Shown here one piece after another: positions 1 through 50,475 of a stretch of DNA of 50,475 bases. The notes under the pieces are model-generated. The model saw nothing but the letters and a program-made list of their open reading frames with translations. It ran no database searches and was not told the DNA's origin. The stretch lies in contig JAJFTD010000025.1 in NCBI GenBank assembly GCA_021373255.1, forward strand, positions 1 to 50,475, written 5' to 3'. The DNA comes from a bacterium. Its GTDB lineage: Bacteria > Armatimonadota > UBA5829. A program made the translations under genes and the position numbers. The number at the start of each line of letters is the position of its first letter. Position 1 is the stretch's first letter.

Positions 1-168
1 AATATCGGCGAAGGCCCCGGGCGGGAAGTCACTCGAGTGGTGGAAGGCGGCGCAGTCGGCCTGATCGTAGACTGCCGTGGACGCACACTAACCCTCCCCG
101 ACGACACGCAGGCCAGAATCGCCAAGCTGACCGAATGGCACGAAGCCCTCGGGTTAAAAACAGACTAA
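1..168 (+). CDS. C-terminal end of a GlmL/MutL-family protein (partial)
   Basis: Frame 1 is open from the first base to a TAA at 166-168, giving 55 residues with no start in the window. The visible tail contains GPGREVTRVVEGGAVG followed by a VDCRGR-type strand and a charged helix ending in GLKTD. This resembles the C-terminus of the GlmL/MutL family, ASKHA-fold ATPases associated with B12-dependent glutamate (methylaspartate) mutase. The assignment rests on remembered family C-termini and on the next gene, which is commonly found beside glmL-like genes. The stop codon is the first unit of a heptamer repeat (166-200). With only a fragment visible, no catalytic residues can be checked. Confidence 0.5.
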   Translation, partial: NIGEGPGREVTRVVEGGAVGLIVDCRGRTLTLPDDTQARIAKLTEWHEALGLKTD

Positions 169-200
169 CGCAAAACGCGCAACGCATTAACGCATAACGT
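166..200 (+). repeat. TAA-containing heptamer run at a gene stop codon
   Basis: Five imperfect heptamers of the form NAACGCR follow each other (TAACGCA, AAACGCG, CAACGCA, then a one-base slip, TAACGCA, TAACGTA). The first unit supplies the stop codon of the upstream gene. A matching run with the same mid-array slip lies on the minus strand at 5191-5225. Confidence 0.6.
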
Positions 201-215
201 ACTTATCGAGGTCCA

Positions 216-1337
216 ATGGGAACAGCATACACTCCAGGGTTGACCATCAGCCCTGGGACAATGATAACCAAACAAAGACGCCTTCCCCTCAAGGGACAAG
301 TGCTGGTGAACGTGGGCGACCGGGTCGCGGCTGACACCGTGGTCGCGCGCACGGATATCCCGGGAGTGATCCAGACCATAAAAGTCGCGGAGCATCTCGG
401 GTTGGAGCCGCCGGAGGCTATCGCCGCCCTCACGATTCGCGAGGGTGATAAAGTCGAGTCTGGACAAGCCGTGGCAGTAAGCAAGTCATTCTTCGGGCTG
501 TTTAAGTCTGAGTGTAAGACAACATTCGGCGGGACTGTCGAGCTTATCTCGCATGCCACCGGGCACGTCGGGGTGCGGATGAAATCTTCACCTGTAGAGG
601 TTGCAGCTTATGTTGACGGTACCATTGCCGAAGTGCTCGGGAACGACGGAGTTGTGGTGCAGACCTACGGCGCGCTGGTGCAGGGCATATTTGGTGTAGG
701 CGGCGAGCGGACCGGCCGGATTACAGTGCCTGGTAAATCGCCGAACGATGCGCTCACAGAGGAGATGATCCGCAGCGAGCACGCAGGGCAGATATTAGTA
801 GGCGGCGCTGGGGTGACCCTGGGCGCTATCAAGAAAGCTGCTTCAATCGGCGTCAACGGCATCGTGGTAGGCGCGATTGTGGATACCGACCTCATAGGTT
901 ATCTCGGCCATGATATAGGAGTCGCAATCACAGGACATGAAGATATCCCTACTACCCTCATCCTCACCGAGGGGTTCGGTGATATTCGCATGGCGGACAG
1001 GACTTTTGAGCTGCTGAAGTCGCTGGATGGACGAGTCGCCTCGATCAATGGCGCTACTCAGATCAGGGCCGGAGTCATAAGGCCTGAGGTGATTGCTCCG
1101 CTTGATTCCGTTCCGATCAGCGCAGCAGGAGCATCAGGTGGGCAAACACTGGAGATAGGGACCAGCATACGTATTATTCGTGAGCCCTACTTCGGGGCGC
1201 TGGGCACTGTTACTGCACTTCCGCACGAGTTGGTGGAGGTGGAGTCGGGCGCTGTCGTCAGAATACTCGAAGCTAAGTTGGCCGATGGCGGAATGGTGGC
1301 TGTTCCACGGGCGAATGTCGAGATTATTGAAGGGTAA
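216..1337 (+). CDS. Conserved protein with C-terminal KOW-like segment, glmL neighbour
   Basis: A 373-residue protein without a signal peptide. The first 100 residues look like a lipoyl/biotinyl-type beta-barrel (LKGQVLVNVGDRVAADTVVA, and later REGDKVESGQAVAV). The middle contains a glycine-rich segment (VGGAGVTLGAIKKAASIGV). The C-terminus REPYFGALGTVTALPHELVE is a KOW-like RNA- or protein-binding strand pair. Proteins of this architecture often follow GlmL/MutL-like genes, and here it lies 48 bases after one, so a shared operon is likely. The ATG at 216 follows a GAGG element at 208-211, whose short spacing makes a weak ribosome site. Its biochemical role is not known to me; a role with the B12 mutase accessory ATPase is inference from position. 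Confidence 0.75.
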   Translation: MGTAYTPGLTISPGTMITKQRRLPLKGQVLVNVGDRVAADTVVARTDIPGVIQTIKVAEHLGLEPPEAIAALTIREGDKVESGQAVAVSKSFFGLFKSECKTTFGGTVELISHATGHVGVRMKSSPVEVAAYVDGTIAEVLGNDGVVVQTYGALVQGIFGVGGERTGRITVPGKSPNDALTEEMIRSEHAGQILVGGAGVTLGAIKKAASIGVNGIVVGAIVDTDLIGYLGHDIGVAITGHEDIPTTLILTEGFGDIRMADRTFELLKSLDGRVASINGATQIRAGVIRPEVIAPLDSVPISAAGASGGQTLEIGTSIRIIREPYFGALGTVTALPHELVEVESGAVVRILEAKLADGGMVAVPRANVEIIEG

Positions 1338-1411
1338 CCAGCGGAACAAACTGGTGCCCAGACTCGCCTTATCAAATAGTGACGCCCATTTAATGGAAAG
1401 GAACAGTCGAT

Positions 1412-2407
1412 TTGGGACTCAAAACGGTTTTTATAATTGCAGTCACCACCGCAAGGATGATCTTCCCAGGCCTGTCAGCCTTGACTCCAGTGGAGCCAAA
1501 GCCTGCTGAGGAACCTGTTACAGCTATGCGGTCAGTCATGTTTGATCTGGCGAGCGAGCAATCCATCACTCAACCACAAGCCAGTGTAACACTTCCCGAG
1601 GGATTGATGCTTGGGAAATCAGCCAAACTCCAGACCAGTGTAGTTACCCCGCCTTCTAAGCCGTCCACTGAACCTGCACAAGGTGAAGAGACGAAGGTAT
1701 TGATGAAGACCTACTGGGGAAGTTCGGAAACAGTACAACCCAAACAACCCAGCGTGAAGCAGGACACCAGTGCCGACGCGGCTGCGGTCGCACCTGCTCT
1801 ATCTGGTAGAAATTACCGAATCCTGGCGCAGTGGCCCGGTATTCAATCGGACTACGGCACCGTCATGATCAAACCGGAAGCCTCCGCTGTTGGTACTTAC
1901 ACCCTCAGCTCAAACTTTACAACGGCTACATCAGCCACGGTGGACCCTGAACAGGACTTCCTCGCGCCGGTGATCATAAGTGGAATCGACAAGAGCGTAG
2001 ACCCGGACAAACCTATCAGTGTGCAATGGAAGAGCATACCCAACGCGCTGGCGTATCTTGTGGTAGCTTATGGTGGCAATGCAAAGGAATCGATAACGTG
2101 GACTGCCGGCGCGGAGGCAGGCGCGTCGCTGGATATCGAAAGCTGGGCTATGACCCGCGAGCAGGTTACAAAATACATTGAGGACAAAGTGTTGCTACCA
2201 GCTGATGCTACAAACTGCATTATCCCTGCCAAGATATTTAAAGGCTCCACTGGCGCTATGCTGTCTATAACCGCCATCGGCACGGACAAGATTCAAGAGA
2301 ATAACGGCCTTGAAACACAGATAATTGTCCGATCGATGGCAAGCATCCCATTATTCTCTACCAAATATAAAAAAGCGGAAGAACCCTTTCCTGCTGCGCC
2401 GAAGTAG
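1412..2407 (+). CDS. Exported protein of unknown function
   Basis: A 331-residue protein beginning at TTG 1412 with a GAAAGGA ribosome site about 10 bases upstream. The first 23 residues are mostly hydrophobic and could be a signal peptide or anchor. A low-complexity Pro/Thr/Ser/Glu segment follows (about residues 27-130), then a folded region with beta-rich blocks such as PVIISGIDKSVDPDKPISVQ and ALAYLVVAYGG, which look like an immunoglobulin/fibronectin-type sandwich. I recognise no enzyme motif. It lies 74 bases after the KOW-like gene and is followed by a terminator-like hairpin at 2453-2482, so it may end the same operon. Confidence 0.65.
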   Translation: MGLKTVFIIAVTTARMIFPGLSALTPVEPKPAEEPVTAMRSVMFDLASEQSITQPQASVTLPEGLMLGKSAKLQTSVVTPPSKPSTEPAQGEETKVLMKTYWGSSETVQPKQPSVKQDTSADAAAVAPALSGRNYRILAQWPGIQSDYGTVMIKPEASAVGTYTLSSNFTTATSATVDPEQDFLAPVIISGIDKSVDPDKPISVQWKSIPNALAYLVVAYGGNAKESITWTAGAEAGASLDIESWAMTREQVTKYIEDKVLLPADATNCIIPAKIFKGSTGAMLSITAIGTDKIQENNGLETQIIVRSMASIPLFSTKYKKAEEPFPAAPK

Positions 2408-2452
2408 CCAGCGCCTCACACGCTGATAGCTACAAATTGATATTGCTTAATT

Positions 2453-2486
2453 AGGCCCACCGGTCATCCATCTGGTGGGCCTATTT
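2453..2486 (+). terminator. Stem-loop terminator
   Basis: AGGCCCACC (2453-2461) pairs perfectly with GGTGGGCCT (2474-2482) across a 12-base loop and is followed by ATTT. It separates the exported-protein gene from the regulator. Confidence 0.7.
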
Positions 2487-2530
2487 ACATGTGGTCGCAT
2501 GTGAAATATAATGTAAGTTGTCATATCAGT

Positions 2531-2545
2531 GTGACCACTGGTCAC
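2531..2545. promoter_or_regulatory. Palindrome, possible operator of the adjacent regulator
   Basis: GTGACC (2531-2536), a three-base centre, then GGTCAC (2540-2545). It lies just upstream of the preferred regulator start at 2563. An imperfect ACATG...CATGT pair lies at 2487-2502. GntR-family regulators commonly bind such short inverted repeats, so autoregulation is plausible but not shown. Confidence 0.4.
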
Positions 2546-2562
2546 CAAACTCGAGTCATAAA

Positions 2563-3678
2563 ATGCGGATATTCGACAGCGAACTACGGGTCCCTAAGTA
2601 TGTTCAGCTCAAACTCTCAATAAAACAATCTATCGAAGAAGGTAAGCTCAAGCCACATGCCAGGCTAATGTCGCGGCCGGAGATGGCGGAGGCTTATAAT
2701 GTCAGTCATATCACTGTTACAAAAGCCCTTGATGAGCTCGAGAGCGAAGGCTACCTGTACCGGCTTCACGGTAAGGGGACTTATGTCGCTGAACGCAAAC
2801 CAGCACTCAAGACGCTGTCGGTGATCATGCCGCAGTTGACTCATCCTGATAATTCAGAGGCCAATAGAGGTCCGGCGCTAGATGTCATGTTGACTTTGCT
2901 TCATTACATCGAGGATGAAGTATATTCACGAGGTTGGAGCCTCATGCTCTACATACATCGCTACGACCCGGACAGGGAGCGGGAAAACCTCCATGACGCT
3001 CTGGAACGCAAGACCGATGCCGTCATCATATTCTACTCCAACGAGCCTAAGAACAATGAATGCATCGAGGAATTGCAAGACGCCGGCATCCCTGTTGTGA
3101 TGACCGACCTGTATACAGAAAGTTTCGATGTGGATTATGTATCCACGGACAATTATTACGGGGCCTATGAGGCCACTCGTAAACTGATCGAAATGGGCTT
3201 TAAAACCGTGCATTATCTGACCGGTCACCTGGAGTCAGTGCCTCTGGCTAAGAGATGCGCGGGCTACGAAGCAGCAATGAAAGACTGTGGTAAAGCACCT
3301 GACGTGCAGTTCGTTGAGAGCATCGGCCCTGATGCAAAAGCATGGGAAGAATCCAGCCGCCGAGTGTCAAATGAAGTCCTGAAGAGCGGTGAGCCTGGTG
3401 CGTTCCTTGCTGCGTTTCCCTCATTGCTCAATGGAATATGGGCTGCTATAAAAGAAATGCACCTGGAGAACGGAAGTGTTGGTCTTGGCTGTTTTGACGA
3501 ACCCGAGATAGAGCCTCAAGCAAATGTTCGGCTGATCAAGATAGTCCAACCTCTGGAGCGAATGGCAAGAGAAAGTGTGAAAGCAGTAACCGAGCACGAT
3601 GGCTCACACACGGAAAAATTACGTATTCTTCTCAAGCCTGATATCGAGGTTGTGAATGTGGACGAAAAAGATAAATAA
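2563..3678 (+). CDS. GntR-family transcriptional regulator with LacI-type sensor domain
   Basis: About 371 residues. The N-terminus (PKYVQLKLSIKQSIEEGKL, then SRPEMAEAYNVSHITVTKAL and LHGKGTYVAE) is a GntR winged helix. The rest matches a type-1 periplasmic-binding-protein fold as in LacI/AraR sensors (DAVIIFYSNEP, GIPVVMTDLYTE, VDYVSTDNYYGAYEATRKLI, AGYEAAMKDCG). This AraR-like layout suits sugar-responsive repression. The frame is open back to a TTG at 2518, but neither start has a good ribosome site; I prefer ATG 2563 because it begins right before the conserved GntR helix and leaves the palindrome 2531-2545 in the leader. It faces the glycosidase-like gene across a shared terminator and may control it and the sugar operon beyond; that regulon is inference. 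Confidence 0.85.
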   Translation: MRIFDSELRVPKYVQLKLSIKQSIEEGKLKPHARLMSRPEMAEAYNVSHITVTKALDELESEGYLYRLHGKGTYVAERKPALKTLSVIMPQLTHPDNSEANRGPALDVMLTLLHYIEDEVYSRGWSLMLYIHRYDPDRERENLHDALERKTDAVIIFYSNEPKNNECIEELQDAGIPVVMTDLYTESFDVDYVSTDNYYGAYEATRKLIEMGFKTVHYLTGHLESVPLAKRCAGYEAAMKDCGKAPDVQFVESIGPDAKAWEESSRRVSNEVLKSGEPGAFLAAFPSLLNGIWAAIKEMHLENGSVGLGCFDEPEIEPQANVRLIKIVQPLERMARESVKAVTEHDGSHTEKLRILLKPDIEVVNVDEKDK

Positions 3679-3719
3679 GGCTAGCTTTCACTTCGGTGAT
3701 TGTCTGTAAAATGTAATCT

Positions 3720-3755
3720 GGCTGGTGCGGTATTCTGTTACTGCACCAGCCTATA
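3720..3755. terminator. Bidirectional terminator between convergent genes
   Basis: GGCTGGTGC (3720-3728) pairs with GCACCAGCC (3743-3751), followed by TATAATTT. It lies between the 3' ends of the regulator and of the glycosidase-like gene. Confidence 0.7.
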
Positions 3756-3774
3756 ATTTATAATCTACTCTGCG

Positions 3775-5028
3775 TTATGCTTCATCTTTAGCTACATCCT
3801 GCTCCCAAATCGCCTTCATTGTCTCTTCCTGGTTGGACCCATGCGGGCTGGCAGCACTGCGTGTATTTACGCGATAAAATCTGTCACCTGGATACAAATA
3901 CACAGCAAGCACATCGCGCCCTGGGGCAACCAGATGCCCGTTGGGATCGTTTTCCTTGAGCCAGTTCGTGACATAGTGAAGATACTCATTTCGATATTCT
4001 TCAGATTGGTGTGCATACCAATCGGTCTCATCATAACCCCAGGTCGTCCACGGTTCTTTGCAGGGCTGGCCTTCTTTTCCAGTGGCTCCCCAATGGTCGA
4101 AGTCCAGCAGATAAGGCACATGCTCGCATGTCCAACCACTGGGATGTAGCCCACCTGGGCTTATCCCATACATGGTATCAGCCCAACCCATCTCCAGGTA
4201 CGCCTTCTGTGGTTCGTTCAGATCCTCTCTCGGTCGCTGTGGATAAATAATATAGTCCAGCAGAAGCCTACCGTCTATTCCCGGATACTCGCGTGCTACT
4301 ACAGGACTGGCGTCTATGAGGATATAGTGTCTTCTGGCGTGTTTAGATGCATATTCTCTGATCCTCCTGATCACATCATCCCAGGTCTTGTAGCTGGGGT
4401 CACGTTCACCCATCAGGCTCATCTGGCCGAGGTGGAAGCCTTCGAACCCGGCATCTATGTATTGAGTAGCCCTGTAATAAAACCACATCTGGCTCTCAAT
4501 CCTGGTAATATCAGGAACAGAAGAATCCTTGTGCCAATGATCTACGCGCCAGCCATCGGGGAACAGCATCGCATCATAGCTGAACTTGCGCTTTTCAATC
4601 GGTTGGCCAAACTCCTCAAACACCCACGCAGGCACCTCAGGCCAGTCCGCGCTCCGGTTCATACATTCCAGAATCGCCACGTGTACAATGATATCAGGAT
4701 CAGATTCGTGCAGGTCAGTGACCATCTTCTTTGCTTTTGACCAATATGTCCCATCGCTTTCGTTCAATGGGCCGCCCCAGTCCGTCGCCGCCCGGCTGAT
4801 CAGCTTTGCACCCATATTGTTGATGCAGCGGATATCTTCATCATACTGTTCGCTCTCCCAAAGGTACTCGAACATGATCGCTCGGGATAAGTAGTTCTCC
4901 AGCACTTCCCTGGATATTCCGCCATCGAATTTATAATTACCGGTGTTGCCATTGTAGATGATATCTTTGAGTATCGTCGCCATCGAGTGATTCAGCCTCC
5001 ACGCATATTTCTGATGTCCTGTCGACAT
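3775..5028 (-). CDS. Putative glycoside-hydrolase-like TIM-barrel protein
   Basis: A 417-residue cytoplasmic protein with no signal peptide. It is rich in Trp, Tyr, His and Asp, with segments typical of sugar-active TIM barrels: an early YLSRAIMFEYLWESEQY helix, DIIVHVAILECMNRS, GFEGFHLGQMSLMGERDPS, RRHYILIDASPVVAREYPG and GRLLLDYIIYPQRP. The Glu and Asp in these strand ends are candidate catalytic residues, but I cannot assign a GH family. The first ATG (5028) has no ribosome site; ATG 4983 has a GGAGG 12 bases upstream, which is also not ideal. It lies downstream of the mannitol-1-phosphate dehydrogenase gene on the same strand and faces the GntR-family regulator, suggesting carbohydrate use. 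Function is inference. Confidence 0.6.
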   Translation of the reverse strand: MSTGHQKYAWRLNHSMATILKDIIYNGNTGNYKFDGGISREVLENYLSRAIMFEYLWESEQYDEDIRCINNMGAKLISRAATDWGGPLNESDGTYWSKAKKMVTDLHESDPDIIVHVAILECMNRSADWPEVPAWVFEEFGQPIEKRKFSYDAMLFPDGWRVDHWHKDSSVPDITRIESQMWFYYRATQYIDAGFEGFHLGQMSLMGERDPSYKTWDDVIRRIREYASKHARRHYILIDASPVVAREYPGIDGRLLLDYIIYPQRPREDLNEPQKAYLEMGWADTMYGISPGGLHPSGWTCEHVPYLLDFDHWGATGKEGQPCKEPWTTWGYDETDWYAHQSEEYRNEYLHYVTNWLKENDPNGHLVAPGRDVLAVYLYPGDRFYRVNTRSAASPHGSNQEETMKAIWEQDVAKDEA

Positions 5029-5080
5029 GACTACTATGAGTCTGCGGACCTACTGCTTTCGTCTCACAAAACGCAGACAA

Positions 5081-5119
5081 GTGTAACGCGGGACAGCCGC
5101 ACCCGCCCCGCGTTTACAC
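5081..5119. promoter_or_regulatory. Inverted repeat upstream of the glycosidase-like gene
   Basis: GTGTAACGCGGG (5081-5092) pairs with CCCGCGTTTACAC (5107-5119) with one bulged base. It sits between mtlD and the glycosidase-like gene. It may be a terminator for the upstream operon or an operator; it lacks a strong T-run on the minus strand. Confidence 0.4.
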
Positions 5120-5190
5120 CTTACATCGAAACCTCGTCCGCCTACCCGTTTGGATAATACCCCGGATTTGCGATTATGTCAATTGTTAGC

Positions 5191-5225
5191 ACGTTATGCG
5201 TTACGCGTTAATGCGTTTTGCGTTG
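5191..5225 (-). repeat. TAA-containing heptamer run forming the mtlD 3' end
   Basis: Read on the minus strand: CAACGCA, AAACGCA, one extra T, TAACGCG, TAACGCA, TAACGT. This is the same array and the same slip as at 166-200. It encodes the last residues (QNALTRNA) and the stop of the mannitol-1-phosphate dehydrogenase gene. Confidence 0.6.
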
Positions 5226-6399
5226 GTTGGGTCTGTTCACTGAGGCCACTTAGTTCATACTGTCTAACGACTTCAGCGGTAATTTCGGAGTTTTCGGGTA
5301 AGCCGCTGATCTCGTGGAGCGCACCCGCAACTCCAAGGTCACTGACAAGCTGCTGGACCTTTGGGGCTGTCCGGTCACCGGGTGGGTTAAACCTCAACGC
5401 AGCCGCAATCCCTTTGCACAGGTGCTTGGGAAATACTCCATACTCCATAGCCAGCTTTGCGCCGCCGATCAGCCTGTCTTCCGGGCCCAACTTCCTCACA
5501 GGATCGCCACCCACTCGCGCGACCTGGTCTCCCAGGGCAACGTTAGCAAACCGGTGAAGCAGGTCTTCTATGTGGGCCTGGTGATCTTCAGGCGAAAGCC
5601 CATGCTTACGCACCAACGCCTGGCCGGTCTCGGAAAGCGCCGCTCGGACTTCGCTCACGATCTCAGGATCGCTCATCGCCTGGTGGATATATTTATAACC
5701 CTTGAGATAGCCGAGATAGGCGGCAATGGCGTGTCCCGCATTGTGCGTATAGAGCTTACGATCCACGAAGCTCTGGAAGTTATCCGCAGGTTCAACTCCG
5801 GCGATCTCAGGGAAAGTGCCCTTGATGGCCGCCTTTGCCACCGGCAGATGCTTATAAGGCTCCACCACTACCAGCAGCGGGTCCTCGCGCTTCTGCTCCG
5901 CGGTCATTACCGGCACCATTCGCCCAACCACACTCTCCACGAATCCGACTTTATCGTCCAGGTAGCCGTGGCACTCCTCCGGGAGGGCTTTCTTCAGCTC
6001 AGCCTTGAGATGCTGGGCCATGTGCTGAAGATTTTCGCAGATGATAATATTGATTGGGCTTTCGACCCCAGCATCCGCGCGCGCCTTGATACCGGCTGCG
6101 ATAGTCGGAGCGATGCGGGGAAGTATATTTGCGCCTACAGCGGTGCATATAAGATCAGCCGTGCGAATCTCCTCCGCAACAGCCGGCACGTCTAATCCAC
6201 TTACCGCCCGAACATTAGTGACCGTGACAGTCCACGGCTCCTCACATGCGATCCTTATGGGGTAAGACCGGCGCTGATTAATCAGGTCAACAAGCTCCTG
6301 CACTACATCTACGAACACGACTTCAAGGCCGGACTCAGTAAACAACTGCGCAGCAAATCCCCGGCCTATATTACCTGCTCCAAATTGAATTGCTTTCAA
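5194..6399 (-). CDS. mtlD: Mannitol-1-phosphate 5-dehydrogenase
   Basis: A 401-residue NAD-dependent polyol dehydrogenase that interconverts mannitol 1-phosphate and fructose 6-phosphate. The N-terminal Rossmann motif FGAGNIGRGFAAQLF is diagnostic of the MtlD family. The C-terminal helical domain carries the conserved KLYTHNAGHAIAAYLG segment, whose Lys, Asn and His belong to the catalytic site. Length is close to the usual 380-400. Translation starts at TTG 6399 with AGGAG about seven bases upstream, overlapping the stop of the isomerase gene. The last residues come from a heptamer repeat, so the C-terminus is probably not functional. It is the third gene after PfkB and the isomerase, linking fructose 6-phosphate to mannitol phosphate. 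Confidence 0.88.
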   Translation of the reverse strand: MKAIQFGAGNIGRGFAAQLFTESGLEVVFVDVVQELVDLINQRRSYPIRIACEEPWTVTVTNVRAVSGLDVPAVAEEIRTADLICTAVGANILPRIAPTIAAGIKARADAGVESPINIIICENLQHMAQHLKAELKKALPEECHGYLDDKVGFVESVVGRMVPVMTAEQKREDPLLVVVEPYKHLPVAKAAIKGTFPEIAGVEPADNFQSFVDRKLYTHNAGHAIAAYLGYLKGYKYIHQAMSDPEIVSEVRAALSETGQALVRKHGLSPEDHQAHIEDLLHRFANVALGDQVARVGGDPVRKLGPEDRLIGGAKLAMEYGVFPKHLCKGIAAALRFNPPGDRTAPKVQQLVSDLGVAGALHEISGLPENSEITAEVVRQYELSGLSEQTQPTQNALTRNA

Positions 6400-6408
6400 A
6401 ACGAACTC

Positions 6409-6945
6409 CTAATCCTCTACCCTCTGAATATCCGGGTCGGTAAATATATCTGACTCATCCCGGCTCTTGGTGGAGAATTCTGACACTACAGCGCCTTCAT
6501 CCCCTGCCTGGAACCAATGAAGAGTGTTAGGCACAAGAGTATACTGCTCTCCCGGCTTGAGCATCACCTCATGCCACACCGTGTATGCGCTCTCGCGACC
6601 CGCGGGGGGCTTGCACGCCGGGTTTTCAGTCTTCTCGCCGGATACATAGAGATAAACGGTGCCCCATCGGCAGCGGAACGTCTCTTCCTTGCCGGGTTCT
6701 CCCTCTACTGGCGGATGCCTGTGCTCGGGACACGTCTGGTGAGGCAGCAGAGCCATTTCTTTGGCGCACACCCGGGCGGTATTCACATAAACGATAATCT
6801 CCAAACCCGTATTCTCAACATCTCTAAGCCCAAAGTCGGCGATCTCCATATTTTCGATCTCATCAGGCCGAAGCACTATCTGGGCCTTGCGGTATATCTC
6901 GACGGCTTTAGCGCGAGTTTGATCAAAGACTTCTTTACTCAGCAT
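6409..6945 (-). CDS. D-lyxose/D-mannose isomerase, cupin type
   Basis: A 178-residue protein of the D-lyxose ketol-isomerase family, cupin enzymes that interconvert D-lyxose and D-xylulose and often D-mannose and D-fructose. The metal site is visible: His residues in CPEHRHPP, a Glu in KEETF, and a later His in NTLHWFQAG. The conserved YTLVPNTLHWFQAGDEG strand closes the barrel. It starts with TAATG overlap on the kinase stop codon, and its ribosome site (GGAGGTG) lies inside the kinase 3' end, so the two are translationally coupled. Substrate choice between lyxose and mannose cannot be read from sequence; the mtlD neighbour slightly favours mannose/fructose. Confidence 0.8.
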   Translation of the reverse strand: MLSKEVFDQTRAKAVEIYRKAQIVLRPDEIENMEIADFGLRDVENTGLEIIVYVNTARVCAKEMALLPHQTCPEHRHPPVEGEPGKEETFRCRWGTVYLYVSGEKTENPACKPPAGRESAYTVWHEVMLKPGEQYTLVPNTLHWFQAGDEGAVVSEFSTKSRDESDIFTDPDIQRVED

Positions 6946-7901
6946 TATGACACCTCCAGCAGCTCTGCATTGTTCATATATTCAATAGTCTCATCCCAGC
7001 TCTTTGCACCTGTGCTCGAACCCATCGATGAGGCGCATATAGATCCTGTGGCATTACCAAGCCTGGCACACTGCTCTATGTCAAATCCCTTGACTACACC
7101 TGCCAAAAATCCGCCAATAAATGAGTCGCCGGCACCGCATGTGTCGACCACATTGGTCTTAAACGCAGGCAGATGCACATGCTCTTTAGCGTTGGCAACA
7201 TAACAACCTTCACCGCCCATTTTGAGGCCGATGGTCTTCACGCCATGATCCATAAAGAATTTGGCGATATCTGCAGGTGACTCCTGTCCGGTCATCAGGC
7301 TGGCTTCATCGATGCTGGGCAGGAAGTAATCGAGGTATGGCAGCGAAGGTTTGAGTGTGGCGAACGCATCGATCTCGCCATTCCACACCGTATCAAGGCA
7401 AGTCATAACGCCTTTCTCATGTGCGCGGCGGAGGATTTCAGCGGTGGGCTTGCCGTCCAATGCAGGCATAACGAATGATCCTCCGATATGGAGAATGCGC
7501 GAGTTTTCTATTATCGAGAAATCAACATCGTCAATGCAGTACGACCCGTTTGCCCCGACGTAATGGAAGAAAGCTCTCTCTCCGTCCGGCGCGACCATAA
7601 CAAACGAGAACGACGTGTTAAGTTTGTCATCGCGCTTCATACCGCTTATGTCGATGTTGCTCTTCTGAAGGCTGGACAGTATAAAATCACCAAAAATATC
7701 GTTACCAACCTTACCGAGCGTCGCGACATTCAGGCCAAGTTTGGCAAGCACCATTCCGGTATTGCTCGCGCACCCGCCGGTAGCAAGCTCAATGCTTTCC
7801 ACCATTTCGAGCTGTCTCCAGGCCGGTATATTCTTTATCGGTTTACCAAGAGTATCTGCGACAAATATGCCCACACATGCTACATCAGTCTGTGACTTCA
7901 T
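6945..7901 (-). CDS. PfkB-family carbohydrate kinase
   Basis: About 318 residues. The ribokinase/PfkB fold is clear from GGCASNTGMVLAKLGLNV near the N-terminus and the C-terminal signature VVDTCGAGDSFIGGFLAG with the catalytic Asp in GAGD. The enzyme phosphorylates a sugar or nucleoside with ATP in the cytoplasm; fructose or xylulose would fit the isomerase next to it. The open frame reaches GTG 7919, but ATG 7901 has GGAGGAAG at the correct distance and is preferred. It is the first gene of the three-gene operon behind the promoter at 7977-8005. Confidence 0.85.
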   Translation of the reverse strand: MKSQTDVACVGIFVADTLGKPIKNIPAWRQLEMVESIELATGGCASNTGMVLAKLGLNVATLGKVGNDIFGDFILSSLQKSNIDISGMKRDDKLNTSFSFVMVAPDGERAFFHYVGANGSYCIDDVDFSIIENSRILHIGGSFVMPALDGKPTAEILRRAHEKGVMTCLDTVWNGEIDAFATLKPSLPYLDYFLPSIDEASLMTGQESPADIAKFFMDHGVKTIGLKMGGEGCYVANAKEHVHLPAFKTNVVDTCGAGDSFIGGFLAGVVKGFDIEQCARLGNATGSICASSMGSSTGAKSWDETIEYMNNAELLEVS

Positions 7902-7976
7902 TGTTGGCTCTTCCTCCACGACTGCACACAGGAGCAGGTTTGCGAATATGTTTAGTTCTGTGTGCCCAGTGTTCGC

Positions 7977-8005
7977 ATGCTAGCATCAGATGAGACAATT
8001 GTCAA
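7977..8005 (-). promoter_or_regulatory. Sigma-70 promoter of the sugar operon
   Basis: On the minus strand a perfect -35 TTGACA (8005-8000), a 17-base spacer and a -10 TAGCAT (7982-7977). Transcription would begin near 7970, about 70 bases before the kinase start. Confidence 0.65.
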
Positions 8006-8107
8006 GCCAAAAGGGGCTGCGGTAGAGGACTTACCAGATTGACATACTAGTTGATGCAGTCAAACAAGGCTGCATGTGCGAATCGCACATTGAGGAATGA
8101 ACCGTCA

Positions 8108-9733
8108 TTATTGTTGAACGAATTCCACCGGCGCTATGCTTTGCGCATCTTTCAGAATGATCAACCGGCCAAGGTCGCCATTCTCCAGCTTATAACAACT
8201 GCAAGCTCCGGTAACTCTAACCATTGAACCTTCTGATACAGACTCCGGTAGCGCAATACTCCCGTAATAGACGGCAACCATCGCTGATCCATCGCTTACA
8301 TATAGCCGTTTAGCCGTCGTGTCTATGCTCATTATCTTGCCACATACAGTCACTAGCAAGCCGATGTTGTTAAGGCCACTGGCGCCGGCGATTCCCTTCT
8401 GGCCAAATCCAGCAGCAGGATCATAGCCGTAGTCTCCTCCACCAATGAACTTGCAAGCAACAAACAGCGGCAGTGCGGTCTTCTGACCTGTGGGTATTAT
8501 GTTTTCGTAGCTGGAAAGACACCTCTCACCATCAGATGATGTTGAAGGAATGCCGCTCACACTCACAATATTGCCAAACTGCGGCATGTTACCTCTGACC
8601 TGTGTAATCCTAATTCCACAGGCTCGCTCTATATCCTGAACGTAATAGAAACCACTGAAGACTGCAGAAACGACTACATTATTGAGACGAACATATGCTG
8701 GGCAACCCAGTTGCTTTGCCTCACCAGGACCAGCATTCCGAACTACACACTCATCTGATCCAATATCGACATGAGATCCTGCGATGCGCGCCTCGCCATC
8801 CATATCTAGCCAGTCTGCGCCTATCACTGTATCATCACCAGAATCGATGCAGGGAGAGTCGCTGAGCAAGTGGAAGTCACCGTTTGCACTGCCTCTGAAA
8901 TCGTCTCTGAATTTGGGGGCTGCTGATATGTCTGTTGGACCAGCGATGATGCCGGAGTAGTTGGTGGTGTTGCCGTAGACACAGTTATGGTTAAGAATTG
9001 GGGTTTCATTATGGTTAGGAATAGGTGTTCCGCCGCCCTTGCTGATACCGTTGCCATTGTATGCAACAATATTATTGACAATGGTCGGACTTGAGGAACT
9101 GCAGTATATGCCATATTTATTTACAGTGATTGTGTTGTTTATTATAGTGGGACTGGAAGAGTAACAGTTAATGCCGGAGCTGGAATAGATAGAGTAATTA
9201 GAGATAGTATTGTTGATTATGGTTGAATTGGAGAAATTGCATTTGATTCCACCGCCTCTTCCCAAGATAGTGTTATTGGCTATTGCTGGACTCGAGTAGT
9301 TGCAGTCGATGGCATAAGTGCAGTCTCCGCTGTTTCTAATCATAAAGCCATCAATGCAGGCTAGTGTGCTGATTCCGCTTGTCGAACTGACTATAGGACC
9401 ACTATCGGAGCCGTCTAGGATACTCTTGTTGACACTAAAGTTACGCTGTGATCGAGTGTTCTCTGTTCCCGCAAAACCTCCATAGAGGTAACAATAGACT
9501 TTGATGGCGATGCGCTCATTGTAGATTCCTGCAGCTACCCATATCTCGCCTCCACCACCATTTGATGCTGCATCGATGCCTGCTTGGATAGTCTTCTTTG
9601 CCGATGTCCAACTTGAGCCGTCATTGGCATCATTACCACTAGGGCTGACCCTTATTACACTCTGGCCGTAGCAACTGGAGCAAAGAATCGCAAAGAAAAC
9701 CAGTAGAATAGTTCGGATGATACTCTTACCCAT
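8108..9733 (-). CDS. Secreted right-handed beta-helix protein
   Basis: About 541 residues. A signal peptide with a possible lipobox-like Cys (ILCSSCYGQ) is followed by a DUF1565-like start (VSPSGNDANDGSSW) and Asn-rich parallel beta-helix coils (NNTILGRGGGIKC, NNTISNYSIYSSSG, NNTITVNKYGIYC, NNIVAYNGNGIS). After about residue 340 comes a second, OB-fold-like domain (RLNNVVVSAVFSGFYYVQD, GNIVSVSGIPSTSSDGE) typical of extracellular proteins from environmental bacteria. ATG 9733 is chosen over GTG 9742 because GGGAGAG lies eight bases upstream. Function unknown; surface carbohydrate binding or cleavage is possible. It is monocistronic as far as can be seen. Confidence 0.75.
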   Translation of the reverse strand: MGKSIIRTILLVFFAILCSSCYGQSVIRVSPSGNDANDGSSWTSAKKTIQAGIDAASNGGGGEIWVAAGIYNERIAIKVYCYLYGGFAGTENTRSQRNFSVNKSILDGSDSGPIVSSTSGISTLACIDGFMIRNSGDCTYAIDCNYSSPAIANNTILGRGGGIKCNFSNSTIINNTISNYSIYSSSGINCYSSSPTIINNTITVNKYGIYCSSSSPTIVNNIVAYNGNGISKGGGTPIPNHNETPILNHNCVYGNTTNYSGIIAGPTDISAAPKFRDDFRGSANGDFHLLSDSPCIDSGDDTVIGADWLDMDGEARIAGSHVDIGSDECVVRNAGPGEAKQLGCPAYVRLNNVVVSAVFSGFYYVQDIERACGIRITQVRGNMPQFGNIVSVSGIPSTSSDGERCLSSYENIIPTGQKTALPLFVACKFIGGGDYGYDPAAGFGQKGIAGASGLNNIGLLVTVCGKIMSIDTTAKRLYVSDGSAMVAVYYGSIALPESVSEGSMVRVTGACSCYKLENGDLGRLIILKDAQSIAPVEFVQQ

Positions 9734-9934
9734 CAGCAACACTCTCCCGCTAGCTGGAATATCTGAGGTATTTACTGTAGACTTTATGCCAGGCAGCCAA
9801 GGTTATAACCGCATTATACCACAAGATGTCCATTGAGGCACGACAGAGGGCATTATAGTCATATTGCTTTCGTTGACCGAACTAGACGCGTGACGTATTG
9901 ATTAAATAATAGCAAGGGGCGGGTGAACCAGCGC

Positions 9935-10264
9935 TCAGCCCTTCGTAAATCGATAGCCACATCCAGGCTTGAGGTCGTCGGTAGGTTCGGGGTAACGTTT
10001 GCAGATTTCGGGCTTGGTATCGTGCATGTCGCAGTGGAACACGCCATTGCCCATGTCGACGAGGTGTGTGCAGGGGTAAGGGATCGACACCCAGTAGTAT
10101 TCTCTTACATCTTCATCGGGCACGACCTTGATCTCCGTGTCCCTTGCACGCAGCCACTCCAACGTGTCATCGTCTGCGTGTACTAATAGCCATCCAAGCC
10201 GTCGACAGCACTCACCGCACTGCCTGCACTCACCAGTGCGTGTTATCTCTTCATCAATTGCCAT
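9935..10264 (-). CDS. YkgJ-family cysteine-cluster protein
   Basis: A 109-residue protein with the zinc/iron-chelating YkgJ pattern: CRQCGECCRR at residues 16-25 followed by spaced cysteines in YPCTHL, VFHCDMHD, EICKRYPEP and GCGYRF. The cluster binds a metal, and the cellular role of the family is poorly defined. The start ATG lies inside the last codons of the upstream U32 gene (11-base overlap), so both are co-transcribed and probably translationally coupled. Confidence 0.75.
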   Translation of the reverse strand: MAIDEEITRTGECRQCGECCRRLGWLLVHADDDTLEWLRARDTEIKVVPDEDVREYYWVSIPYPCTHLVDMGNGVFHCDMHDTKPEICKRYPEPTDDLKPGCGYRFTKG

Positions 10265-12179
10265 GCTGCTTGCCGCCAGTCGGAGGAGTCTTCTTACCTA
10301 CATAATGCACTCGCATCTCGCATGCGCTGCAGTCGAACCGCAGTTCCAGCCGGTTTCCATCGGAATCGAGCAGGAACAAAGGCTCCAGCGCCCGCGTTTT
10401 GGCGCCGTCCTTGGTGCATATCCCGAGCTGGTGTTTTATGCAATACCGGGTGTCCATCACCTTCCGCCCACGCATATCCAAGCCGGACTCCGCCGCCGGG
10501 TCAATGGACACTACTCCGTGGCGGCGATAAAATGCCTCCGCCTGCGTGTTCAGCACGTTACCCGTGTATGACAATGACTTTTCAGGATATTGCACGTCAT
10601 TGACGAGCGCTCCACCATGCTGAACTGGCCGGTTGTCCTCACGCACATGGGTGAGCCGCTCCAGCACGCCACGCCTCAACGTATTGAGCGTGGAGATGGG
10701 CAGGAAGTACACTTTGGACAAGTCAACTTCCACATCGGAGCACTCGAAATCAGTGCCGCCGGACTTGGCTAGCTGTTTCTTGATATTCTCAACTGCCTGC
10801 TCCGGCTTGTCGGCCGTCATTTTGTCGCAGGGCAAGCTGAATTCGGCAGAATTGCCATCTTCATCGTGCGCAGTAAGGGTGAAACCGTCATCCGTTTCGC
10901 TAATACGAAGCGAAACCGGAATCCGCCTCTCAACAACAGCCTTTTCAAGGCTGGTGAGATACTCGTGGTCGTGGTTTCGGTAAATTGTGATTCCGTTCTC
11001 GATACCATCCATTTTATTGGGCATGATTGTGCGGCCCTGGACGCCGTTCACCACGGTGCCGCGCAGCTCGCCATTGCGGTCGAAAAAGCATATTCCGTCA
11101 CCGGGGTGCATGGACAACCGGCAGTCGATGGTTACTCCACGCCTGGTAACTGCAACAACCCGGCCCACTGCCTCACCCACCATTTTGGGCGTATCAATGG
11201 AGCCGATAGGCCCACGTCTGCCATGCAGGAAGTAGGTAGTATAGCCCCGATTGAATGTCTTATCGACGTCCGGTGTGAAACCTACCTGGCTAGTGCCCGA
11301 TGAGCTTCTCTTCAAGCCCATTTCGGAGATGACTTCGTCCAGCTTCTGCCTGTAGAACGCCACCACGTTGGACACATACGCCCTGTCCTTCAAGCGTCCC
11401 TCGATCTTGAACGATGTTACCCCCGCCTCGATCAGCTCGCGCAGGTTATTGGAAAGGTTGAGGTCTTTAAGTGACAATAGGTGTTTGTTACGTACCAGCA
11501 CTTTTCCACCGCCAGTAAGGGTGTACGCTCTGCGGCAGGGCTGCGCGCACTGCCCACGGTTGCCACTTCTGCCACCGAGCGCATAGCTCATATAACACTG
11601 CCCGCTGTAGCACACGCACAGGGCACCGTGCACGAAGCATTCCAGCTCAACGTTGGTTTTCTGCCGGATCGCGTGTATCTGGTCGATGTCCAGCTCTCGA
11701 GCAAGTATTACTCTGCTGATGCCGACCTGTTCCAGGAAAGCTACTTTCGCGGGCGTGTTATTGTGCATCTGCGTGCTCGCAATAAGCGGGACGGGAGGCA
11801 GATCGCACTCCAGCAGGCCCGGGTCTTGAATAATAATGCCGTCAACACCAGCTTCATAGAGACTAGAGATCAGGCTTACAGCTTGCGGGATCTCTTCATC
11901 GTGCATCAGTGTGTTGACGGTGACATATATCTTCGCCCAATACTTGTGGGCATAGTTGATGAGCTCGGTTATATCATCAATAGTGTTACCAGCGGCCTCG
12001 CGCGCGCCGAATCTGGGTGCGCCAATATAAACGGCATCCGCACCGCAGTCTATCGCGGCAATCGCACATTCCACATCTTTCGCGGGGGCCAGGAGTTCTA
12101 TATTTTTAATTGTTATTTCCAGGGCAGTAGTCTTCTTTCGGTGGTCAAATGTATGATCCAGTCTATTATAACATAGCAT
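10254..12179 (-). CDS. U32 family protein, RlhA-like (23S rRNA hydroxylation)
   Basis: About 640 residues. The N-terminal domain (IELLAPAKDVECAIAAIDCG, GADAVYIGAPRFGAR) and the signature ECFVHGALCVCYSGQCYMS define the peptidase U32 family. Its length with a long C-terminal domain matches RlhA, which makes 5-hydroxycytidine in 23S rRNA, rather than short U32 proteins. Cysteines at GQCAQPCRR and near the C-terminus (FDCSACEMR) may hold a metal cluster. The start is uncertain: the frame runs to 12266, overlapping mnmG, and ATG 12179 is the first sensible ATG. If the -10 at 12165-12170 is used, the true start must be later, perhaps CTG 12122, just before the conserved domain. Confidence 0.75.
   Translation of the reverse strand: MLCYNRLDHTFDHRKKTTALEITIKNIELLAPAKDVECAIAAIDCGADAVYIGAPRFGAREAAGNTIDDITELINYAHKYWAKIYVTVNTLMHDEEIPQAVSLISSLYEAGVDGIIIQDPGLLECDLPPVPLIASTQMHNNTPAKVAFLEQVGISRVILARELDIDQIHAIRQKTNVELECFVHGALCVCYSGQCYMSYALGGRSGNRGQCAQPCRRAYTLTGGGKVLVRNKHLLSLKDLNLSNNLRELIEAGVTSFKIEGRLKDRAYVSNVVAFYRQKLDEVISEMGLKRSSSGTSQVGFTPDVDKTFNRGYTTYFLHGRRGPIGSIDTPKMVGEAVGRVVAVTRRGVTIDCRLSMHPGDGICFFDRNGELRGTVVNGVQGRTIMPNKMDGIENGITIYRNHDHEYLTSLEKAVVERRIPVSLRISETDDGFTLTAHDEDGNSAEFSLPCDKMTADKPEQAVENIKKQLAKSGGTDFECSDVEVDLSKVYFLPISTLNTLRRGVLERLTHVREDNRPVQHGGALVNDVQYPEKSLSYTGNVLNTQAEAFYRRHGVVSIDPAAESGLDMRGRKVMDTRYCIKHQLGICTKDGAKTRALEPLFLLDSDGNRLELRFDCSACEMRVHYVGKKTPPTGGKQHGN
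12162..12173 (-). promoter_or_regulatory. Extended -10 element for the U32 gene
   Basis: On the minus strand TATGTTATAAT, containing TATAAT at 12170-12165 with an upstream TG. No clear -35 is present, as expected for an extended -10. The same 11-base string occurs divergently before mnmG. Confidence 0.45.
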
Positions 12180-12189
12180 CACCAGCTCC

Positions 12190-12218
12190 CCGACAGAGGC
12201 TGAGGGGTATGTTATAAT
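12190..12218 (+). promoter_or_regulatory. Promoter of mnmG giving a leaderless mRNA
   Basis: A -35 CCGACA (12190-12195), a 17-base spacer and an extended -10 TGTTATAAT ending at 12218. The ATG of mnmG begins 10 bases after the -10, so the start of transcription should fall at or next to the start codon. No ribosome site is present. Confidence 0.6.
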
Positions 12219-12227
12219 TATAACGTT

Positions 12228-14096
12228 ATGCAGCAGTATGATGTTATAGTCGTCGGAGCGGGGCACGCGGGCTGCGAAGCGGCGCTGGCTTCCGCAAGGA
12301 TGGGCTTCGATACACTTTTAGCCACGATCAACATAGAGACAATCGGCCACATGCCGTGCAATTGCAGCATCGGTGGGCCTGCAAAGGGGCATCTTGTGCG
12401 TGAGATAGACGCGCTGGGTGGGCAGCAGGCGCTAACCACCGACGCAACGTGCACGCACATCCGCATGCTCAACACCGGCAAGGGACCAGCCGTGAGAGCA
12501 CTTCGCGCCCAGGCCGATAAGCGCGCCTACCAAGGCTTCATGCGCCTCACCGCCCTCCGCCAGCCCAGGTTAGATGTAAAGCAGGCGATGGTAGAAGAAA
12601 TCTTGGCAGAAGACGGCCGAGTGCAAGGCATTCGCACCCAGACCGGTATGGAATATGGCGCAAAGTGTGTCGTCATCACTACCGGCACATTCCTCAAGGG
12701 TTTGATACATATCGGAGAAACCCAGTTCTCAGCCGGCAGAGCAGGCGAGTTTGCATCGAATAGTCTTTCAGACAGCCTCCGCTCGTTGGGATTCGAGCTC
12801 GGCCGCCTCAAGACCGGTACCACTCCGCGCCTGGACAAGAAGAGCCTGGACCTTTCCAAGTGTGAGATTCAGGAGTCAGAACCTGAGGTTGGGCCGTTCT
12901 CGTTTATGTCCGGTCCGCTCAACCCGGACAAGCTGCTGCCGTGCTGGCTCACCTACACAAACGACCTCACAAAGGATGTTATCACCCGGAACCTCAAGCG
13001 TTCGGCTATGTACGGCGGTCGGATCAGCGGCGTTGGGCCGAGATATTGCCCGTCTATTGAAGACAAGATCGTCAAGTTCCCGGACAAAGAGCGGCACCAG
13101 GTCTTTTTGGAGCAGGAGGGGTGGGACACTGATGAGATTTACGTCCAGGGGATGTCCACCAGCCTGCCTGAAGAGATCCAGATAGAGTTCCTCCGCACGA
13201 TTCCCGGCCTTGAGGACATGAAAATGCTGCGCCCCGGCTACGCTATAGAATACGACTTCGCCCCGCCGACCCAGCTCAAGCCATCACTGGAGACAAAGCT
13301 CATAGATGGGCTGTTTTTTGCCGGGCAGATCAACGGCACCTCCGGCTATGAAGAGGCTGCCGCTCAGGGCCTTATGGCGGCTATAAACGCAGGTCGTAAG
13401 ATCCAGGGCGAGGAGCCGGTGATTATCAAGCGCAGCGAAGGTTACGTTGGGGTGATGATCGATGATCTCGTGACCAAAGGCGTGAGCGATCCGTATCGTT
13501 TGCTCACTTCCCGCGCAGAGTACAGGCTTCTTCTCAGACAAGACAACGCCGATATGCGCCTCACCCCTATAGGCCGTGAGGTTGGATTAGTGGATGACAA
13601 GCGCTGGGAGCGGTTCCGTGAGAAAGCCAGTCTTGTCGAAAGCGAACGCCGACGAATGGCGGAGACTTTCCTAAAACCATCGGATACGGAAATACTTGCG
13701 GCGCTTAATGTGGAGCTTTCGGACCGGTCCTGCTCGCTGGAAGAACTTCTGCGCAGGCCGGAGATAACCTATGCCGACATCGCTCGCGCGGTGGGCAATG
13801 GGCACATTCCGCCGGACGTAGCCGAGCAAGTCCAGATCGGGATCAAGTATAACGGCTACATTGAGCGACAGCACCTGCAGGTAGCGCAGGCCCGCAAGAT
13901 GGAGAATAGGCCAATTCCTGATTCCATCGACTACCCGCAGCTCCGGTCGCTATCCAGGGAAGCAATCGAAAAGCTCGGGCGAATCAGGCCCGCCACATTG
14001 GGGCAGGCCTCGCGCATACCAGGAGTCACTCCAGCCGATGTAGCGATGCTGGCCGTCTACATTCAGCACGCCAAGCCGCAGCCTCAATCACCGTAG
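12228..14096 (+). CDS. mnmG: tRNA uridine-5-carboxymethylaminomethyl modification enzyme MnmG
   Basis: A 622-residue FAD protein (also called GidA) that, with MnmE, installs the carboxymethylaminomethyl group on wobble U34 of certain tRNAs. The FAD dinucleotide motif [19 protein letters not shown] opens the protein. The family signatures [33 protein letters not shown] and [18 protein letters not shown] are present, as is the C-terminal helical domain that contacts MnmE. Length is normal. The ATG is almost at the predicted transcription start (see promoter). Its last nine bases overlap the 3' end of the convergent glycosyltransferase gene. Confidence 0.95.
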
Positions 14097-15728
14097 CCCC
14101 GGCGCAGTTGATAGCATAGCTGTCCTGGTGGTGTCCATATAGGCCTTATTCGCGTATACGTCCAAGTCACCCCATCCAGCGACTTCATCAGAAGAAAAGC
14201 GCTCAATGTGACTTTCATTGCCCTCATTGCATATAAACAGCATCGGGGTCTTGCTGGACATCAGCTGCTCGATCTCGGAATCATCGTTCACCCTTATCGG
14301 CCTGGGCTCCACATAATAAACCAACCCAGGTCTGTAGGTGCTGTAGATAACAACCTGCGCTTTGGACAAATGCGATATCTTGTGAGCTAAAACCTCTGAA
14401 CTTTTACTTTGTGAGACCACAGGTATCAACCCGAACAGCAATAGAATGTTCAGAGCCAGCATCCCCGTGGTGATGACCCACGCCGTGCGGGCGGCTTTGC
14501 GTCCATTCGAGACCACTGACCCCACAAATGCCACAACAAGCACGCCACCCAGCGCTCCCGCCGGAACTATGGCGCCGGGATACTTCTTTATGGCGATCAC
14601 CGCAAGTGCCATTGCAATCAGCCCGGCTATACCGAGCCCCACCCATACTCCCCTATTTATGCTCTTGCGGGAACCACTGTCCCCAGCCTCGGCACGGCTC
14701 CACAGCGCCCCTATCAGCAGAGCGGCAGCAGGAAATGCAGGGTAAGTGTAGGTGAAGTTCTGAGTCTTCGATATCGAGAAGAATACAAACACCACCGCGA
14801 ACCACACAGCCGCCAGCTTAGCTCCCGTGTTAGCCCTCCAGTTCCTGGCGATTGCTTGCGGCAGGAACACGCTCCACGGAAACAGGAACAACAGCAGAAC
14901 AGGTGCATTGCGTAAGTATGAATACCACTGCCCGGTCTGGCTCTTGTGAAGTGGCTTGAGAAACCTGGCAATGTTGTTGGATACGATAAACTGATCGACA
15001 AACACATGCCCGTGCATGGCATACATGGCAATATACCACGGCAGCCCGATTGCAAGTGCACAGCCCACGCCAAGGAGCACATCCGTGACTTTGAGCTTGC
15101 TCAGCCTCTTCACCCACCATAAATGAATAGCGAATGCAGCCGTCAGCAGCACCGGAACTACAGGACCTTTCGCAAGCATCCCCAGGCCGGTCGCCAAGCC
15201 ACACACTGTGATCCAGCCAAGTCTCCCGCGTCCCTCGGCGTCCAACCAGCGCCGGTAGCAATACAGCGCTAGCGTCAATAAGAAAACCATTACTGCATCG
15301 GTTGCCGCGGCATGCGACATCACGATCTGCATGAGGCTGGTAGCCATGACTAATGAGGCGAAGAGAGCCGCGCGTTTACCGAAGTCGTGCGACGTTAGTA
15401 AGAACACCATCAGCACGATTCCGACTGCGCAGACCGCTGACGGCAGCCTCACAGCAAACTCGCTAAGCCCGAACATCTTCACACTCGCGGCTGAGAGCCA
15501 ATAGAATAGTGGAGGCTTATCGAACCATAATTGCCCGCCGTAGTGAGGGGTGAGCCAGTCGCCACTCCTGACCATCTCTTTGACGAATTGTCCATAAATG
15601 GGTTCATCAGGATCAAGCAGGGGATTATGTCCAAGCCCCGCGAAATAAAGCGCGTAGAACCCTGCTATAACACCGAGAATACATAGGGTAAGCCTAAGTG
15701 GAGAACTAATACGGAGTCTGTCTTGCAT
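14088..15728 (-). CDS. GT39/ArnT-like membrane glycosyltransferase
   Basis: A 546-residue polytopic membrane protein. After a first membrane helix comes the GT-C signature [20 protein letters not shown], whose DE pair is the catalytic/metal-binding motif in PMT and ArnT enzymes, and then [16 protein letters not shown]. About ten more hydrophobic helices follow and the protein ends in a small soluble domain. Members transfer a sugar from a lipid-phosphate donor to lipid A, proteins or other lipids at the outer face of the inner membrane; the acceptor here is unknown. ATG 15728 follows an AGGAAG ribosome site. It converges on mnmG with a nine-base overlap. Confidence 0.8.
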
Positions 15729-15772
15729 ATTTGGTGCTTCCTGCTAAGCGAGCGCCGGTGGTTGGGCAACAG

Positions 15773-15801
15773 TGGATAACCAGCCGGTATCAGTGTATAA
15801 T
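15773..15801 (+). promoter_or_regulatory. Possible promoter of rsmG
   Basis: TGGATA (15773-15778), 17 bases, TATAAT (15796-15801). The -10 is perfect and the -35 weak. It would give a leader of about 85 bases. Confidence 0.4.
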
Positions 15802-15891
15802 GATGAGGCGACCTTGCCCGACCAATTGGATTATCCCACACGCGGTTAGCCGTGTCAACTCAGCGTTTCATACAGGAGAGAATCAGTCAAT

Positions 15892-16614
15892 ATGCCGTTC
15901 ATACCGTTGGACACTCTGCATTCCGGTGCATCGGAACTCGGCATTGAACTGTCTGATAACCAGCTCGCTCTGATGGACGAATTCGCTGCGTTCATGGTGG
16001 AGACCAACGAGCGCCTAAATCTCACTCGCATCATAAATCCCTCCGACATCGTAACCGCGCATTACCTCGACTCCCTAACATGCCTCGCCGCATTGAATGT
16101 GCCTCAGGGGGCGAAGGTGATCGATGTCGGCACCGGCGCGGGGTTCCCCGGCATACCTATCAAGATTGTCCGCCCCGACCTCCATGTAACGCTTCTCGAC
16201 GCCACATTCAAGAAGATCAAATTCCTCTCCGATGCTATACAGCGGCTTGGGCTGGAGGGGATAGAGCCTGTCCACGCGCGCGCTGAGGAGATAGGGCGTG
16301 AGAAGGCTTTCAGAGAACATTATGATATCGCTTACGCCCGGGCACTGTCGGAGACTCGCGTGCTGGCGGAACTCTGCCTGCCGTTGGTGCGCATCGGAGG
16401 GTATGTAATCGCACAGAAAAGTAAAGAAATCGACGAAGAGTTGGCTGAAGCCAGGGCGATAATCGGACAACTCGGCGGCCGAGTGGAGAAGACCGTCCGC
16501 ACCCACATCCCCTTCACCGAGATTACCCGCCAACTTGTCGTGATCGCCAAAGACAAACCTACACCGCAATCATTCCCCCGGCCCTATGCCAAGATTGTGC
16601 GAAGTAAAGGTTAA
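15892..16614 (+). CDS. rsmG: 16S rRNA (guanine527-N7)-methyltransferase RsmG
   Basis: A 240-residue SAM-dependent methyltransferase (GidB) that methylates N7 of G527 in 16S rRNA. The SAM-binding motif VIDVGTGAGFPGIPIKI is exact for the family, preceded by TAHYLDSLTCL and followed by LLDATFKKIKFLSDAI and the acidic/aromatic DIAYARALSE segment. Length is typical. ATG 15892 has GGAGAG upstream. mnmG and rsmG often sit together; here they are separated by the glycosyltransferase gene on the other strand. Confidence 0.93.
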   Translation: MPFIPLDTLHSGASELGIELSDNQLALMDEFAAFMVETNERLNLTRIINPSDIVTAHYLDSLTCLAALNVPQGAKVIDVGTGAGFPGIPIKIVRPDLHVTLLDATFKKIKFLSDAIQRLGLEGIEPVHARAEEIGREKAFREHYDIAYARALSETRVLAELCLPLVRIGGYVIAQKSKEIDEELAEARAIIGQLGGRVEKTVRTHIPFTEITRQLVVIAKDKPTPQSFPRPYAKIVRSKG

Positions 16615-16748
16615 CCTGCATCACTCCTGATCTACTTCCCATCCCACTCCTTAACCTGCATGGTTTGCGAACTATACGCGTCGGGTAACGACAAGTGTGA
16701 CAACGACGTATAAGAAACAGACCCGGCGATTATGTTTAGTACTGTCGG

Positions 16749-17300
16749 GTGCAGCCATCTCCTCAAGAAAGGGCTGTTCACAGGAAAAAGTGCAAACTGG
16801 CAGGCATGTTTGCTGCAGCCCTCGTTATTGTTTTCTGCACGAGTGTTATGGCTCTTGATATGGGGCAAAGTGCACCTAGCTTTTCGCTCAAGGACCAGTT
16901 TGGGAAGCTCTGGGATCTTTCTAAACTCAATGGCACTGTTACTGTGGTTGTAGCAGCCAATAAGGACTCGGGCCGCGAGATGGGCCCGTGGATTGAAAAC
17001 TTGGATAGTAAATACGGGAGCAAGATTCAGCTTCTTGGGCTGATGGATCTCCATAGTATCCCCGGCATCGGGCGCGGCATTGCAAAATCGAGAATCCGCA
17101 AGGAAACCCCCCAGCCGCTCATGCTTGATTTTGACGGAACCGTCAGCAAAGCCTATTCGGTAACCAGCGATAGCCCGGTGGTAGTCGTTATCGACGGTAA
17201 TTCCCGAGTCAAGGCCATCCAGCGGGACGAATATTCCAAATCTGCTCTCACCTCTATAGCGACTGCGATAGATACGGCATTAAAATCAAAAGCGAGCTAA
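16749..17300 (+). CDS. Exported thioredoxin/peroxiredoxin-fold protein lacking the active-site Cys
   Basis: A 183-residue protein starting at GTG 16749. A positively charged n-region (RAVHRKKCK) and a hydrophobic core lead to an AxA-type cleavage site before LDMGQSAPSF. The mature part looks like an AhpC/TlpA fold (APSFSLKDQFGKLWDLSKLN, LMLDFDGTVSKAYSVT, VVVVIDGNSRVKAI). Where redox members have a Cys-containing motif, this one reads ANKDSGREMGPW, with no Cys, so it is probably not a thiol oxidoreductase. ATG 16806 is an alternative start but would leave a signal peptide without a charged n-region. It is in front of the URO-D-like gene. Confidence 0.6.
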   Translation: MQPSPQERAVHRKKCKLAGMFAAALVIVFCTSVMALDMGQSAPSFSLKDQFGKLWDLSKLNGTVTVVVAANKDSGREMGPWIENLDSKYGSKIQLLGLMDLHSIPGIGRGIAKSRIRKETPQPLMLDFDGTVSKAYSVTSDSPVVVVIDGNSRVKAIQRDEYSKSALTSIATAIDTALKSKAS

Positions 17301-17410
17301 ACTCACCTTGACGCAGAGCCGTTGCGCAGTGTAAATTATAGTCGGTGTCCGGCTCAGGTTGTGTATGAGGCTGGGTGCACAAAAGAAGCAAGATTTTTGG
17401 AGTTAACCTT

Positions 17411-18448
17411 ATGGGCCTCAAACGCGAGCCGGATTTTGATCAGTTCCTGAAGGTGCTTTGGCGAAAAGACAAACCTAACCATCTGCCGTTCTATGAGCAC
17501 ATTGCAAGCCCTGGATTTATTGCCAGCAGGACAGGGGCGGATTTCGATAAGATGTCTGCATCTGACCCTGGTTTCTGGGAGATATATGTCGACTTTTGGA
17601 TAGGCATGGGCTATGATTGCGTGCCGATGGAGATTCCTCCTTACCTGCCGTTGACCGCTGGACACGATGATGCGTTGAGCGAAGGCAGCGAAGCGCTGGT
17701 AGTGATAAGCAACAGAGAAGACTACGACAAATACCCATGGCCGGATGAATCCAAGCCAATAGACTTCAGCCACTTTGAAACAGTAGGGAAACTGCTGCCG
17801 GATGGAGCAAAGATAGTTGGTGGCGTTAGCGCGGGGCCTTATGAATGGGTTTCGCGGATGCTGGGAACAATCGGGATGTCTTATCTGCTGATGGACGACC
17901 CTGAACTGGTTGAAATGGTCTTCAAGAAAGTCGGCGCTCTGCACATCAGCGCTGTGAGGCAACTCGCCACAATGGACGCCATCGGCGCGCTTCGGCAGGG
18001 CGATGATCTGGGGTTCAAAACATCCACATTCCTGAGTCCCGAGACTCTTCGCCAGAACGTCTTCCCGACATACAAGGCAATGGCCGAGCAGGCACACAAC
18101 AACGGCAAGCCATTTATCCTCCATTCCTGCGGCCAGCTTGGAGATGTTTACGAAGATATTATTGAGTACTGCAAGGTCGATGCCAAGCACTCGTTCGAAG
18201 ACGGCATAACGCCGGTCTCCGAGTTCAAGAAGCAATACGGCACGCGGATCACTCCGCTGGGTGGCCTAGATGTTGACGTAATCTGCCGCAGCACTGAAGA
18301 AGAAGTGCGCAAGTATGCACGAGAGCAAATCGAGAAGTGCTTCTACGATGGCTATTGGGCGTTGGGCACAGGCAATTCGCTCACTAATTATATGCCCGTT
18401 GAGAACTACATCGCAGTTCTCGAAGAAGGCATCAACATAACTGCATAA
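17411..18448 (+). CDS. Uroporphyrinogen decarboxylase-fold protein (MtaA/URO-D family)
   Basis: About 345 residues in a TIM barrel of the URO-D superfamily. Visible blocks are REPDFDQFLKVLWRKDKPNH at the start, MGYDCVPMEIPP, DDPELVEMVFKKVG, LHISAVRQLATMDAIG, FILHSCGQLGDVYEDIIEY, DAKHSFEDGITPVSEFKK and ITPLGGLDVDVIC. The HSCG segment matches the Zn/cobalamin-methyltransferase subgroup (MtaA/CmuA-like) better than HemE. ATG 17411 with GGAG seven bases upstream is preferred to the upstream GTG 17375. Such paralogues are abundant in some environmental phyla and usually of unknown substrate; true heme HemE function is unlikely. A strong terminator follows. Confidence 0.75.
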   Translation: MGLKREPDFDQFLKVLWRKDKPNHLPFYEHIASPGFIASRTGADFDKMSASDPGFWEIYVDFWIGMGYDCVPMEIPPYLPLTAGHDDALSEGSEALVVISNREDYDKYPWPDESKPIDFSHFETVGKLLPDGAKIVGGVSAGPYEWVSRMLGTIGMSYLLMDDPELVEMVFKKVGALHISAVRQLATMDAIGALRQGDDLGFKTSTFLSPETLRQNVFPTYKAMAEQAHNNGKPFILHSCGQLGDVYEDIIEYCKVDAKHSFEDGITPVSEFKKQYGTRITPLGGLDVDVICRSTEEEVRKYAREQIEKCFYDGYWALGTGNSLTNYMPVENYIAVLEEGINITA

Positions 18449-18479
18449 ACTTTGCTGACCGAATATAGCAAATGAACGA

Positions 18480-18517
18480 AACGACCTCGCCGGGATTTCC
18501 CGAGCGAGGTCGTTTTC
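18480..18517 (+). terminator. Rho-independent terminator
   Basis: AACGACCTCGC (18480-18490) pairs with GCGAGGTCGTT (18504-18514) over a 13-base loop, followed by TTC. It ends the URO-D-like transcript. Confidence 0.8.
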
Positions 18518-18593
18518 ATTAGTAATGCAAGATATGGGCAAGCGATTGATTGGAGCTTTCAGGGGTGAGCGCGAATCACTTGTCTGTTCCGTT

Positions 18594-18630
18594 CGCCCGC
18601 ATTATTCAACGTAACTGAATAATGCGGGCG
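18594..18630. repeat. Palindromic element of the CCCGCATTATTCA family, copy 1
   Basis: A perfect 15-base inverted repeat, CGCCCGCATTATTCA (18594-18608) and TGAATAATGCGGGCG (18616-18630), with a seven-base loop. It lies in the 340-base gap before the ECF sigma gene. Related copies are at 26089-26160 and 40340-40374. Confidence 0.75.
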
Positions 18631-18699
18631 ATCTGCCTGCCCAGGCTATTCAGCCTCTCCCGCATCCATTGTGATTTTAGTCAAAATAAGCCGCCGGGG

Positions 18700-18719
18700 A
18701 ATGAGTCTTGAGACTCATT
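18700..18719. promoter_or_regulatory. Perfect palindrome upstream of the ECF sigma gene
   Basis: AATGAGTCT (18700-18708), TG, AGACTCATT (18711-18719). It lies about 140 bases before the sigma factor start and could be an operator. Apart from this and the repeat at 18594-18630, the gap 18518-18860 shows nothing I can name. Confidence 0.4.
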
Positions 18720-18860
18720 TGCAGGCTGATTAGGGTCCTATCTTTCATGGGATTACAGATAAAAAACATTGAACCCAAAACTCATTTACCGCAACTAACT
18801 CCATGACAGAAGGAAATCTAGCGAGCGCAGGTAAGAGGTTTTCTATCCGCACTTATCAGG

Positions 18861-19433
18861 ATGCCAATGACTACACCTTGTGACGAAAGACAATTGGTTG
18901 CCCAACTCCAAAGTGGAAGCCGTGACGCCTTCGCCAGGTTCTTGGGCATATTCCAAGATTCTGTATACAATCTGGCATACAGATTGGTGGGCTCACAAGA
19001 CGCAGAAGATGTAGCTCAGGATGCGCTGGTAGAAATCTGCAACTCTATCAAAAGTTTCCAAGGCAAATCTAGTCTCAAGACATGGGTTTATCGAGTCACA
19101 ATGAACGTCTGCCTTGAGCACCGCCGCAGGCACCGCCCGCTCTTTGTGCCTATTGATGACAATCTACTGGAAGAATCGAGCACATCCCACGATCCGTCCG
19201 CTGAAGCAATCAGAAGTGAGATCAAAAACGAGGTGGACACTGCAATAGGGCGACTAACTGATTCGCATAAGGAAGTCGTGATCCTGCACGAACTACATGG
19301 GCTCACGTACAAGGAGTGTGCAGAGGTGCTTGGGTGTCCGGTGGGGACCGTTAAATCAAGATTGTCCAACGCATTCGTAAAATTAAGACAAGTCCTCCAA
19401 GGCTATGCTCCTGAAGGCGAGGCTGTAATATGA
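18861..19433 (+). CDS. ECF-type RNA polymerase sigma factor
   Basis: A 190-residue sigma-70-family protein with only regions 2 and 4. Region 2 reads LAYRLVGSQDAEDVAQDALV and SFQGKSSLKTWVYRVTMNVC, and region 4 reads TDSHKEVVILHELHGLTYKE and GCPVGTVKSRLSNAFVKLRQ, a standard helix-turn-helix. It directs RNA polymerase to a small regulon, probably an envelope-stress or surface response. Start choice between ATG 18861 and ATG 18867 is open; the weak AGG before them suits the second. Its stop overlaps the start of the next gene (ATGA), the usual sign of a sigma/anti-sigma pair. Confidence 0.9.
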   Translation: MPMTTPCDERQLVAQLQSGSRDAFARFLGIFQDSVYNLAYRLVGSQDAEDVAQDALVEICNSIKSFQGKSSLKTWVYRVTMNVCLEHRRRHRPLFVPIDDNLLEESSTSHDPSAEAIRSEIKNEVDTAIGRLTDSHKEVVILHELHGLTYKECAEVLGCPVGTVKSRLSNAFVKLRQVLQGYAPEGEAVI

Positions 19434-20581
19434 ACTGCCAAAGGGTGAGAGACAATATCAAGGCGTATATAGATGGCGAGCTCGGAACCGTGGAACGGTG
19501 GCGTGTGGAGTGGCACGTTGTCCAGTGCTCCGAATGCCGAAGGGAGATGACGGCAATGATGAATCTCACACAGAAAGTCAGAACAGCTCAGTCCGTCTCC
19601 GCACCTGAGGGTCTTCGCGACAAGATAATGGATAATATTCAACTTGACCCCGCACCAGTTCATCGACTAAGGTGGCCTTACGTTACCAGTCCAGTTGCAG
19701 CAGCGGCAGTATTGATCGTCACAGTGGTGGCTGCAGCAGTGCTGATGCCTATATTCAGCAACTCAAAGGAGGCAGCACGGCCGGAAAGCCAGGGAATGGA
19801 CAGCCCTATGCAAAGCGCGCCCGGTTCAGTTCCTGGACCTATGGCCAAGCGGATGGCGAGCAAGTCACTGCAGCAGCCATTGTCATCAAATGCACGGGGC
19901 CCGGCCTCGCTTGCACCTTCGCCTAACCTGATGATCATTAAGACAGCCAACCTAATGCTGGAAGTAAAAGATTTTCAAACTATCAGCGACCAGGCAATAG
20001 CCGTGGCTAAGTCTGCAGGTGGCTATGTGACCGATTCTTCCGCCGACACAGACGATGCTACTCCGACTTCGGGAGCATTCGCCATACGGGTTCCCGCAGA
20101 TTCGTTCGAGTCAACTATGCAGCGCCTGAGCCGACTGGGCAAGGTAAAGTCGAAGAGCATCAGTGGCCAGGATGTAACGGGGCAAGTTGTCGACCTGGAA
20201 TCGCGTCTGCGCAACAAGCGCGCCGAGGAGCGGCAATACTTAGAGATAATGAACAAAGCGCACCGCGTACCAGATATCGTCACTGTGTCCAATGAGCTAT
20301 ACCGAGTGCGCGGCGAAATCGAGGAAACGCAGGGGCAGATCAAGTATCTGAAGTCTGCCGCAGCAATGTCGACTATTAACCTCACTCTAATTGAGAAATC
20401 CAAGTCCAAGCCCGTACATTCGTCAATCGGTAATGCGTTCACCGGGGCAATAGCTTCATTAGGTTCAACTTTAAGCTCCCTAGTCGCAGCGCTGATCTGG
20501 TTATTCGTCTATTCACCCTTCTGGGCCGTGCCGCTCGTTGTTATCTATTACTTACGCAAGCGCGCTCCTGTAAACCAATAA
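19430..20581 (+). CDS. Transmembrane zinc-finger anti-sigma factor with DUF4349 domain
   Basis: A 383-residue protein. The N-terminus is a zf-HC2 anti-sigma domain with the H-x3-C-x2-C zinc site (WHVVQCSECRRE). A membrane helix at about 82-106 is followed by a low-complexity linker and then a DUF4349 domain (IKTANLMLEVKDFQTISDQA, GGYVTDSSADTDD, DLESRLRNKRAEERQYLEIM, predicted coiled coil). It ends in a second membrane helix (SLVAALIWLFVYSPFWAVPL) and a basic tail. The two helices would place DUF4349 outside the membrane, so it may sense an envelope signal and release the ECF sigma factor encoded just upstream. This topology is inferred from hydrophobicity. Confidence 0.85.
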   Translation: MNCQRVRDNIKAYIDGELGTVERWRVEWHVVQCSECRREMTAMMNLTQKVRTAQSVSAPEGLRDKIMDNIQLDPAPVHRLRWPYVTSPVAAAAVLIVTVVAAAVLMPIFSNSKEAARPESQGMDSPMQSAPGSVPGPMAKRMASKSLQQPLSSNARGPASLAPSPNLMIIKTANLMLEVKDFQTISDQAIAVAKSAGGYVTDSSADTDDATPTSGAFAIRVPADSFESTMQRLSRLGKVKSKSISGQDVTGQVVDLESRLRNKRAEERQYLEIMNKAHRVPDIVTVSNELYRVRGEIEETQGQIKYLKSAAAMSTINLTLIEKSKSKPVHSSIGNAFTGAIASLGSTLSSLVAALIWLFVYSPFWAVPLVVIYYLRKRAPVNQ

Positions 20582-20605
20582 CAAAGATTAGCAATCTTTG
20601 TTTTT
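20582..20605 (+). terminator. Rho-independent terminator of the sigma/anti-sigma operon
   Basis: CAAAGATT (20582-20589), AGC, AATCTTTG (20593-20600), then TTTTT. It follows the stop codon directly. Confidence 0.75.
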
Positions 20606-20687
20606 AAAGGTAGAGAGCGGGACGAGATCAAAGCACGAGGTCGCAAGAGATTAGCAGAAGAAAGTGGCGGTTAAATGGCTTACGCAT

Positions 20688-20727
20688 AAAAACCGCCCGG
20701 TGCCAGACAGCGCCGGGCGGTTTTTTT
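20688..20727. terminator. Strong bidirectional terminator
   Basis: AAAAACCGCCCGG (20688-20700) pairs perfectly with CCGGGCGGTTTTT (20713-20725), with A and T runs on both sides. It serves as backup for the anti-sigma gene and as terminator for the convergent accD-accA operon. Confidence 0.88.
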
Positions 20728-20756
20728 ATATTATATTGAGAATCACTCTTCGATTC

Positions 20757-21734
20757 TTATTCCTCGGTTGACTCTTGGTAGACGCCCATTCCTCTGAACT
20801 TCTTGTAACGCTCGTCCAGCAGCTTGGTGGTCTTGAGTTTGGCGAGTTCATCGATGTGCTTTATGAGCGCATTCTTTACGTTCCTGGCAGCCAGGTCCAC
20901 GTTTCTATGCGCTCCCCCGGGTGGTTCGGGGATTATATCGTCGATCACTCCCAGCTTGAGAGCGTCCGTGCTAGTAATTTTGAGCGCCTCGGCCATTTCT
21001 TTTTGCTTAGTCGGATCGCGCCACAGGATTGCGGCGCAGCTTTCCGGTGGGATTACGGAATATACTGCGTGTTCGAGCATTAGAACGCGGTCCGCCACGG
21101 CTATGCCAAGCGCGCCGCCGCTTCCACCCTCTCCCAGCACCACGCATATCACCGGAGTCTCAAGGGTGGACATCTCCATCAGGTTGCGGGCAATAGCCTC
21201 GCTAATCCCACGCTCCTCTGATCCGACGCTGCAGTCCGCCGCAGGTGTATCCACCAGGCAAATCACTGGTCTCTTGAACTTCTCCGCCAGTTTCATCAAT
21301 CGGAGCGCTTTTCTGTAGCCCTCGGGCTTGGCGCTGCCGAAGTTCCTATACTGGCGATCCTTGAGGTCACGGCCTTTCTGCTGGCCGACAAACATTACCT
21401 GTCGTCCCTCCAGCGTCGCAATGCCACCGATCATGGCATGATCGTCCGCAAACAACCTATCGCCGGAAAGTTCGGTATAATCATCGAACATAATCCGCAC
21501 GTAGTCCAAAGTATACGGCCGTTTAGGATGCCTGGCCAACAGCACTCGGTCCCACGTCTTCAAGTTGGAAAAAATCTCCTGCAGGAGTCTGTCTCTGTCC
21601 TGTTCCAGCGCGATGATATCGTCGGACCTGTCCTCACCGCGTTCCATCGTAAGCCGCCGTATCTCCGCAATCTGCGTGTCGAGATCAGCTATGGGCTTCT
21701 CAAAGTCTAACACATTCCATTCACTAGGCGGCAT
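20757..21734 (-). CDS. accA: Acetyl-CoA carboxylase carboxyltransferase subunit alpha
   Basis: About 325 residues. With AccD it transfers the carboxyl group from biotin carrier protein to acetyl-CoA, making malonyl-CoA for fatty acids. Family blocks are LDFEKPIADLDTQIAEIRRL, ARHPKRPYTLDYVRIMFDDY, RNFGSAKPEGYRKALRLMKL and GEGGSGGALGIAVADRVLML, the last part of the oxyanion-binding crotonase core. ATG 21734 is preferred to the upstream in-frame start at 21749, because GAGGAGAA precedes it. It overlaps the accD stop by 11 bases, so the two are translationally coupled and made in equal amounts. Confidence 0.93.
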   Translation of the reverse strand: MPPSEWNVLDFEKPIADLDTQIAEIRRLTMERGEDRSDDIIALEQDRDRLLQEIFSNLKTWDRVLLARHPKRPYTLDYVRIMFDDYTELSGDRLFADDHAMIGGIATLEGRQVMFVGQQKGRDLKDRQYRNFGSAKPEGYRKALRLMKLAEKFKRPVICLVDTPAADCSVGSEERGISEAIARNLMEMSTLETPVICVVLGEGGSGGALGIAVADRVLMLEHAVYSVIPPESCAAILWRDPTKQKEMAEALKITSTDALKLGVIDDIIPEPPGGAHRNVDLAARNVKNALIKHIDELAKLKTTKLLDERYKKFRGMGVYQESTEE

Positions 21735-22593
21735 CCGACTTCTCCTCACAGCCGCAGAACTGCAGCATCTTGATAAGCGTAGACTTCATATCCTTGCGGG
21801 GCACGATCCTATCGATCATACCATGCTCCAACTGAAACTCCGATGTCTGGAAGTTGTCCGGACGATGCACCACCCCAGCCTGCTGAGCGACTCGCGCTCC
21901 CGCAAACCCCACCAGCGCTCCCGGTTCAGCGAATATCACGTCACCAACCGATGCGTAGCTTGCATGCACGCCCGCTGTTGTTGGGTCCGTAAAAATCACG
22001 ATGTATGGAAGACCGGCCTTATGAAGCCGCGCGCACGCAGCAGTTGTCTTGGCCATCTGCATCAGCGACAGTATGCCTTCCTGCATCCGGGCTCCACCTG
22101 ATGTAGTGAAAGTAATCACCGGCAGGTTCTTCTCGATAGCATGCTCGACGATCCTTACAAACTTCTCGCCGACCACTCCGCCCATGCTGCCGCCCATAAA
22201 CCTGAAGTCCGCTACCGCCAGTGCGATTTCGATTCCACCAACCTCGCCTGTTCCGGTGATGATGGCTTCGTTGAGCTTGGACATCAGCCGGCCCTTTGCG
22301 ATTTTGGTGTCATACTCCGGGAACCCCAGCGGGTTTATAGCCGTGAGCTTGGCGTCGGCCTCAACAAAAGTGCCGTCGTCCACAGTGATCTCTATTCGTT
22401 CCCACGCCCCCAGCTTGTAGTGATAGCTACACTTGCTGCAAACGCGCAGGTTTTTATCTAGTTCTTTGTTGAAAAGTATCTCGTTGCACTTGGGGCATTT
22501 GGTCCACAGGCCATCCGGCAGCGCATCAACGCTTTGCCGGGCAGTCTTCCTTGCGGCCTTTCCCTTTAGCCCAAACCATGGTGCAGGCGCCAT
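21724..22593 (-). CDS. accD: Acetyl-CoA carboxylase carboxyltransferase subunit beta
   Basis: About 289 residues. A four-Cys zinc ribbon opens the protein (TKCPKCNEI and RVCSKCSYHY), followed by the crotonase-fold core FTTSGGARMQEGILSLMQMA and FTDPTTAGVHASYASVGDV, which forms the active site with AccA. ATG 22593 is chosen over 22635 because GGAGG lies ten bases upstream and the conserved APAPWFGLKGK start follows. accD and accA being adjacent is common in several phyla. No promoter was identified with confidence in the short gap before the GH28-like gene. Confidence 0.93.
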   Translation of the reverse strand: MAPAPWFGLKGKAARKTARQSVDALPDGLWTKCPKCNEILFNKELDKNLRVCSKCSYHYKLGAWERIEITVDDGTFVEADAKLTAINPLGFPEYDTKIAKGRLMSKLNEAIITGTGEVGGIEIALAVADFRFMGGSMGGVVGEKFVRIVEHAIEKNLPVITFTTSGGARMQEGILSLMQMAKTTAACARLHKAGLPYIVIFTDPTTAGVHASYASVGDVIFAEPGALVGFAGARVAQQAGVVHRPDNFQTSEFQLEHGMIDRIVPRKDMKSTLIKMLQFCGCEEKSDAA

Positions 22594-22676
22594 ATCCTTG
22601 CCACCTCCGGGTACTTCATTCCATTGCCCAATCAATGGTCAATAAATGGTTGACCTATTATACCAGATTGTTACAG

Positions 22677-24188
22677 TTAACGTTTCAGGTGTGCGCCAAA
22701 CACTGCATTGCTTTGCACAACGCCAATCTCCCCTTCTCCGGCTATGAGAGGGCCCGAAGTGTTGATACACAGGACGTCGTTGAGACAAACAGTCTCGATT
22801 TTGCCTGCGGGGTGGTCTATCAGAGTGTTCATGCCATCCACCGTCAGGCCGCTGATGTGAATGCAGCCTATATTGGCATGCTCGCTCGTTTCAATGAGGC
22901 GAGCGTTTTGGGAAACCTCGCTTACTTTTACATGTGAGTTCCTCACGACGATGCTGTCTACCGGACAAAGCACCTTGATGTAGCTTGTACCGATATCAGA
23001 GTCACTCTTGTCAAATATCTGCAGATCGTCCAGAATAAGAGTGTGTATGTGCGAGTAGTCTGCCGTATGCTCATCATTGGGGGTATAGAAAGGTATTCCC
23101 AGATCAATCAACCGAAGCGGATTGGCGGGTGAGTTATGGTGAATGCCCTTAAGCGTCAGAGTCTCAATATTGCCGCCGATTCGGAACAGGAATGGAGTGG
23201 CGTAATCATACTTGTGCTTCGTCTGCCGGAGATCGATGTTTTCGAATGTTATATTTCCGAAGTTGCCGCCTGAGCCGGGAAACCAGGGATTGATATAGAA
23301 GCCAAAGCTCTTGAACGTGCCGGTTACATTTCGTATGATGACGCGGTCAAGCCGCCCCTCGGCCCTTGAAAGTAAGCGTATCCCCTGGTCGGCATCGTTA
23401 AGAAATACGCCATCGATCACTACATCGGTTATGTCGGAAACATTATCATTTTCATCGGGAGCCAATGCAATAAAATCATCACCCGAACAACCCATAATAT
23501 TTCTCATATTTAGGAACTGGCCCGGCCCCCAGAAGTGTATTCCATCCTGATTTTGGCCGAACATATTATCCGGAAGCTCAATAGTGATGTTCTCCATCGT
23601 AACCCGATACCAGTTGGCAACCAGCATGGCAAATGTCCGCTGGTTGCGGATGGTCACATCACGCATTGTGAGATGCTCAACACCGTAGAACTCCATTCCA
23701 ATGACCCACTTCTCGGCACCGAAAACGCCTTTCGAATCGGAATCCAGCATAATGTGGTGTTCCTGACCGTTGCAGTTCTGATTGTACGTGCCGCCAAGCA
23801 GAGTTATGTTCTTGTCGTGCCGGGTTTTGAAGTCGAGATGGACGTTCTGAATTATCGAGCGGTTTGATCCGGATGCAAGAAAGAAGCCGCAGTCCTTAGT
23901 CTTGCACTCGATTGTGGTGTTGGAATAAATCTCTAAACCACGAACCAGAGCAGCACCATCCATTATCAGATGAAGGCCGCCCCATTCCGGAGCCTTATCC
24001 AAGATAGCCTGTATGACCTCAGTATCGTCTGTCCCGCCGCCATTTATGACATCGCTATCCAGCTTTGCGTATGTGCTGGCGTATACTGTGTATCTTCCGC
24101 TGAACTTGTTTGGAACTATCGTATCTGCAATATCCATTGCTGCATCGTCTCTTTCTTGTACGCTGGGCATATTTGATAACCATCTCAT
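22677..24188 (-). CDS. GH28-like right-handed beta-helix protein (polygalacturonase fold)
   Basis: A 503-residue protein without a clear signal peptide. The N-terminus has the pectin-lyase-like start VINGGGTDDTEVIQAILDKA. Catalytic motifs of GH28 are partly present: NQDGIHFWG (N-x-D) and GCSGDDFIAL (the DD pair). The usual G-H-G is replaced by ADQGIRLLSRAEG, and no clear R-I-K follows, so activity or substrate may differ from true polygalacturonases. It may act on uronic-acid-rich or other polysaccharide fragments. The start is uncertain: ATG 24188 lacks a ribosome site, and an internal Met at about residue 18 is possible. Confidence 0.7.
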   Translation of the reverse strand: MRWLSNMPSVQERDDAAMDIADTIVPNKFSGRYTVYASTYAKLDSDVINGGGTDDTEVIQAILDKAPEWGGLHLIMDGAALVRGLEIYSNTTIECKTKDCGFFLASGSNRSIIQNVHLDFKTRHDKNITLLGGTYNQNCNGQEHHIMLDSDSKGVFGAEKWVIGMEFYGVEHLTMRDVTIRNQRTFAMLVANWYRVTMENITIELPDNMFGQNQDGIHFWGPGQFLNMRNIMGCSGDDFIALAPDENDNVSDITDVVIDGVFLNDADQGIRLLSRAEGRLDRVIIRNVTGTFKSFGFYINPWFPGSGGNFGNITFENIDLRQTKHKYDYATPFLFRIGGNIETLTLKGIHHNSPANPLRLIDLGIPFYTPNDEHTADYSHIHTLILDDLQIFDKSDSDIGTSYIKVLCPVDSIVVRNSHVKVSEVSQNARLIETSEHANIGCIHISGLTVDGMNTLIDHPAGKIETVCLNDVLCINTSGPLIAGEGEIGVVQSNAVFGAHLKR

Positions 24189-24286
24189 TATGAATAGTAC
24201 GGGCTATGTGCACAATCCTCTGCCAAATCTGCGTGTGCTGGTGGGTAAATTAATACGGGAGAGCAAGGACGATTCGGAGAAACTAG

Positions 24287-24592
24287 ATGAAGATGCTTTA
24301 TGCAGTTGCAATATTGGTGATGCTACTAGCGGCGGGCAGCGCGTTTGCTGCTGATAACCAATGCTACACCCAGCCATCAGGAGAGAGAATGTGCACCCCA
24401 TGTCCGGCGCCGGCCTGGGACAGGACACCTGTATGCGAAGTTCAAACTCCCAGCGGTATTTGTCCTCCAGGAGTGCCACGAGTCGACCCTTGGGTGGGAT
24501 GTGGAGCGTTCTGTCAGGCTAGCCAGCTTTCACCCGGATGGCCTTATGGTTGGCAATCGGAATACTGGCTCAGGCCGAACAGTAACTTCTAG
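24287..24592 (+). CDS. Small secreted cysteine- and proline-rich protein
   Basis: A 101-residue protein with a clean signal peptide (MKMLYAVAILVMLLAAGSAFA, cut before ADNQ). The mature part of about 80 residues carries seven Cys (DNQCYTQ, RMCTPCPAP, PVCEVQ, GICPPG, GCGAFC) and many Pro and Trp, suggesting a disulfide-stabilised periplasmic or surface protein. GGAGA six bases before ATG 24287 supports the start. I recognise no family. Nothing in the neighbourhood points to a partner. Confidence 0.7.
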   Translation: MKMLYAVAILVMLLAAGSAFAADNQCYTQPSGERMCTPCPAPAWDRTPVCEVQTPSGICPPGVPRVDPWVGCGAFCQASQLSPGWPYGWQSEYWLRPNSNF

Positions 24593-24599
24593 CAACGTG

Positions 24600-24806
24600 T
24601 TATGAAGCCGTAAATACAAATTCGGTAGTATCGGTGACAAGTACCGGGCCCTCGGGATCGGTCGCGTGAACGCAATACTTGGTGAGTTTATCGCCATAGT
24701 TCACCACCTGTCCCCTCGCTCGCAGGCGCGCGGCACATCGGTAGAACTCCGGCAGGTAGGGCTCAGTTTGTTTGAGAATCACCGTTCTGGCAGGTTGTTG
24801 AGACAT
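24600..24806 (-). CDS. Small hypothetical protein
   Basis: A 68-residue protein with a mixed basic/acidic composition and no membrane segment (RTVILKQTEPYLPEFYRCAA, VLVTDTTEFVF). A GAGGTG ribosome site lies nine bases before its ATG. It converges on the small secreted gene with only seven bases between stops and lies downstream of hemB on the same strand. The coding look and ribosome site support it, but no family is recognised. Confidence 0.5.
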   Translation of the reverse strand: MSQQPARTVILKQTEPYLPEFYRCAARLRARGQVVNYGDKLTKYCVHATDPEGPVLVTDTTEFVFTAS

Positions 24807-24877
24807 TTTTTCTACACCTCAATGTTCTGCTTGTCATATTCCCCAGCGACCCATCTTTACCCTCGCCTGCTACATCT

Positions 24878-25855
24878 CTAAACGCCAGCCTGCCACATTG
24901 CGAAATCTTTTGCTGAATATGTGATAATAAGATCCGCTCCGGCACGTTTGATTGACGTTAGAATCTCAGTGGTGATACGCCGCTCGTCAATATACCCAGC
25001 CTGAGCCGCTGCCTTAACCATACAATACTCACCCGACACATTATATGCCGCCACCGGTACGTCAAATGACATCCGAGCATCGCTGATCACATCCAAATAC
25101 GCCAGCGCCGGCTTCACCATCACAATATCCGCACCCTCCTCAACGTCCAGCGCGATCTCTTTCAACGCCTCACGCCGGTTCGGTGGGTCCATCTGATAAC
25201 TCGCCCTGTCTCCAAACTGCGGAGCGCATCCTGCTGCATCTCTGAATGGCCCGTAAAAGGCTGATGCAAATTTAGCTGAGTAGGCCATTATCGGCACTTG
25301 AGCAAAACCATTCTCGTCCAAAGTCTCCCTGATCTCAGCTACTCTGCCATCCATCATATCCGACGGCGCAACCATATCTGCTCCGGCTTCGGCATGGGAA
25401 AGCGCAGTGCGTGCGATAAGCTCCAGGGTTTCGTCGTTCGCCACATCACCATCGCGCACTACCCCGCAGTGGCCGTGTGAAGTGTATTCGCACAGGCACA
25501 CATCGGTAATGACTACCAGCTCCGGCACTGTCTGCTTCAGTGTCGCGATCGCCCTCTGAACGATTCCGTCCCGCGCATAGGCTTCCGAGCCCAACTCATC
25601 TTTCGATGATGGTATCCCAAAAAGTATCACCGCGGGTATGCCCGATTCGGCTATCTCCTCAGCTTCCTCACGCAGCGCATCCACCGAGAAATGGAACACT
25701 CCCGGCATGGATGGCACCTGCAGCTTCACATCCAGCCCGTGAGCCACAAACAAAGGGTAAATTAAATTATCTACGGAAACGCTCGTTTCACGCATCATCC
25801 GTCTAAATGTCTCCGAACTGCGTAATCTTCTCATTCGATTTATAGGAAACGGCAT
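24878..25855 (-). CDS. hemB: Delta-aminolevulinic acid dehydratase (porphobilinogen synthase)
   Basis: A 325-residue enzyme that condenses two 5-aminolevulinate molecules to porphobilinogen in heme synthesis. The zinc-binding cysteines are seen in [14 protein letters not shown], so it is the Zn-dependent type. The two Schiff-base lysines are in [18 protein letters not shown] and [15 protein letters not shown]. The C-terminus [20 protein letters not shown] is normal. ATG 25855 has GGGAGAG upstream. Length matches the family. The rest of the heme genes are not here. Confidence 0.95.
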
Positions 25856-26088
25856 ATAGCTCTCCCTGTCGCGATGCTTATTAGTCCGACCATATTATAT
25901 ACTATAAGCGCAAACGGGTGTTGGGCGTCCATTTACACCAAATAATGCCACTACCCTACCCGAAAACATGTTTGCCTTTTGCATTTTTGGTAGATATACT
26001 ATACGACTTTCAAAACCAGCGATGGCGAACGGCGCACCGGTCAGAGGCATGGTTGCTTAACCTTCCTGCTACCGATCGAGCTCCTTAT

Positions 26089-26160
26089 CCCATATTATTC
26101 ACAGTAGTCGAATACCACACTACTAACTGCGGTATTCACTCTGATTATGAATAATATGGG
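26089..26160. repeat. Nested palindromic element (72 bp) with 13-bp inverted ends
   Basis: CCCATATTATTCA (26089-26101) and TGAATAATATGGG (26148-26160) are perfect inverted ends. Inside lie GAATACC (26110-26116) and GGTATTC (26131-26137), another inverted pair. The ends resemble the CCCGCATTATTCA palindromes at 18594 and 40340. It fills the middle of the 374-base hemB/RRM gap, which holds no gene. Confidence 0.65.
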
Positions 26161-26229
26161 TTACGCGACGAATAGTCGTAGCCTAGCTGAGTATACTGTG
26201 GGACAGGGTCCCGGAATGAGGGTAAGCAA

Positions 26230-26568
26230 TTGGCCAACAAATCTCTCTACGTAGGCAATCTTCCGTACAGCGCATCTGAAAATGACGTGCGCTCACTGTT
26301 CGAGCCGTTTGGCCCGATAGCAGAAGTCCGCATCATCGGCGACAAAGGCTTCGGATTTGTGGAAATCCCGGAAGAAAACGTGGCGGCTGCTATTGAAGCC
26401 ACCAATGGCAAAGAACTCGGCGGTCGCACACTGACAGTCAACGAAGCCAAACCTCGCAGCGAGGGCGGCGGAGGCCGCGGAGGCGGCGGATTTGGTGGTG
26501 GCCGTGGTGGCGGTGGAGGACGCGGCGGCGGTGGCGGTTTCGGCGGAGGACGCCGGGGCGGCTGGTAA
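26230..26568 (+). CDS. Glycine-rich RNA-recognition-motif protein
   Basis: A 112-residue protein. An RRM fills residues 1-80, with RNP2 (KSLYVGNLPYSA) and RNP1 (GDKGFGFVEIPEE) visible. A tail of Gly and Arg follows, made of GGG and RGG-type repeats, which adds non-specific RNA binding. Such small RRM proteins in bacteria are often cold-induced and act as RNA chaperones. TTG 26230 has GAGGG upstream at good spacing. It is followed six bases later by the next gene, so they share a transcript. Confidence 0.85.
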   Translation: MANKSLYVGNLPYSASENDVRSLFEPFGPIAEVRIIGDKGFGFVEIPEENVAAAIEATNGKELGGRTLTVNEAKPRSEGGGGRGGGGFGGGRGGGGGRGGGGGFGGGRRGGW

Positions 26569-26574
26569 GAATAC

Positions 26575-27060
26575 GTGAAGCCATTTCTCATCTTGCTGGA
26601 CGTTATATTCATCGCTGCTTATGTGGGCGTGGTGGCTGCGTTAAGCGCGCTGGGACGGCTTCCATTTCACATCAAAATACTGGATTTCTTCCTGATCGGC
26701 TTGGCTACTGCAAGGCTCTCGGACATAATTAGCACAGATGAGATAATGCAGTGGCTCAGGGAACCGTTTGTACAGATAGAGACGGGTGAAATAGCCGGGC
26801 GTGAGGTGCAGGAGCGCACAGGACGTGGACACGGGATCAGAAAAGTGATCGGCGACTTGCTCTCCTGCCCCTGGTGCGTGAGCGTGTGGATTGCCGCAGG
26901 CTTGACCTACCTCTACTTCGCGTTTCCACGATGGGTATGGCTGTTCATACTCTTTATGGCAATAGCTGAAGTAGGAGCGATTTTGCAGACTATGTCGACA
27001 ATATTCGTCCGGCTGGAAAAGTATCTAAAGGGGCTCGGCGTACCGGAAGAAAATCTATAA
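26575..27060 (+). CDS. DUF1360-like membrane protein
   Basis: A 161-residue protein with a first hydrophobic segment, an amphipathic ARLSDIISTDEIMQWLREPF region, a conserved CPWC motif at LLSCPWCVSVWIAAG and two C-terminal membrane helices. This matches DUF1360, some members of which are sporulation-associated in Firmicutes, although the function is unknown. The CPWC pair could bind metal or form a disulfide. GTG 26575 comes six bases after the RRM gene with only a weak ribosome site (GGTAAG). Confidence 0.65.
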   Translation: MKPFLILLDVIFIAAYVGVVAALSALGRLPFHIKILDFFLIGLATARLSDIISTDEIMQWLREPFVQIETGEIAGREVQERTGRGHGIRKVIGDLLSCPWCVSVWIAAGLTYLYFAFPRWVWLFILFMAIAEVGAILQTMSTIFVRLEKYLKGLGVPEENL

Positions 27061-27065
27061 AGCCC

Positions 27066-27109
27066 GCGAGTGATTCAATGGGACGAGAGGCAAATCCCGT
27101 CCCACTCGC
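27066..27109. terminator. Shared terminator between convergent genes
   Basis: GCGAGT (27066-27071) and GGGACG (27080-27085) pair with CGTCCCACTCGC (27098-27109), with a bulge on the left arm. It serves the DUF1360-like gene and the nucleoid-associated gene. Confidence 0.55.
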
Positions 27110-27116
27110 CCGCAGT

Positions 27117-28124
27117 CTATTTCTGCTGGAACTTCCTTGTCTCGATAACCACCCGGGTCTTGCGATCGGCGGTCTTGGGGAGCACCTGAATAACGTCATC
27201 AATCGCATCACTTGGACCGCTGATCTGGACGCCGTCGTCACAGAGGTAAACGGTCTTTCGCGATGAGCGCTCAGCCCACTCTCTGTCCGGCTTGAATACA
27301 GTTTCTGTAAGGCCCTTGTCTAAAAGCCTGCCGACATATTCCTCACGCTGCCGTTCGTCCTTTATGGCTGTAGCGGCTATTGCTTCCACATCTATCTCCT
27401 CGGTCTGAGCGAGGGTACGTACGGCGTTTCTCAGATGAACGGCTGACTCTTCTTCTAGTGCTTCCTCATTTTGCTGAATCCACTTTTCAGTCTCTTTGAC
27501 CACGAGCTGAGTCATCTGGCGAGGTGTGGCGACTTCCACCGCCTCAAGGAACCCATCGATCCACATGGCGCTGGTATCGGGGTCTTCGTCCTTGGATGCG
27601 GGCTGGTTGCGGAACAGCACATCATAGCGCGTTTCATCATCATAGGGACGGACTACAGCGAACCGCAGGAGTTGGCGGCTCGGGTCAGGAAGGATCTGGA
27701 TCTGGTCAAACTCCTTATCACCCTTGCGCACGAACGCCTTCACTGAATCGAGCTTCAGCAGGGCCAGGTAGCGGTCCTCGGTGTCCAAATCTGTGAACAT
27801 AGCTACGGCGAGAAATGTCTGGACTTGGGATGACTTGGCCATGTTGTGGCTAAACCACAAGCCGATCACCTTGCTCTGTTCGACAAAATCCTCGGGAGTT
27901 TCGACTAACCGGCCAATGCAACTGGCAACCGTTGTATCAGACCCGTTGAATTTGGCAGTCTTGGCGCTGGATGATTTCAGGCAGTTGCGGATGTGTTCTT
28001 CAAAGAAATGGCGCAGCCCCTCAGTGAGAACCTCTTCCTTATCTGCTATATCGGGCTCATCAGCCATGTTGTTTATGCCGTGGATAACCAGGCGATTGAG
28101 TTCAACCGCTTCAATGGATTGCAT
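27117..28124 (-). CDS. Nucleoid-associated protein, NdpA/YejK-like
   Basis: A 335-residue cytoplasmic protein. Its start (LNRLVIHGINN, then a helix-rich block), the beta strands FLAVAMFTDLDTEDRYLALL and LRFAVVRPYDDETRYDVLF, and its size match the 37-kDa nucleoid-associated family (Pfam NA37), which binds DNA. The assignment is from overall pattern rather than a signature motif. A strong GGAGG lies upstream of ATG 28124. The divergent neighbour is a nuclease-like protein, which may suggest DNA maintenance. Confidence 0.6.
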   Translation of the reverse strand: MQSIEAVELNRLVIHGINNMADEPDIADKEEVLTEGLRHFFEEHIRNCLKSSSAKTAKFNGSDTTVASCIGRLVETPEDFVEQSKVIGLWFSHNMAKSSQVQTFLAVAMFTDLDTEDRYLALLKLDSVKAFVRKGDKEFDQIQILPDPSRQLLRFAVVRPYDDETRYDVLFRNQPASKDEDPDTSAMWIDGFLEAVEVATPRQMTQLVVKETEKWIQQNEEALEEESAVHLRNAVRTLAQTEEIDVEAIAATAIKDERQREEYVGRLLDKGLTETVFKPDREWAERSSRKTVYLCDDGVQISGPSDAIDDVIQVLPKTADRKTRVVIETRKFQQK

Positions 28125-28256
28125 GTAATCTTAAACCTCCTGTGTTGACGCCAGTATTACTTCAGCAGTGGAACCCATTTTCCCTTGCAGGATAGATGAG
28201 CTATATGTGTAAGTAGATTGTAGCAGGCTATCACATACTTGGGAGAAGGGGAGTTT

Positions 28257-29207
28257 ATGGATAACTGGCAGCCCTCGACTCTTTCGTGGTCATTTTCGAG
28301 GAAGACGCATTTCGACTCCTGCCGCCGGCATTACTTCTTTCACAGGTTCTGGGGACAGGACCCAAAGGCGAGGTGGCGGCTGTTTGAAATGCGCAACCTC
28401 ACCACAATCACGATGCTCCGGGGCCAAGTGGTGCATTCGGTTATAGCAAATGCGCTGCAGTCGATACGTTATGACATCAAACTCGACGCCAAGACAGCCC
28501 GTGCAAATATAACCGCGCTGCTCCGCGAACGTTACGGTGAGTCCGCCAGGCGCCTTTGGCACATAGACAACCGCCCACCGGGGCGCAAAGCCTCGGAGAT
28601 CACAAGCCTGTTGGAGCACTATTATAACTTTCCCAACCTAAATCAGCGGGCAAGAGATGCTCAGCAGGTGGCATGGCAGTGTATTACGAACCTTATTGAG
28701 TCCGATTTCTGGGCCAATATCGAGAACTCGGACCCGGGAGAATGGCGGGAGGTGGAAGAGTCACATTTTCCATCATTCGAGCTTGAGGGAATCCAGGTTT
28801 ATACCACTATAGACTTCGCGCATGCTAATGGTTCTCCCACGATTATCGACTGGAAGACAGGCACCCCGAGCGAACAGGACCGCAGGCAGCTTACCCTCTA
28901 CTCATTATATGCCCAAAAGCGTTGGGAATGGGACCCCCTTCAAACCACTCTTCAAGCCGTGTATCTGCAGCCTGAGCTTGTGGTGGAATCATTCACGCCA
29001 AGCCTTGCAGATTTGGAGTCTGTAACAGAAGATGTAAAAGCCAGCCTGAATGATATGGCCGAACTCGAACCTGCTTATGGACCCGCCGACATCGAGCGAT
29101 TTCCAATGACCCAGGACACCAGCAACTGCGCGTGGTGCAGGTTCCAAGGCATATGCCGCATGGCAAAACGTATTGATCTCGATTCAACTGTCGTATCACA
29201 GGATTAA
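28257..29207 (+). CDS. PD-(D/E)XK nuclease with iron-sulfur-type Cys residues (RecB/Cas4-like)
   Basis: About 316 residues. The C-terminal nuclease core is seen in YTTIDFAHANGSPTIIDWKT, with Asp, Asp and Lys at PD-(D/E)XK positions, followed by the QLTLYSLYAQ motif of RecB-family nucleases. A single Cys near the N-terminus (HFDSCRRHYFF) and three near the C-terminus (NCAWCRFQGICRM) match the split 4Fe-4S cluster of AddB, Cas4 and similar proteins. ATG 28257 with AAGGGGAG just upstream is preferred to TTG 28239. No cas genes or CRISPR array are nearby, so a role in DNA repair is more likely than in CRISPR. Confidence 0.75.
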   Translation: MDNWQPSTLSWSFSRKTHFDSCRRHYFFHRFWGQDPKARWRLFEMRNLTTITMLRGQVVHSVIANALQSIRYDIKLDAKTARANITALLRERYGESARRLWHIDNRPPGRKASEITSLLEHYYNFPNLNQRARDAQQVAWQCITNLIESDFWANIENSDPGEWREVEESHFPSFELEGIQVYTTIDFAHANGSPTIIDWKTGTPSEQDRRQLTLYSLYAQKRWEWDPLQTTLQAVYLQPELVVESFTPSLADLESVTEDVKASLNDMAELEPAYGPADIERFPMTQDTSNCAWCRFQGICRMAKRIDLDSTVVSQD

Positions 29208-29245
29208 GTTCAGCAATAACAGCCTACTATTTATAGTACAACCCA

Positions 29246-29328
29246 GCATCCTGAGCTTCGTCGAAGGGTGCGGTTAATTTTCATCACATGTCACTTCGGA
29301 GCCGCACGCTTCGACACACTCAGCATGC
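29246..29328. repeat. REP-like inverted repeat pair (CCTGAG/CTTCG type)
   Basis: A 28-base left arm (29246-29273) and a 27-base right arm (29302-29328) are near-complementary, each containing the TCGAAG core and a CTGAG or CTCAG box. This is the kind of dispersed extragenic palindrome widespread in environmental bacteria. It follows the nuclease gene and may act as its terminator. Confidence 0.6.
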
Positions 29329-29413
29329 TTGCAATGTATTTACATTGTTATCTCTCAGCTTGCCTGGTTTAGACGTGGTTTATGTTCGGATTATCGTCTA
29401 TTGAGAATCGTCG

Positions 29414-29442
29414 TTGACAGCAAGACCAAGTCGCGATATACT
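29414..29442 (+). promoter_or_regulatory. Consensus sigma-70 promoter of a non-coding RNA
   Basis: Perfect -35 TTGACA (29414-29419), 17-base spacer, -10 TATACT (29437-29442). Transcription would start at about 29449. It is one of the best promoters in the window, yet no sizeable ORF follows for 570 bases. Confidence 0.75.
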
Positions 29443-29472
29443 GACCATGACAAAGAAGGAGGTGGTGACTAC

Positions 29473-29508
29473 ATGAACTATAGTCAACGAGGTGACCGCG
29501 AAGGCTAA
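29473..29508 (+). CDS. Possible 11-codon mini-ORF inside the structured RNA
   Basis: ATG to TAA encodes MNYSQRGDREG. A strong GGAGG lies 10 bases upstream, but this ribosome site is paired in the predicted stem 29460-29466/29529-29535, and the stop codon is in the stem 29503-29508/29513-29518. It could be a leader peptide, or chance. Confidence 0.3.
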   Translation: MNYSQRGDREG

Positions 29509-29596
29509 TATTTTAGCCGTGGTCAGAGACCACCTTGGTCATGAATGTTGGCCTCCACGCGGGAATCCTCAACTATCCGTGGGGGTAGGAAAACCA

Positions 29597-29634
29597 GGCC
29601 GTCGTCCTGCAATGGGCGGCGGCCCTTTATTTTG
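29597..29634 (+). terminator. Rho-independent terminator of the candidate RNA
   Basis: An 11-base-pair stem, GGCCGTCGTCC (29597-29607) with GGGCGGCGGCC (29614-29624) including two G-U pairs, a six-base loop, then CTTTATTTT. Confidence 0.75.
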
Positions 29635-29674
29635 TCTGCCTCACTGTAAAAAATCTCTACATTACTGCCGATAA

Positions 29675-29756
29675 CCTATGGCATAACACATCCATGTGAT
29701 GCAAGCATGTGTTTCATAGGTGGCACCAATGTTTGTGAACCCCATTCAACAAACAT
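29675..29756. other. Two adjacent hairpins in the greA upstream region
   Basis: Hairpin 1: CCTATG (29675-29680) and AACACAT (29685-29691) pair with ATGTGTT (29707-29713) and CATAGG (29715-29720). Hairpin 2: ATGTTTGT (29729-29736) pairs with ACAAACAT (29749-29756). The rest of 29757-29841 is rich in GCATGCAT-type palindromes and holds no gene. Confidence 0.5.
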
Positions 29757-29841
29757 ACAGGGAACTTTGAGAGGCATGCATACGTCTCATGCATAAGCGT
29801 AAAGAAGCGTGCATGTTTGTCGCAGATTGTGACCTATTCGT

Positions 29842-29870
29842 TTGATAGAGCACGCCATTGTTGGTATAAT
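29842..29870 (+). promoter_or_regulatory. Promoter of greA
   Basis: TTGATA (29842-29847), 17-base spacer, TATAAT (29865-29870). Transcription should begin near 29877, giving a leader of about 135 bases that contains the hairpin at 29896-29940. Confidence 0.7.
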
Positions 29871-29895
29871 TACCAAGAAATGGTGGAAACCTACT

Positions 29896-29946
29896 ATCAA
29901 GCACTGACTAAGTCACATTCTGGCGAGGTCGGTGCTTGATTCATTT
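29896..29946 (+). promoter_or_regulatory. Leader hairpin before greA, possible attenuator
   Basis: ATCAAGCACTGAC (29896-29908) pairs with GTCGGTGCTTGAT (29928-29940), 13 pairs with one T-G wobble, followed by TCATTT. greA leaders in some bacteria carry terminators that adjust GreA level; here the T-run is weak. Confidence 0.45.
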
Positions 29947-30012
29947 AATCATGCGGTATTGTAGAGGGATCGCGAAGGACAATAATATCCTTTTTGAAGG
30001 AGTGATGATCCG

Positions 30013-30495
30013 ATGCAAGCGGAAAGAGAAATCCTATTGACCGCTGCCGGTCTGAAGAAGATAGAAGACGAACTGGAGCAGTTGAGAACAGTTCATCGGA
30101 AGCGCGTGGCAGACCGCATCCGTGAGTCTATACAACTTGGCGTCGAGATCAGTGAGAACACTGAATTTGACGATGCCAAGAATGAACAGGCCTTCATAGA
30201 AGGCCGCATAGATGAACTCAGAGAGATACTCGCAACTGCACGAGTGATAGAAGACGGTGATGTGCTCACCGACAGCGTGGGCATAGGCTCGATAGTCAGG
30301 GTAAGGGACACGGAGACAAACGACGACTGGGAATGGACTATTGTCGGCACCGTCGAAGCCAATCCCGCCGAGGACAAGATATCAAACGAATCGCCGGTTG
30401 GCCAGGCACTGATAGGTAAACGGATCGGGGAAATTGCTACCGTGGATATCCCCGCCGGCAGAGCGAAGTACGAGATAATCGGCATACGCAAGTAA
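30013..30495 (+). CDS. greA: Transcript cleavage factor GreA
   Basis: A 160-residue factor that enters the RNA polymerase secondary channel and stimulates cleavage of backtracked transcripts. The N-terminal coiled coil (LTAAGLKKIEDELEQLRTVH) carries the acidic tip in GVEISENTEFDDAKNEQAFI, and the C-terminal FKBP-like domain holds SPVGQALIGKRIGEIATVDI. Length and domain order are standard. GAAGGAG upstream of ATG 30013 supports the start. It precedes lysS, a common pairing. Confidence 0.94.
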   Translation: MQAEREILLTAAGLKKIEDELEQLRTVHRKRVADRIRESIQLGVEISENTEFDDAKNEQAFIEGRIDELREILATARVIEDGDVLTDSVGIGSIVRVRDTETNDDWEWTIVGTVEANPAEDKISNESPVGQALIGKRIGEIATVDIPAGRAKYEIIGIRK

Positions 30496-30550
30496 TGAAG
30501 ACTTGTGCCTAAAACTCTCGCTTAGAGGAAATTCGGACTGAACAGGCGAA

Positions 30551-30588
30551 TAAACCTGCGGGGAGCCAATCCCCGCAGGTTTATCTTT
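30551..30588 (+). terminator. Stem-loop between greA and lysS
   Basis: TAAACCTGCGGGG (30551-30563) pairs with CCCCGCAGGTTTA (30571-30583) over seven bases, then TCTTTG. The T-run is modest, so it may be partial. Confidence 0.65.
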
Positions 30589-30637
30589 GTACGAGACAAA
30601 AAAACCGATATTCGGATCATATAACTTGGAGTTTACA

Positions 30638-32194
30638 TTGGAAGAACATCTGATACCTGAAGACGAACTTATTAGTGCGAGGGTCGAAAAGCTTGACCGG
30701 ATGAAAGAACTGGCAGGAGACCCGTTCGCTGTTGAGCGATATGAGCGCTACGCGCTTGTCAAGGCAATTTCTGGTGACGAAAAAAACATCGAGCCTTACA
30801 GCACAGACGTTATGGCTGCTTATGAAGACGAGCCTCAAGCCAGTGATAGCGCGCCCGAGATCAACGTGAGCCTGGCGGGACGCGTTGTGTCACAGCGAAT
30901 CATGGGCAAAGCATCGTTTGCTCATATACTTGACCGCAAGGGTCGCATACAGGTCTATTTCAAGAGCGATGAGATGGGTGACGCCTATGAGTTGGTAAAA
31001 CTCTTGGACTTGGGCGACTTCATCGGCGTGAAGGGCTTTATCTTCCGCACCCGCACGGGGGAGATATCTGTGCACGTGAAGGAGTTCACAGTGCTCAGCA
31101 AGTCAGTGCGGCCGATACCGTTTGGTAAGGAAAAGGGTGACCAGCGCTGGTATGGTCTTCAAGACATTGAGCAGCGTTACCGCCAGAGACACGTAGACCT
31201 GATCACAAGCCAGGAAAGCCGCGACATATTCGAAAAGCGCAGCAAAATCGTTCGAGCGGTGCGTGAATATTATGATAACCGGGGTTACCTCGAAGTCGAA
31301 ACTCCTGTGCTGCAGGCTGTGGCTGGTGGCGCAGCGGCAAGGCCGTTCAACACGTATCACAACGCCCTTGAGCACGAGTTCCATCTCAGGATATCTTTGG
31401 AGCTTTACCTGAAGCGTCTGATCGTGGGTGGTCTGGAGCGTGTATATGAAGTAGGCCGGGTTTTCCGCAATGAGGGACTGTCGCCAAGGCACAACCCTGA
31501 GTTCACCCTACTGGAAAGCTACGAAGCATACGCTGATCTGGATGATGTGATGGGACTGGTCGAGGGGCTGTTCCAGCACGTTTGCAAAACACTTTACGGC
31601 GGCACGACGTTTGAATATCAGGGTCAGACCATAGACGTGGCAGGCCCGTGGCGACGGCTTCCGATGCTCGCGGGCATCGAAGAGTACGCGGGGGTGAAGC
31701 CTGAGGCATTCAGCACGCTGGAAAGCGCACTCGCGGCGATGGAGAGTCTCGGAATTCCGACGGAGCATGAGACGTTGATCGGCGGAATCATCGAGAAAAT
31801 CCACGAGCGGTTCGTGCAGCCCAACCTAATCCAGCCGACATTCATAACCGATTTTCCGCTGGAGACTTCCCCACTGGCCAAGAAGCGGCAGGATAACCCG
31901 AACCTCACCCGCAGGTTCGAGGTATACATAGCCAAGCAGGAGACAGGCAACGCATTCAGCGAAATCAACGATCCGTTCGATCAGCGCGAGAGGTTCGAGG
32001 CGCAGGTGAAGCTGAAGGCATCAGGCGATGAGGAAGCCCACCCGATGGACGAAGACTTCATCCGTGCGCTGGAATACGGCATGCCCCCCACCGGTGGACT
32101 GGGAATAGGCATCGACCGCCTGGTGATGATCTTCTGCAACCAGGACAACCTCCGCGACGTTCTCCTCTTCCCGCAGATGAAGCCGGAGAAGTAG
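30638..32194 (+). CDS. lysS: Lysyl-tRNA synthetase, class II
   Basis: About 518 residues. An N-terminal OB-fold (VSLAGRVVSQRIMGKASFAH) binds the anticodon. The class II core shows motif 1 (REYYDNRGYLEVETPVLQ), motif 2 (VFRNEGLSPRHNPEFTLLE) and motif 3 (GGLGIGIDRLVMIF). The frame runs back to TTG 30587 inside the terminator loop region, which is unlikely; TTG 30638 has GGAG at a six-base spacing and is preferred. A segment of about 30 residues (DEKNIEPYSTDVMAAYEDEP) ahead of the OB fold is longer than in most bacterial LysS. The enzyme charges tRNA-Lys. Confidence 0.93.
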   Translation: MEEHLIPEDELISARVEKLDRMKELAGDPFAVERYERYALVKAISGDEKNIEPYSTDVMAAYEDEPQASDSAPEINVSLAGRVVSQRIMGKASFAHILDRKGRIQVYFKSDEMGDAYELVKLLDLGDFIGVKGFIFRTRTGEISVHVKEFTVLSKSVRPIPFGKEKGDQRWYGLQDIEQRYRQRHVDLITSQESRDIFEKRSKIVRAVREYYDNRGYLEVETPVLQAVAGGAAARPFNTYHNALEHEFHLRISLELYLKRLIVGGLERVYEVGRVFRNEGLSPRHNPEFTLLESYEAYADLDDVMGLVEGLFQHVCKTLYGGTTFEYQGQTIDVAGPWRRLPMLAGIEEYAGVKPEAFSTLESALAAMESLGIPTEHETLIGGIIEKIHERFVQPNLIQPTFITDFPLETSPLAKKRQDNPNLTRRFEVYIAKQETGNAFSEINDPFDQRERFEAQVKLKASGDEEAHPMDEDFIRALEYGMPPTGGLGIGIDRLVMIFCNQDNLRDVLLFPQMKPEK

Positions 32195-32214
32195 TGACTG
32201 ATATAGATGACTAG

Positions 32215-32247
32215 GGAGCCCGCGTGATGTTGCATCAAGCGGGCTCC
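32215..32247 (+). terminator. Hairpin after lysS
   Basis: GGAGCCCGC (32215-32223) with GCGGGCTCC (32239-32247), extended by TGATG (32225-32229) with CATCA (32233-32237). A 14-pair stem without a clear T-run. It also overlaps the start of the small ORF at 32227 and would hide its ribosome site. Confidence 0.5.
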
Positions 32248-32370
32248 GATGATAAATTATTGCCGATGGATCGGGATCTGCGATCTCTGATTGCTTACAA
32301 AGAAGAATTGCAAAGCTGGCTAGAAGAACAAGAGAACAAAACAAAGCCTGTTATGTCAACACTTAGTTGA
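32227..32370 (+). CDS. Possible small ORF upstream of the reverse transcriptase
   Basis: A 47-codon frame beginning at ATG 32227 with GGGAG eight bases upstream. The second half is a charged amphipathic helix (LRSLIAYKEELQSWLEEQEN) that looks coding. It ends 31 bases before the reverse transcriptase start on the same strand, so it could be its partner. Against it, its start lies in the lysS hairpin. An internal ATG at 32269 is a possible shorter start. Confidence 0.35.
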   Translation: MLHQAGSDDKLLPMDRDLRSLIAYKEELQSWLEEQENKTKPVMSTLS

Positions 32371-32401
32371 ATTGCAGGCAAACAATAAGAGGCATCGGTA
32401 A

Positions 32402-33565
32402 GTGCACACCAGCAGCAGCCCCCTACTTGAATCTATTATCTCAGATGACTGCCTGACCGCCGCAATCCATGACATTCACCGTGCTGGGGCTGCAATTGGC
32501 GTTGATCATCAAAGCCTTAAGGAATTTTCTTCCAATGCCGATGCAGAAATCAAACGATTGCGTGACGATGTTCTTCAGGGATCTTATGTGCTTCTCCCGC
32601 TGAGGAAAGCTTATATTCCGAAGAATAACGGTGGTAAACGATTAATTGGTGTACCGTGCATCCGAGACAGAATTCTCGGACGGTCCCTCGTTCATAATCT
32701 CAACAATTTGCTTGAATCATATTGGCTTGATGTGAGTCATGGCTATCGTCCGAAGCATTCAGTGCAAACTGCCAGCGCTATGATTCAAGATATCACCTCT
32801 TCTGGAGCAGCTTGTGTGGTTCATATAGATATCAAAGATTTCTTTCCTTCAGTGGACCACAATCTTTTGCACAACATCTTGAATAGTACAATTAAGGATC
32901 AGTATATAGTTGAATTGCTCCAAAAAATCATTCTCTCTCAACGTTGGCACGACACTGAAGAACCCTTCACGCAAGGGCTTTGCCAAGGATTGCCGGTATC
33001 TCCACTTGCAGCAAACGCCTATCTACACCAATTTGATAGTTGGTTATCCAATATCTGCAGCAGTGTACGATATGCTGACGACGTTGTGATATTCTGCACC
33101 ACTAGAGAGAAAGCCAGCCAGATACACGCAGAGAGTGTAGATTTCCTACAGACATCTTTACTCCTAGATTGCAATCGTGATCCTAAGAAGTGTTATATTC
33201 GCCAAGTAGAGGATGGGTTCGATTTCCTAGGGCTCCGCTTCCTCGGCGATAAAGTAGAGCTGACACGCGATGCAGCAACCAAATTGCAGGTAGATATTGA
33301 GATCATCACTTCCACAGCCGAGAACATAGCTGATCTAGTAACGATGAGCAAAAATCGGATATTTGGATGGGCACACAACTACTGTATGGTAAACGAATGT
33401 AGCGAGATCGACAGATTAAACTCAATGGTCTGTCAGCGTCTGAAGCATCGCTTCGACGAACTCTCCTGTGGCACATCAACCAGTGAGGTTCGCCATTGGT
33501 ATGAAGAATTAGCAGCTTCAAGCGTAATCAAGATCTTCAGAAAGGTCAGAAACCAAAGAATATAG
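32402..33565 (+). CDS. Group II-intron-like reverse transcriptase without endonuclease domain
   Basis: A 387-residue RNA-directed DNA polymerase. In order: RT0/RT1 (YVLLPLRKAYIPKNNGGKRL, GVPCIRDRILGRSLVHNLNN), RT2 (HGYRPKHSVQTA), RT3 with catalytic Asp (VVHIDIKDFFPSVDHNLL), RT4 (QGLPVSPLAANAYLHQFD), RT5 with the YADD box (VRYADDVVIF), RT6/7 (GFDFLGLRF) and a thumb-like C-terminus (KNRIFGWAHNYCMVNE). No HNH endonuclease follows and no intron domain V was seen, so it is not a complete mobile intron. QG-x3-SP differs from the DGR signature. Start is GTG 32402 with AGAGG upstream. AT-richer than lysS, suggesting transfer. Possible roles are defence or DNA repair. Confidence 0.85.
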   Translation: MHTSSSPLLESIISDDCLTAAIHDIHRAGAAIGVDHQSLKEFSSNADAEIKRLRDDVLQGSYVLLPLRKAYIPKNNGGKRLIGVPCIRDRILGRSLVHNLNNLLESYWLDVSHGYRPKHSVQTASAMIQDITSSGAACVVHIDIKDFFPSVDHNLLHNILNSTIKDQYIVELLQKIILSQRWHDTEEPFTQGLCQGLPVSPLAANAYLHQFDSWLSNICSSVRYADDVVIFCTTREKASQIHAESVDFLQTSLLLDCNRDPKKCYIRQVEDGFDFLGLRFLGDKVELTRDAATKLQVDIEIITSTAENIADLVTMSKNRIFGWAHNYCMVNECSEIDRLNSMVCQRLKHRFDELSCGTSTSEVRHWYEELAASSVIKIFRKVRNQRI

Positions 33566-33579
33566 ATATTGATACAGCT

Positions 33580-34383
33580 CTACAAAAAGATTTCATCTAC
33601 ACAACCTGCAGGAATTCCAATGATCCCACGCTTTGCGATGTTTCCATTCTCATCGCATCGAAACTTGCTCTTTAAATCAACCATTGATCGCCCGCAAAAT
33701 ACGGTTCCGTTAAGAAAATCGGCACAATGCCCAACTATGTGATCGGCCATCCGCTGTTCCCAACACGAATCATTTTCAATGAAGTTGATATTAGATTCCA
33801 GCATTCTATATTCTCTAAACCGATCCTGCTGATCGCGAACAAGGCGTATGAAATAATTCTGAATGCTTGTTTGTTGATGCTTTCCGTTACTCATTCGATC
33901 GAGCCACATTGCACCACGTTTACGTGCCTTGCGAAGATCCAGTTCAAAAGCCTGCATAATATTCTGAATGAACATAGCTCTACATCGTGTATCAGCTTGA
34001 GTCTTTCCCCATAATTGCTCATCTGCGTTCTGCACGAATGATAAGTTCATTACGCAATCACCCTGTCCTGCTGCTACAATTATCCTCAGGCTGTCTAGCG
34101 ACAAGGCAAGTTGGATAATATCGTTAGTGAGATCTATAATCTCTATTGTATTCAGGTGTTGCAAACAATCATCAGTTTCCTTCTGTCCGCCAGTCAATGC
34201 TTTTTTCAGTCCACTATGCTTTATCTCTTGTTTAACATTAACTTTATAGGCCTTGTGAATCTGTCGCCACCCTTCCTCTAGCTTCTGCCGATCGTCCTCG
34301 TTGATATAATAACCGCCAAGGACAAACCAACTGCTATCGTATTTGGAAAGAGATCCACTTTCATCACCATAGAAATATATCAT
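33580..34383 (-). CDS. DUF3800 protein (putative RNase H-like nuclease)
   Basis: A 267-residue protein. The N-terminus IYFYGDESGSLSKYDSSWF is the DUF3800 hallmark with adjacent Asp and Glu, and WFVLGGYYINEDDRQKLEEG follows. A conserved C-terminal acidic position lies in RMADHIVGHCADFLNG. The family is predicted to have an RNase H fold and is often seen near defence or mobile genes. It converges on the reverse transcriptase with 14 bases between stops, and has similar AT-rich composition, so the two probably arrived together. The start ATG 34383 lacks a good ribosome site. RNase H-like activity would complement reverse transcription, but this is inference. Confidence 0.8.
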   Translation of the reverse strand: MIYFYGDESGSLSKYDSSWFVLGGYYINEDDRQKLEEGWRQIHKAYKVNVKQEIKHSGLKKALTGGQKETDDCLQHLNTIEIIDLTNDIIQLALSLDSLRIIVAAGQGDCVMNLSFVQNADEQLWGKTQADTRCRAMFIQNIMQAFELDLRKARKRGAMWLDRMSNGKHQQTSIQNYFIRLVRDQQDRFREYRMLESNINFIENDSCWEQRMADHIVGHCADFLNGTVFCGRSMVDLKSKFRCDENGNIAKRGIIGIPAGCVDEIFL

Positions 34384-34488
34384 AATCTAGCCAATCAATT
34401 GGAAAGACGAACATAATAATATCTGTGGAGTTCTAGTAACGAGGGGTTTTCCAACTGGGTCGATTGCCCACGTACCAACCCAATCCGT

Positions 34489-34568
34489 AAGTTTGCGTTG
34501 TGCGTTGAGGGTCTGCGCCGCTGGCTAATCTTTCGGCGGCGCAGACCCTCAAGGGACAACGCAAACTT
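34489..34568. repeat. Long hairpin (80 bp) upstream of the DUF3800 gene
   Basis: AAGTTTGCGTTGT (34489-34501) pairs with ACAACGCAAACTT (34556-34568), and TTGAGGGTCTGCGCCG (34505-34520) pairs with CGGCGCAGACCCTCAA (34537-34552). That is 29 pairs, one 3x3 internal loop and a 16-base loop. It lies in the 630-base gap 34384-35013, which otherwise has no supported gene. Confidence 0.75.
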
Positions 34569-34851
34569 TCCAAAAGATAGACGGCTATTCCTAATTTACA
34601 CAGACGCTGAAACTGCAGCAACCAAGGCGATGGGCCAGAGGTGGAATGTCCTGTGGGCACTCTGCACATCGTCGCATGGCAGCTATATTAGTATAGCGGG
34701 CTGGCTCCACATTGTCAATAAGCAAATTTCCATATTTTATGCAATCTTTGCCAACATCTTACACTGTTCGGCAGAGTTAAACTTAGTAATTGGGTTTCTA
34801 TCTGATATGGATCACCAACAAATGGATGATCTGTATCAGAATGCAGTAGTA

Positions 34852-34882
34852 ATGTAAAGTTACCGCCCATACTTTACATTTT
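34852..34882 (+). terminator. Hairpin with T-run
   Basis: ATGTAAAGT (34852-34860) and ACTTTACAT (34871-34879) with ten bases between and TTT after. It could end a transcript from the gap or mark the edge of the reverse-transcriptase island. Confidence 0.55.
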
Positions 34883-35013
34883 CCATGCTTCGGCTCCTTC
34901 TTTCACCCCAACAACCTCCCAACTCTAATACTTCGCGGGCGTATGCCCCGAAGGGTAATGCCGAAGCCCATGCCTGGGTGGTGATTTCTGAATCATATTT
35001 GTCGCTGTGATAG

Positions 35014-35976
35014 TTATGCCTTCCTGCTAACTAAACTCCGCTCCCCATCATCTAGCAGACAGTTTTCAATACATCTGGGGGCACAGTCGCCGTGGCAGGG
35101 TTCTATGTGGATTGTTACCGTGGAACCAGTGTAGCGGTTGCGGATATCGCAAGTCATATCTTCAGTGATCTGGTGCGACTCTTCAACGGACATTCCCGAG
35201 CTCACACGCATGTGGAACTCTATGAATCTATCCGATCCGGCCTTGCGAGTGCGCAGGTGGTGGAATCCTCTTACCGAAGGACTATAACTGCGGATGTAAT
35301 CCCGTATCCAGTTCTCTTCATCCTCCGGCAGGCTCACATCCAGCAGGTCGCGGGCGGATTCCATAGTAAGGTGATAAGCGGCCTTGATGATCAGCAGGGC
35401 TACAAGAATAGCGGCAACGGGGTCCAACCAATGGAAATGTACTCCCTTGAACACAGCCTCCGCAAGCCACATCAAGGCAAGGCCGCCCATGACACCAGCC
35501 GATGTGTATACATCGGTGCGCAGGTGCCAGGCATCAGCTTGAAGAGCCACGGAATCAGTTTCTTTGCCGACTTTGAAGAGCCTGTGAGATACCATCATAT
35601 TCGCCAACGCAGAGGCAAGCATCACCCCGACACCCCAGCCGACTGCTCCCAGCGGTTCAGGATGTAGAAGTTTCTTTACTGCCTCAAAGATGATCCATGC
35701 TGCGGCGAAGAATATTAGTATGGCTTCTACGGTGCCGGAAATGTTCTCTACTTTACCATGGCCGAACGGGTGCTCCTTGTCCGCCGGTTGGCCGGACGTC
35801 CGTACAGCAATCCATGCGATAATGGCGGCAAGAAGGTCCACTCCCGAGTGAATGGCCTCCGATATCACCGAAACCGATCCGATAAATAAGCCTATTGCCA
35901 GCTTTAGTAACACCAGAGTGGTGTTCGATATTACAGAAAGCAGAGCAACGTTAGCCTTGCGTTTTGCATTGTCCAC
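35014..35976 (-). CDS. Cation diffusion facilitator family transporter
   Basis: About 320 residues with six membrane helices in the CDF pattern. The first metal site is SEAIHSGVDLLAAIIAW (H and D), and the second is in LQADAWHLRTDVYTSAGV (H and D). A cytoplasmic C-terminal domain follows (FIEFHMRVSSGMSVEESHQI and VTIHIEPC). A Cys-rich tail (CHGDCAPRCIENC) may bind metal. It exports divalent ions such as Zn, Fe, Mn or Co in exchange for protons; the ion is not determinable. GTG 35976 with GGAGG upstream is preferred to ATG 36036, which falls in a hairpin. It lies downstream of dsbD. Confidence 0.88.
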   Translation of the reverse strand: MDNAKRKANVALLSVISNTTLVLLKLAIGLFIGSVSVISEAIHSGVDLLAAIIAWIAVRTSGQPADKEHPFGHGKVENISGTVEAILIFFAAAWIIFEAVKKLLHPEPLGAVGWGVGVMLASALANMMVSHRLFKVGKETDSVALQADAWHLRTDVYTSAGVMGGLALMWLAEAVFKGVHFHWLDPVAAILVALLIIKAAYHLTMESARDLLDVSLPEDEENWIRDYIRSYSPSVRGFHHLRTRKAGSDRFIEFHMRVSSGMSVEESHQITEDMTCDIRNRYTGSTVTIHIEPCHGDCAPRCIENCLLDDGERSLVSRKA

Positions 35977-36006
35977 TCCTGAATTACCTCCAATAGTGTG
36001 CAGAAA

Positions 36007-36041
36007 GCCCTGTGAGACTGATATATCCAGTCCCACAGGGC
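36007..36041 (-). terminator. Terminator between dsbD and the CDF gene
   Basis: GCCCTGTG (36007-36014) and GACTG (36016-36020) pair with CAGTC (36028-36032) and CACAGGGC (36034-36041). On the minus strand CTTTCTG follows. It probably ends the dsbD transcript or attenuates reading into the transporter gene. Confidence 0.65.
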
Positions 36042-36144
36042 TATATCGTCCTGCTGCCTCAACTCCAGGCCCAGCCGCACCTTTCCTACAAGGCCGCCTG
36101 TTCTACAACAACAGTATATTCCACCATAAAAACACTGTCAAACG

Positions 36145-37881
36145 CTACTGAACCGCCTTAATCCGCCGGATCATCTCCTTGGAATTGACGAGCCCCGCAA
36201 TTCTTAAGGATCTTATCTCATGACCCGATTTGTCGATAAAGATTACTGTGGGATACCCATTGACTTGATATCGCTTGCCCGCAGCAATGACACTTGGAGC
36301 CCGCGAATCCGTGCCGTCCATGCGCAGTTTTATGAAGTCCTTCGCTGCATCCGCTACGCGCGGATCGCTGAACGGGCCTTTCTCGAGTTGGCGGCAATCA
36401 ATGCACCACTTGGCGGTAAAGTCGATCATCACTGGTTTACCCGATGCCGCCGCTGATGCCACTGCTTTGGGAGTATACGGCTGCCATTCCAGTTTGGCGT
36501 GGTGCGGCATCACCATCGAGACCGCCAGCACCACAGCTACCGCACACCCCACCCTGGCGATGGACGCAACCACACGGCTGGATTTGATGGAATTTTCGAA
36601 AATTCCCATATATACGCCAGCAGCCAACAACACCAACGGGACCAAATACCTGCCGGTGTTCTCAGGCGATACAGTGGACATGAAATAGGCCGCAGCGCCC
36701 AAAAGCAAAAAACCCGCCAGCTTTTTCACAGCCACCATCCACATCCCCGGCACAGGCATCTTCGCTGAAAATGCCGCAAGCAGGAATAATGGGGTCCCAA
36801 GTCCTAGAGATAAAGTAAAAAACAAAAAGAACCCCATCACGGGGCTCCCAATCTTTGCAACATAGAGTAGAAGCCCGAGTATAGGTGGCCCCACACATGG
36901 CGCGGCAACCACTCCAAACACCAGCCCCATAATAAGCGCGCCCAGCACCCCGCCTCTACCCGATGATTTGCGCAAAATAAACGCGGGCGGTTGAAGCTCA
37001 TATAGCCCAAACATCGAAAGTGACAGCACCACCAGCACGAGAGCAATCCCAATCACAACCAGTGGGCTTTGCATTGCAGCACCAAACACACCGCCGGTCG
37101 ATGCAGCTACGGCACCGAGAATAGAATAGGTAAGTGCCAACCCCAGGACATATACCGCCGCCAACCCTGCCACCTGTCTCGCGCCGGTGCCGGACTTGCC
37201 CTGCCCACTGAAATAGCCTACAGTCACAGGGATCATCGGGTATACGCAAGGGGTGAACGCCAACAAAAGGCCGAAGAAATAGAGCATCACAAGGCGCGAA
37301 AGCAGGCTTGCCCCGGCCAATCTTCCAGCCAGCGTACCTGCCTCATCACCGTCTGAAGATGCAAATATCGTCGGGTTTACCGGTTTAGCTTTTTCGCCCG
37401 ACTTCACAATCTTCGCTGTGATCTTAGCCTTGCTAACCTCCGGTGGGAAGCACTGATCGTTCTTGCATGCCTGTGTGTTGAGTGTAGATGTGATCACTGC
37501 AGTGCCGGGCTTTATGCTCTTGGAAGCATGGCCATTCACCTTGATCACAAATTTGCCTTCATACACAGGGAGCTTTTCTCCGGCAAAGGATTTGCGAATG
37601 GCCTTGGGGTAGACGGGCTGATCGAATTTGATCCCAGCCGGAGCCGAAAGAGTTAGTTTGGCGGGATAAAGCGCGGCTTTATCGTGGGCTCCGATATGGT
37701 AGCCCTTCTTGATTGTTCCGACCACGGCAAGCTGGAATTCGCTCCCGGCTTTGATCTTGTCGACAGATAGATACATCTTGCTCGACACAATACGCCCGGG
37801 CGCTCCGAACTGTGCGAACGCCGGCCCGGTAATGGTCAGAATTGCTATGAGTAAGATAATGGCGAGCTTATATGTGCGCAT
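36145..37881 (-). CDS. dsbD: Thiol:disulfide interchange protein DsbD
   Basis: A 578-residue inner-membrane protein that passes electrons from thioredoxin to periplasmic partners. The signal peptide ends at AFA-QFG. The periplasmic alpha domain has the Cys pair QACKNDQCFPP. Eight membrane helices carry the membrane Cys in FTPCVYPMIP and AAPCVGPPILG. The C-terminal thioredoxin-like gamma domain has IDFTAKWCIDCRQLE. All six redox Cys are present, so it should be fully active. Its presence supports a diderm envelope or at least thiol chemistry outside the membrane. Confidence 0.93.
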   Translation of the reverse strand: MRTYKLAIILLIAILTITGPAFAQFGAPGRIVSSKMYLSVDKIKAGSEFQLAVVGTIKKGYHIGAHDKAALYPAKLTLSAPAGIKFDQPVYPKAIRKSFAGEKLPVYEGKFVIKVNGHASKSIKPGTAVITSTLNTQACKNDQCFPPEVSKAKITAKIVKSGEKAKPVNPTIFASSDGDEAGTLAGRLAGASLLSRLVMLYFFGLLLAFTPCVYPMIPVTVGYFSGQGKSGTGARQVAGLAAVYVLGLALTYSILGAVAASTGGVFGAAMQSPLVVIGIALVLVVLSLSMFGLYELQPPAFILRKSSGRGGVLGALIMGLVFGVVAAPCVGPPILGLLLYVAKIGSPVMGFFLFFTLSLGLGTPLFLLAAFSAKMPVPGMWMVAVKKLAGFLLLGAAAYFMSTVSPENTGRYLVPLVLLAAGVYMGIFENSIKSSRVVASIARVGCAVAVVLAVSMVMPHHAKLEWQPYTPKAVASAAASGKPVMIDFTAKWCIDCRQLEKGPFSDPRVADAAKDFIKLRMDGTDSRAPSVIAAGKRYQVNGYPTVIFIDKSGHEIRSLRIAGLVNSKEMIRRIKAVQ

Positions 37882-38019
37882 ATCATGTTCAATGTTACCA
37901 GATCAGGCACGTGATGTCACCTCTTCAAGCACATTGATGCAGAAATTCTTAATGGGGCAGCTAGTACGTAATAATATGTCCGGCTACAAGGCGCAGCCGA
38001 ATAGGCGATGGAGAATGCA

Positions 38020-38038
38020 GGGAGAGCCAGGCTCTCCC
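38020..38038. terminator. Near-perfect palindrome after the LuxR-type gene
   Basis: GGGAGAGCC (38020-38028), A, GGCTCTCCC (38030-38038). The single central base makes a tight DNA palindrome rather than a good RNA hairpin loop, so it may be an operator instead. It lies in the gap between dsbD and the regulator. Confidence 0.4.
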
Positions 38039-38078
38039 CGCCATTCAATTCTTCAAGCGGCACGGTCCGAGCAGGCCA

Positions 38079-38336
38079 TTACATGGTAATGATGCCAAGC
38101 TCCACAGCCCTCTTGTATGCCTGGAACCGGTTTGACACCCCCAGCTTCACGTATGCGCGAGCCAGGTGAAAGTCTACGGTCCTCTTGCTCACTTTAAGGG
38201 TCTGCGCTACTTCACTCGAACATCTGCCATCGAATATCAGCTTGAGTATCTCACGTTCCCTATCCGTGAGTCCATCAAGAATATCCGATTCTACGGGACT
38301 TACAAGAGTCCTCTCATTACTCTCCATACCTTCCAT
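38079..38336 (-). CDS. LuxR-family helix-turn-helix protein
   Basis: A protein of about 85 residues consisting almost only of a LuxR C-terminal DNA-binding domain: LTDREREILKLIFDGRCSSE, then VSKRTVDFHLARAYVKLGVS. No receiver or ligand domain is present, as in stand-alone GerE-type regulators. The start is ATG 38336, which has AGGAGGGGAGC directly upstream; the frame extends to 38381 but without a ribosome site. It lies downstream of the sigma factor gene on the same strand, so the two may be co-transcribed. Target genes are unknown. Confidence 0.85.
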   Translation of the reverse strand: MEGMESNERTLVSPVESDILDGLTDREREILKLIFDGRCSSEVAQTLKVSKRTVDFHLARAYVKLGVSNRFQAYKRAVELGIITM

Positions 38337-38432
38337 GCTCCCCTCCTGAGCGTACACCCAAAAGTGCATAGAAGACGGCACGAAGCAAACTCAGCTTCGT
38401 ATAACTAGCGCCTCCCGCACGTCGGACGCACA

Positions 38433-39326
38433 CTAGCTTTCAAAATAGGTCTCTAGCCAGTTTCTTGTAATGGCCGTCCGCAGCTTCTTGAGCGCTCTGG
38501 CCTCAAGCTGGCGCACGCGTTCTCTGGTAATATTAAGCTGCAGACCTATTTCTTGCAGGGTCGAGGTCACTCCATCCGAAAGCCCAAAACGCTTTTCTAT
38601 GATCAGCTTCTCCTGTGGGCTCAACCATGACATCAACTGGCTCAGGACTTCAAGTCCTTCTCGATGCAGCGCATCATCCTCTGGATTGGACGCGCCTGCG
38701 TCGTTAAGCCGATCGAGAAGTGAGATGTTGTGGTCGTCCTTGACTCCTTCGTCAAGTGAAACGAGTGCCTCCGACGCCTCTAGCAACCGCAGCACTTTCT
38801 CCCTTGGTAGCTGCGTTCGCTCGCACAGCTCCTCAACAGTGGGTTCTCTCCCATGTTCACTAACAAAGGTGGAACCTATCTTGTGGAGCTTGCGGATTGA
38901 TTGCACGACATAGCTCGGCACCCTGATAGCGCGTCCCTGGCGTTCTATGGCTCTGGTAATAGCCTGTCTGATCCAGGAAACCGCATAGGTGCTGAACCTG
39001 AACCCCTTTTCAGGATCAAAGGAGTCCACAGCCTTTATAAGGCCTATGTTACCCTCTTGAATGAGATCCGGCAACGGCAAACCCGAACGCGAGTATACCT
39101 TAGCCACGCTCACGACTAATTTGAGATTAGACTCAATCAGCCGACGCTTGGCTTCTTCATTACCCGCCTTGGCTTGGCGTGCCAAATCACGTTCGTCTTG
39201 AGCCCCAAGCAGGGGCCATTTGCCAATTCGAGTGAGATACATATCCATCGAATCGGCGACATCAGAAGCCTCGGGCAGTGCTTCTTCAGTTTCGGGCTCT
39301 GTCAACTCAAGCAGCTCGCTGCTCAT
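38433..39326 (-). CDS. Sigma-70 family RNA polymerase sigma factor, RpoD/RpoS-like
   Basis: About 297 residues with regions 1.2 ([15 protein letters not shown]), 2 ([40 protein letters not shown]), 3 and 4 ([39 protein letters not shown]). It lacks region 1.1 and is shorter than housekeeping RpoD, so it is likely a group 2 factor (SigB/RpoS-like) or a trimmed principal factor. ATG 39326 follows GGAAGGAGG and is preferred to the 39347 start. A 1.26 kb stretch without genes lies upstream and holds a possible structured RNA. Confidence 0.9.
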
Positions 39327-39692
39327 CGACAAGCCTCCTTCCTCCAACTACCTAAACAGGAAACGACTACTAGACTGCTGTTTCGCTTTGTCACCGCCGG
39401 CGCATACAAAACCCGCATAGCCAGTAAAAACAACACGAGTGAAGGGCGCGCCCGGCTTATTGAATCGCTGCCTGCCCGCGAATGGGTTCGGAAGCCATAA
39501 GCTCCGAGCACCATACCATCACATCCTGCCAGTATCAACTCAACAACGAGTTGATGGTAGAAGACCAATTGTGGACCCTATTGTGTCCCGACTGTACCGC
39601 AGGGACATTTCGCCCCCATTAATAATCGGCACATTACCATAAAAAACATTAGTACCACAATGCACCTATTAATGAATAAAACGGGCAATGAG

Positions 39693-39897
39693 ACATAAAA
39701 GCACACGCGTAAGGTAGCGTGGCAGAGTTGATTGAGACAAATTACAGCGGCGTATTATCTGCAGTAGAACCCCGCCGGGCGAGTTCCTTCTCTGTGGTGA
39801 GCGGTCAAATCTACTTACTTGTTCCCAACTTCCGCGAAGGCTTACACCTCCTTGGACAGCAGTGCACCAAAGTGACCCGACCACTAGGCTCACGCTA
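39693..39897 (-). ncRNA. Possible branched structured RNA (strand uncertain)
   Basis: On the minus strand, TAGCGTG (39897-39891) pairs with CACGCTA (39721-39715), closing an RNA of about 183 nt. Inside, GTGGT and GGTC (39884-39875) pair with GACC and ACCAC (39806-39794), and GAACTCGCC pairs with GGCGGGGTTC (about 39785-39767). The 3' closing strand can also pair with GCGTG (39708-39704), followed by TGCTTTTAT, a weak terminator-like switch. No family is recognised and no consensus promoter was found. The same pairings exist on the plus strand. Confidence 0.35.
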
Positions 39898-40339
39898 TTA
39901 GGACGTCTCATATCAGCATCTCCTATTGCTCAGCCTGTAGAGACTGTCTGCCCTGCCTGCGCAGCCGTCAGCCGATTTCCTCAGCATCCCGGCGTCAGAT
40001 AAACAGTAGCACTTCGGTGCAACGGATGCACAACAATCATAATTGAAGTGCAAGAACTGCTCCGTATACCGAGCGCACTCGAATGCAAAAGGGGCGTCCA
40101 CAAGTGTGTACGCTCTTTGCTTATCCAAGCGTCAGTCAAACAGAGCCGTGCACCAAAAGATTACATCGCTGCATTCAACTCAGTTTGAGACGCTCACATC
40201 GTTCTCGATGACGGGCAACTCTCACATCATATACTACGACACCGAAGCCCCGCCATCCTCTATTGATTTTTGTCAATTAATACCCTCGAAACATGTATTC
40301 AGCAAGAATGATGCCAAAACCGCGTCTTTAGGGCACTTA

Positions 40340-40374
40340 GCCCGCATTATTCACCTTAGCTGAATACTGCAGGC
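40340..40374. repeat. Palindromic element of the CCCGCATTATTCA family, copy 3
   Basis: GCCCGCATTATTCA (40340-40353), seven bases, TGAATACTGCAGGC (40361-40374), an inverted repeat with two mismatches on the right arm. It shares its left arm with 18595-18608. Confidence 0.65.
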
Positions 40375-40586
40375 ACATATCTTTCGAAATTTACGCAGAT
40401 ACAGTTCCGGCTGATACCATCCAACGGCGTTATTACATACCTCTGCATTGCGTTTTCTAAACCTACTTCATTCATGTCTTCCACATCATTTCACTATAGT
40501 TGTAACTGGCAGCCATATCAACCGTCTAACAACACGAACTACAGTCTTACCCGCATTACTACGGGCAAAAAAGGAGACGGGAGACA

Positions 40587-41393
40587 ATGAAAACACTGAA
40601 GACGATGATTATCACTGCGATGCTTATAATCGCGACGACTGCATGCTGGTCTGCCGGGCAGAAAAGCAACGTCAAACCCGAGTGGTGGGGAAAAGCACCA
40701 GGACAAAAGTCCATTACGACCGGCACTGTGGCTAATATCAGCAACACTAACATTGCCGTGCAGACAGCCAAAAACGGCCTGAAGTCATTTATCGTGGTTG
40801 AAAAAACAAAAGTAAGGGTTCGTGGGCAGGTCGCAACAATAGCCGGCGTAAAGGTTGGCGACCCTGTGGTCATCAGGTTCAGACTTGCCACTAATAATGT
40901 GCCGACAGCGATAGTCGTTACAGTTCCCAGGCCGAATGTGCGCGGCAAGGTCACCGCAATATCAGGCGACATCATTTCCCTTAAAAGCAAGGACAGTGAG
41001 GCCAACATAACGGTGGATCAGAGCACTCAGTATAAATCCAAAGGCTATACTGGCTCGCTCGCCGACCTCAAGGTAGGATACAGGGCTGTTGCCAGTTACG
41101 ACGAAACCAGCAGCGGTAACATCGCCAGAGTCGTCACATTCACGCCCGCGTTGGCGAAGGGTACGGTGATGGCAGTGAACGGCAGCTCGATCACCATAAA
41201 GACCGTGAAGCAGCTCACTATAAATCTGCAGGCCAGCACAGCGACGTCCGTTCTGGTTCGCCCGAGGGTCGGTCCCAACCAGAAGGGCAGCATGGCTGAT
41301 GTGAAGGTCGGGTTTCCTGTGAATATTGGTTATGAGCCCAACAAGACCGGCTCGTGCCCTCTGCTGTGGGTGGACGTGCTCACCGGATCATAA
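40587..41393 (+). CDS. Exported DUF5666-like protein
   Basis: A 268-residue protein with a signal peptide (MKTLKTMIITAMLIIATTAC), which may be lipoprotein-like. The mature part holds three copies of a small beta-barrel repeat: TGTVANISNTNIAVQTAKNG, RGKVTAISGDIISLKSKDSE and KGTVMAVNGSSITIKTVKQL, each followed by a KVGDPV- or KVGYRA-type end. This repeat pattern is typical of DUF5666, a domain of unknown role in exported proteins. A strong AGGAGACGGGAG site precedes ATG 40587. A terminator follows. No enzyme motif is visible. Confidence 0.75.
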   Translation: MKTLKTMIITAMLIIATTACWSAGQKSNVKPEWWGKAPGQKSITTGTVANISNTNIAVQTAKNGLKSFIVVEKTKVRVRGQVATIAGVKVGDPVVIRFRLATNNVPTAIVVTVPRPNVRGKVTAISGDIISLKSKDSEANITVDQSTQYKSKGYTGSLADLKVGYRAVASYDETSSGNIARVVTFTPALAKGTVMAVNGSSITIKTVKQLTINLQASTATSVLVRPRVGPNQKGSMADVKVGFPVNIGYEPNKTGSCPLLWVDVLTGS

Positions 41394-41422
41394 GTTGCCA
41401 AACAAAGTTTCAGGCAGGTCAC

Positions 41423-41462
41423 GCGGCCCCTCACTGCAAGACAGGTGAGGGGCCGCAGACAT
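41423..41462. terminator. Bidirectional terminator
   Basis: GCGGCCCCTCAC (41423-41434) pairs with GTGAGGGGCCGC (41445-41456). It lies between the convergent DUF5666-like and nitroreductase genes. Confidence 0.75.
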
Positions 41463-41468
41463 TTATAA

Positions 41469-42341
41469 TCAGCTTATGAAGTGGACTTTCGGCGCTATTT
41501 TGTGCGCAGGGCGGCTGTAGTCGAACTTAGGATAGCCGAGGGCGATGGTGGTATGTATTCGGTGATCCGCAGGGACAAGAGCCGTGCGCTTTATATCAGG
41601 ATCGTGCTCACTGGGGCCGGTAATGAACCCGATAACGCACGCACCCAGCCCAAGCGACTCCGCGGCGAGCAGAATATTGGCAGCACAGTAAACCGAGTTC
41701 TCAGGGCCACACATATCCGACTTGGGCGTGTGAACCAATATCGCACAGGGGGCATTGTATAGGATTACGTCCTGGCCCGATTCATATGCGCTCAGTATGT
41801 GGTCGACCTCGGGCATCAGGTCAGCCATCTCCCCAGCGGCATCCTTGGCAATTATGCGAAATACGAATTTTCCTACGGGGCTGCGGAACATCCCGGCGAG
41901 CTTGCGCATTGAGGCAACAGCACGCTCGCAAAGCCTTTTCAGGACGTTTTTGTTGGTTATAACCGTATAATGGACCATCTGCTTGTTCAGGGCATTAGGC
42001 GCCTGGACTGCGGCAGCAAGTAATTGCTCGATCACATCATCCGGCACCGAATCTGACTTAAATTCTCTTCTGGATCGCCGTGCTTTGAGGTGCCCCATCA
42101 ACTGGTCATAACTCAGCCTAGACAAGCGACTGGGAGCATCTTCGAGATCAGGTAATGCACTGTGAGTAATGGCCATAGTTGGACAAGCCGCTACGCAGTG
42201 CCCGCACTTTATGCAATGCGTACCCTCGATAAGCCTCGCTTTGCCATCCACACCTGTCTCAAACCCGCCCAACAGACATACATCCATGCACAACCCACAC
42301 CCCGTACACTTGAGTGTATCAATAGTCACACCATCCTGCAT
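41469..42341 (-). CDS. Nitroreductase with N-terminal 2x[4Fe-4S] ferredoxin domain
   Basis: A 290-residue flavoprotein. The N-terminal 60 residues contain two ferredoxin motifs, CTGCGLCMDVC and CIKCGHCVAACP. The rest is an FMN nitroreductase fold (RRSRREFKSDSVPDDVIEQL, AVQAPNALNKQMVHYTVI, CAANILLAAESLGLGACVIG). Direct electron transfer from ferredoxin clusters to FMN is expected, as in anaerobe-type nitroreductases. The natural substrate is unknown. GGGAGG precedes ATG 42341. It converges on the DUF5666-like gene across a terminator. Confidence 0.88.
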   Translation of the reverse strand: MQDGVTIDTLKCTGCGLCMDVCLLGGFETGVDGKARLIEGTHCIKCGHCVAACPTMAITHSALPDLEDAPSRLSRLSYDQLMGHLKARRSRREFKSDSVPDDVIEQLLAAAVQAPNALNKQMVHYTVITNKNVLKRLCERAVASMRKLAGMFRSPVGKFVFRIIAKDAAGEMADLMPEVDHILSAYESGQDVILYNAPCAILVHTPKSDMCGPENSVYCAANILLAAESLGLGACVIGFITGPSEHDPDIKRTALVPADHRIHTTIALGYPKFDYSRPAHKIAPKVHFIS

Positions 42342-42483
42342 TAACTGCCTCCCACTGTTAAAGCTGATGCTATTAGTATAACAGGCCTTTATAATTACAG
42401 CTTATTGTATTCGGCTAGGAATAAGTTATAAAGCCCTCAAGAAAAGGTAATATGGACACGGATGCACTGGTGGAGGTAACGGT

Positions 42484-43278
42484 ATGAATACTGGCGAGTT
42501 TCTGACAATGGTGAGAGAGAGGACCAACCTGCGAACTGATGACGAGGCGCGCAGTGCTTGTGAATCAGTCTTCGACGCACTAAGGCTGTGTGTGCCCCGC
42601 GAAACCAGTGACCAGGTGGCGGCAGAGCTTCCCAGAGAGTTGAAAGACGTCTGGGAAGGAAGCTGGCTGGAGCGGGCTGTCGAGTCATTCGTGAGCCCTG
42701 AAGAGATGAACCTGGACATGTTCATTTTTCGGGTGCAGGACAGAGCAAAACTTGAGGACAGGAAAGAGACGGAACAAGTTGTGAGAGCTATATTCCTGGC
42801 TTTGCACGACCAGCTCAACGATGACGTTGAACAAAAGCTGGTATTCCAACTCCCGCGAGATATCCGTGAATTTTGGCAGAGCGCTGTTCCCACACCAACA
42901 CAACAGGCGATGGAGGGGCAGGTAAGCGAATACGCAGGCGCATACCCTTTACCTCCACACACGGGAGGTGAGGAACCTGAGGCGCCGTCCCAGCCGGAAG
43001 AGTTCGTTGAAGGCAAGTATGACTCAGGCGCCATCGGCCCCGCAGCAGCCGAAGTCTATAGATCGGACCAGCAGGTAAGGAACGAGATCGAGGAGCTTTT
43101 GGATGCCAGCGATGAAGTGGATGCAAGCACTGTAAATGTGGAAGTAAAACAAGGGCAAGTAACCCTCAACGGCACAGTCAGGTCAAACACCGAGCGTGAG
43201 GCAGCGGCAAGGGTGGCATCGGATGCGCTGGGGGCAACAGTGATCCAAAACGATCTGCAGGTGTCAGAGCCGACATAA
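42484..43278 (+). CDS. DUF2267 and BON domain protein
   Basis: A 264-residue cytoplasmic protein. Residues 1-135 hold a DUF2267 domain in two related halves (EFLTMVRERTNLRTDDEARS and DMFIFRVQDRAKLEDRKETE, each ending in VAAELPRELKDVW or VFQLPRDIREFW). A linker rich in Pro and Glu leads to a C-terminal BON domain (EIEELLDASDEVDASTVNVE, GQVTLNGTVRSNTEREAAAR), which can bind phospholipid or large hydrophobic ligands. A GGAGGT site lies six bases before ATG 42484. Proteins of this kind are often stress-related, but the role here is not known. Confidence 0.8.
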   Translation: MNTGEFLTMVRERTNLRTDDEARSACESVFDALRLCVPRETSDQVAAELPRELKDVWEGSWLERAVESFVSPEEMNLDMFIFRVQDRAKLEDRKETEQVVRAIFLALHDQLNDDVEQKLVFQLPRDIREFWQSAVPTPTQQAMEGQVSEYAGAYPLPPHTGGEEPEAPSQPEEFVEGKYDSGAIGPAAAEVYRSDQQVRNEIEELLDASDEVDASTVNVEVKQGQVTLNGTVRSNTEREAAARVASDALGATVIQNDLQVSEPT

Positions 43279-43287
43279 CCCACGGCA

Positions 43288-44067
43288 CTACTTGTCTTCC
43301 AGTATCCACCATCGCATCAGCGTAACCGGTACATTGAACCAACCCCGCTTCGAGCTTGCCGAAGCCTTGTTTGTCACGACTTTTTTGTCGCCGGGGCTGG
43401 ACTCGATCCACTTGCCATCGCCGACATATATCATCACATGGATTCCGCTAGCCACAGCGAGATCACCGGGTTTCAAATCAGAAGTATCATAACCAGCCAG
43501 CTTCGGCGCAGTGCCGATGGCCTTGGTGTATCCGTACTTGCAGTGAAGTATATCTGATGCGCTTATGTCGCGCCACCAGAACCGCCAAAACTTCATACCG
43601 AGCAGATGTGGGTTCACCTCTCGTACGCCTTCCAGCAGCATCGCCTGCCAGAGCGCCGAGCGCGCTAACCCAGAGCAGTCTATCCCGCCAGAAGTCTCGC
43701 CACCCAACAAATACCGCGAGCCTTCAAACACATTCAACCGCTTAATATATTCGCCCCTGAGTAACGGCACATCCGGCGGCTTGTTTCCCAGCACGCCCCA
43801 AAGCACGAAAAGGCACAGGAAGAAGAACACCGGGAAAAGCATCTTCGGCTTGAACTCAAACATCCTGACAAGATGCACCACACCCGTAAAGATGCAGAAT
43901 ATCATCGTGCTAACAAGCAATACCCGCACGCTCGTTGTCATAACGGATAGTCTTACCACTACCGCACAAGCTGCCAACAGAATACCGAGTATCCAGCTAC
44001 ACAGTATCCTGAACGGCATCGGCCCCCCGGGGACTTTGGAAGATTGTTCTAACGTATTATCGTCCAT
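43288..44067 (-). CDS. Membrane-anchored NlpC/P60 family hydrolase
   Basis: A 259-residue protein with about three N-terminal membrane helices (residues 20-95). The C-terminal catalytic domain shows the NlpC/P60 Cys in SGGIDCSGLARSAL and the His in DLAVASGIHVMIYVGDGKWI. It would cleave cell-wall peptides on the outer face of the membrane. The membrane part is unusual for NlpC/P60 proteins, which are commonly secreted. Start ATG 44067 lacks a strong ribosome site. It is tandem with the export gene on the minus strand. Confidence 0.8.
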   Translation of the reverse strand: MDDNTLEQSSKVPGGPMPFRILCSWILGILLAACAVVVRLSVMTTSVRVLLVSTMIFCIFTGVVHLVRMFEFKPKMLFPVFFFLCLFVLWGVLGNKPPDVPLLRGEYIKRLNVFEGSRYLLGGETSGGIDCSGLARSALWQAMLLEGVREVNPHLLGMKFWRFWWRDISASDILHCKYGYTKAIGTAPKLAGYDTSDLKPGDLAVASGIHVMIYVGDGKWIESSPGDKKVVTNKASASSKRGWFNVPVTLMRWWILEDK

Positions 44068-44118
44068 CTATTAGAGTTTACGAACTGCTCGGACCCAATG
44101 TTCCACCGGTTGTAATAT

Positions 44119-47100
44119 CTACATCTTAGTGAGTATAAACACTGAGCTCAATACATCAGAAAGTACTTTGGTAACGTTGCCCAATTTATCCCATTTCCTG
44201 GCTGCATCCACCAGACCGGTATTCGGGACTACAATGGTATCTCCAGGCATAACTGATTTCACCTTAGCCTTGGGCAAAGCATCACCATTTGCACGTACTA
44301 TCACCACGTTTGTGCGCGAAGCATCCTGAGCATATCCACCTGACCTTTCCACATAGAAGTCTACGCTCTTACCCGGCCCGGCTGCGAAAGCGTGTGGATG
44401 CAGAACAGCTCCAATTACAGTGACCACATTGGTAACACTGGGGACGTGAATACGGTCGCCACTCCGAAGACTGAGGTTATCCGGTGAAGCCGGGTCTTTG
44501 AGAGCTGCTTCAAGGCTTACAGATATCCTCGCTGCATTCGTGATATCTTCTTCTACTTTCTGCTCAGCAATTCCAAGGCCCGGGATGCTTTCGTCCTCAT
44601 TCGCTGGTGTGAGCGGCGCGCCCATTGCACTGACTACTTCATCCTGCTTATTGCCAGTCAAGATATTTATAGCATTTTTAGTCGCATCTTCACCAGCCGT
44701 ATCCGCGACAACTGTGGTGTCAATGGCGGAATTACCGGCTTCGATATCATCCGACACTTGCAGGGGTTTGGCTAATGTGCTGTCTGAAGAACCAAACCCT
44801 TCAGGGAGACGCACGCCGTTCTTGGCCAACTGCAGCAGGAATTGCTTGTCCCCGAAGATGCGGCTCTTCTCAAGTATCAGGTTCGAATCACGCTCCTGAT
44901 AGCTCTTCTCCATCTCCCTGACAAATAAAAGACCATTGATGTCGGCAAATTGTGTGAGGCCGCCTGCTCTGGTAATCACATCGGAAAGCTTCTCATTTTG
45001 GCTGGTCAGAACATAAGGTCCCGGTTTAGCTACTTGCCCGCTGAGATAAACAATCTCCGGTGCCCGCAGGTATGGATTGACTTCAGGCAACGTGATAACG
45101 TCCCGGTCTTGTAGCAGCATGTCATCAACGCTGCCCTGGGCTAAGCCTTTCACTGATATCTGTGTGAGTGTGCTCCCGCCTTGCTCACTGCATCTTGCGA
45201 CTTCAGCCGTCCCAGCAGCTTCAGGAAGCAATCCCCCCGCCTCGAACACAAGATCGCTTATGCGCATATTTTGCGAGCGGGTATACTGGCCTGGCCTTTG
45301 TACGGCGCCTTCAATGCGTACAGTGTTGTCTTGCCACTGAACCTGCTCTATTGAATAAATGGTCAGCTTGTCTCGATCATGCAGTTCAGTATTAGCATCA
45401 GGGTCGCCATTAAGCGCAGCCTGCAGATCGACCCTTACAAGCGTCGTCTTCTCGTCTTTGCCTATCCTCACAAGATCCGCACGGGAGAGATAAGCCTGCG
45501 GAAGCAGACCTCCACCAGCCGCGACAACATCACTCACCCGCATGCCACCGGTTCTCTTGTAGGTCCCCGGGCGCGCCACAGAACCAGTCAGTGTCACCAA
45601 TCTTGCCCTGAACACTACCTGGTCGGGAGTATATACAAACACCCTGTCGAGCTTGTTAAGGGTCACATCCTGCTTGGGGTCCTTTAGCAGCGCCTTGCTG
45701 ACATCGAACGCAATAATCTCTGTGCCCTTGACCGGATCAATACGCAATACATCCGCACGGCTGGTGTAAACTTCACGGTCCGTAAGGATTCCCTGGGCCA
45801 GCTTCAGCAGGTCCGAAACCCGCATACCATCTCGATAGCCATACATTCCCGGCGCATGTACCGGGCCGGTAATTTCAACCTGGCTTGTGTTATCAGCTTT
45901 TACGCTGAGCACATTAACCTCGTCACCAGGTTGGAGCACAAAATCCGACTGTCCCTTGGGACCTTTGACCGACTCGTTGAGCAATACTTTATACTCATTA
46001 TTTTCAACGCGCTCAACTTGTGCCGTCTGCAGATAGCTGCTGGGCTTCATGCCTCCCGCCATCTGGAGTGCCTTGCGCAGGGTGATAGGAAAATCAGGCT
46101 CATAAAGGCCTGGGCGGGAAACCTCACCACCAATGGTAATTGTCGGACCTGCCGGTGGAATGAATACCAGGTCTCCATCCTGCAGCAGCACATCCTGCTG
46201 CTTGTTTCCGTTCAAAAGAAAATCGTAAAGATCGACATTGCGCTTCGGTTTGCCGTCACGCACAAGAGATATGCGGCGGAATGTGCCTGACCTTGTCGGG
46301 CCGCCTGCCTTATACAACGCGGTAAACACTGTGGCAAGCCCGGAAAGAGAATATGTGCCGGGCTTGTTGACCGCACCTGAGACCTGTATCTGTATGGTCG
46401 CCAGATTGGTCACAGTGACTTCCACGCTGAGTTGTTTGAACTTGGACTTGATGCGCCCGGTAAGCACTTTTTGCAACTGGGAAGCTGTTTTCCCCGCCGA
46501 CGGCACCCTGCCGGCTCCCGGCAGGTATATACCACCGCTGTTGTCTACCTTGAGTAAATACTCTTCACGGGCACCGAGAGCGCTGGAAACGACTATATAA
46601 AGATTGTCGCCATTTCTGATCTTGTAAGTTTCCGGCACCAGCATTTGTTCAGGATTTGCAATGGGAGGAGCGCTCTGGAAGAAATCCATACCGAAGACGG
46701 ACCATCCCGCATTCCAACGGCGGCTCATTATCTCCATCGCAACTTTCAGCTCGAACAACTTATCTTGAAGCTGGTCACTTTGCAGCTTGGTCAGCGATGA
46801 GTTAGCCAGTTCAGCAAGACTGTTAGCCTCATCTTCTACACGCTTAAAATCAGTATCAAGGCGCTGCAGATCTATCGGGGCAGGTGGAGAAGCACTCTTG
46901 CGCATTTCACTGATGCGGATACTGAAATCTTCCAGCACGGTGTTTATGTCAGCAAGATTCTTCTGGAACATGTTCTCCGACTGCTGCTGTGCTTCGGCGG
47001 CGGTAGTCTCAGGGAGAGCCCCATTAAGCTGCACCGGCTGAACACCTGTGTTATTATTGCCCGCATTATTAACTCTGCCAGAGCTAGAATTCACACCAGA

Positions 47101-47289
47101 GTTAACAACCGTGCCAGGTTTAGCAGTCGTACCAGAGCTACTAGCTGTACCAGAGTTAGTGGTTGTAGTAGTGCCAGTAACTGAATTGGCTAAACCCTTC
47201 ACGGGGTTCTTCGTCGCATCATCAGCTCGGACAGTTGCGGAAACAATCAAAGGAAAGATTAACAAAGCAAGAAGTGTGCTGTATTTCAT
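44119..47289 (-). CDS. Wza-like polysaccharide export protein with seven SLBB domains
   Basis: About 1056 residues. A signal peptide (MKYSTLLALLIFPLIVSATV) precedes a low-complexity Asn/Thr/Ser region and a coiled-coil region (about 90-185). A polysaccharide export domain follows (PETYKIRNGDNLYIVVSSAL, GGIYLPGAGRVPSAGKTAS). Then come seven SLBB repeats of the VxGxVxxPGxY...AGG type: about ISGAVNKPGTYSLSGLA, IGGEVSRPGLYEPDFP, ITGPVHAPGMYGYRDGM, LTGSVARPGTYKRTGGM, IEGAVQRPGQYTRSQNM, LSGQVAKPGPYVLTSQN and IGAVLHPHAFAAGPGK. It likely exports a capsule or exopolysaccharide. ATG 47289 is preferred to 47337. Seven SLBB copies is well above Wza's two or three. No polymer-synthesis genes are nearby. 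Confidence 0.85.
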   Translation of the reverse strand: MKYSTLLALLIFPLIVSATVRADDATKNPVKGLANSVTGTTTTTNSGTASSSGTTAKPGTVVNSGVNSSSGRVNNAGNNNTGVQPVQLNGALPETTAAEAQQQSENMFQKNLADINTVLEDFSIRISEMRKSASPPAPIDLQRLDTDFKRVEDEANSLAELANSSLTKLQSDQLQDKLFELKVAMEIMSRRWNAGWSVFGMDFFQSAPPIANPEQMLVPETYKIRNGDNLYIVVSSALGAREEYLLKVDNSGGIYLPGAGRVPSAGKTASQLQKVLTGRIKSKFKQLSVEVTVTNLATIQIQVSGAVNKPGTYSLSGLATVFTALYKAGGPTRSGTFRRISLVRDGKPKRNVDLYDFLLNGNKQQDVLLQDGDLVFIPPAGPTITIGGEVSRPGLYEPDFPITLRKALQMAGGMKPSSYLQTAQVERVENNEYKVLLNESVKGPKGQSDFVLQPGDEVNVLSVKADNTSQVEITGPVHAPGMYGYRDGMRVSDLLKLAQGILTDREVYTSRADVLRIDPVKGTEIIAFDVSKALLKDPKQDVTLNKLDRVFVYTPDQVVFRARLVTLTGSVARPGTYKRTGGMRVSDVVAAGGGLLPQAYLSRADLVRIGKDEKTTLVRVDLQAALNGDPDANTELHDRDKLTIYSIEQVQWQDNTVRIEGAVQRPGQYTRSQNMRISDLVFEAGGLLPEAAGTAEVARCSEQGGSTLTQISVKGLAQGSVDDMLLQDRDVITLPEVNPYLRAPEIVYLSGQVAKPGPYVLTSQNEKLSDVITRAGGLTQFADINGLLFVREMEKSYQERDSNLILEKSRIFGDKQFLLQLAKNGVRLPEGFGSSDSTLAKPLQVSDDIEAGNSAIDTTVVADTAGEDATKNAINILTGNKQDEVVSAMGAPLTPANEDESIPGLGIAEQKVEEDITNAARISVSLEAALKDPASPDNLSLRSGDRIHVPSVTNVVTVIGAVLHPHAFAAGPGKSVDFYVERSGGYAQDASRTNVVIVRANGDALPKAKVKSVMPGDTIVVPNTGLVDAARKWDKLGNVTKVLSDVLSSVFILTKM

Positions 47290-47352
47290 GGTTATCCACT
47301 CGCAAACCAAAAGAAGTAGCCACCCATTCCATGCCACGCTTGATGATCGGGA

Positions 47353-47380
47353 GCCAACATTATTGTTGGCACTGCGGTGC
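47353..47380 (-). other. Two leader hairpins upstream of the export gene
   Basis: GCCAACATTATTGTTGGC (47353-47370) is a perfect inverted repeat with a four-base centre. GCACTGCGGTGC (47369-47380) forms a second overlapping hairpin. Both lie in the predicted 5' leader of the export gene. Confidence 0.45.
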
Positions 47381-47426
47381 AGGAGGTCGGCAATAGTTGT
47401 CTAGCATCCGTGCTAGCCCTGGCTAG

Positions 47427-47455
47427 ATTATATGGATGGGTTAGTATAGTGTCAA
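47427..47455 (-). promoter_or_regulatory. Consensus sigma-70 promoter of the export gene
   Basis: On the minus strand TTGACA (47455-47450), 17 bases, TATAAT (47432-47427), both perfect. The leader would be about 130 bases. The start region holds palindromes CTAGCC/GGCTAG (47413-47426) and CTAGCA/TGCTAG (47401-47416), possible operators. Confidence 0.8.
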
Positions 47456-47491
47456 GAGAAACTATAAAGAGAGCCGCATCGGCACGTTCGT

Positions 47492-47521
47492 TTGACCCCT
47501 GGCGCATTGATTGAGTATAAT
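47492..47521 (+). promoter_or_regulatory. Promoter of ftsK
   Basis: TTGACC (47492-47497), 18-base spacer, TATAAT (47516-47521). Transcription would begin near 47528, which excludes the extreme upstream start of the ftsK frame at 47492. Confidence 0.65.
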
Positions 47522-47578
47522 ACTTTGGGTTTTAAGCGACGCTTTTGTCGGGCAGGAAACCGGAAGGGTGCGCTCTGG

Positions 47579-49948
47579 GTGCGGAAGAAACGGGCAACCG
47601 CTACAAAGCGGCGAACAACGAGACGGGCAACGAAAGTTAAATCGAACAATCCATTCAGGCTGTTCGAGATACTTGGCCTTGTACTTATTGCTCTGTGCCC
47701 TATATCTCTTTATGCACTCACACGGACGGATTCCACCGGCTTCTTAGGACAATATATAGCCGCCACGCTCCGTGTGACTGTTGGCGGTGTTGGCGCGTAC
47801 GTTGTTGCTTTTTTGCTTGCTCTTGCGGGTGTGATAATAATAGTCGGCCCGCTCAAGATTATACCGAGAAACGTGAGCATCGGCAGTGGGATGCTGTTTC
47901 TTGTGGTGATCACGTGGGCTTCGCTCAGCGCCGGGACTGATATTCGCCCTCCGGGCTCAGGTGGTGGGTTCGTAGGAGATGCGTTGGCGTTGATACTGCT
48001 GAAGGTAGCAGCAAGGACGCTTGGGTATATGTTTCTGTTGCTGATTGCATTGATCGGCGTTTACATCATAATAGATGTCCCGCTGGTGCATATCACCGAC
48101 AAGCTTCGCAACATCTACCTTGATTGGAGAGAGGCCGCAGATGAGCGTGCCGCTGCCAGGGAAGCCAGGGTAAAAGAGAAGCCTGCAAAGGTTAAGAACA
48201 AGGCAGAGGACGAAGAAACTGATGGCCGGAAACGCACACTCGCGAATATATTCGGTGGAGGGCGTGAGAAAGCGGACCAGCCTGTGGCTGAGAGCGCCAC
48301 AGTAGTTGAGCCGCCCAAACCGGCAGTAAAGATAAATAGCCCACTGTTCGGAGCAGGTGTGCCGAAAAATGGCGGGTCCAAGAAGTCTGCGGTGCCGCCT
48401 GAGCCGGTTGAGCGGGGTGATTTTCAGCTTCCGCCGACCACTTTGCTTGTCGAGCCGCCGCCTCCCCCACCGAGGGTCGAGAGCGAGCTTAAGTCTAATA
48501 TAGAGATTATCGAGCGCACGCTGGACGAGTTCAAAGTCCAGGCAAATGTGGTGGAGATCGCATGCGGACCTACCGTGGCACGCTACGAGATCCGCCTGGC
48601 GCCGGGAATTAAAGTCAACAAGATCGTGGGCCTTGCGGATAACCTGGCGATGCAGCTCGCGGCTATAGATGTAAGAGTTGAAGCGCCAATTCCCGGCAAG
48701 GCAGCTATTGGCGTTGAGGTTCCAAACAAGAACCGTGGGACAGTGGTCCTGCGCGAGATAGTGGAGAGCAAGGCATTCCAAGACTCACAGGGCAAGCTCA
48801 CTTTTGCGCTAGGCAAGGATGTTGCCGGGCACGCGAAAGTCGCCGACCTGACAAGGATGCCGCACATGCTCGTCGGTGGTGCAACTAACGCGGGCAAGAG
48901 TGTAGGGCTGAGCACGCTAATCGCCAGTCTGCTCTTCAGGGCAACACCGGATGAGTTGAAGCTGGTGCTCATCGACCCCAAGCGGGTTGAGTTGAGCCTG
49001 TTCGAAGGTATCCCGCACCTGGCGTGCCCTGTCGTAAAAGACGCGAAGCAGGCAGCGGGGATATTCCGCGCTGTGGTCCAGGAAATGGAAAAGCGCTATG
49101 TGCAGCTCTCGCAGGTCGGCTCGCGGAACATTGACAGTTACAACACGAATGAAAAGGTCCGTCCGGAAGACCGGCTGCCTTATATGGTGGTGGTGGTCGA
49201 TGAGCTGGCCGACCTTATGATGCAATGCGCGGCTGAAGTGGAAGGCTCCATCACTCGAATCGCCCAGCTAGCAAGAGCGGTGGGGATTCACCTGGTGATT
49301 GCCACCCAGCGGCCGTCTGTGGATGTTATTACAGGCATTATCAAAGCGAATATATCGTCGAGGATTGCATTTGCGGTATCGTCGCATCATGACAGCCGGA
49401 CGATTCTCGACCAAAAGGGCGCTGAGAGGTTAATCGGGCGCGGGGACATGTTGTTCCTGCCCATCGATGCATCCAAACCGAGTCGAATCCAGGGTTGCTT
49501 CGTATCAGATAAGGAAATCGACACGCTGTGCACGTTCCTCAAGGACCAGCGCAAGCCGGCTTATTACTTGCAGCCGATGTCCGGCCCGTCCGGAACCAGC
49601 AGTTCGAGTGACGGCGGTGATGAGGATAATTCATTCTCGGATGAGTTTTATGAGCCGTCGGTGAGATTTGTTGTAAATACGGGCTACTGCTCGACGTCGA
49701 TGCTGCAGCGCAAGTTCAAGATCGGCTACACGCGTGCGGCCAGGATTGTGGATGTAATGGAGCAACAGGGTATAGTGGGCCCCATTGAAGGCAGCAACGC
49801 CAAGGGCAGGCAGGTAATGCTATCCAAAGCCGATCTGGCATCCCTCTTCGGCGCTCCAATGGGCATGCGTTCGGACGACGTAGATGAAGACGACGATGAT
49901 GTCCCACCGGCCGAGATTATTGGTGAAGAGGAAGACGAAGAGAATTAA
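47579..49948 (+). CDS. ftsK: DNA translocase FtsK/SpoIIIE
   Basis: About 789 residues. A basic N-terminus is followed by four or five membrane helices (about residues 30-180), a charged/proline linker, then the motor. The motor shows Walker A in MLVGGATNAGKSVGLSTLI, Walker B in MVVVVDELADLMMQC and sensor region IATQRPSVDVITGIIKANI. The C-terminal gamma winged helix (NTGYCSTSMLQRKFKIGYTR, ARIVDVMEQQGIVGP) reads KOPS/SRS polarity sites. It pumps chromosomal DNA through the division septum. GTG 47579 is preferred over the frame start at 47492, which overlaps the -35. The stop codon is the first unit of a heptamer repeat. Confidence 0.93.
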   Translation: MRKKRATATKRRTTRRATKVKSNNPFRLFEILGLVLIALCPISLYALTRTDSTGFLGQYIAATLRVTVGGVGAYVVAFLLALAGVIIIVGPLKIIPRNVSIGSGMLFLVVITWASLSAGTDIRPPGSGGGFVGDALALILLKVAARTLGYMFLLLIALIGVYIIIDVPLVHITDKLRNIYLDWREAADERAAAREARVKEKPAKVKNKAEDEETDGRKRTLANIFGGGREKADQPVAESATVVEPPKPAVKINSPLFGAGVPKNGGSKKSAVPPEPVERGDFQLPPTTLLVEPPPPPPRVESELKSNIEIIERTLDEFKVQANVVEIACGPTVARYEIRLAPGIKVNKIVGLADNLAMQLAAIDVRVEAPIPGKAAIGVEVPNKNRGTVVLREIVESKAFQDSQGKLTFALGKDVAGHAKVADLTRMPHMLVGGATNAGKSVGLSTLIASLLFRATPDELKLVLIDPKRVELSLFEGIPHLACPVVKDAKQAAGIFRAVVQEMEKRYVQLSQVGSRNIDSYNTNEKVRPEDRLPYMVVVVDELADLMMQCAAEVEGSITRIAQLARAVGIHLVIATQRPSVDVITGIIKANISSRIAFAVSSHHDSRTILDQKGAERLIGRGDMLFLPIDASKPSRIQGCFVSDKEIDTLCTFLKDQRKPAYYLQPMSGPSGTSSSSDGGDEDNSFSDEFYEPSVRFVVNTGYCSTSMLQRKFKIGYTRAARIVDVMEQQGIVGPIEGSNAKGRQVMLSKADLASLFGAPMGMRSDDVDEDDDDVPPAEIIGEEEDEEN

Positions 49949-49980
49949 GAGTTAAGAATTGAGAGTTAAGAATTAGGGAA
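49946..49980 (+). repeat. TAA-containing heptamer run at the ftsK stop codon
   Basis: TAAGAGT, TAAGAAT, TGAGAGT, TAAGAAT, TAGGGAA: five consecutive heptamers, the first being the ftsK stop. The same architecture as 166-200 and 5191-5225 but with a different base composition. Confidence 0.6.
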
Positions 49981-50006
49981 GGGACAGCTTATATGCGTTC
50001 GGCGGT

Positions 50007-50191
50007 ATCGGGAAAAGGGTTCGCTCAAACTCAGATAAGGTACCAACGATGTGCCAGCTTATGCTTCGGGACTAGTATTTCGTCCCGAAGCACTACGAAG
50101 AGACAGACTTCGGGACGAAAAACGTGTCCCGAAGTATAGGCTTATGTAGGTTTGTACATAAGTTAAGTTAGAGCGAAAGGGTTTCCCGAAA
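50007..50191. repeat. Nested inverted-repeat element between ftsK and rimO (MITE-like)
   Basis: Outer imperfect inverted ends (about 50007-50040 and 50152-50191) share CGGGAAA and TTCGCTC strings. Inside lie two perfect hairpins, GCTTCGGGAC/GTCCCGAAGC (50063-50072, 50082-50091) and ACTTCGGGAC/GTCCCGAAGT (50107-50116, 50126-50135). No ORF lies in it. Confidence 0.6.
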
Positions 50192-50224
50192 TAACGGGCA
50201 ATGGCCCGCTAGCAAGGAAAACTA

Positions 50225-50475
50225 TTGACAAAAGTTAGTTTAGTAAGCCTCGGTTGCCCTAAGAATCTGGTGGATTCGGAGGGTGCGCTTGGAGAGTTGG
50301 TCCAGGCGGGGCATGAATTAGTAATAGATCAATCAAGCGCGGATGTTATCATTGTTAACACCTGCGGTTTTATAGAAAGCGCCAGGGAAGAGTCTATTGA
50401 GGCAATTCTTGGCGCGCTTGAGCACAAAGAGTCCGGCGGCTGCAAGGCTGTTATTGTAATGGGCTGTCTTTCTCA
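50225..50475 (+). CDS. rimO: Ribosomal protein S12 methylthiotransferase RimO (5' part)
   Basis: The first 83 residues of a radical-SAM methylthiotransferase, running off the window. The N-terminal MTTase domain shows [38 protein letters not shown] and VMGCLS; the three Cys are ligands of the auxiliary [4Fe-4S] cluster. The exact [10 protein letters not shown] string favours RimO (beta-methylthiolation of Asp in ribosomal protein S12) over MiaB. TTG 50225 has AAGGAA upstream. The radical-SAM Cys and TRAM domain lie beyond the window. Confidence 0.9.

Follow-up and report, generated by a model that had tools for sequence, protein, structure and literature searches.

We examined a reverse transcriptase (RT) gene and its surroundings in a 50,475-nucleotide stretch of bacterial DNA (hereafter, the window). 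The RT gene is flanked by lysS on one side and by a DUF3800 gene followed by a CDF transporter gene on the other. The features of the locus are listed below.

32215-32247, forward strand: terminator-like hairpin of lysS, forming the left edge of an AT-rich island and including the start of a small open reading frame (ORF)
32387-32392, forward strand: Shine-Dalgarno-like AAGAGG, 9 nt ahead of the GTG start of the RT gene (sequence)
32402-33565, forward strand: free-standing group II-like RT of 387 amino acids, with YADD and fingers-palm-thumb and without an endonuclease (RVT_1, fold)
33580-34383, reverse strand: DUF3800 protein of 267 amino acids (PF12686, 36.8 bits; cut-off 21)
34489-34568, no strand assigned: near-perfect palindrome of 80 nt with 33-nt arms, about 105 bases upstream of the DUF3800 gene
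34690-34718, reverse strand: promoter-like TTGACA-17-TATACT (consensus match only)

The GTG start of the RT ORF immediately follows an in-frame TAA. The sole Pfam domain of the encoded protein is RVT_1, which was matched at 102.9 bits, and alignment with related RTs identifies D143, D226 and D227 as the catalytic residues, with all motifs intact. No endonuclease or any other fused domain was detected by Pfam. The GIIM profile (PF08388) likewise gave no match to the window RT at an E-value of 10, whereas it does match the intron RTs L003 and L037 of the same phylum. These results agree with a preliminary description of the locus, in which the RT was taken to be group II-like and devoid of an endonuclease, with all catalytic motifs, YADD included. 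Its placement of the gene between lysS and a CDF transporter gene also holds, since both ORFs are present and orthologues of both genes could be identified; in relatives, these orthologues lie on different contigs. The window RT is the only RT of its genome, and no RT match was found in other genomes of the same genus or family at the thresholds used.

The DUF3800 gene, also present as a single copy in this genome, meets the RT gene tail to tail with 14 bases between them, as had been described, and no terminator-like site was found in the interval. In an alignment, the protein keeps the acidic positions of the family (D7, E8, E53, D162 and D214). An AlphaFold model, for which only 7 distant rows were available, reached a pLDDT of 42. 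An RNase H-like fold is reported for the family (PMC10910872), and DUF3800 proteins have been described as RNase H-fold accessory nucleases in some type V-A2 and VI-F CRISPR loci (PMC10910872; PMC12669027). No close relatives of the DUF3800 protein were found in phages, plasmids or viral contigs.

The most AT-rich part of the contig is the one containing the RT and DUF3800 genes. Its GC fraction is 0.433, compared with 0.518 for the window, and a lower value is found in just 0.5% of equally long windows. The preliminary description had considered both genes AT-richer than their neighbours, in keeping with joint transfer, and their jointly foreign-looking base composition bears this out. We infer a horizontal origin for the island, which was probably acquired from elsewhere. 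A displaced T-tract past the lysS hairpin was considered as a trace of insertion and dropped, because the lysS hairpins of genus relatives also lack T-tracts.

Upstream of the RT, a 47-codon frame had been proposed as a possible third component. The frame does exist, but we rejected it as a gene: its first codons sit within the lysS terminator hairpin, its in-frame ATG at 32265 is not preceded by a Shine-Dalgarno site and its GC content by codon position (0.37/0.51/0.34) is unlike that of the neighbouring genes. It also has no match in any family library searched.

On the other side of the island, between the CDF gene and the DUF3800 gene, lies the palindrome, which the preliminary description had missed. 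It is unique in the genome and folds far better than shuffled sequences; it may or may not be part of the RT-DUF3800 unit. As a hallmark of DUF3800 genes it was rejected, given that 20 other DUF3800 genes of the phylum have nothing comparable upstream, the sole exception being a 20-bp hairpin in L223. The DUF3800 RNA motifs of Rfam have no match here. Transcription from the promoter-like site (34718-34690, reverse strand) would cover the palindrome and then DUF3800; shuffled sequence contains sites of this kind just as often (7 found, 6.4 expected).

The intergenic segment 34600-34890 is better folded than shuffled sequences, mainly on the forward strand (z of -3.3 overall and about -4.7 in 150-nt windows), and is possibly an unannotated RNA or a decayed element. 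The short palindromic motif at 34928-34954 is matched 29 times in a genus relative (G244) and represents a dispersed repeat of the genus. A NiCo riboswitch (36026-36115, reverse strand; 41.7 bits, gathering score 37) marks the start of the CDF transporter gene and suggests that this transporter exports cobalt/nickel.

The surroundings of the RT gene were searched for intron RNA with Rfam. No group II intron RNA (D1-D4 or domain V) was found in 32100-34700 at E<=10, and no intron RNA was found in 29000-37000 at E<=1. The positive control behaved as it should: at gathering scores, intron RNA adjoins seven of eight intron-type RTs of the phylum (L003, L032, L035, L038, L043, L047 and L051). With the controls working, the earlier statement that no intron is visible at the RT is upheld to an E-value of 10.

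To place the RT among known families, we compared its fold, its profile scores and its position in trees. An AlphaFold model, based on an alignment of 27 RTs found in viral contigs, covers the full length of the protein (pLDDT 90.3, pTM 0.87) and includes a helical thumb. Among solved structures, GsI-IIC was the best match (Z of 36.6, r.m.s.d. of 4.2, 369 residues aligned, 23% identity) and G2L4 the next best fold (Z of 32.9, r.m.s.d. of 4.1, 357 residues aligned). Other group II RTs were also among the top solved matches, and the PDB sequence matches agree; a Foldseek search of viral structures returned general RTs only. In NCBIfam, the first match was TIGR04416 (group II RT/maturase) at 219 bits, which falls short of the model's cut-off (300); the family ranked second scored 87. 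Because the GsI-IIC, G2L4 and other group II RTs lead the fold matches and TIGR04416 is so far ahead, we regard the window RT as group II-like, with retron, DGR and DRT RTs being more distant from it than group II RTs.

Two trees, with 41 and 61 RTs and constructed without retron references, place the window RT alone on a long branch of about 1.9-2.1 changes per site. This branch lies outside every supported intron class, amid other intron-free RTs whose order has no support, and a branch of this length can be pulled from its true clade. The preliminary description had allowed that the RT might nest among intact group II introns; no such nesting was seen in any supported class. The combination of a long branch and intact motifs suggests, as far as sequence can tell, prolonged use of the RT in the absence of an intron. 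Searches of species genomes, viral contigs, plasmids and phages yielded no RT homologue with more than about 37% identity. The species genomes, 84,980 in number, were searched by peptide patterns, which matched one distant intron.

The RT was then compared with individual classes. Like the window RT, the group IIC intron RT GsI-IIC has the fingers-palm-thumb architecture, YADD, an N-terminal extension and no endonuclease; by contrast, the window RT is without intron RNA and a detectable GIIM, and no sequence relative is closer than about 37%. G2L4 of Pseudomonas aeruginosa, a domesticated RT of microhomology-mediated repair, is also free-standing, intron-less and group II-like. However, G2L4 has a YIDD active site and a 9-residue RT3a insertion (PMC12337344), whereas the window RT has YADD and neither a lengthened RT3a nor an insertion before motif 4. 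The top specific defence profile in PADLOC was DRT10 (UG17), at 166.6 bits. Membership in UG17/DRT10 was rejected because the same profile gives a higher score, 185 bits, to L003 and L032, two ordinary intron RTs of the phylum. Moreover, DRT10 is accompanied by a SLATT gene (PMC12632851; PMC8934634), and none adjoins the window RT, the neighbours being lysS, DUF3800 and the CDF transporter gene; the DRT10 of Eco3 has YVDD (PMC12632851), as opposed to YADD here. RT-Cas1 proteins and stand-alone CRISPR-associated RTs are likewise group II-like and without an intron. A CRISPR link was rejected, as Cas1 was not detected anywhere in the genome and no CRISPR array-like tandem repeat was found in the window. 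A DGR-type RT was also rejected: a branch with an SH-aLRT of 100 separates the window RT from the DGR-like RTs L048-L060, and these carry a TSQ motif where the window RT reads QGLPVSP. The retron St85 model scored 86.7 bits, its cut-off being 235, and the leader of the RT gene is weakly structured. The best reading of these comparisons is an orphan, long-diverged, free-standing group II-like lineage that, by the tests run, is not UG17/DRT10, G2L4, DGR or CRISPR-RT.

Several other RTs of the phylum have unusual organizations. L009, L011, L019 and L026 are short (303-370 amino acids) and have no detectable intron RNA, and the last three also lack GIIM; all four are candidates for more free-standing group II-like RTs. 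L022 (G173:C35) is a Cas6-RT-Cas1 fusion. In three different families of the phylum, proteins of ~900 residues contain a group II-like RT with YGDD (L005 in G033:C36, L056/L014 in G019:C94 and L061/L018 in G021:C1). At each of these loci the RT has a neighbouring ORF that encodes a kinase-type HGD(I/V)KPSN loop, and in L005 and L056 Pfam also matches FHA and AEP-TOTE primase domains. The kinase-FHA-RT-primase unit looks conserved. L058 (G209:C162) is an RT-AEP-TOTE primase fusion of 871 amino acids with YADD and no FHA match, the hydrophobic N terminus of which suggests membrane anchoring.

We favour the interpretation that the window RT is an intron-free group II descendant, monofunctional in trans, that shares an acquired AT-rich island with an independent DUF3800 nuclease; we give this reading a probability of roughly 0.55. 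The RT keeps what primer extension needs, and its intact motifs predict an active enzyme. Self-mobility by target-primed integration is unlikely, because the protein has no endonuclease and no detectable maturase domain. Most probably it is a monofunctional RT/DNA polymerase that works in trans, using its fingers, palm and thumb to extend primers or switch templates, with nucleic acid of the host or of an invader as the substrate. The mode of action may resemble that of the domesticated repair RT G2L4 or of stand-alone defence RTs, and template switching or end joining would be expected by analogy with GsI-IIC and G2L4. By the same kind of comparison, the RT may have a role in repair or defence. 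DUF3800 would be a separate accessory nuclease of the RNase H-fold type with a substrate of its own, transcribed from the opposite side and probably independent of the RT.

A different origin would make the RT the remnant of a group IIC-like intron behind the lysS hairpin, its ribozyme having decayed and its ORF persisting by chance. Group IIC introns insert at terminator hairpins (PMC4424553), and the RT gene begins about 155 nt past a terminator hairpin, a site of this type; intron descent at this very place is therefore possible, in line with GsI-IIC being the best fold match. Against chance persistence, the ORF is entirely intact, start signal included, and its motifs have been kept despite long divergence. 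Domain V and D1-D4 have left no trace at an E-value of 10 and GIIM is undetectable in the RT, and we therefore consider a decaying remnant unlikely.

The proposal that the RT and DUF3800 form a new system, made in the preliminary description, is bound up with a second alternative, a two-gene defence module: upon infection the RT would synthesize cDNA, and the RNase H-fold nuclease would either process the RNA-DNA product or be the effector. In retron and DRT systems, an RT is coupled to an effector. Here the two genes are adjacent, intact, AT-rich and each single copy in the genome, and a functional link is conceivable for adjacent single-copy genes that resemble each other in base composition. 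Some CRISPR loci also employ DUF3800 as an accessory nuclease (PMC10910872; PMC12669027); the accessory DUF3800 proteins of the V-A2 (Cas12a2) and VI-F loci covered there belong to the same family as that of the window, with conserved acidic residues, but the window gene has an RT as its neighbour rather than a CRISPR locus. The accessible text of these two papers describes no RT-DUF3800 pair.

If the two genes formed a module, the pair might be expected to recur. Of the 291 genomes of the phylum, 62 carry DUF3800, at 80 places in total, and these 62 genomes contain 31 RVT_1 places, in 17 of them. At none of the 79 places other than the window does an RT lie within 100 kb of DUF3800; on the one other contig carrying both, they are 105 kb apart. 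Because many of the assemblies are in pieces, a small number of pairs may have escaped detection. The flanking sequence available for 80 viral loci with related RTs also contains no DUF3800, as judged with our own profile of 18 sequences. The convergent orientation disfavours an operon, and no structured RNA stands out beside the RT. The proposal of a system is thus not borne out, and we regard the module as doubtful. Less probable still is that the RT, as the first-seen free-standing group II-like lineage outside the described classes, forms a defence module with DUF3800 and the hairpin upstream of it, the nuclease acting on RT products. Any such claim of a system is a weak one: it comes from a single instance, and recurrence, orientation and precedents give it no support. 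Finally, it is very improbable that the 154-nt leader before the RT (32248-32401) is the template RNA of a retron- or DRT-like system, and we rejected the idea: the leader can fold as a single closed structure whose 9-bp stem ends where the RT begins, and the part at 32260-32401 has a z of about -2.5, but this drops to about -1 with slightly shifted ends, no better than the regional background, and by profile scores the RT is of neither the retron nor the UG17 type.

Bacteria have repeatedly made free-standing tools of intron RTs, as in CRISPR spacer acquisition and the end joining of G2L4. What the window contains is a modest new RT lineage rather than a demonstrated new immune system, and this intact, intron-free lineage is a further candidate for such domestication. 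Should DUF3800 prove to work with the RT, the two would constitute a new combination in bacterial immunity.
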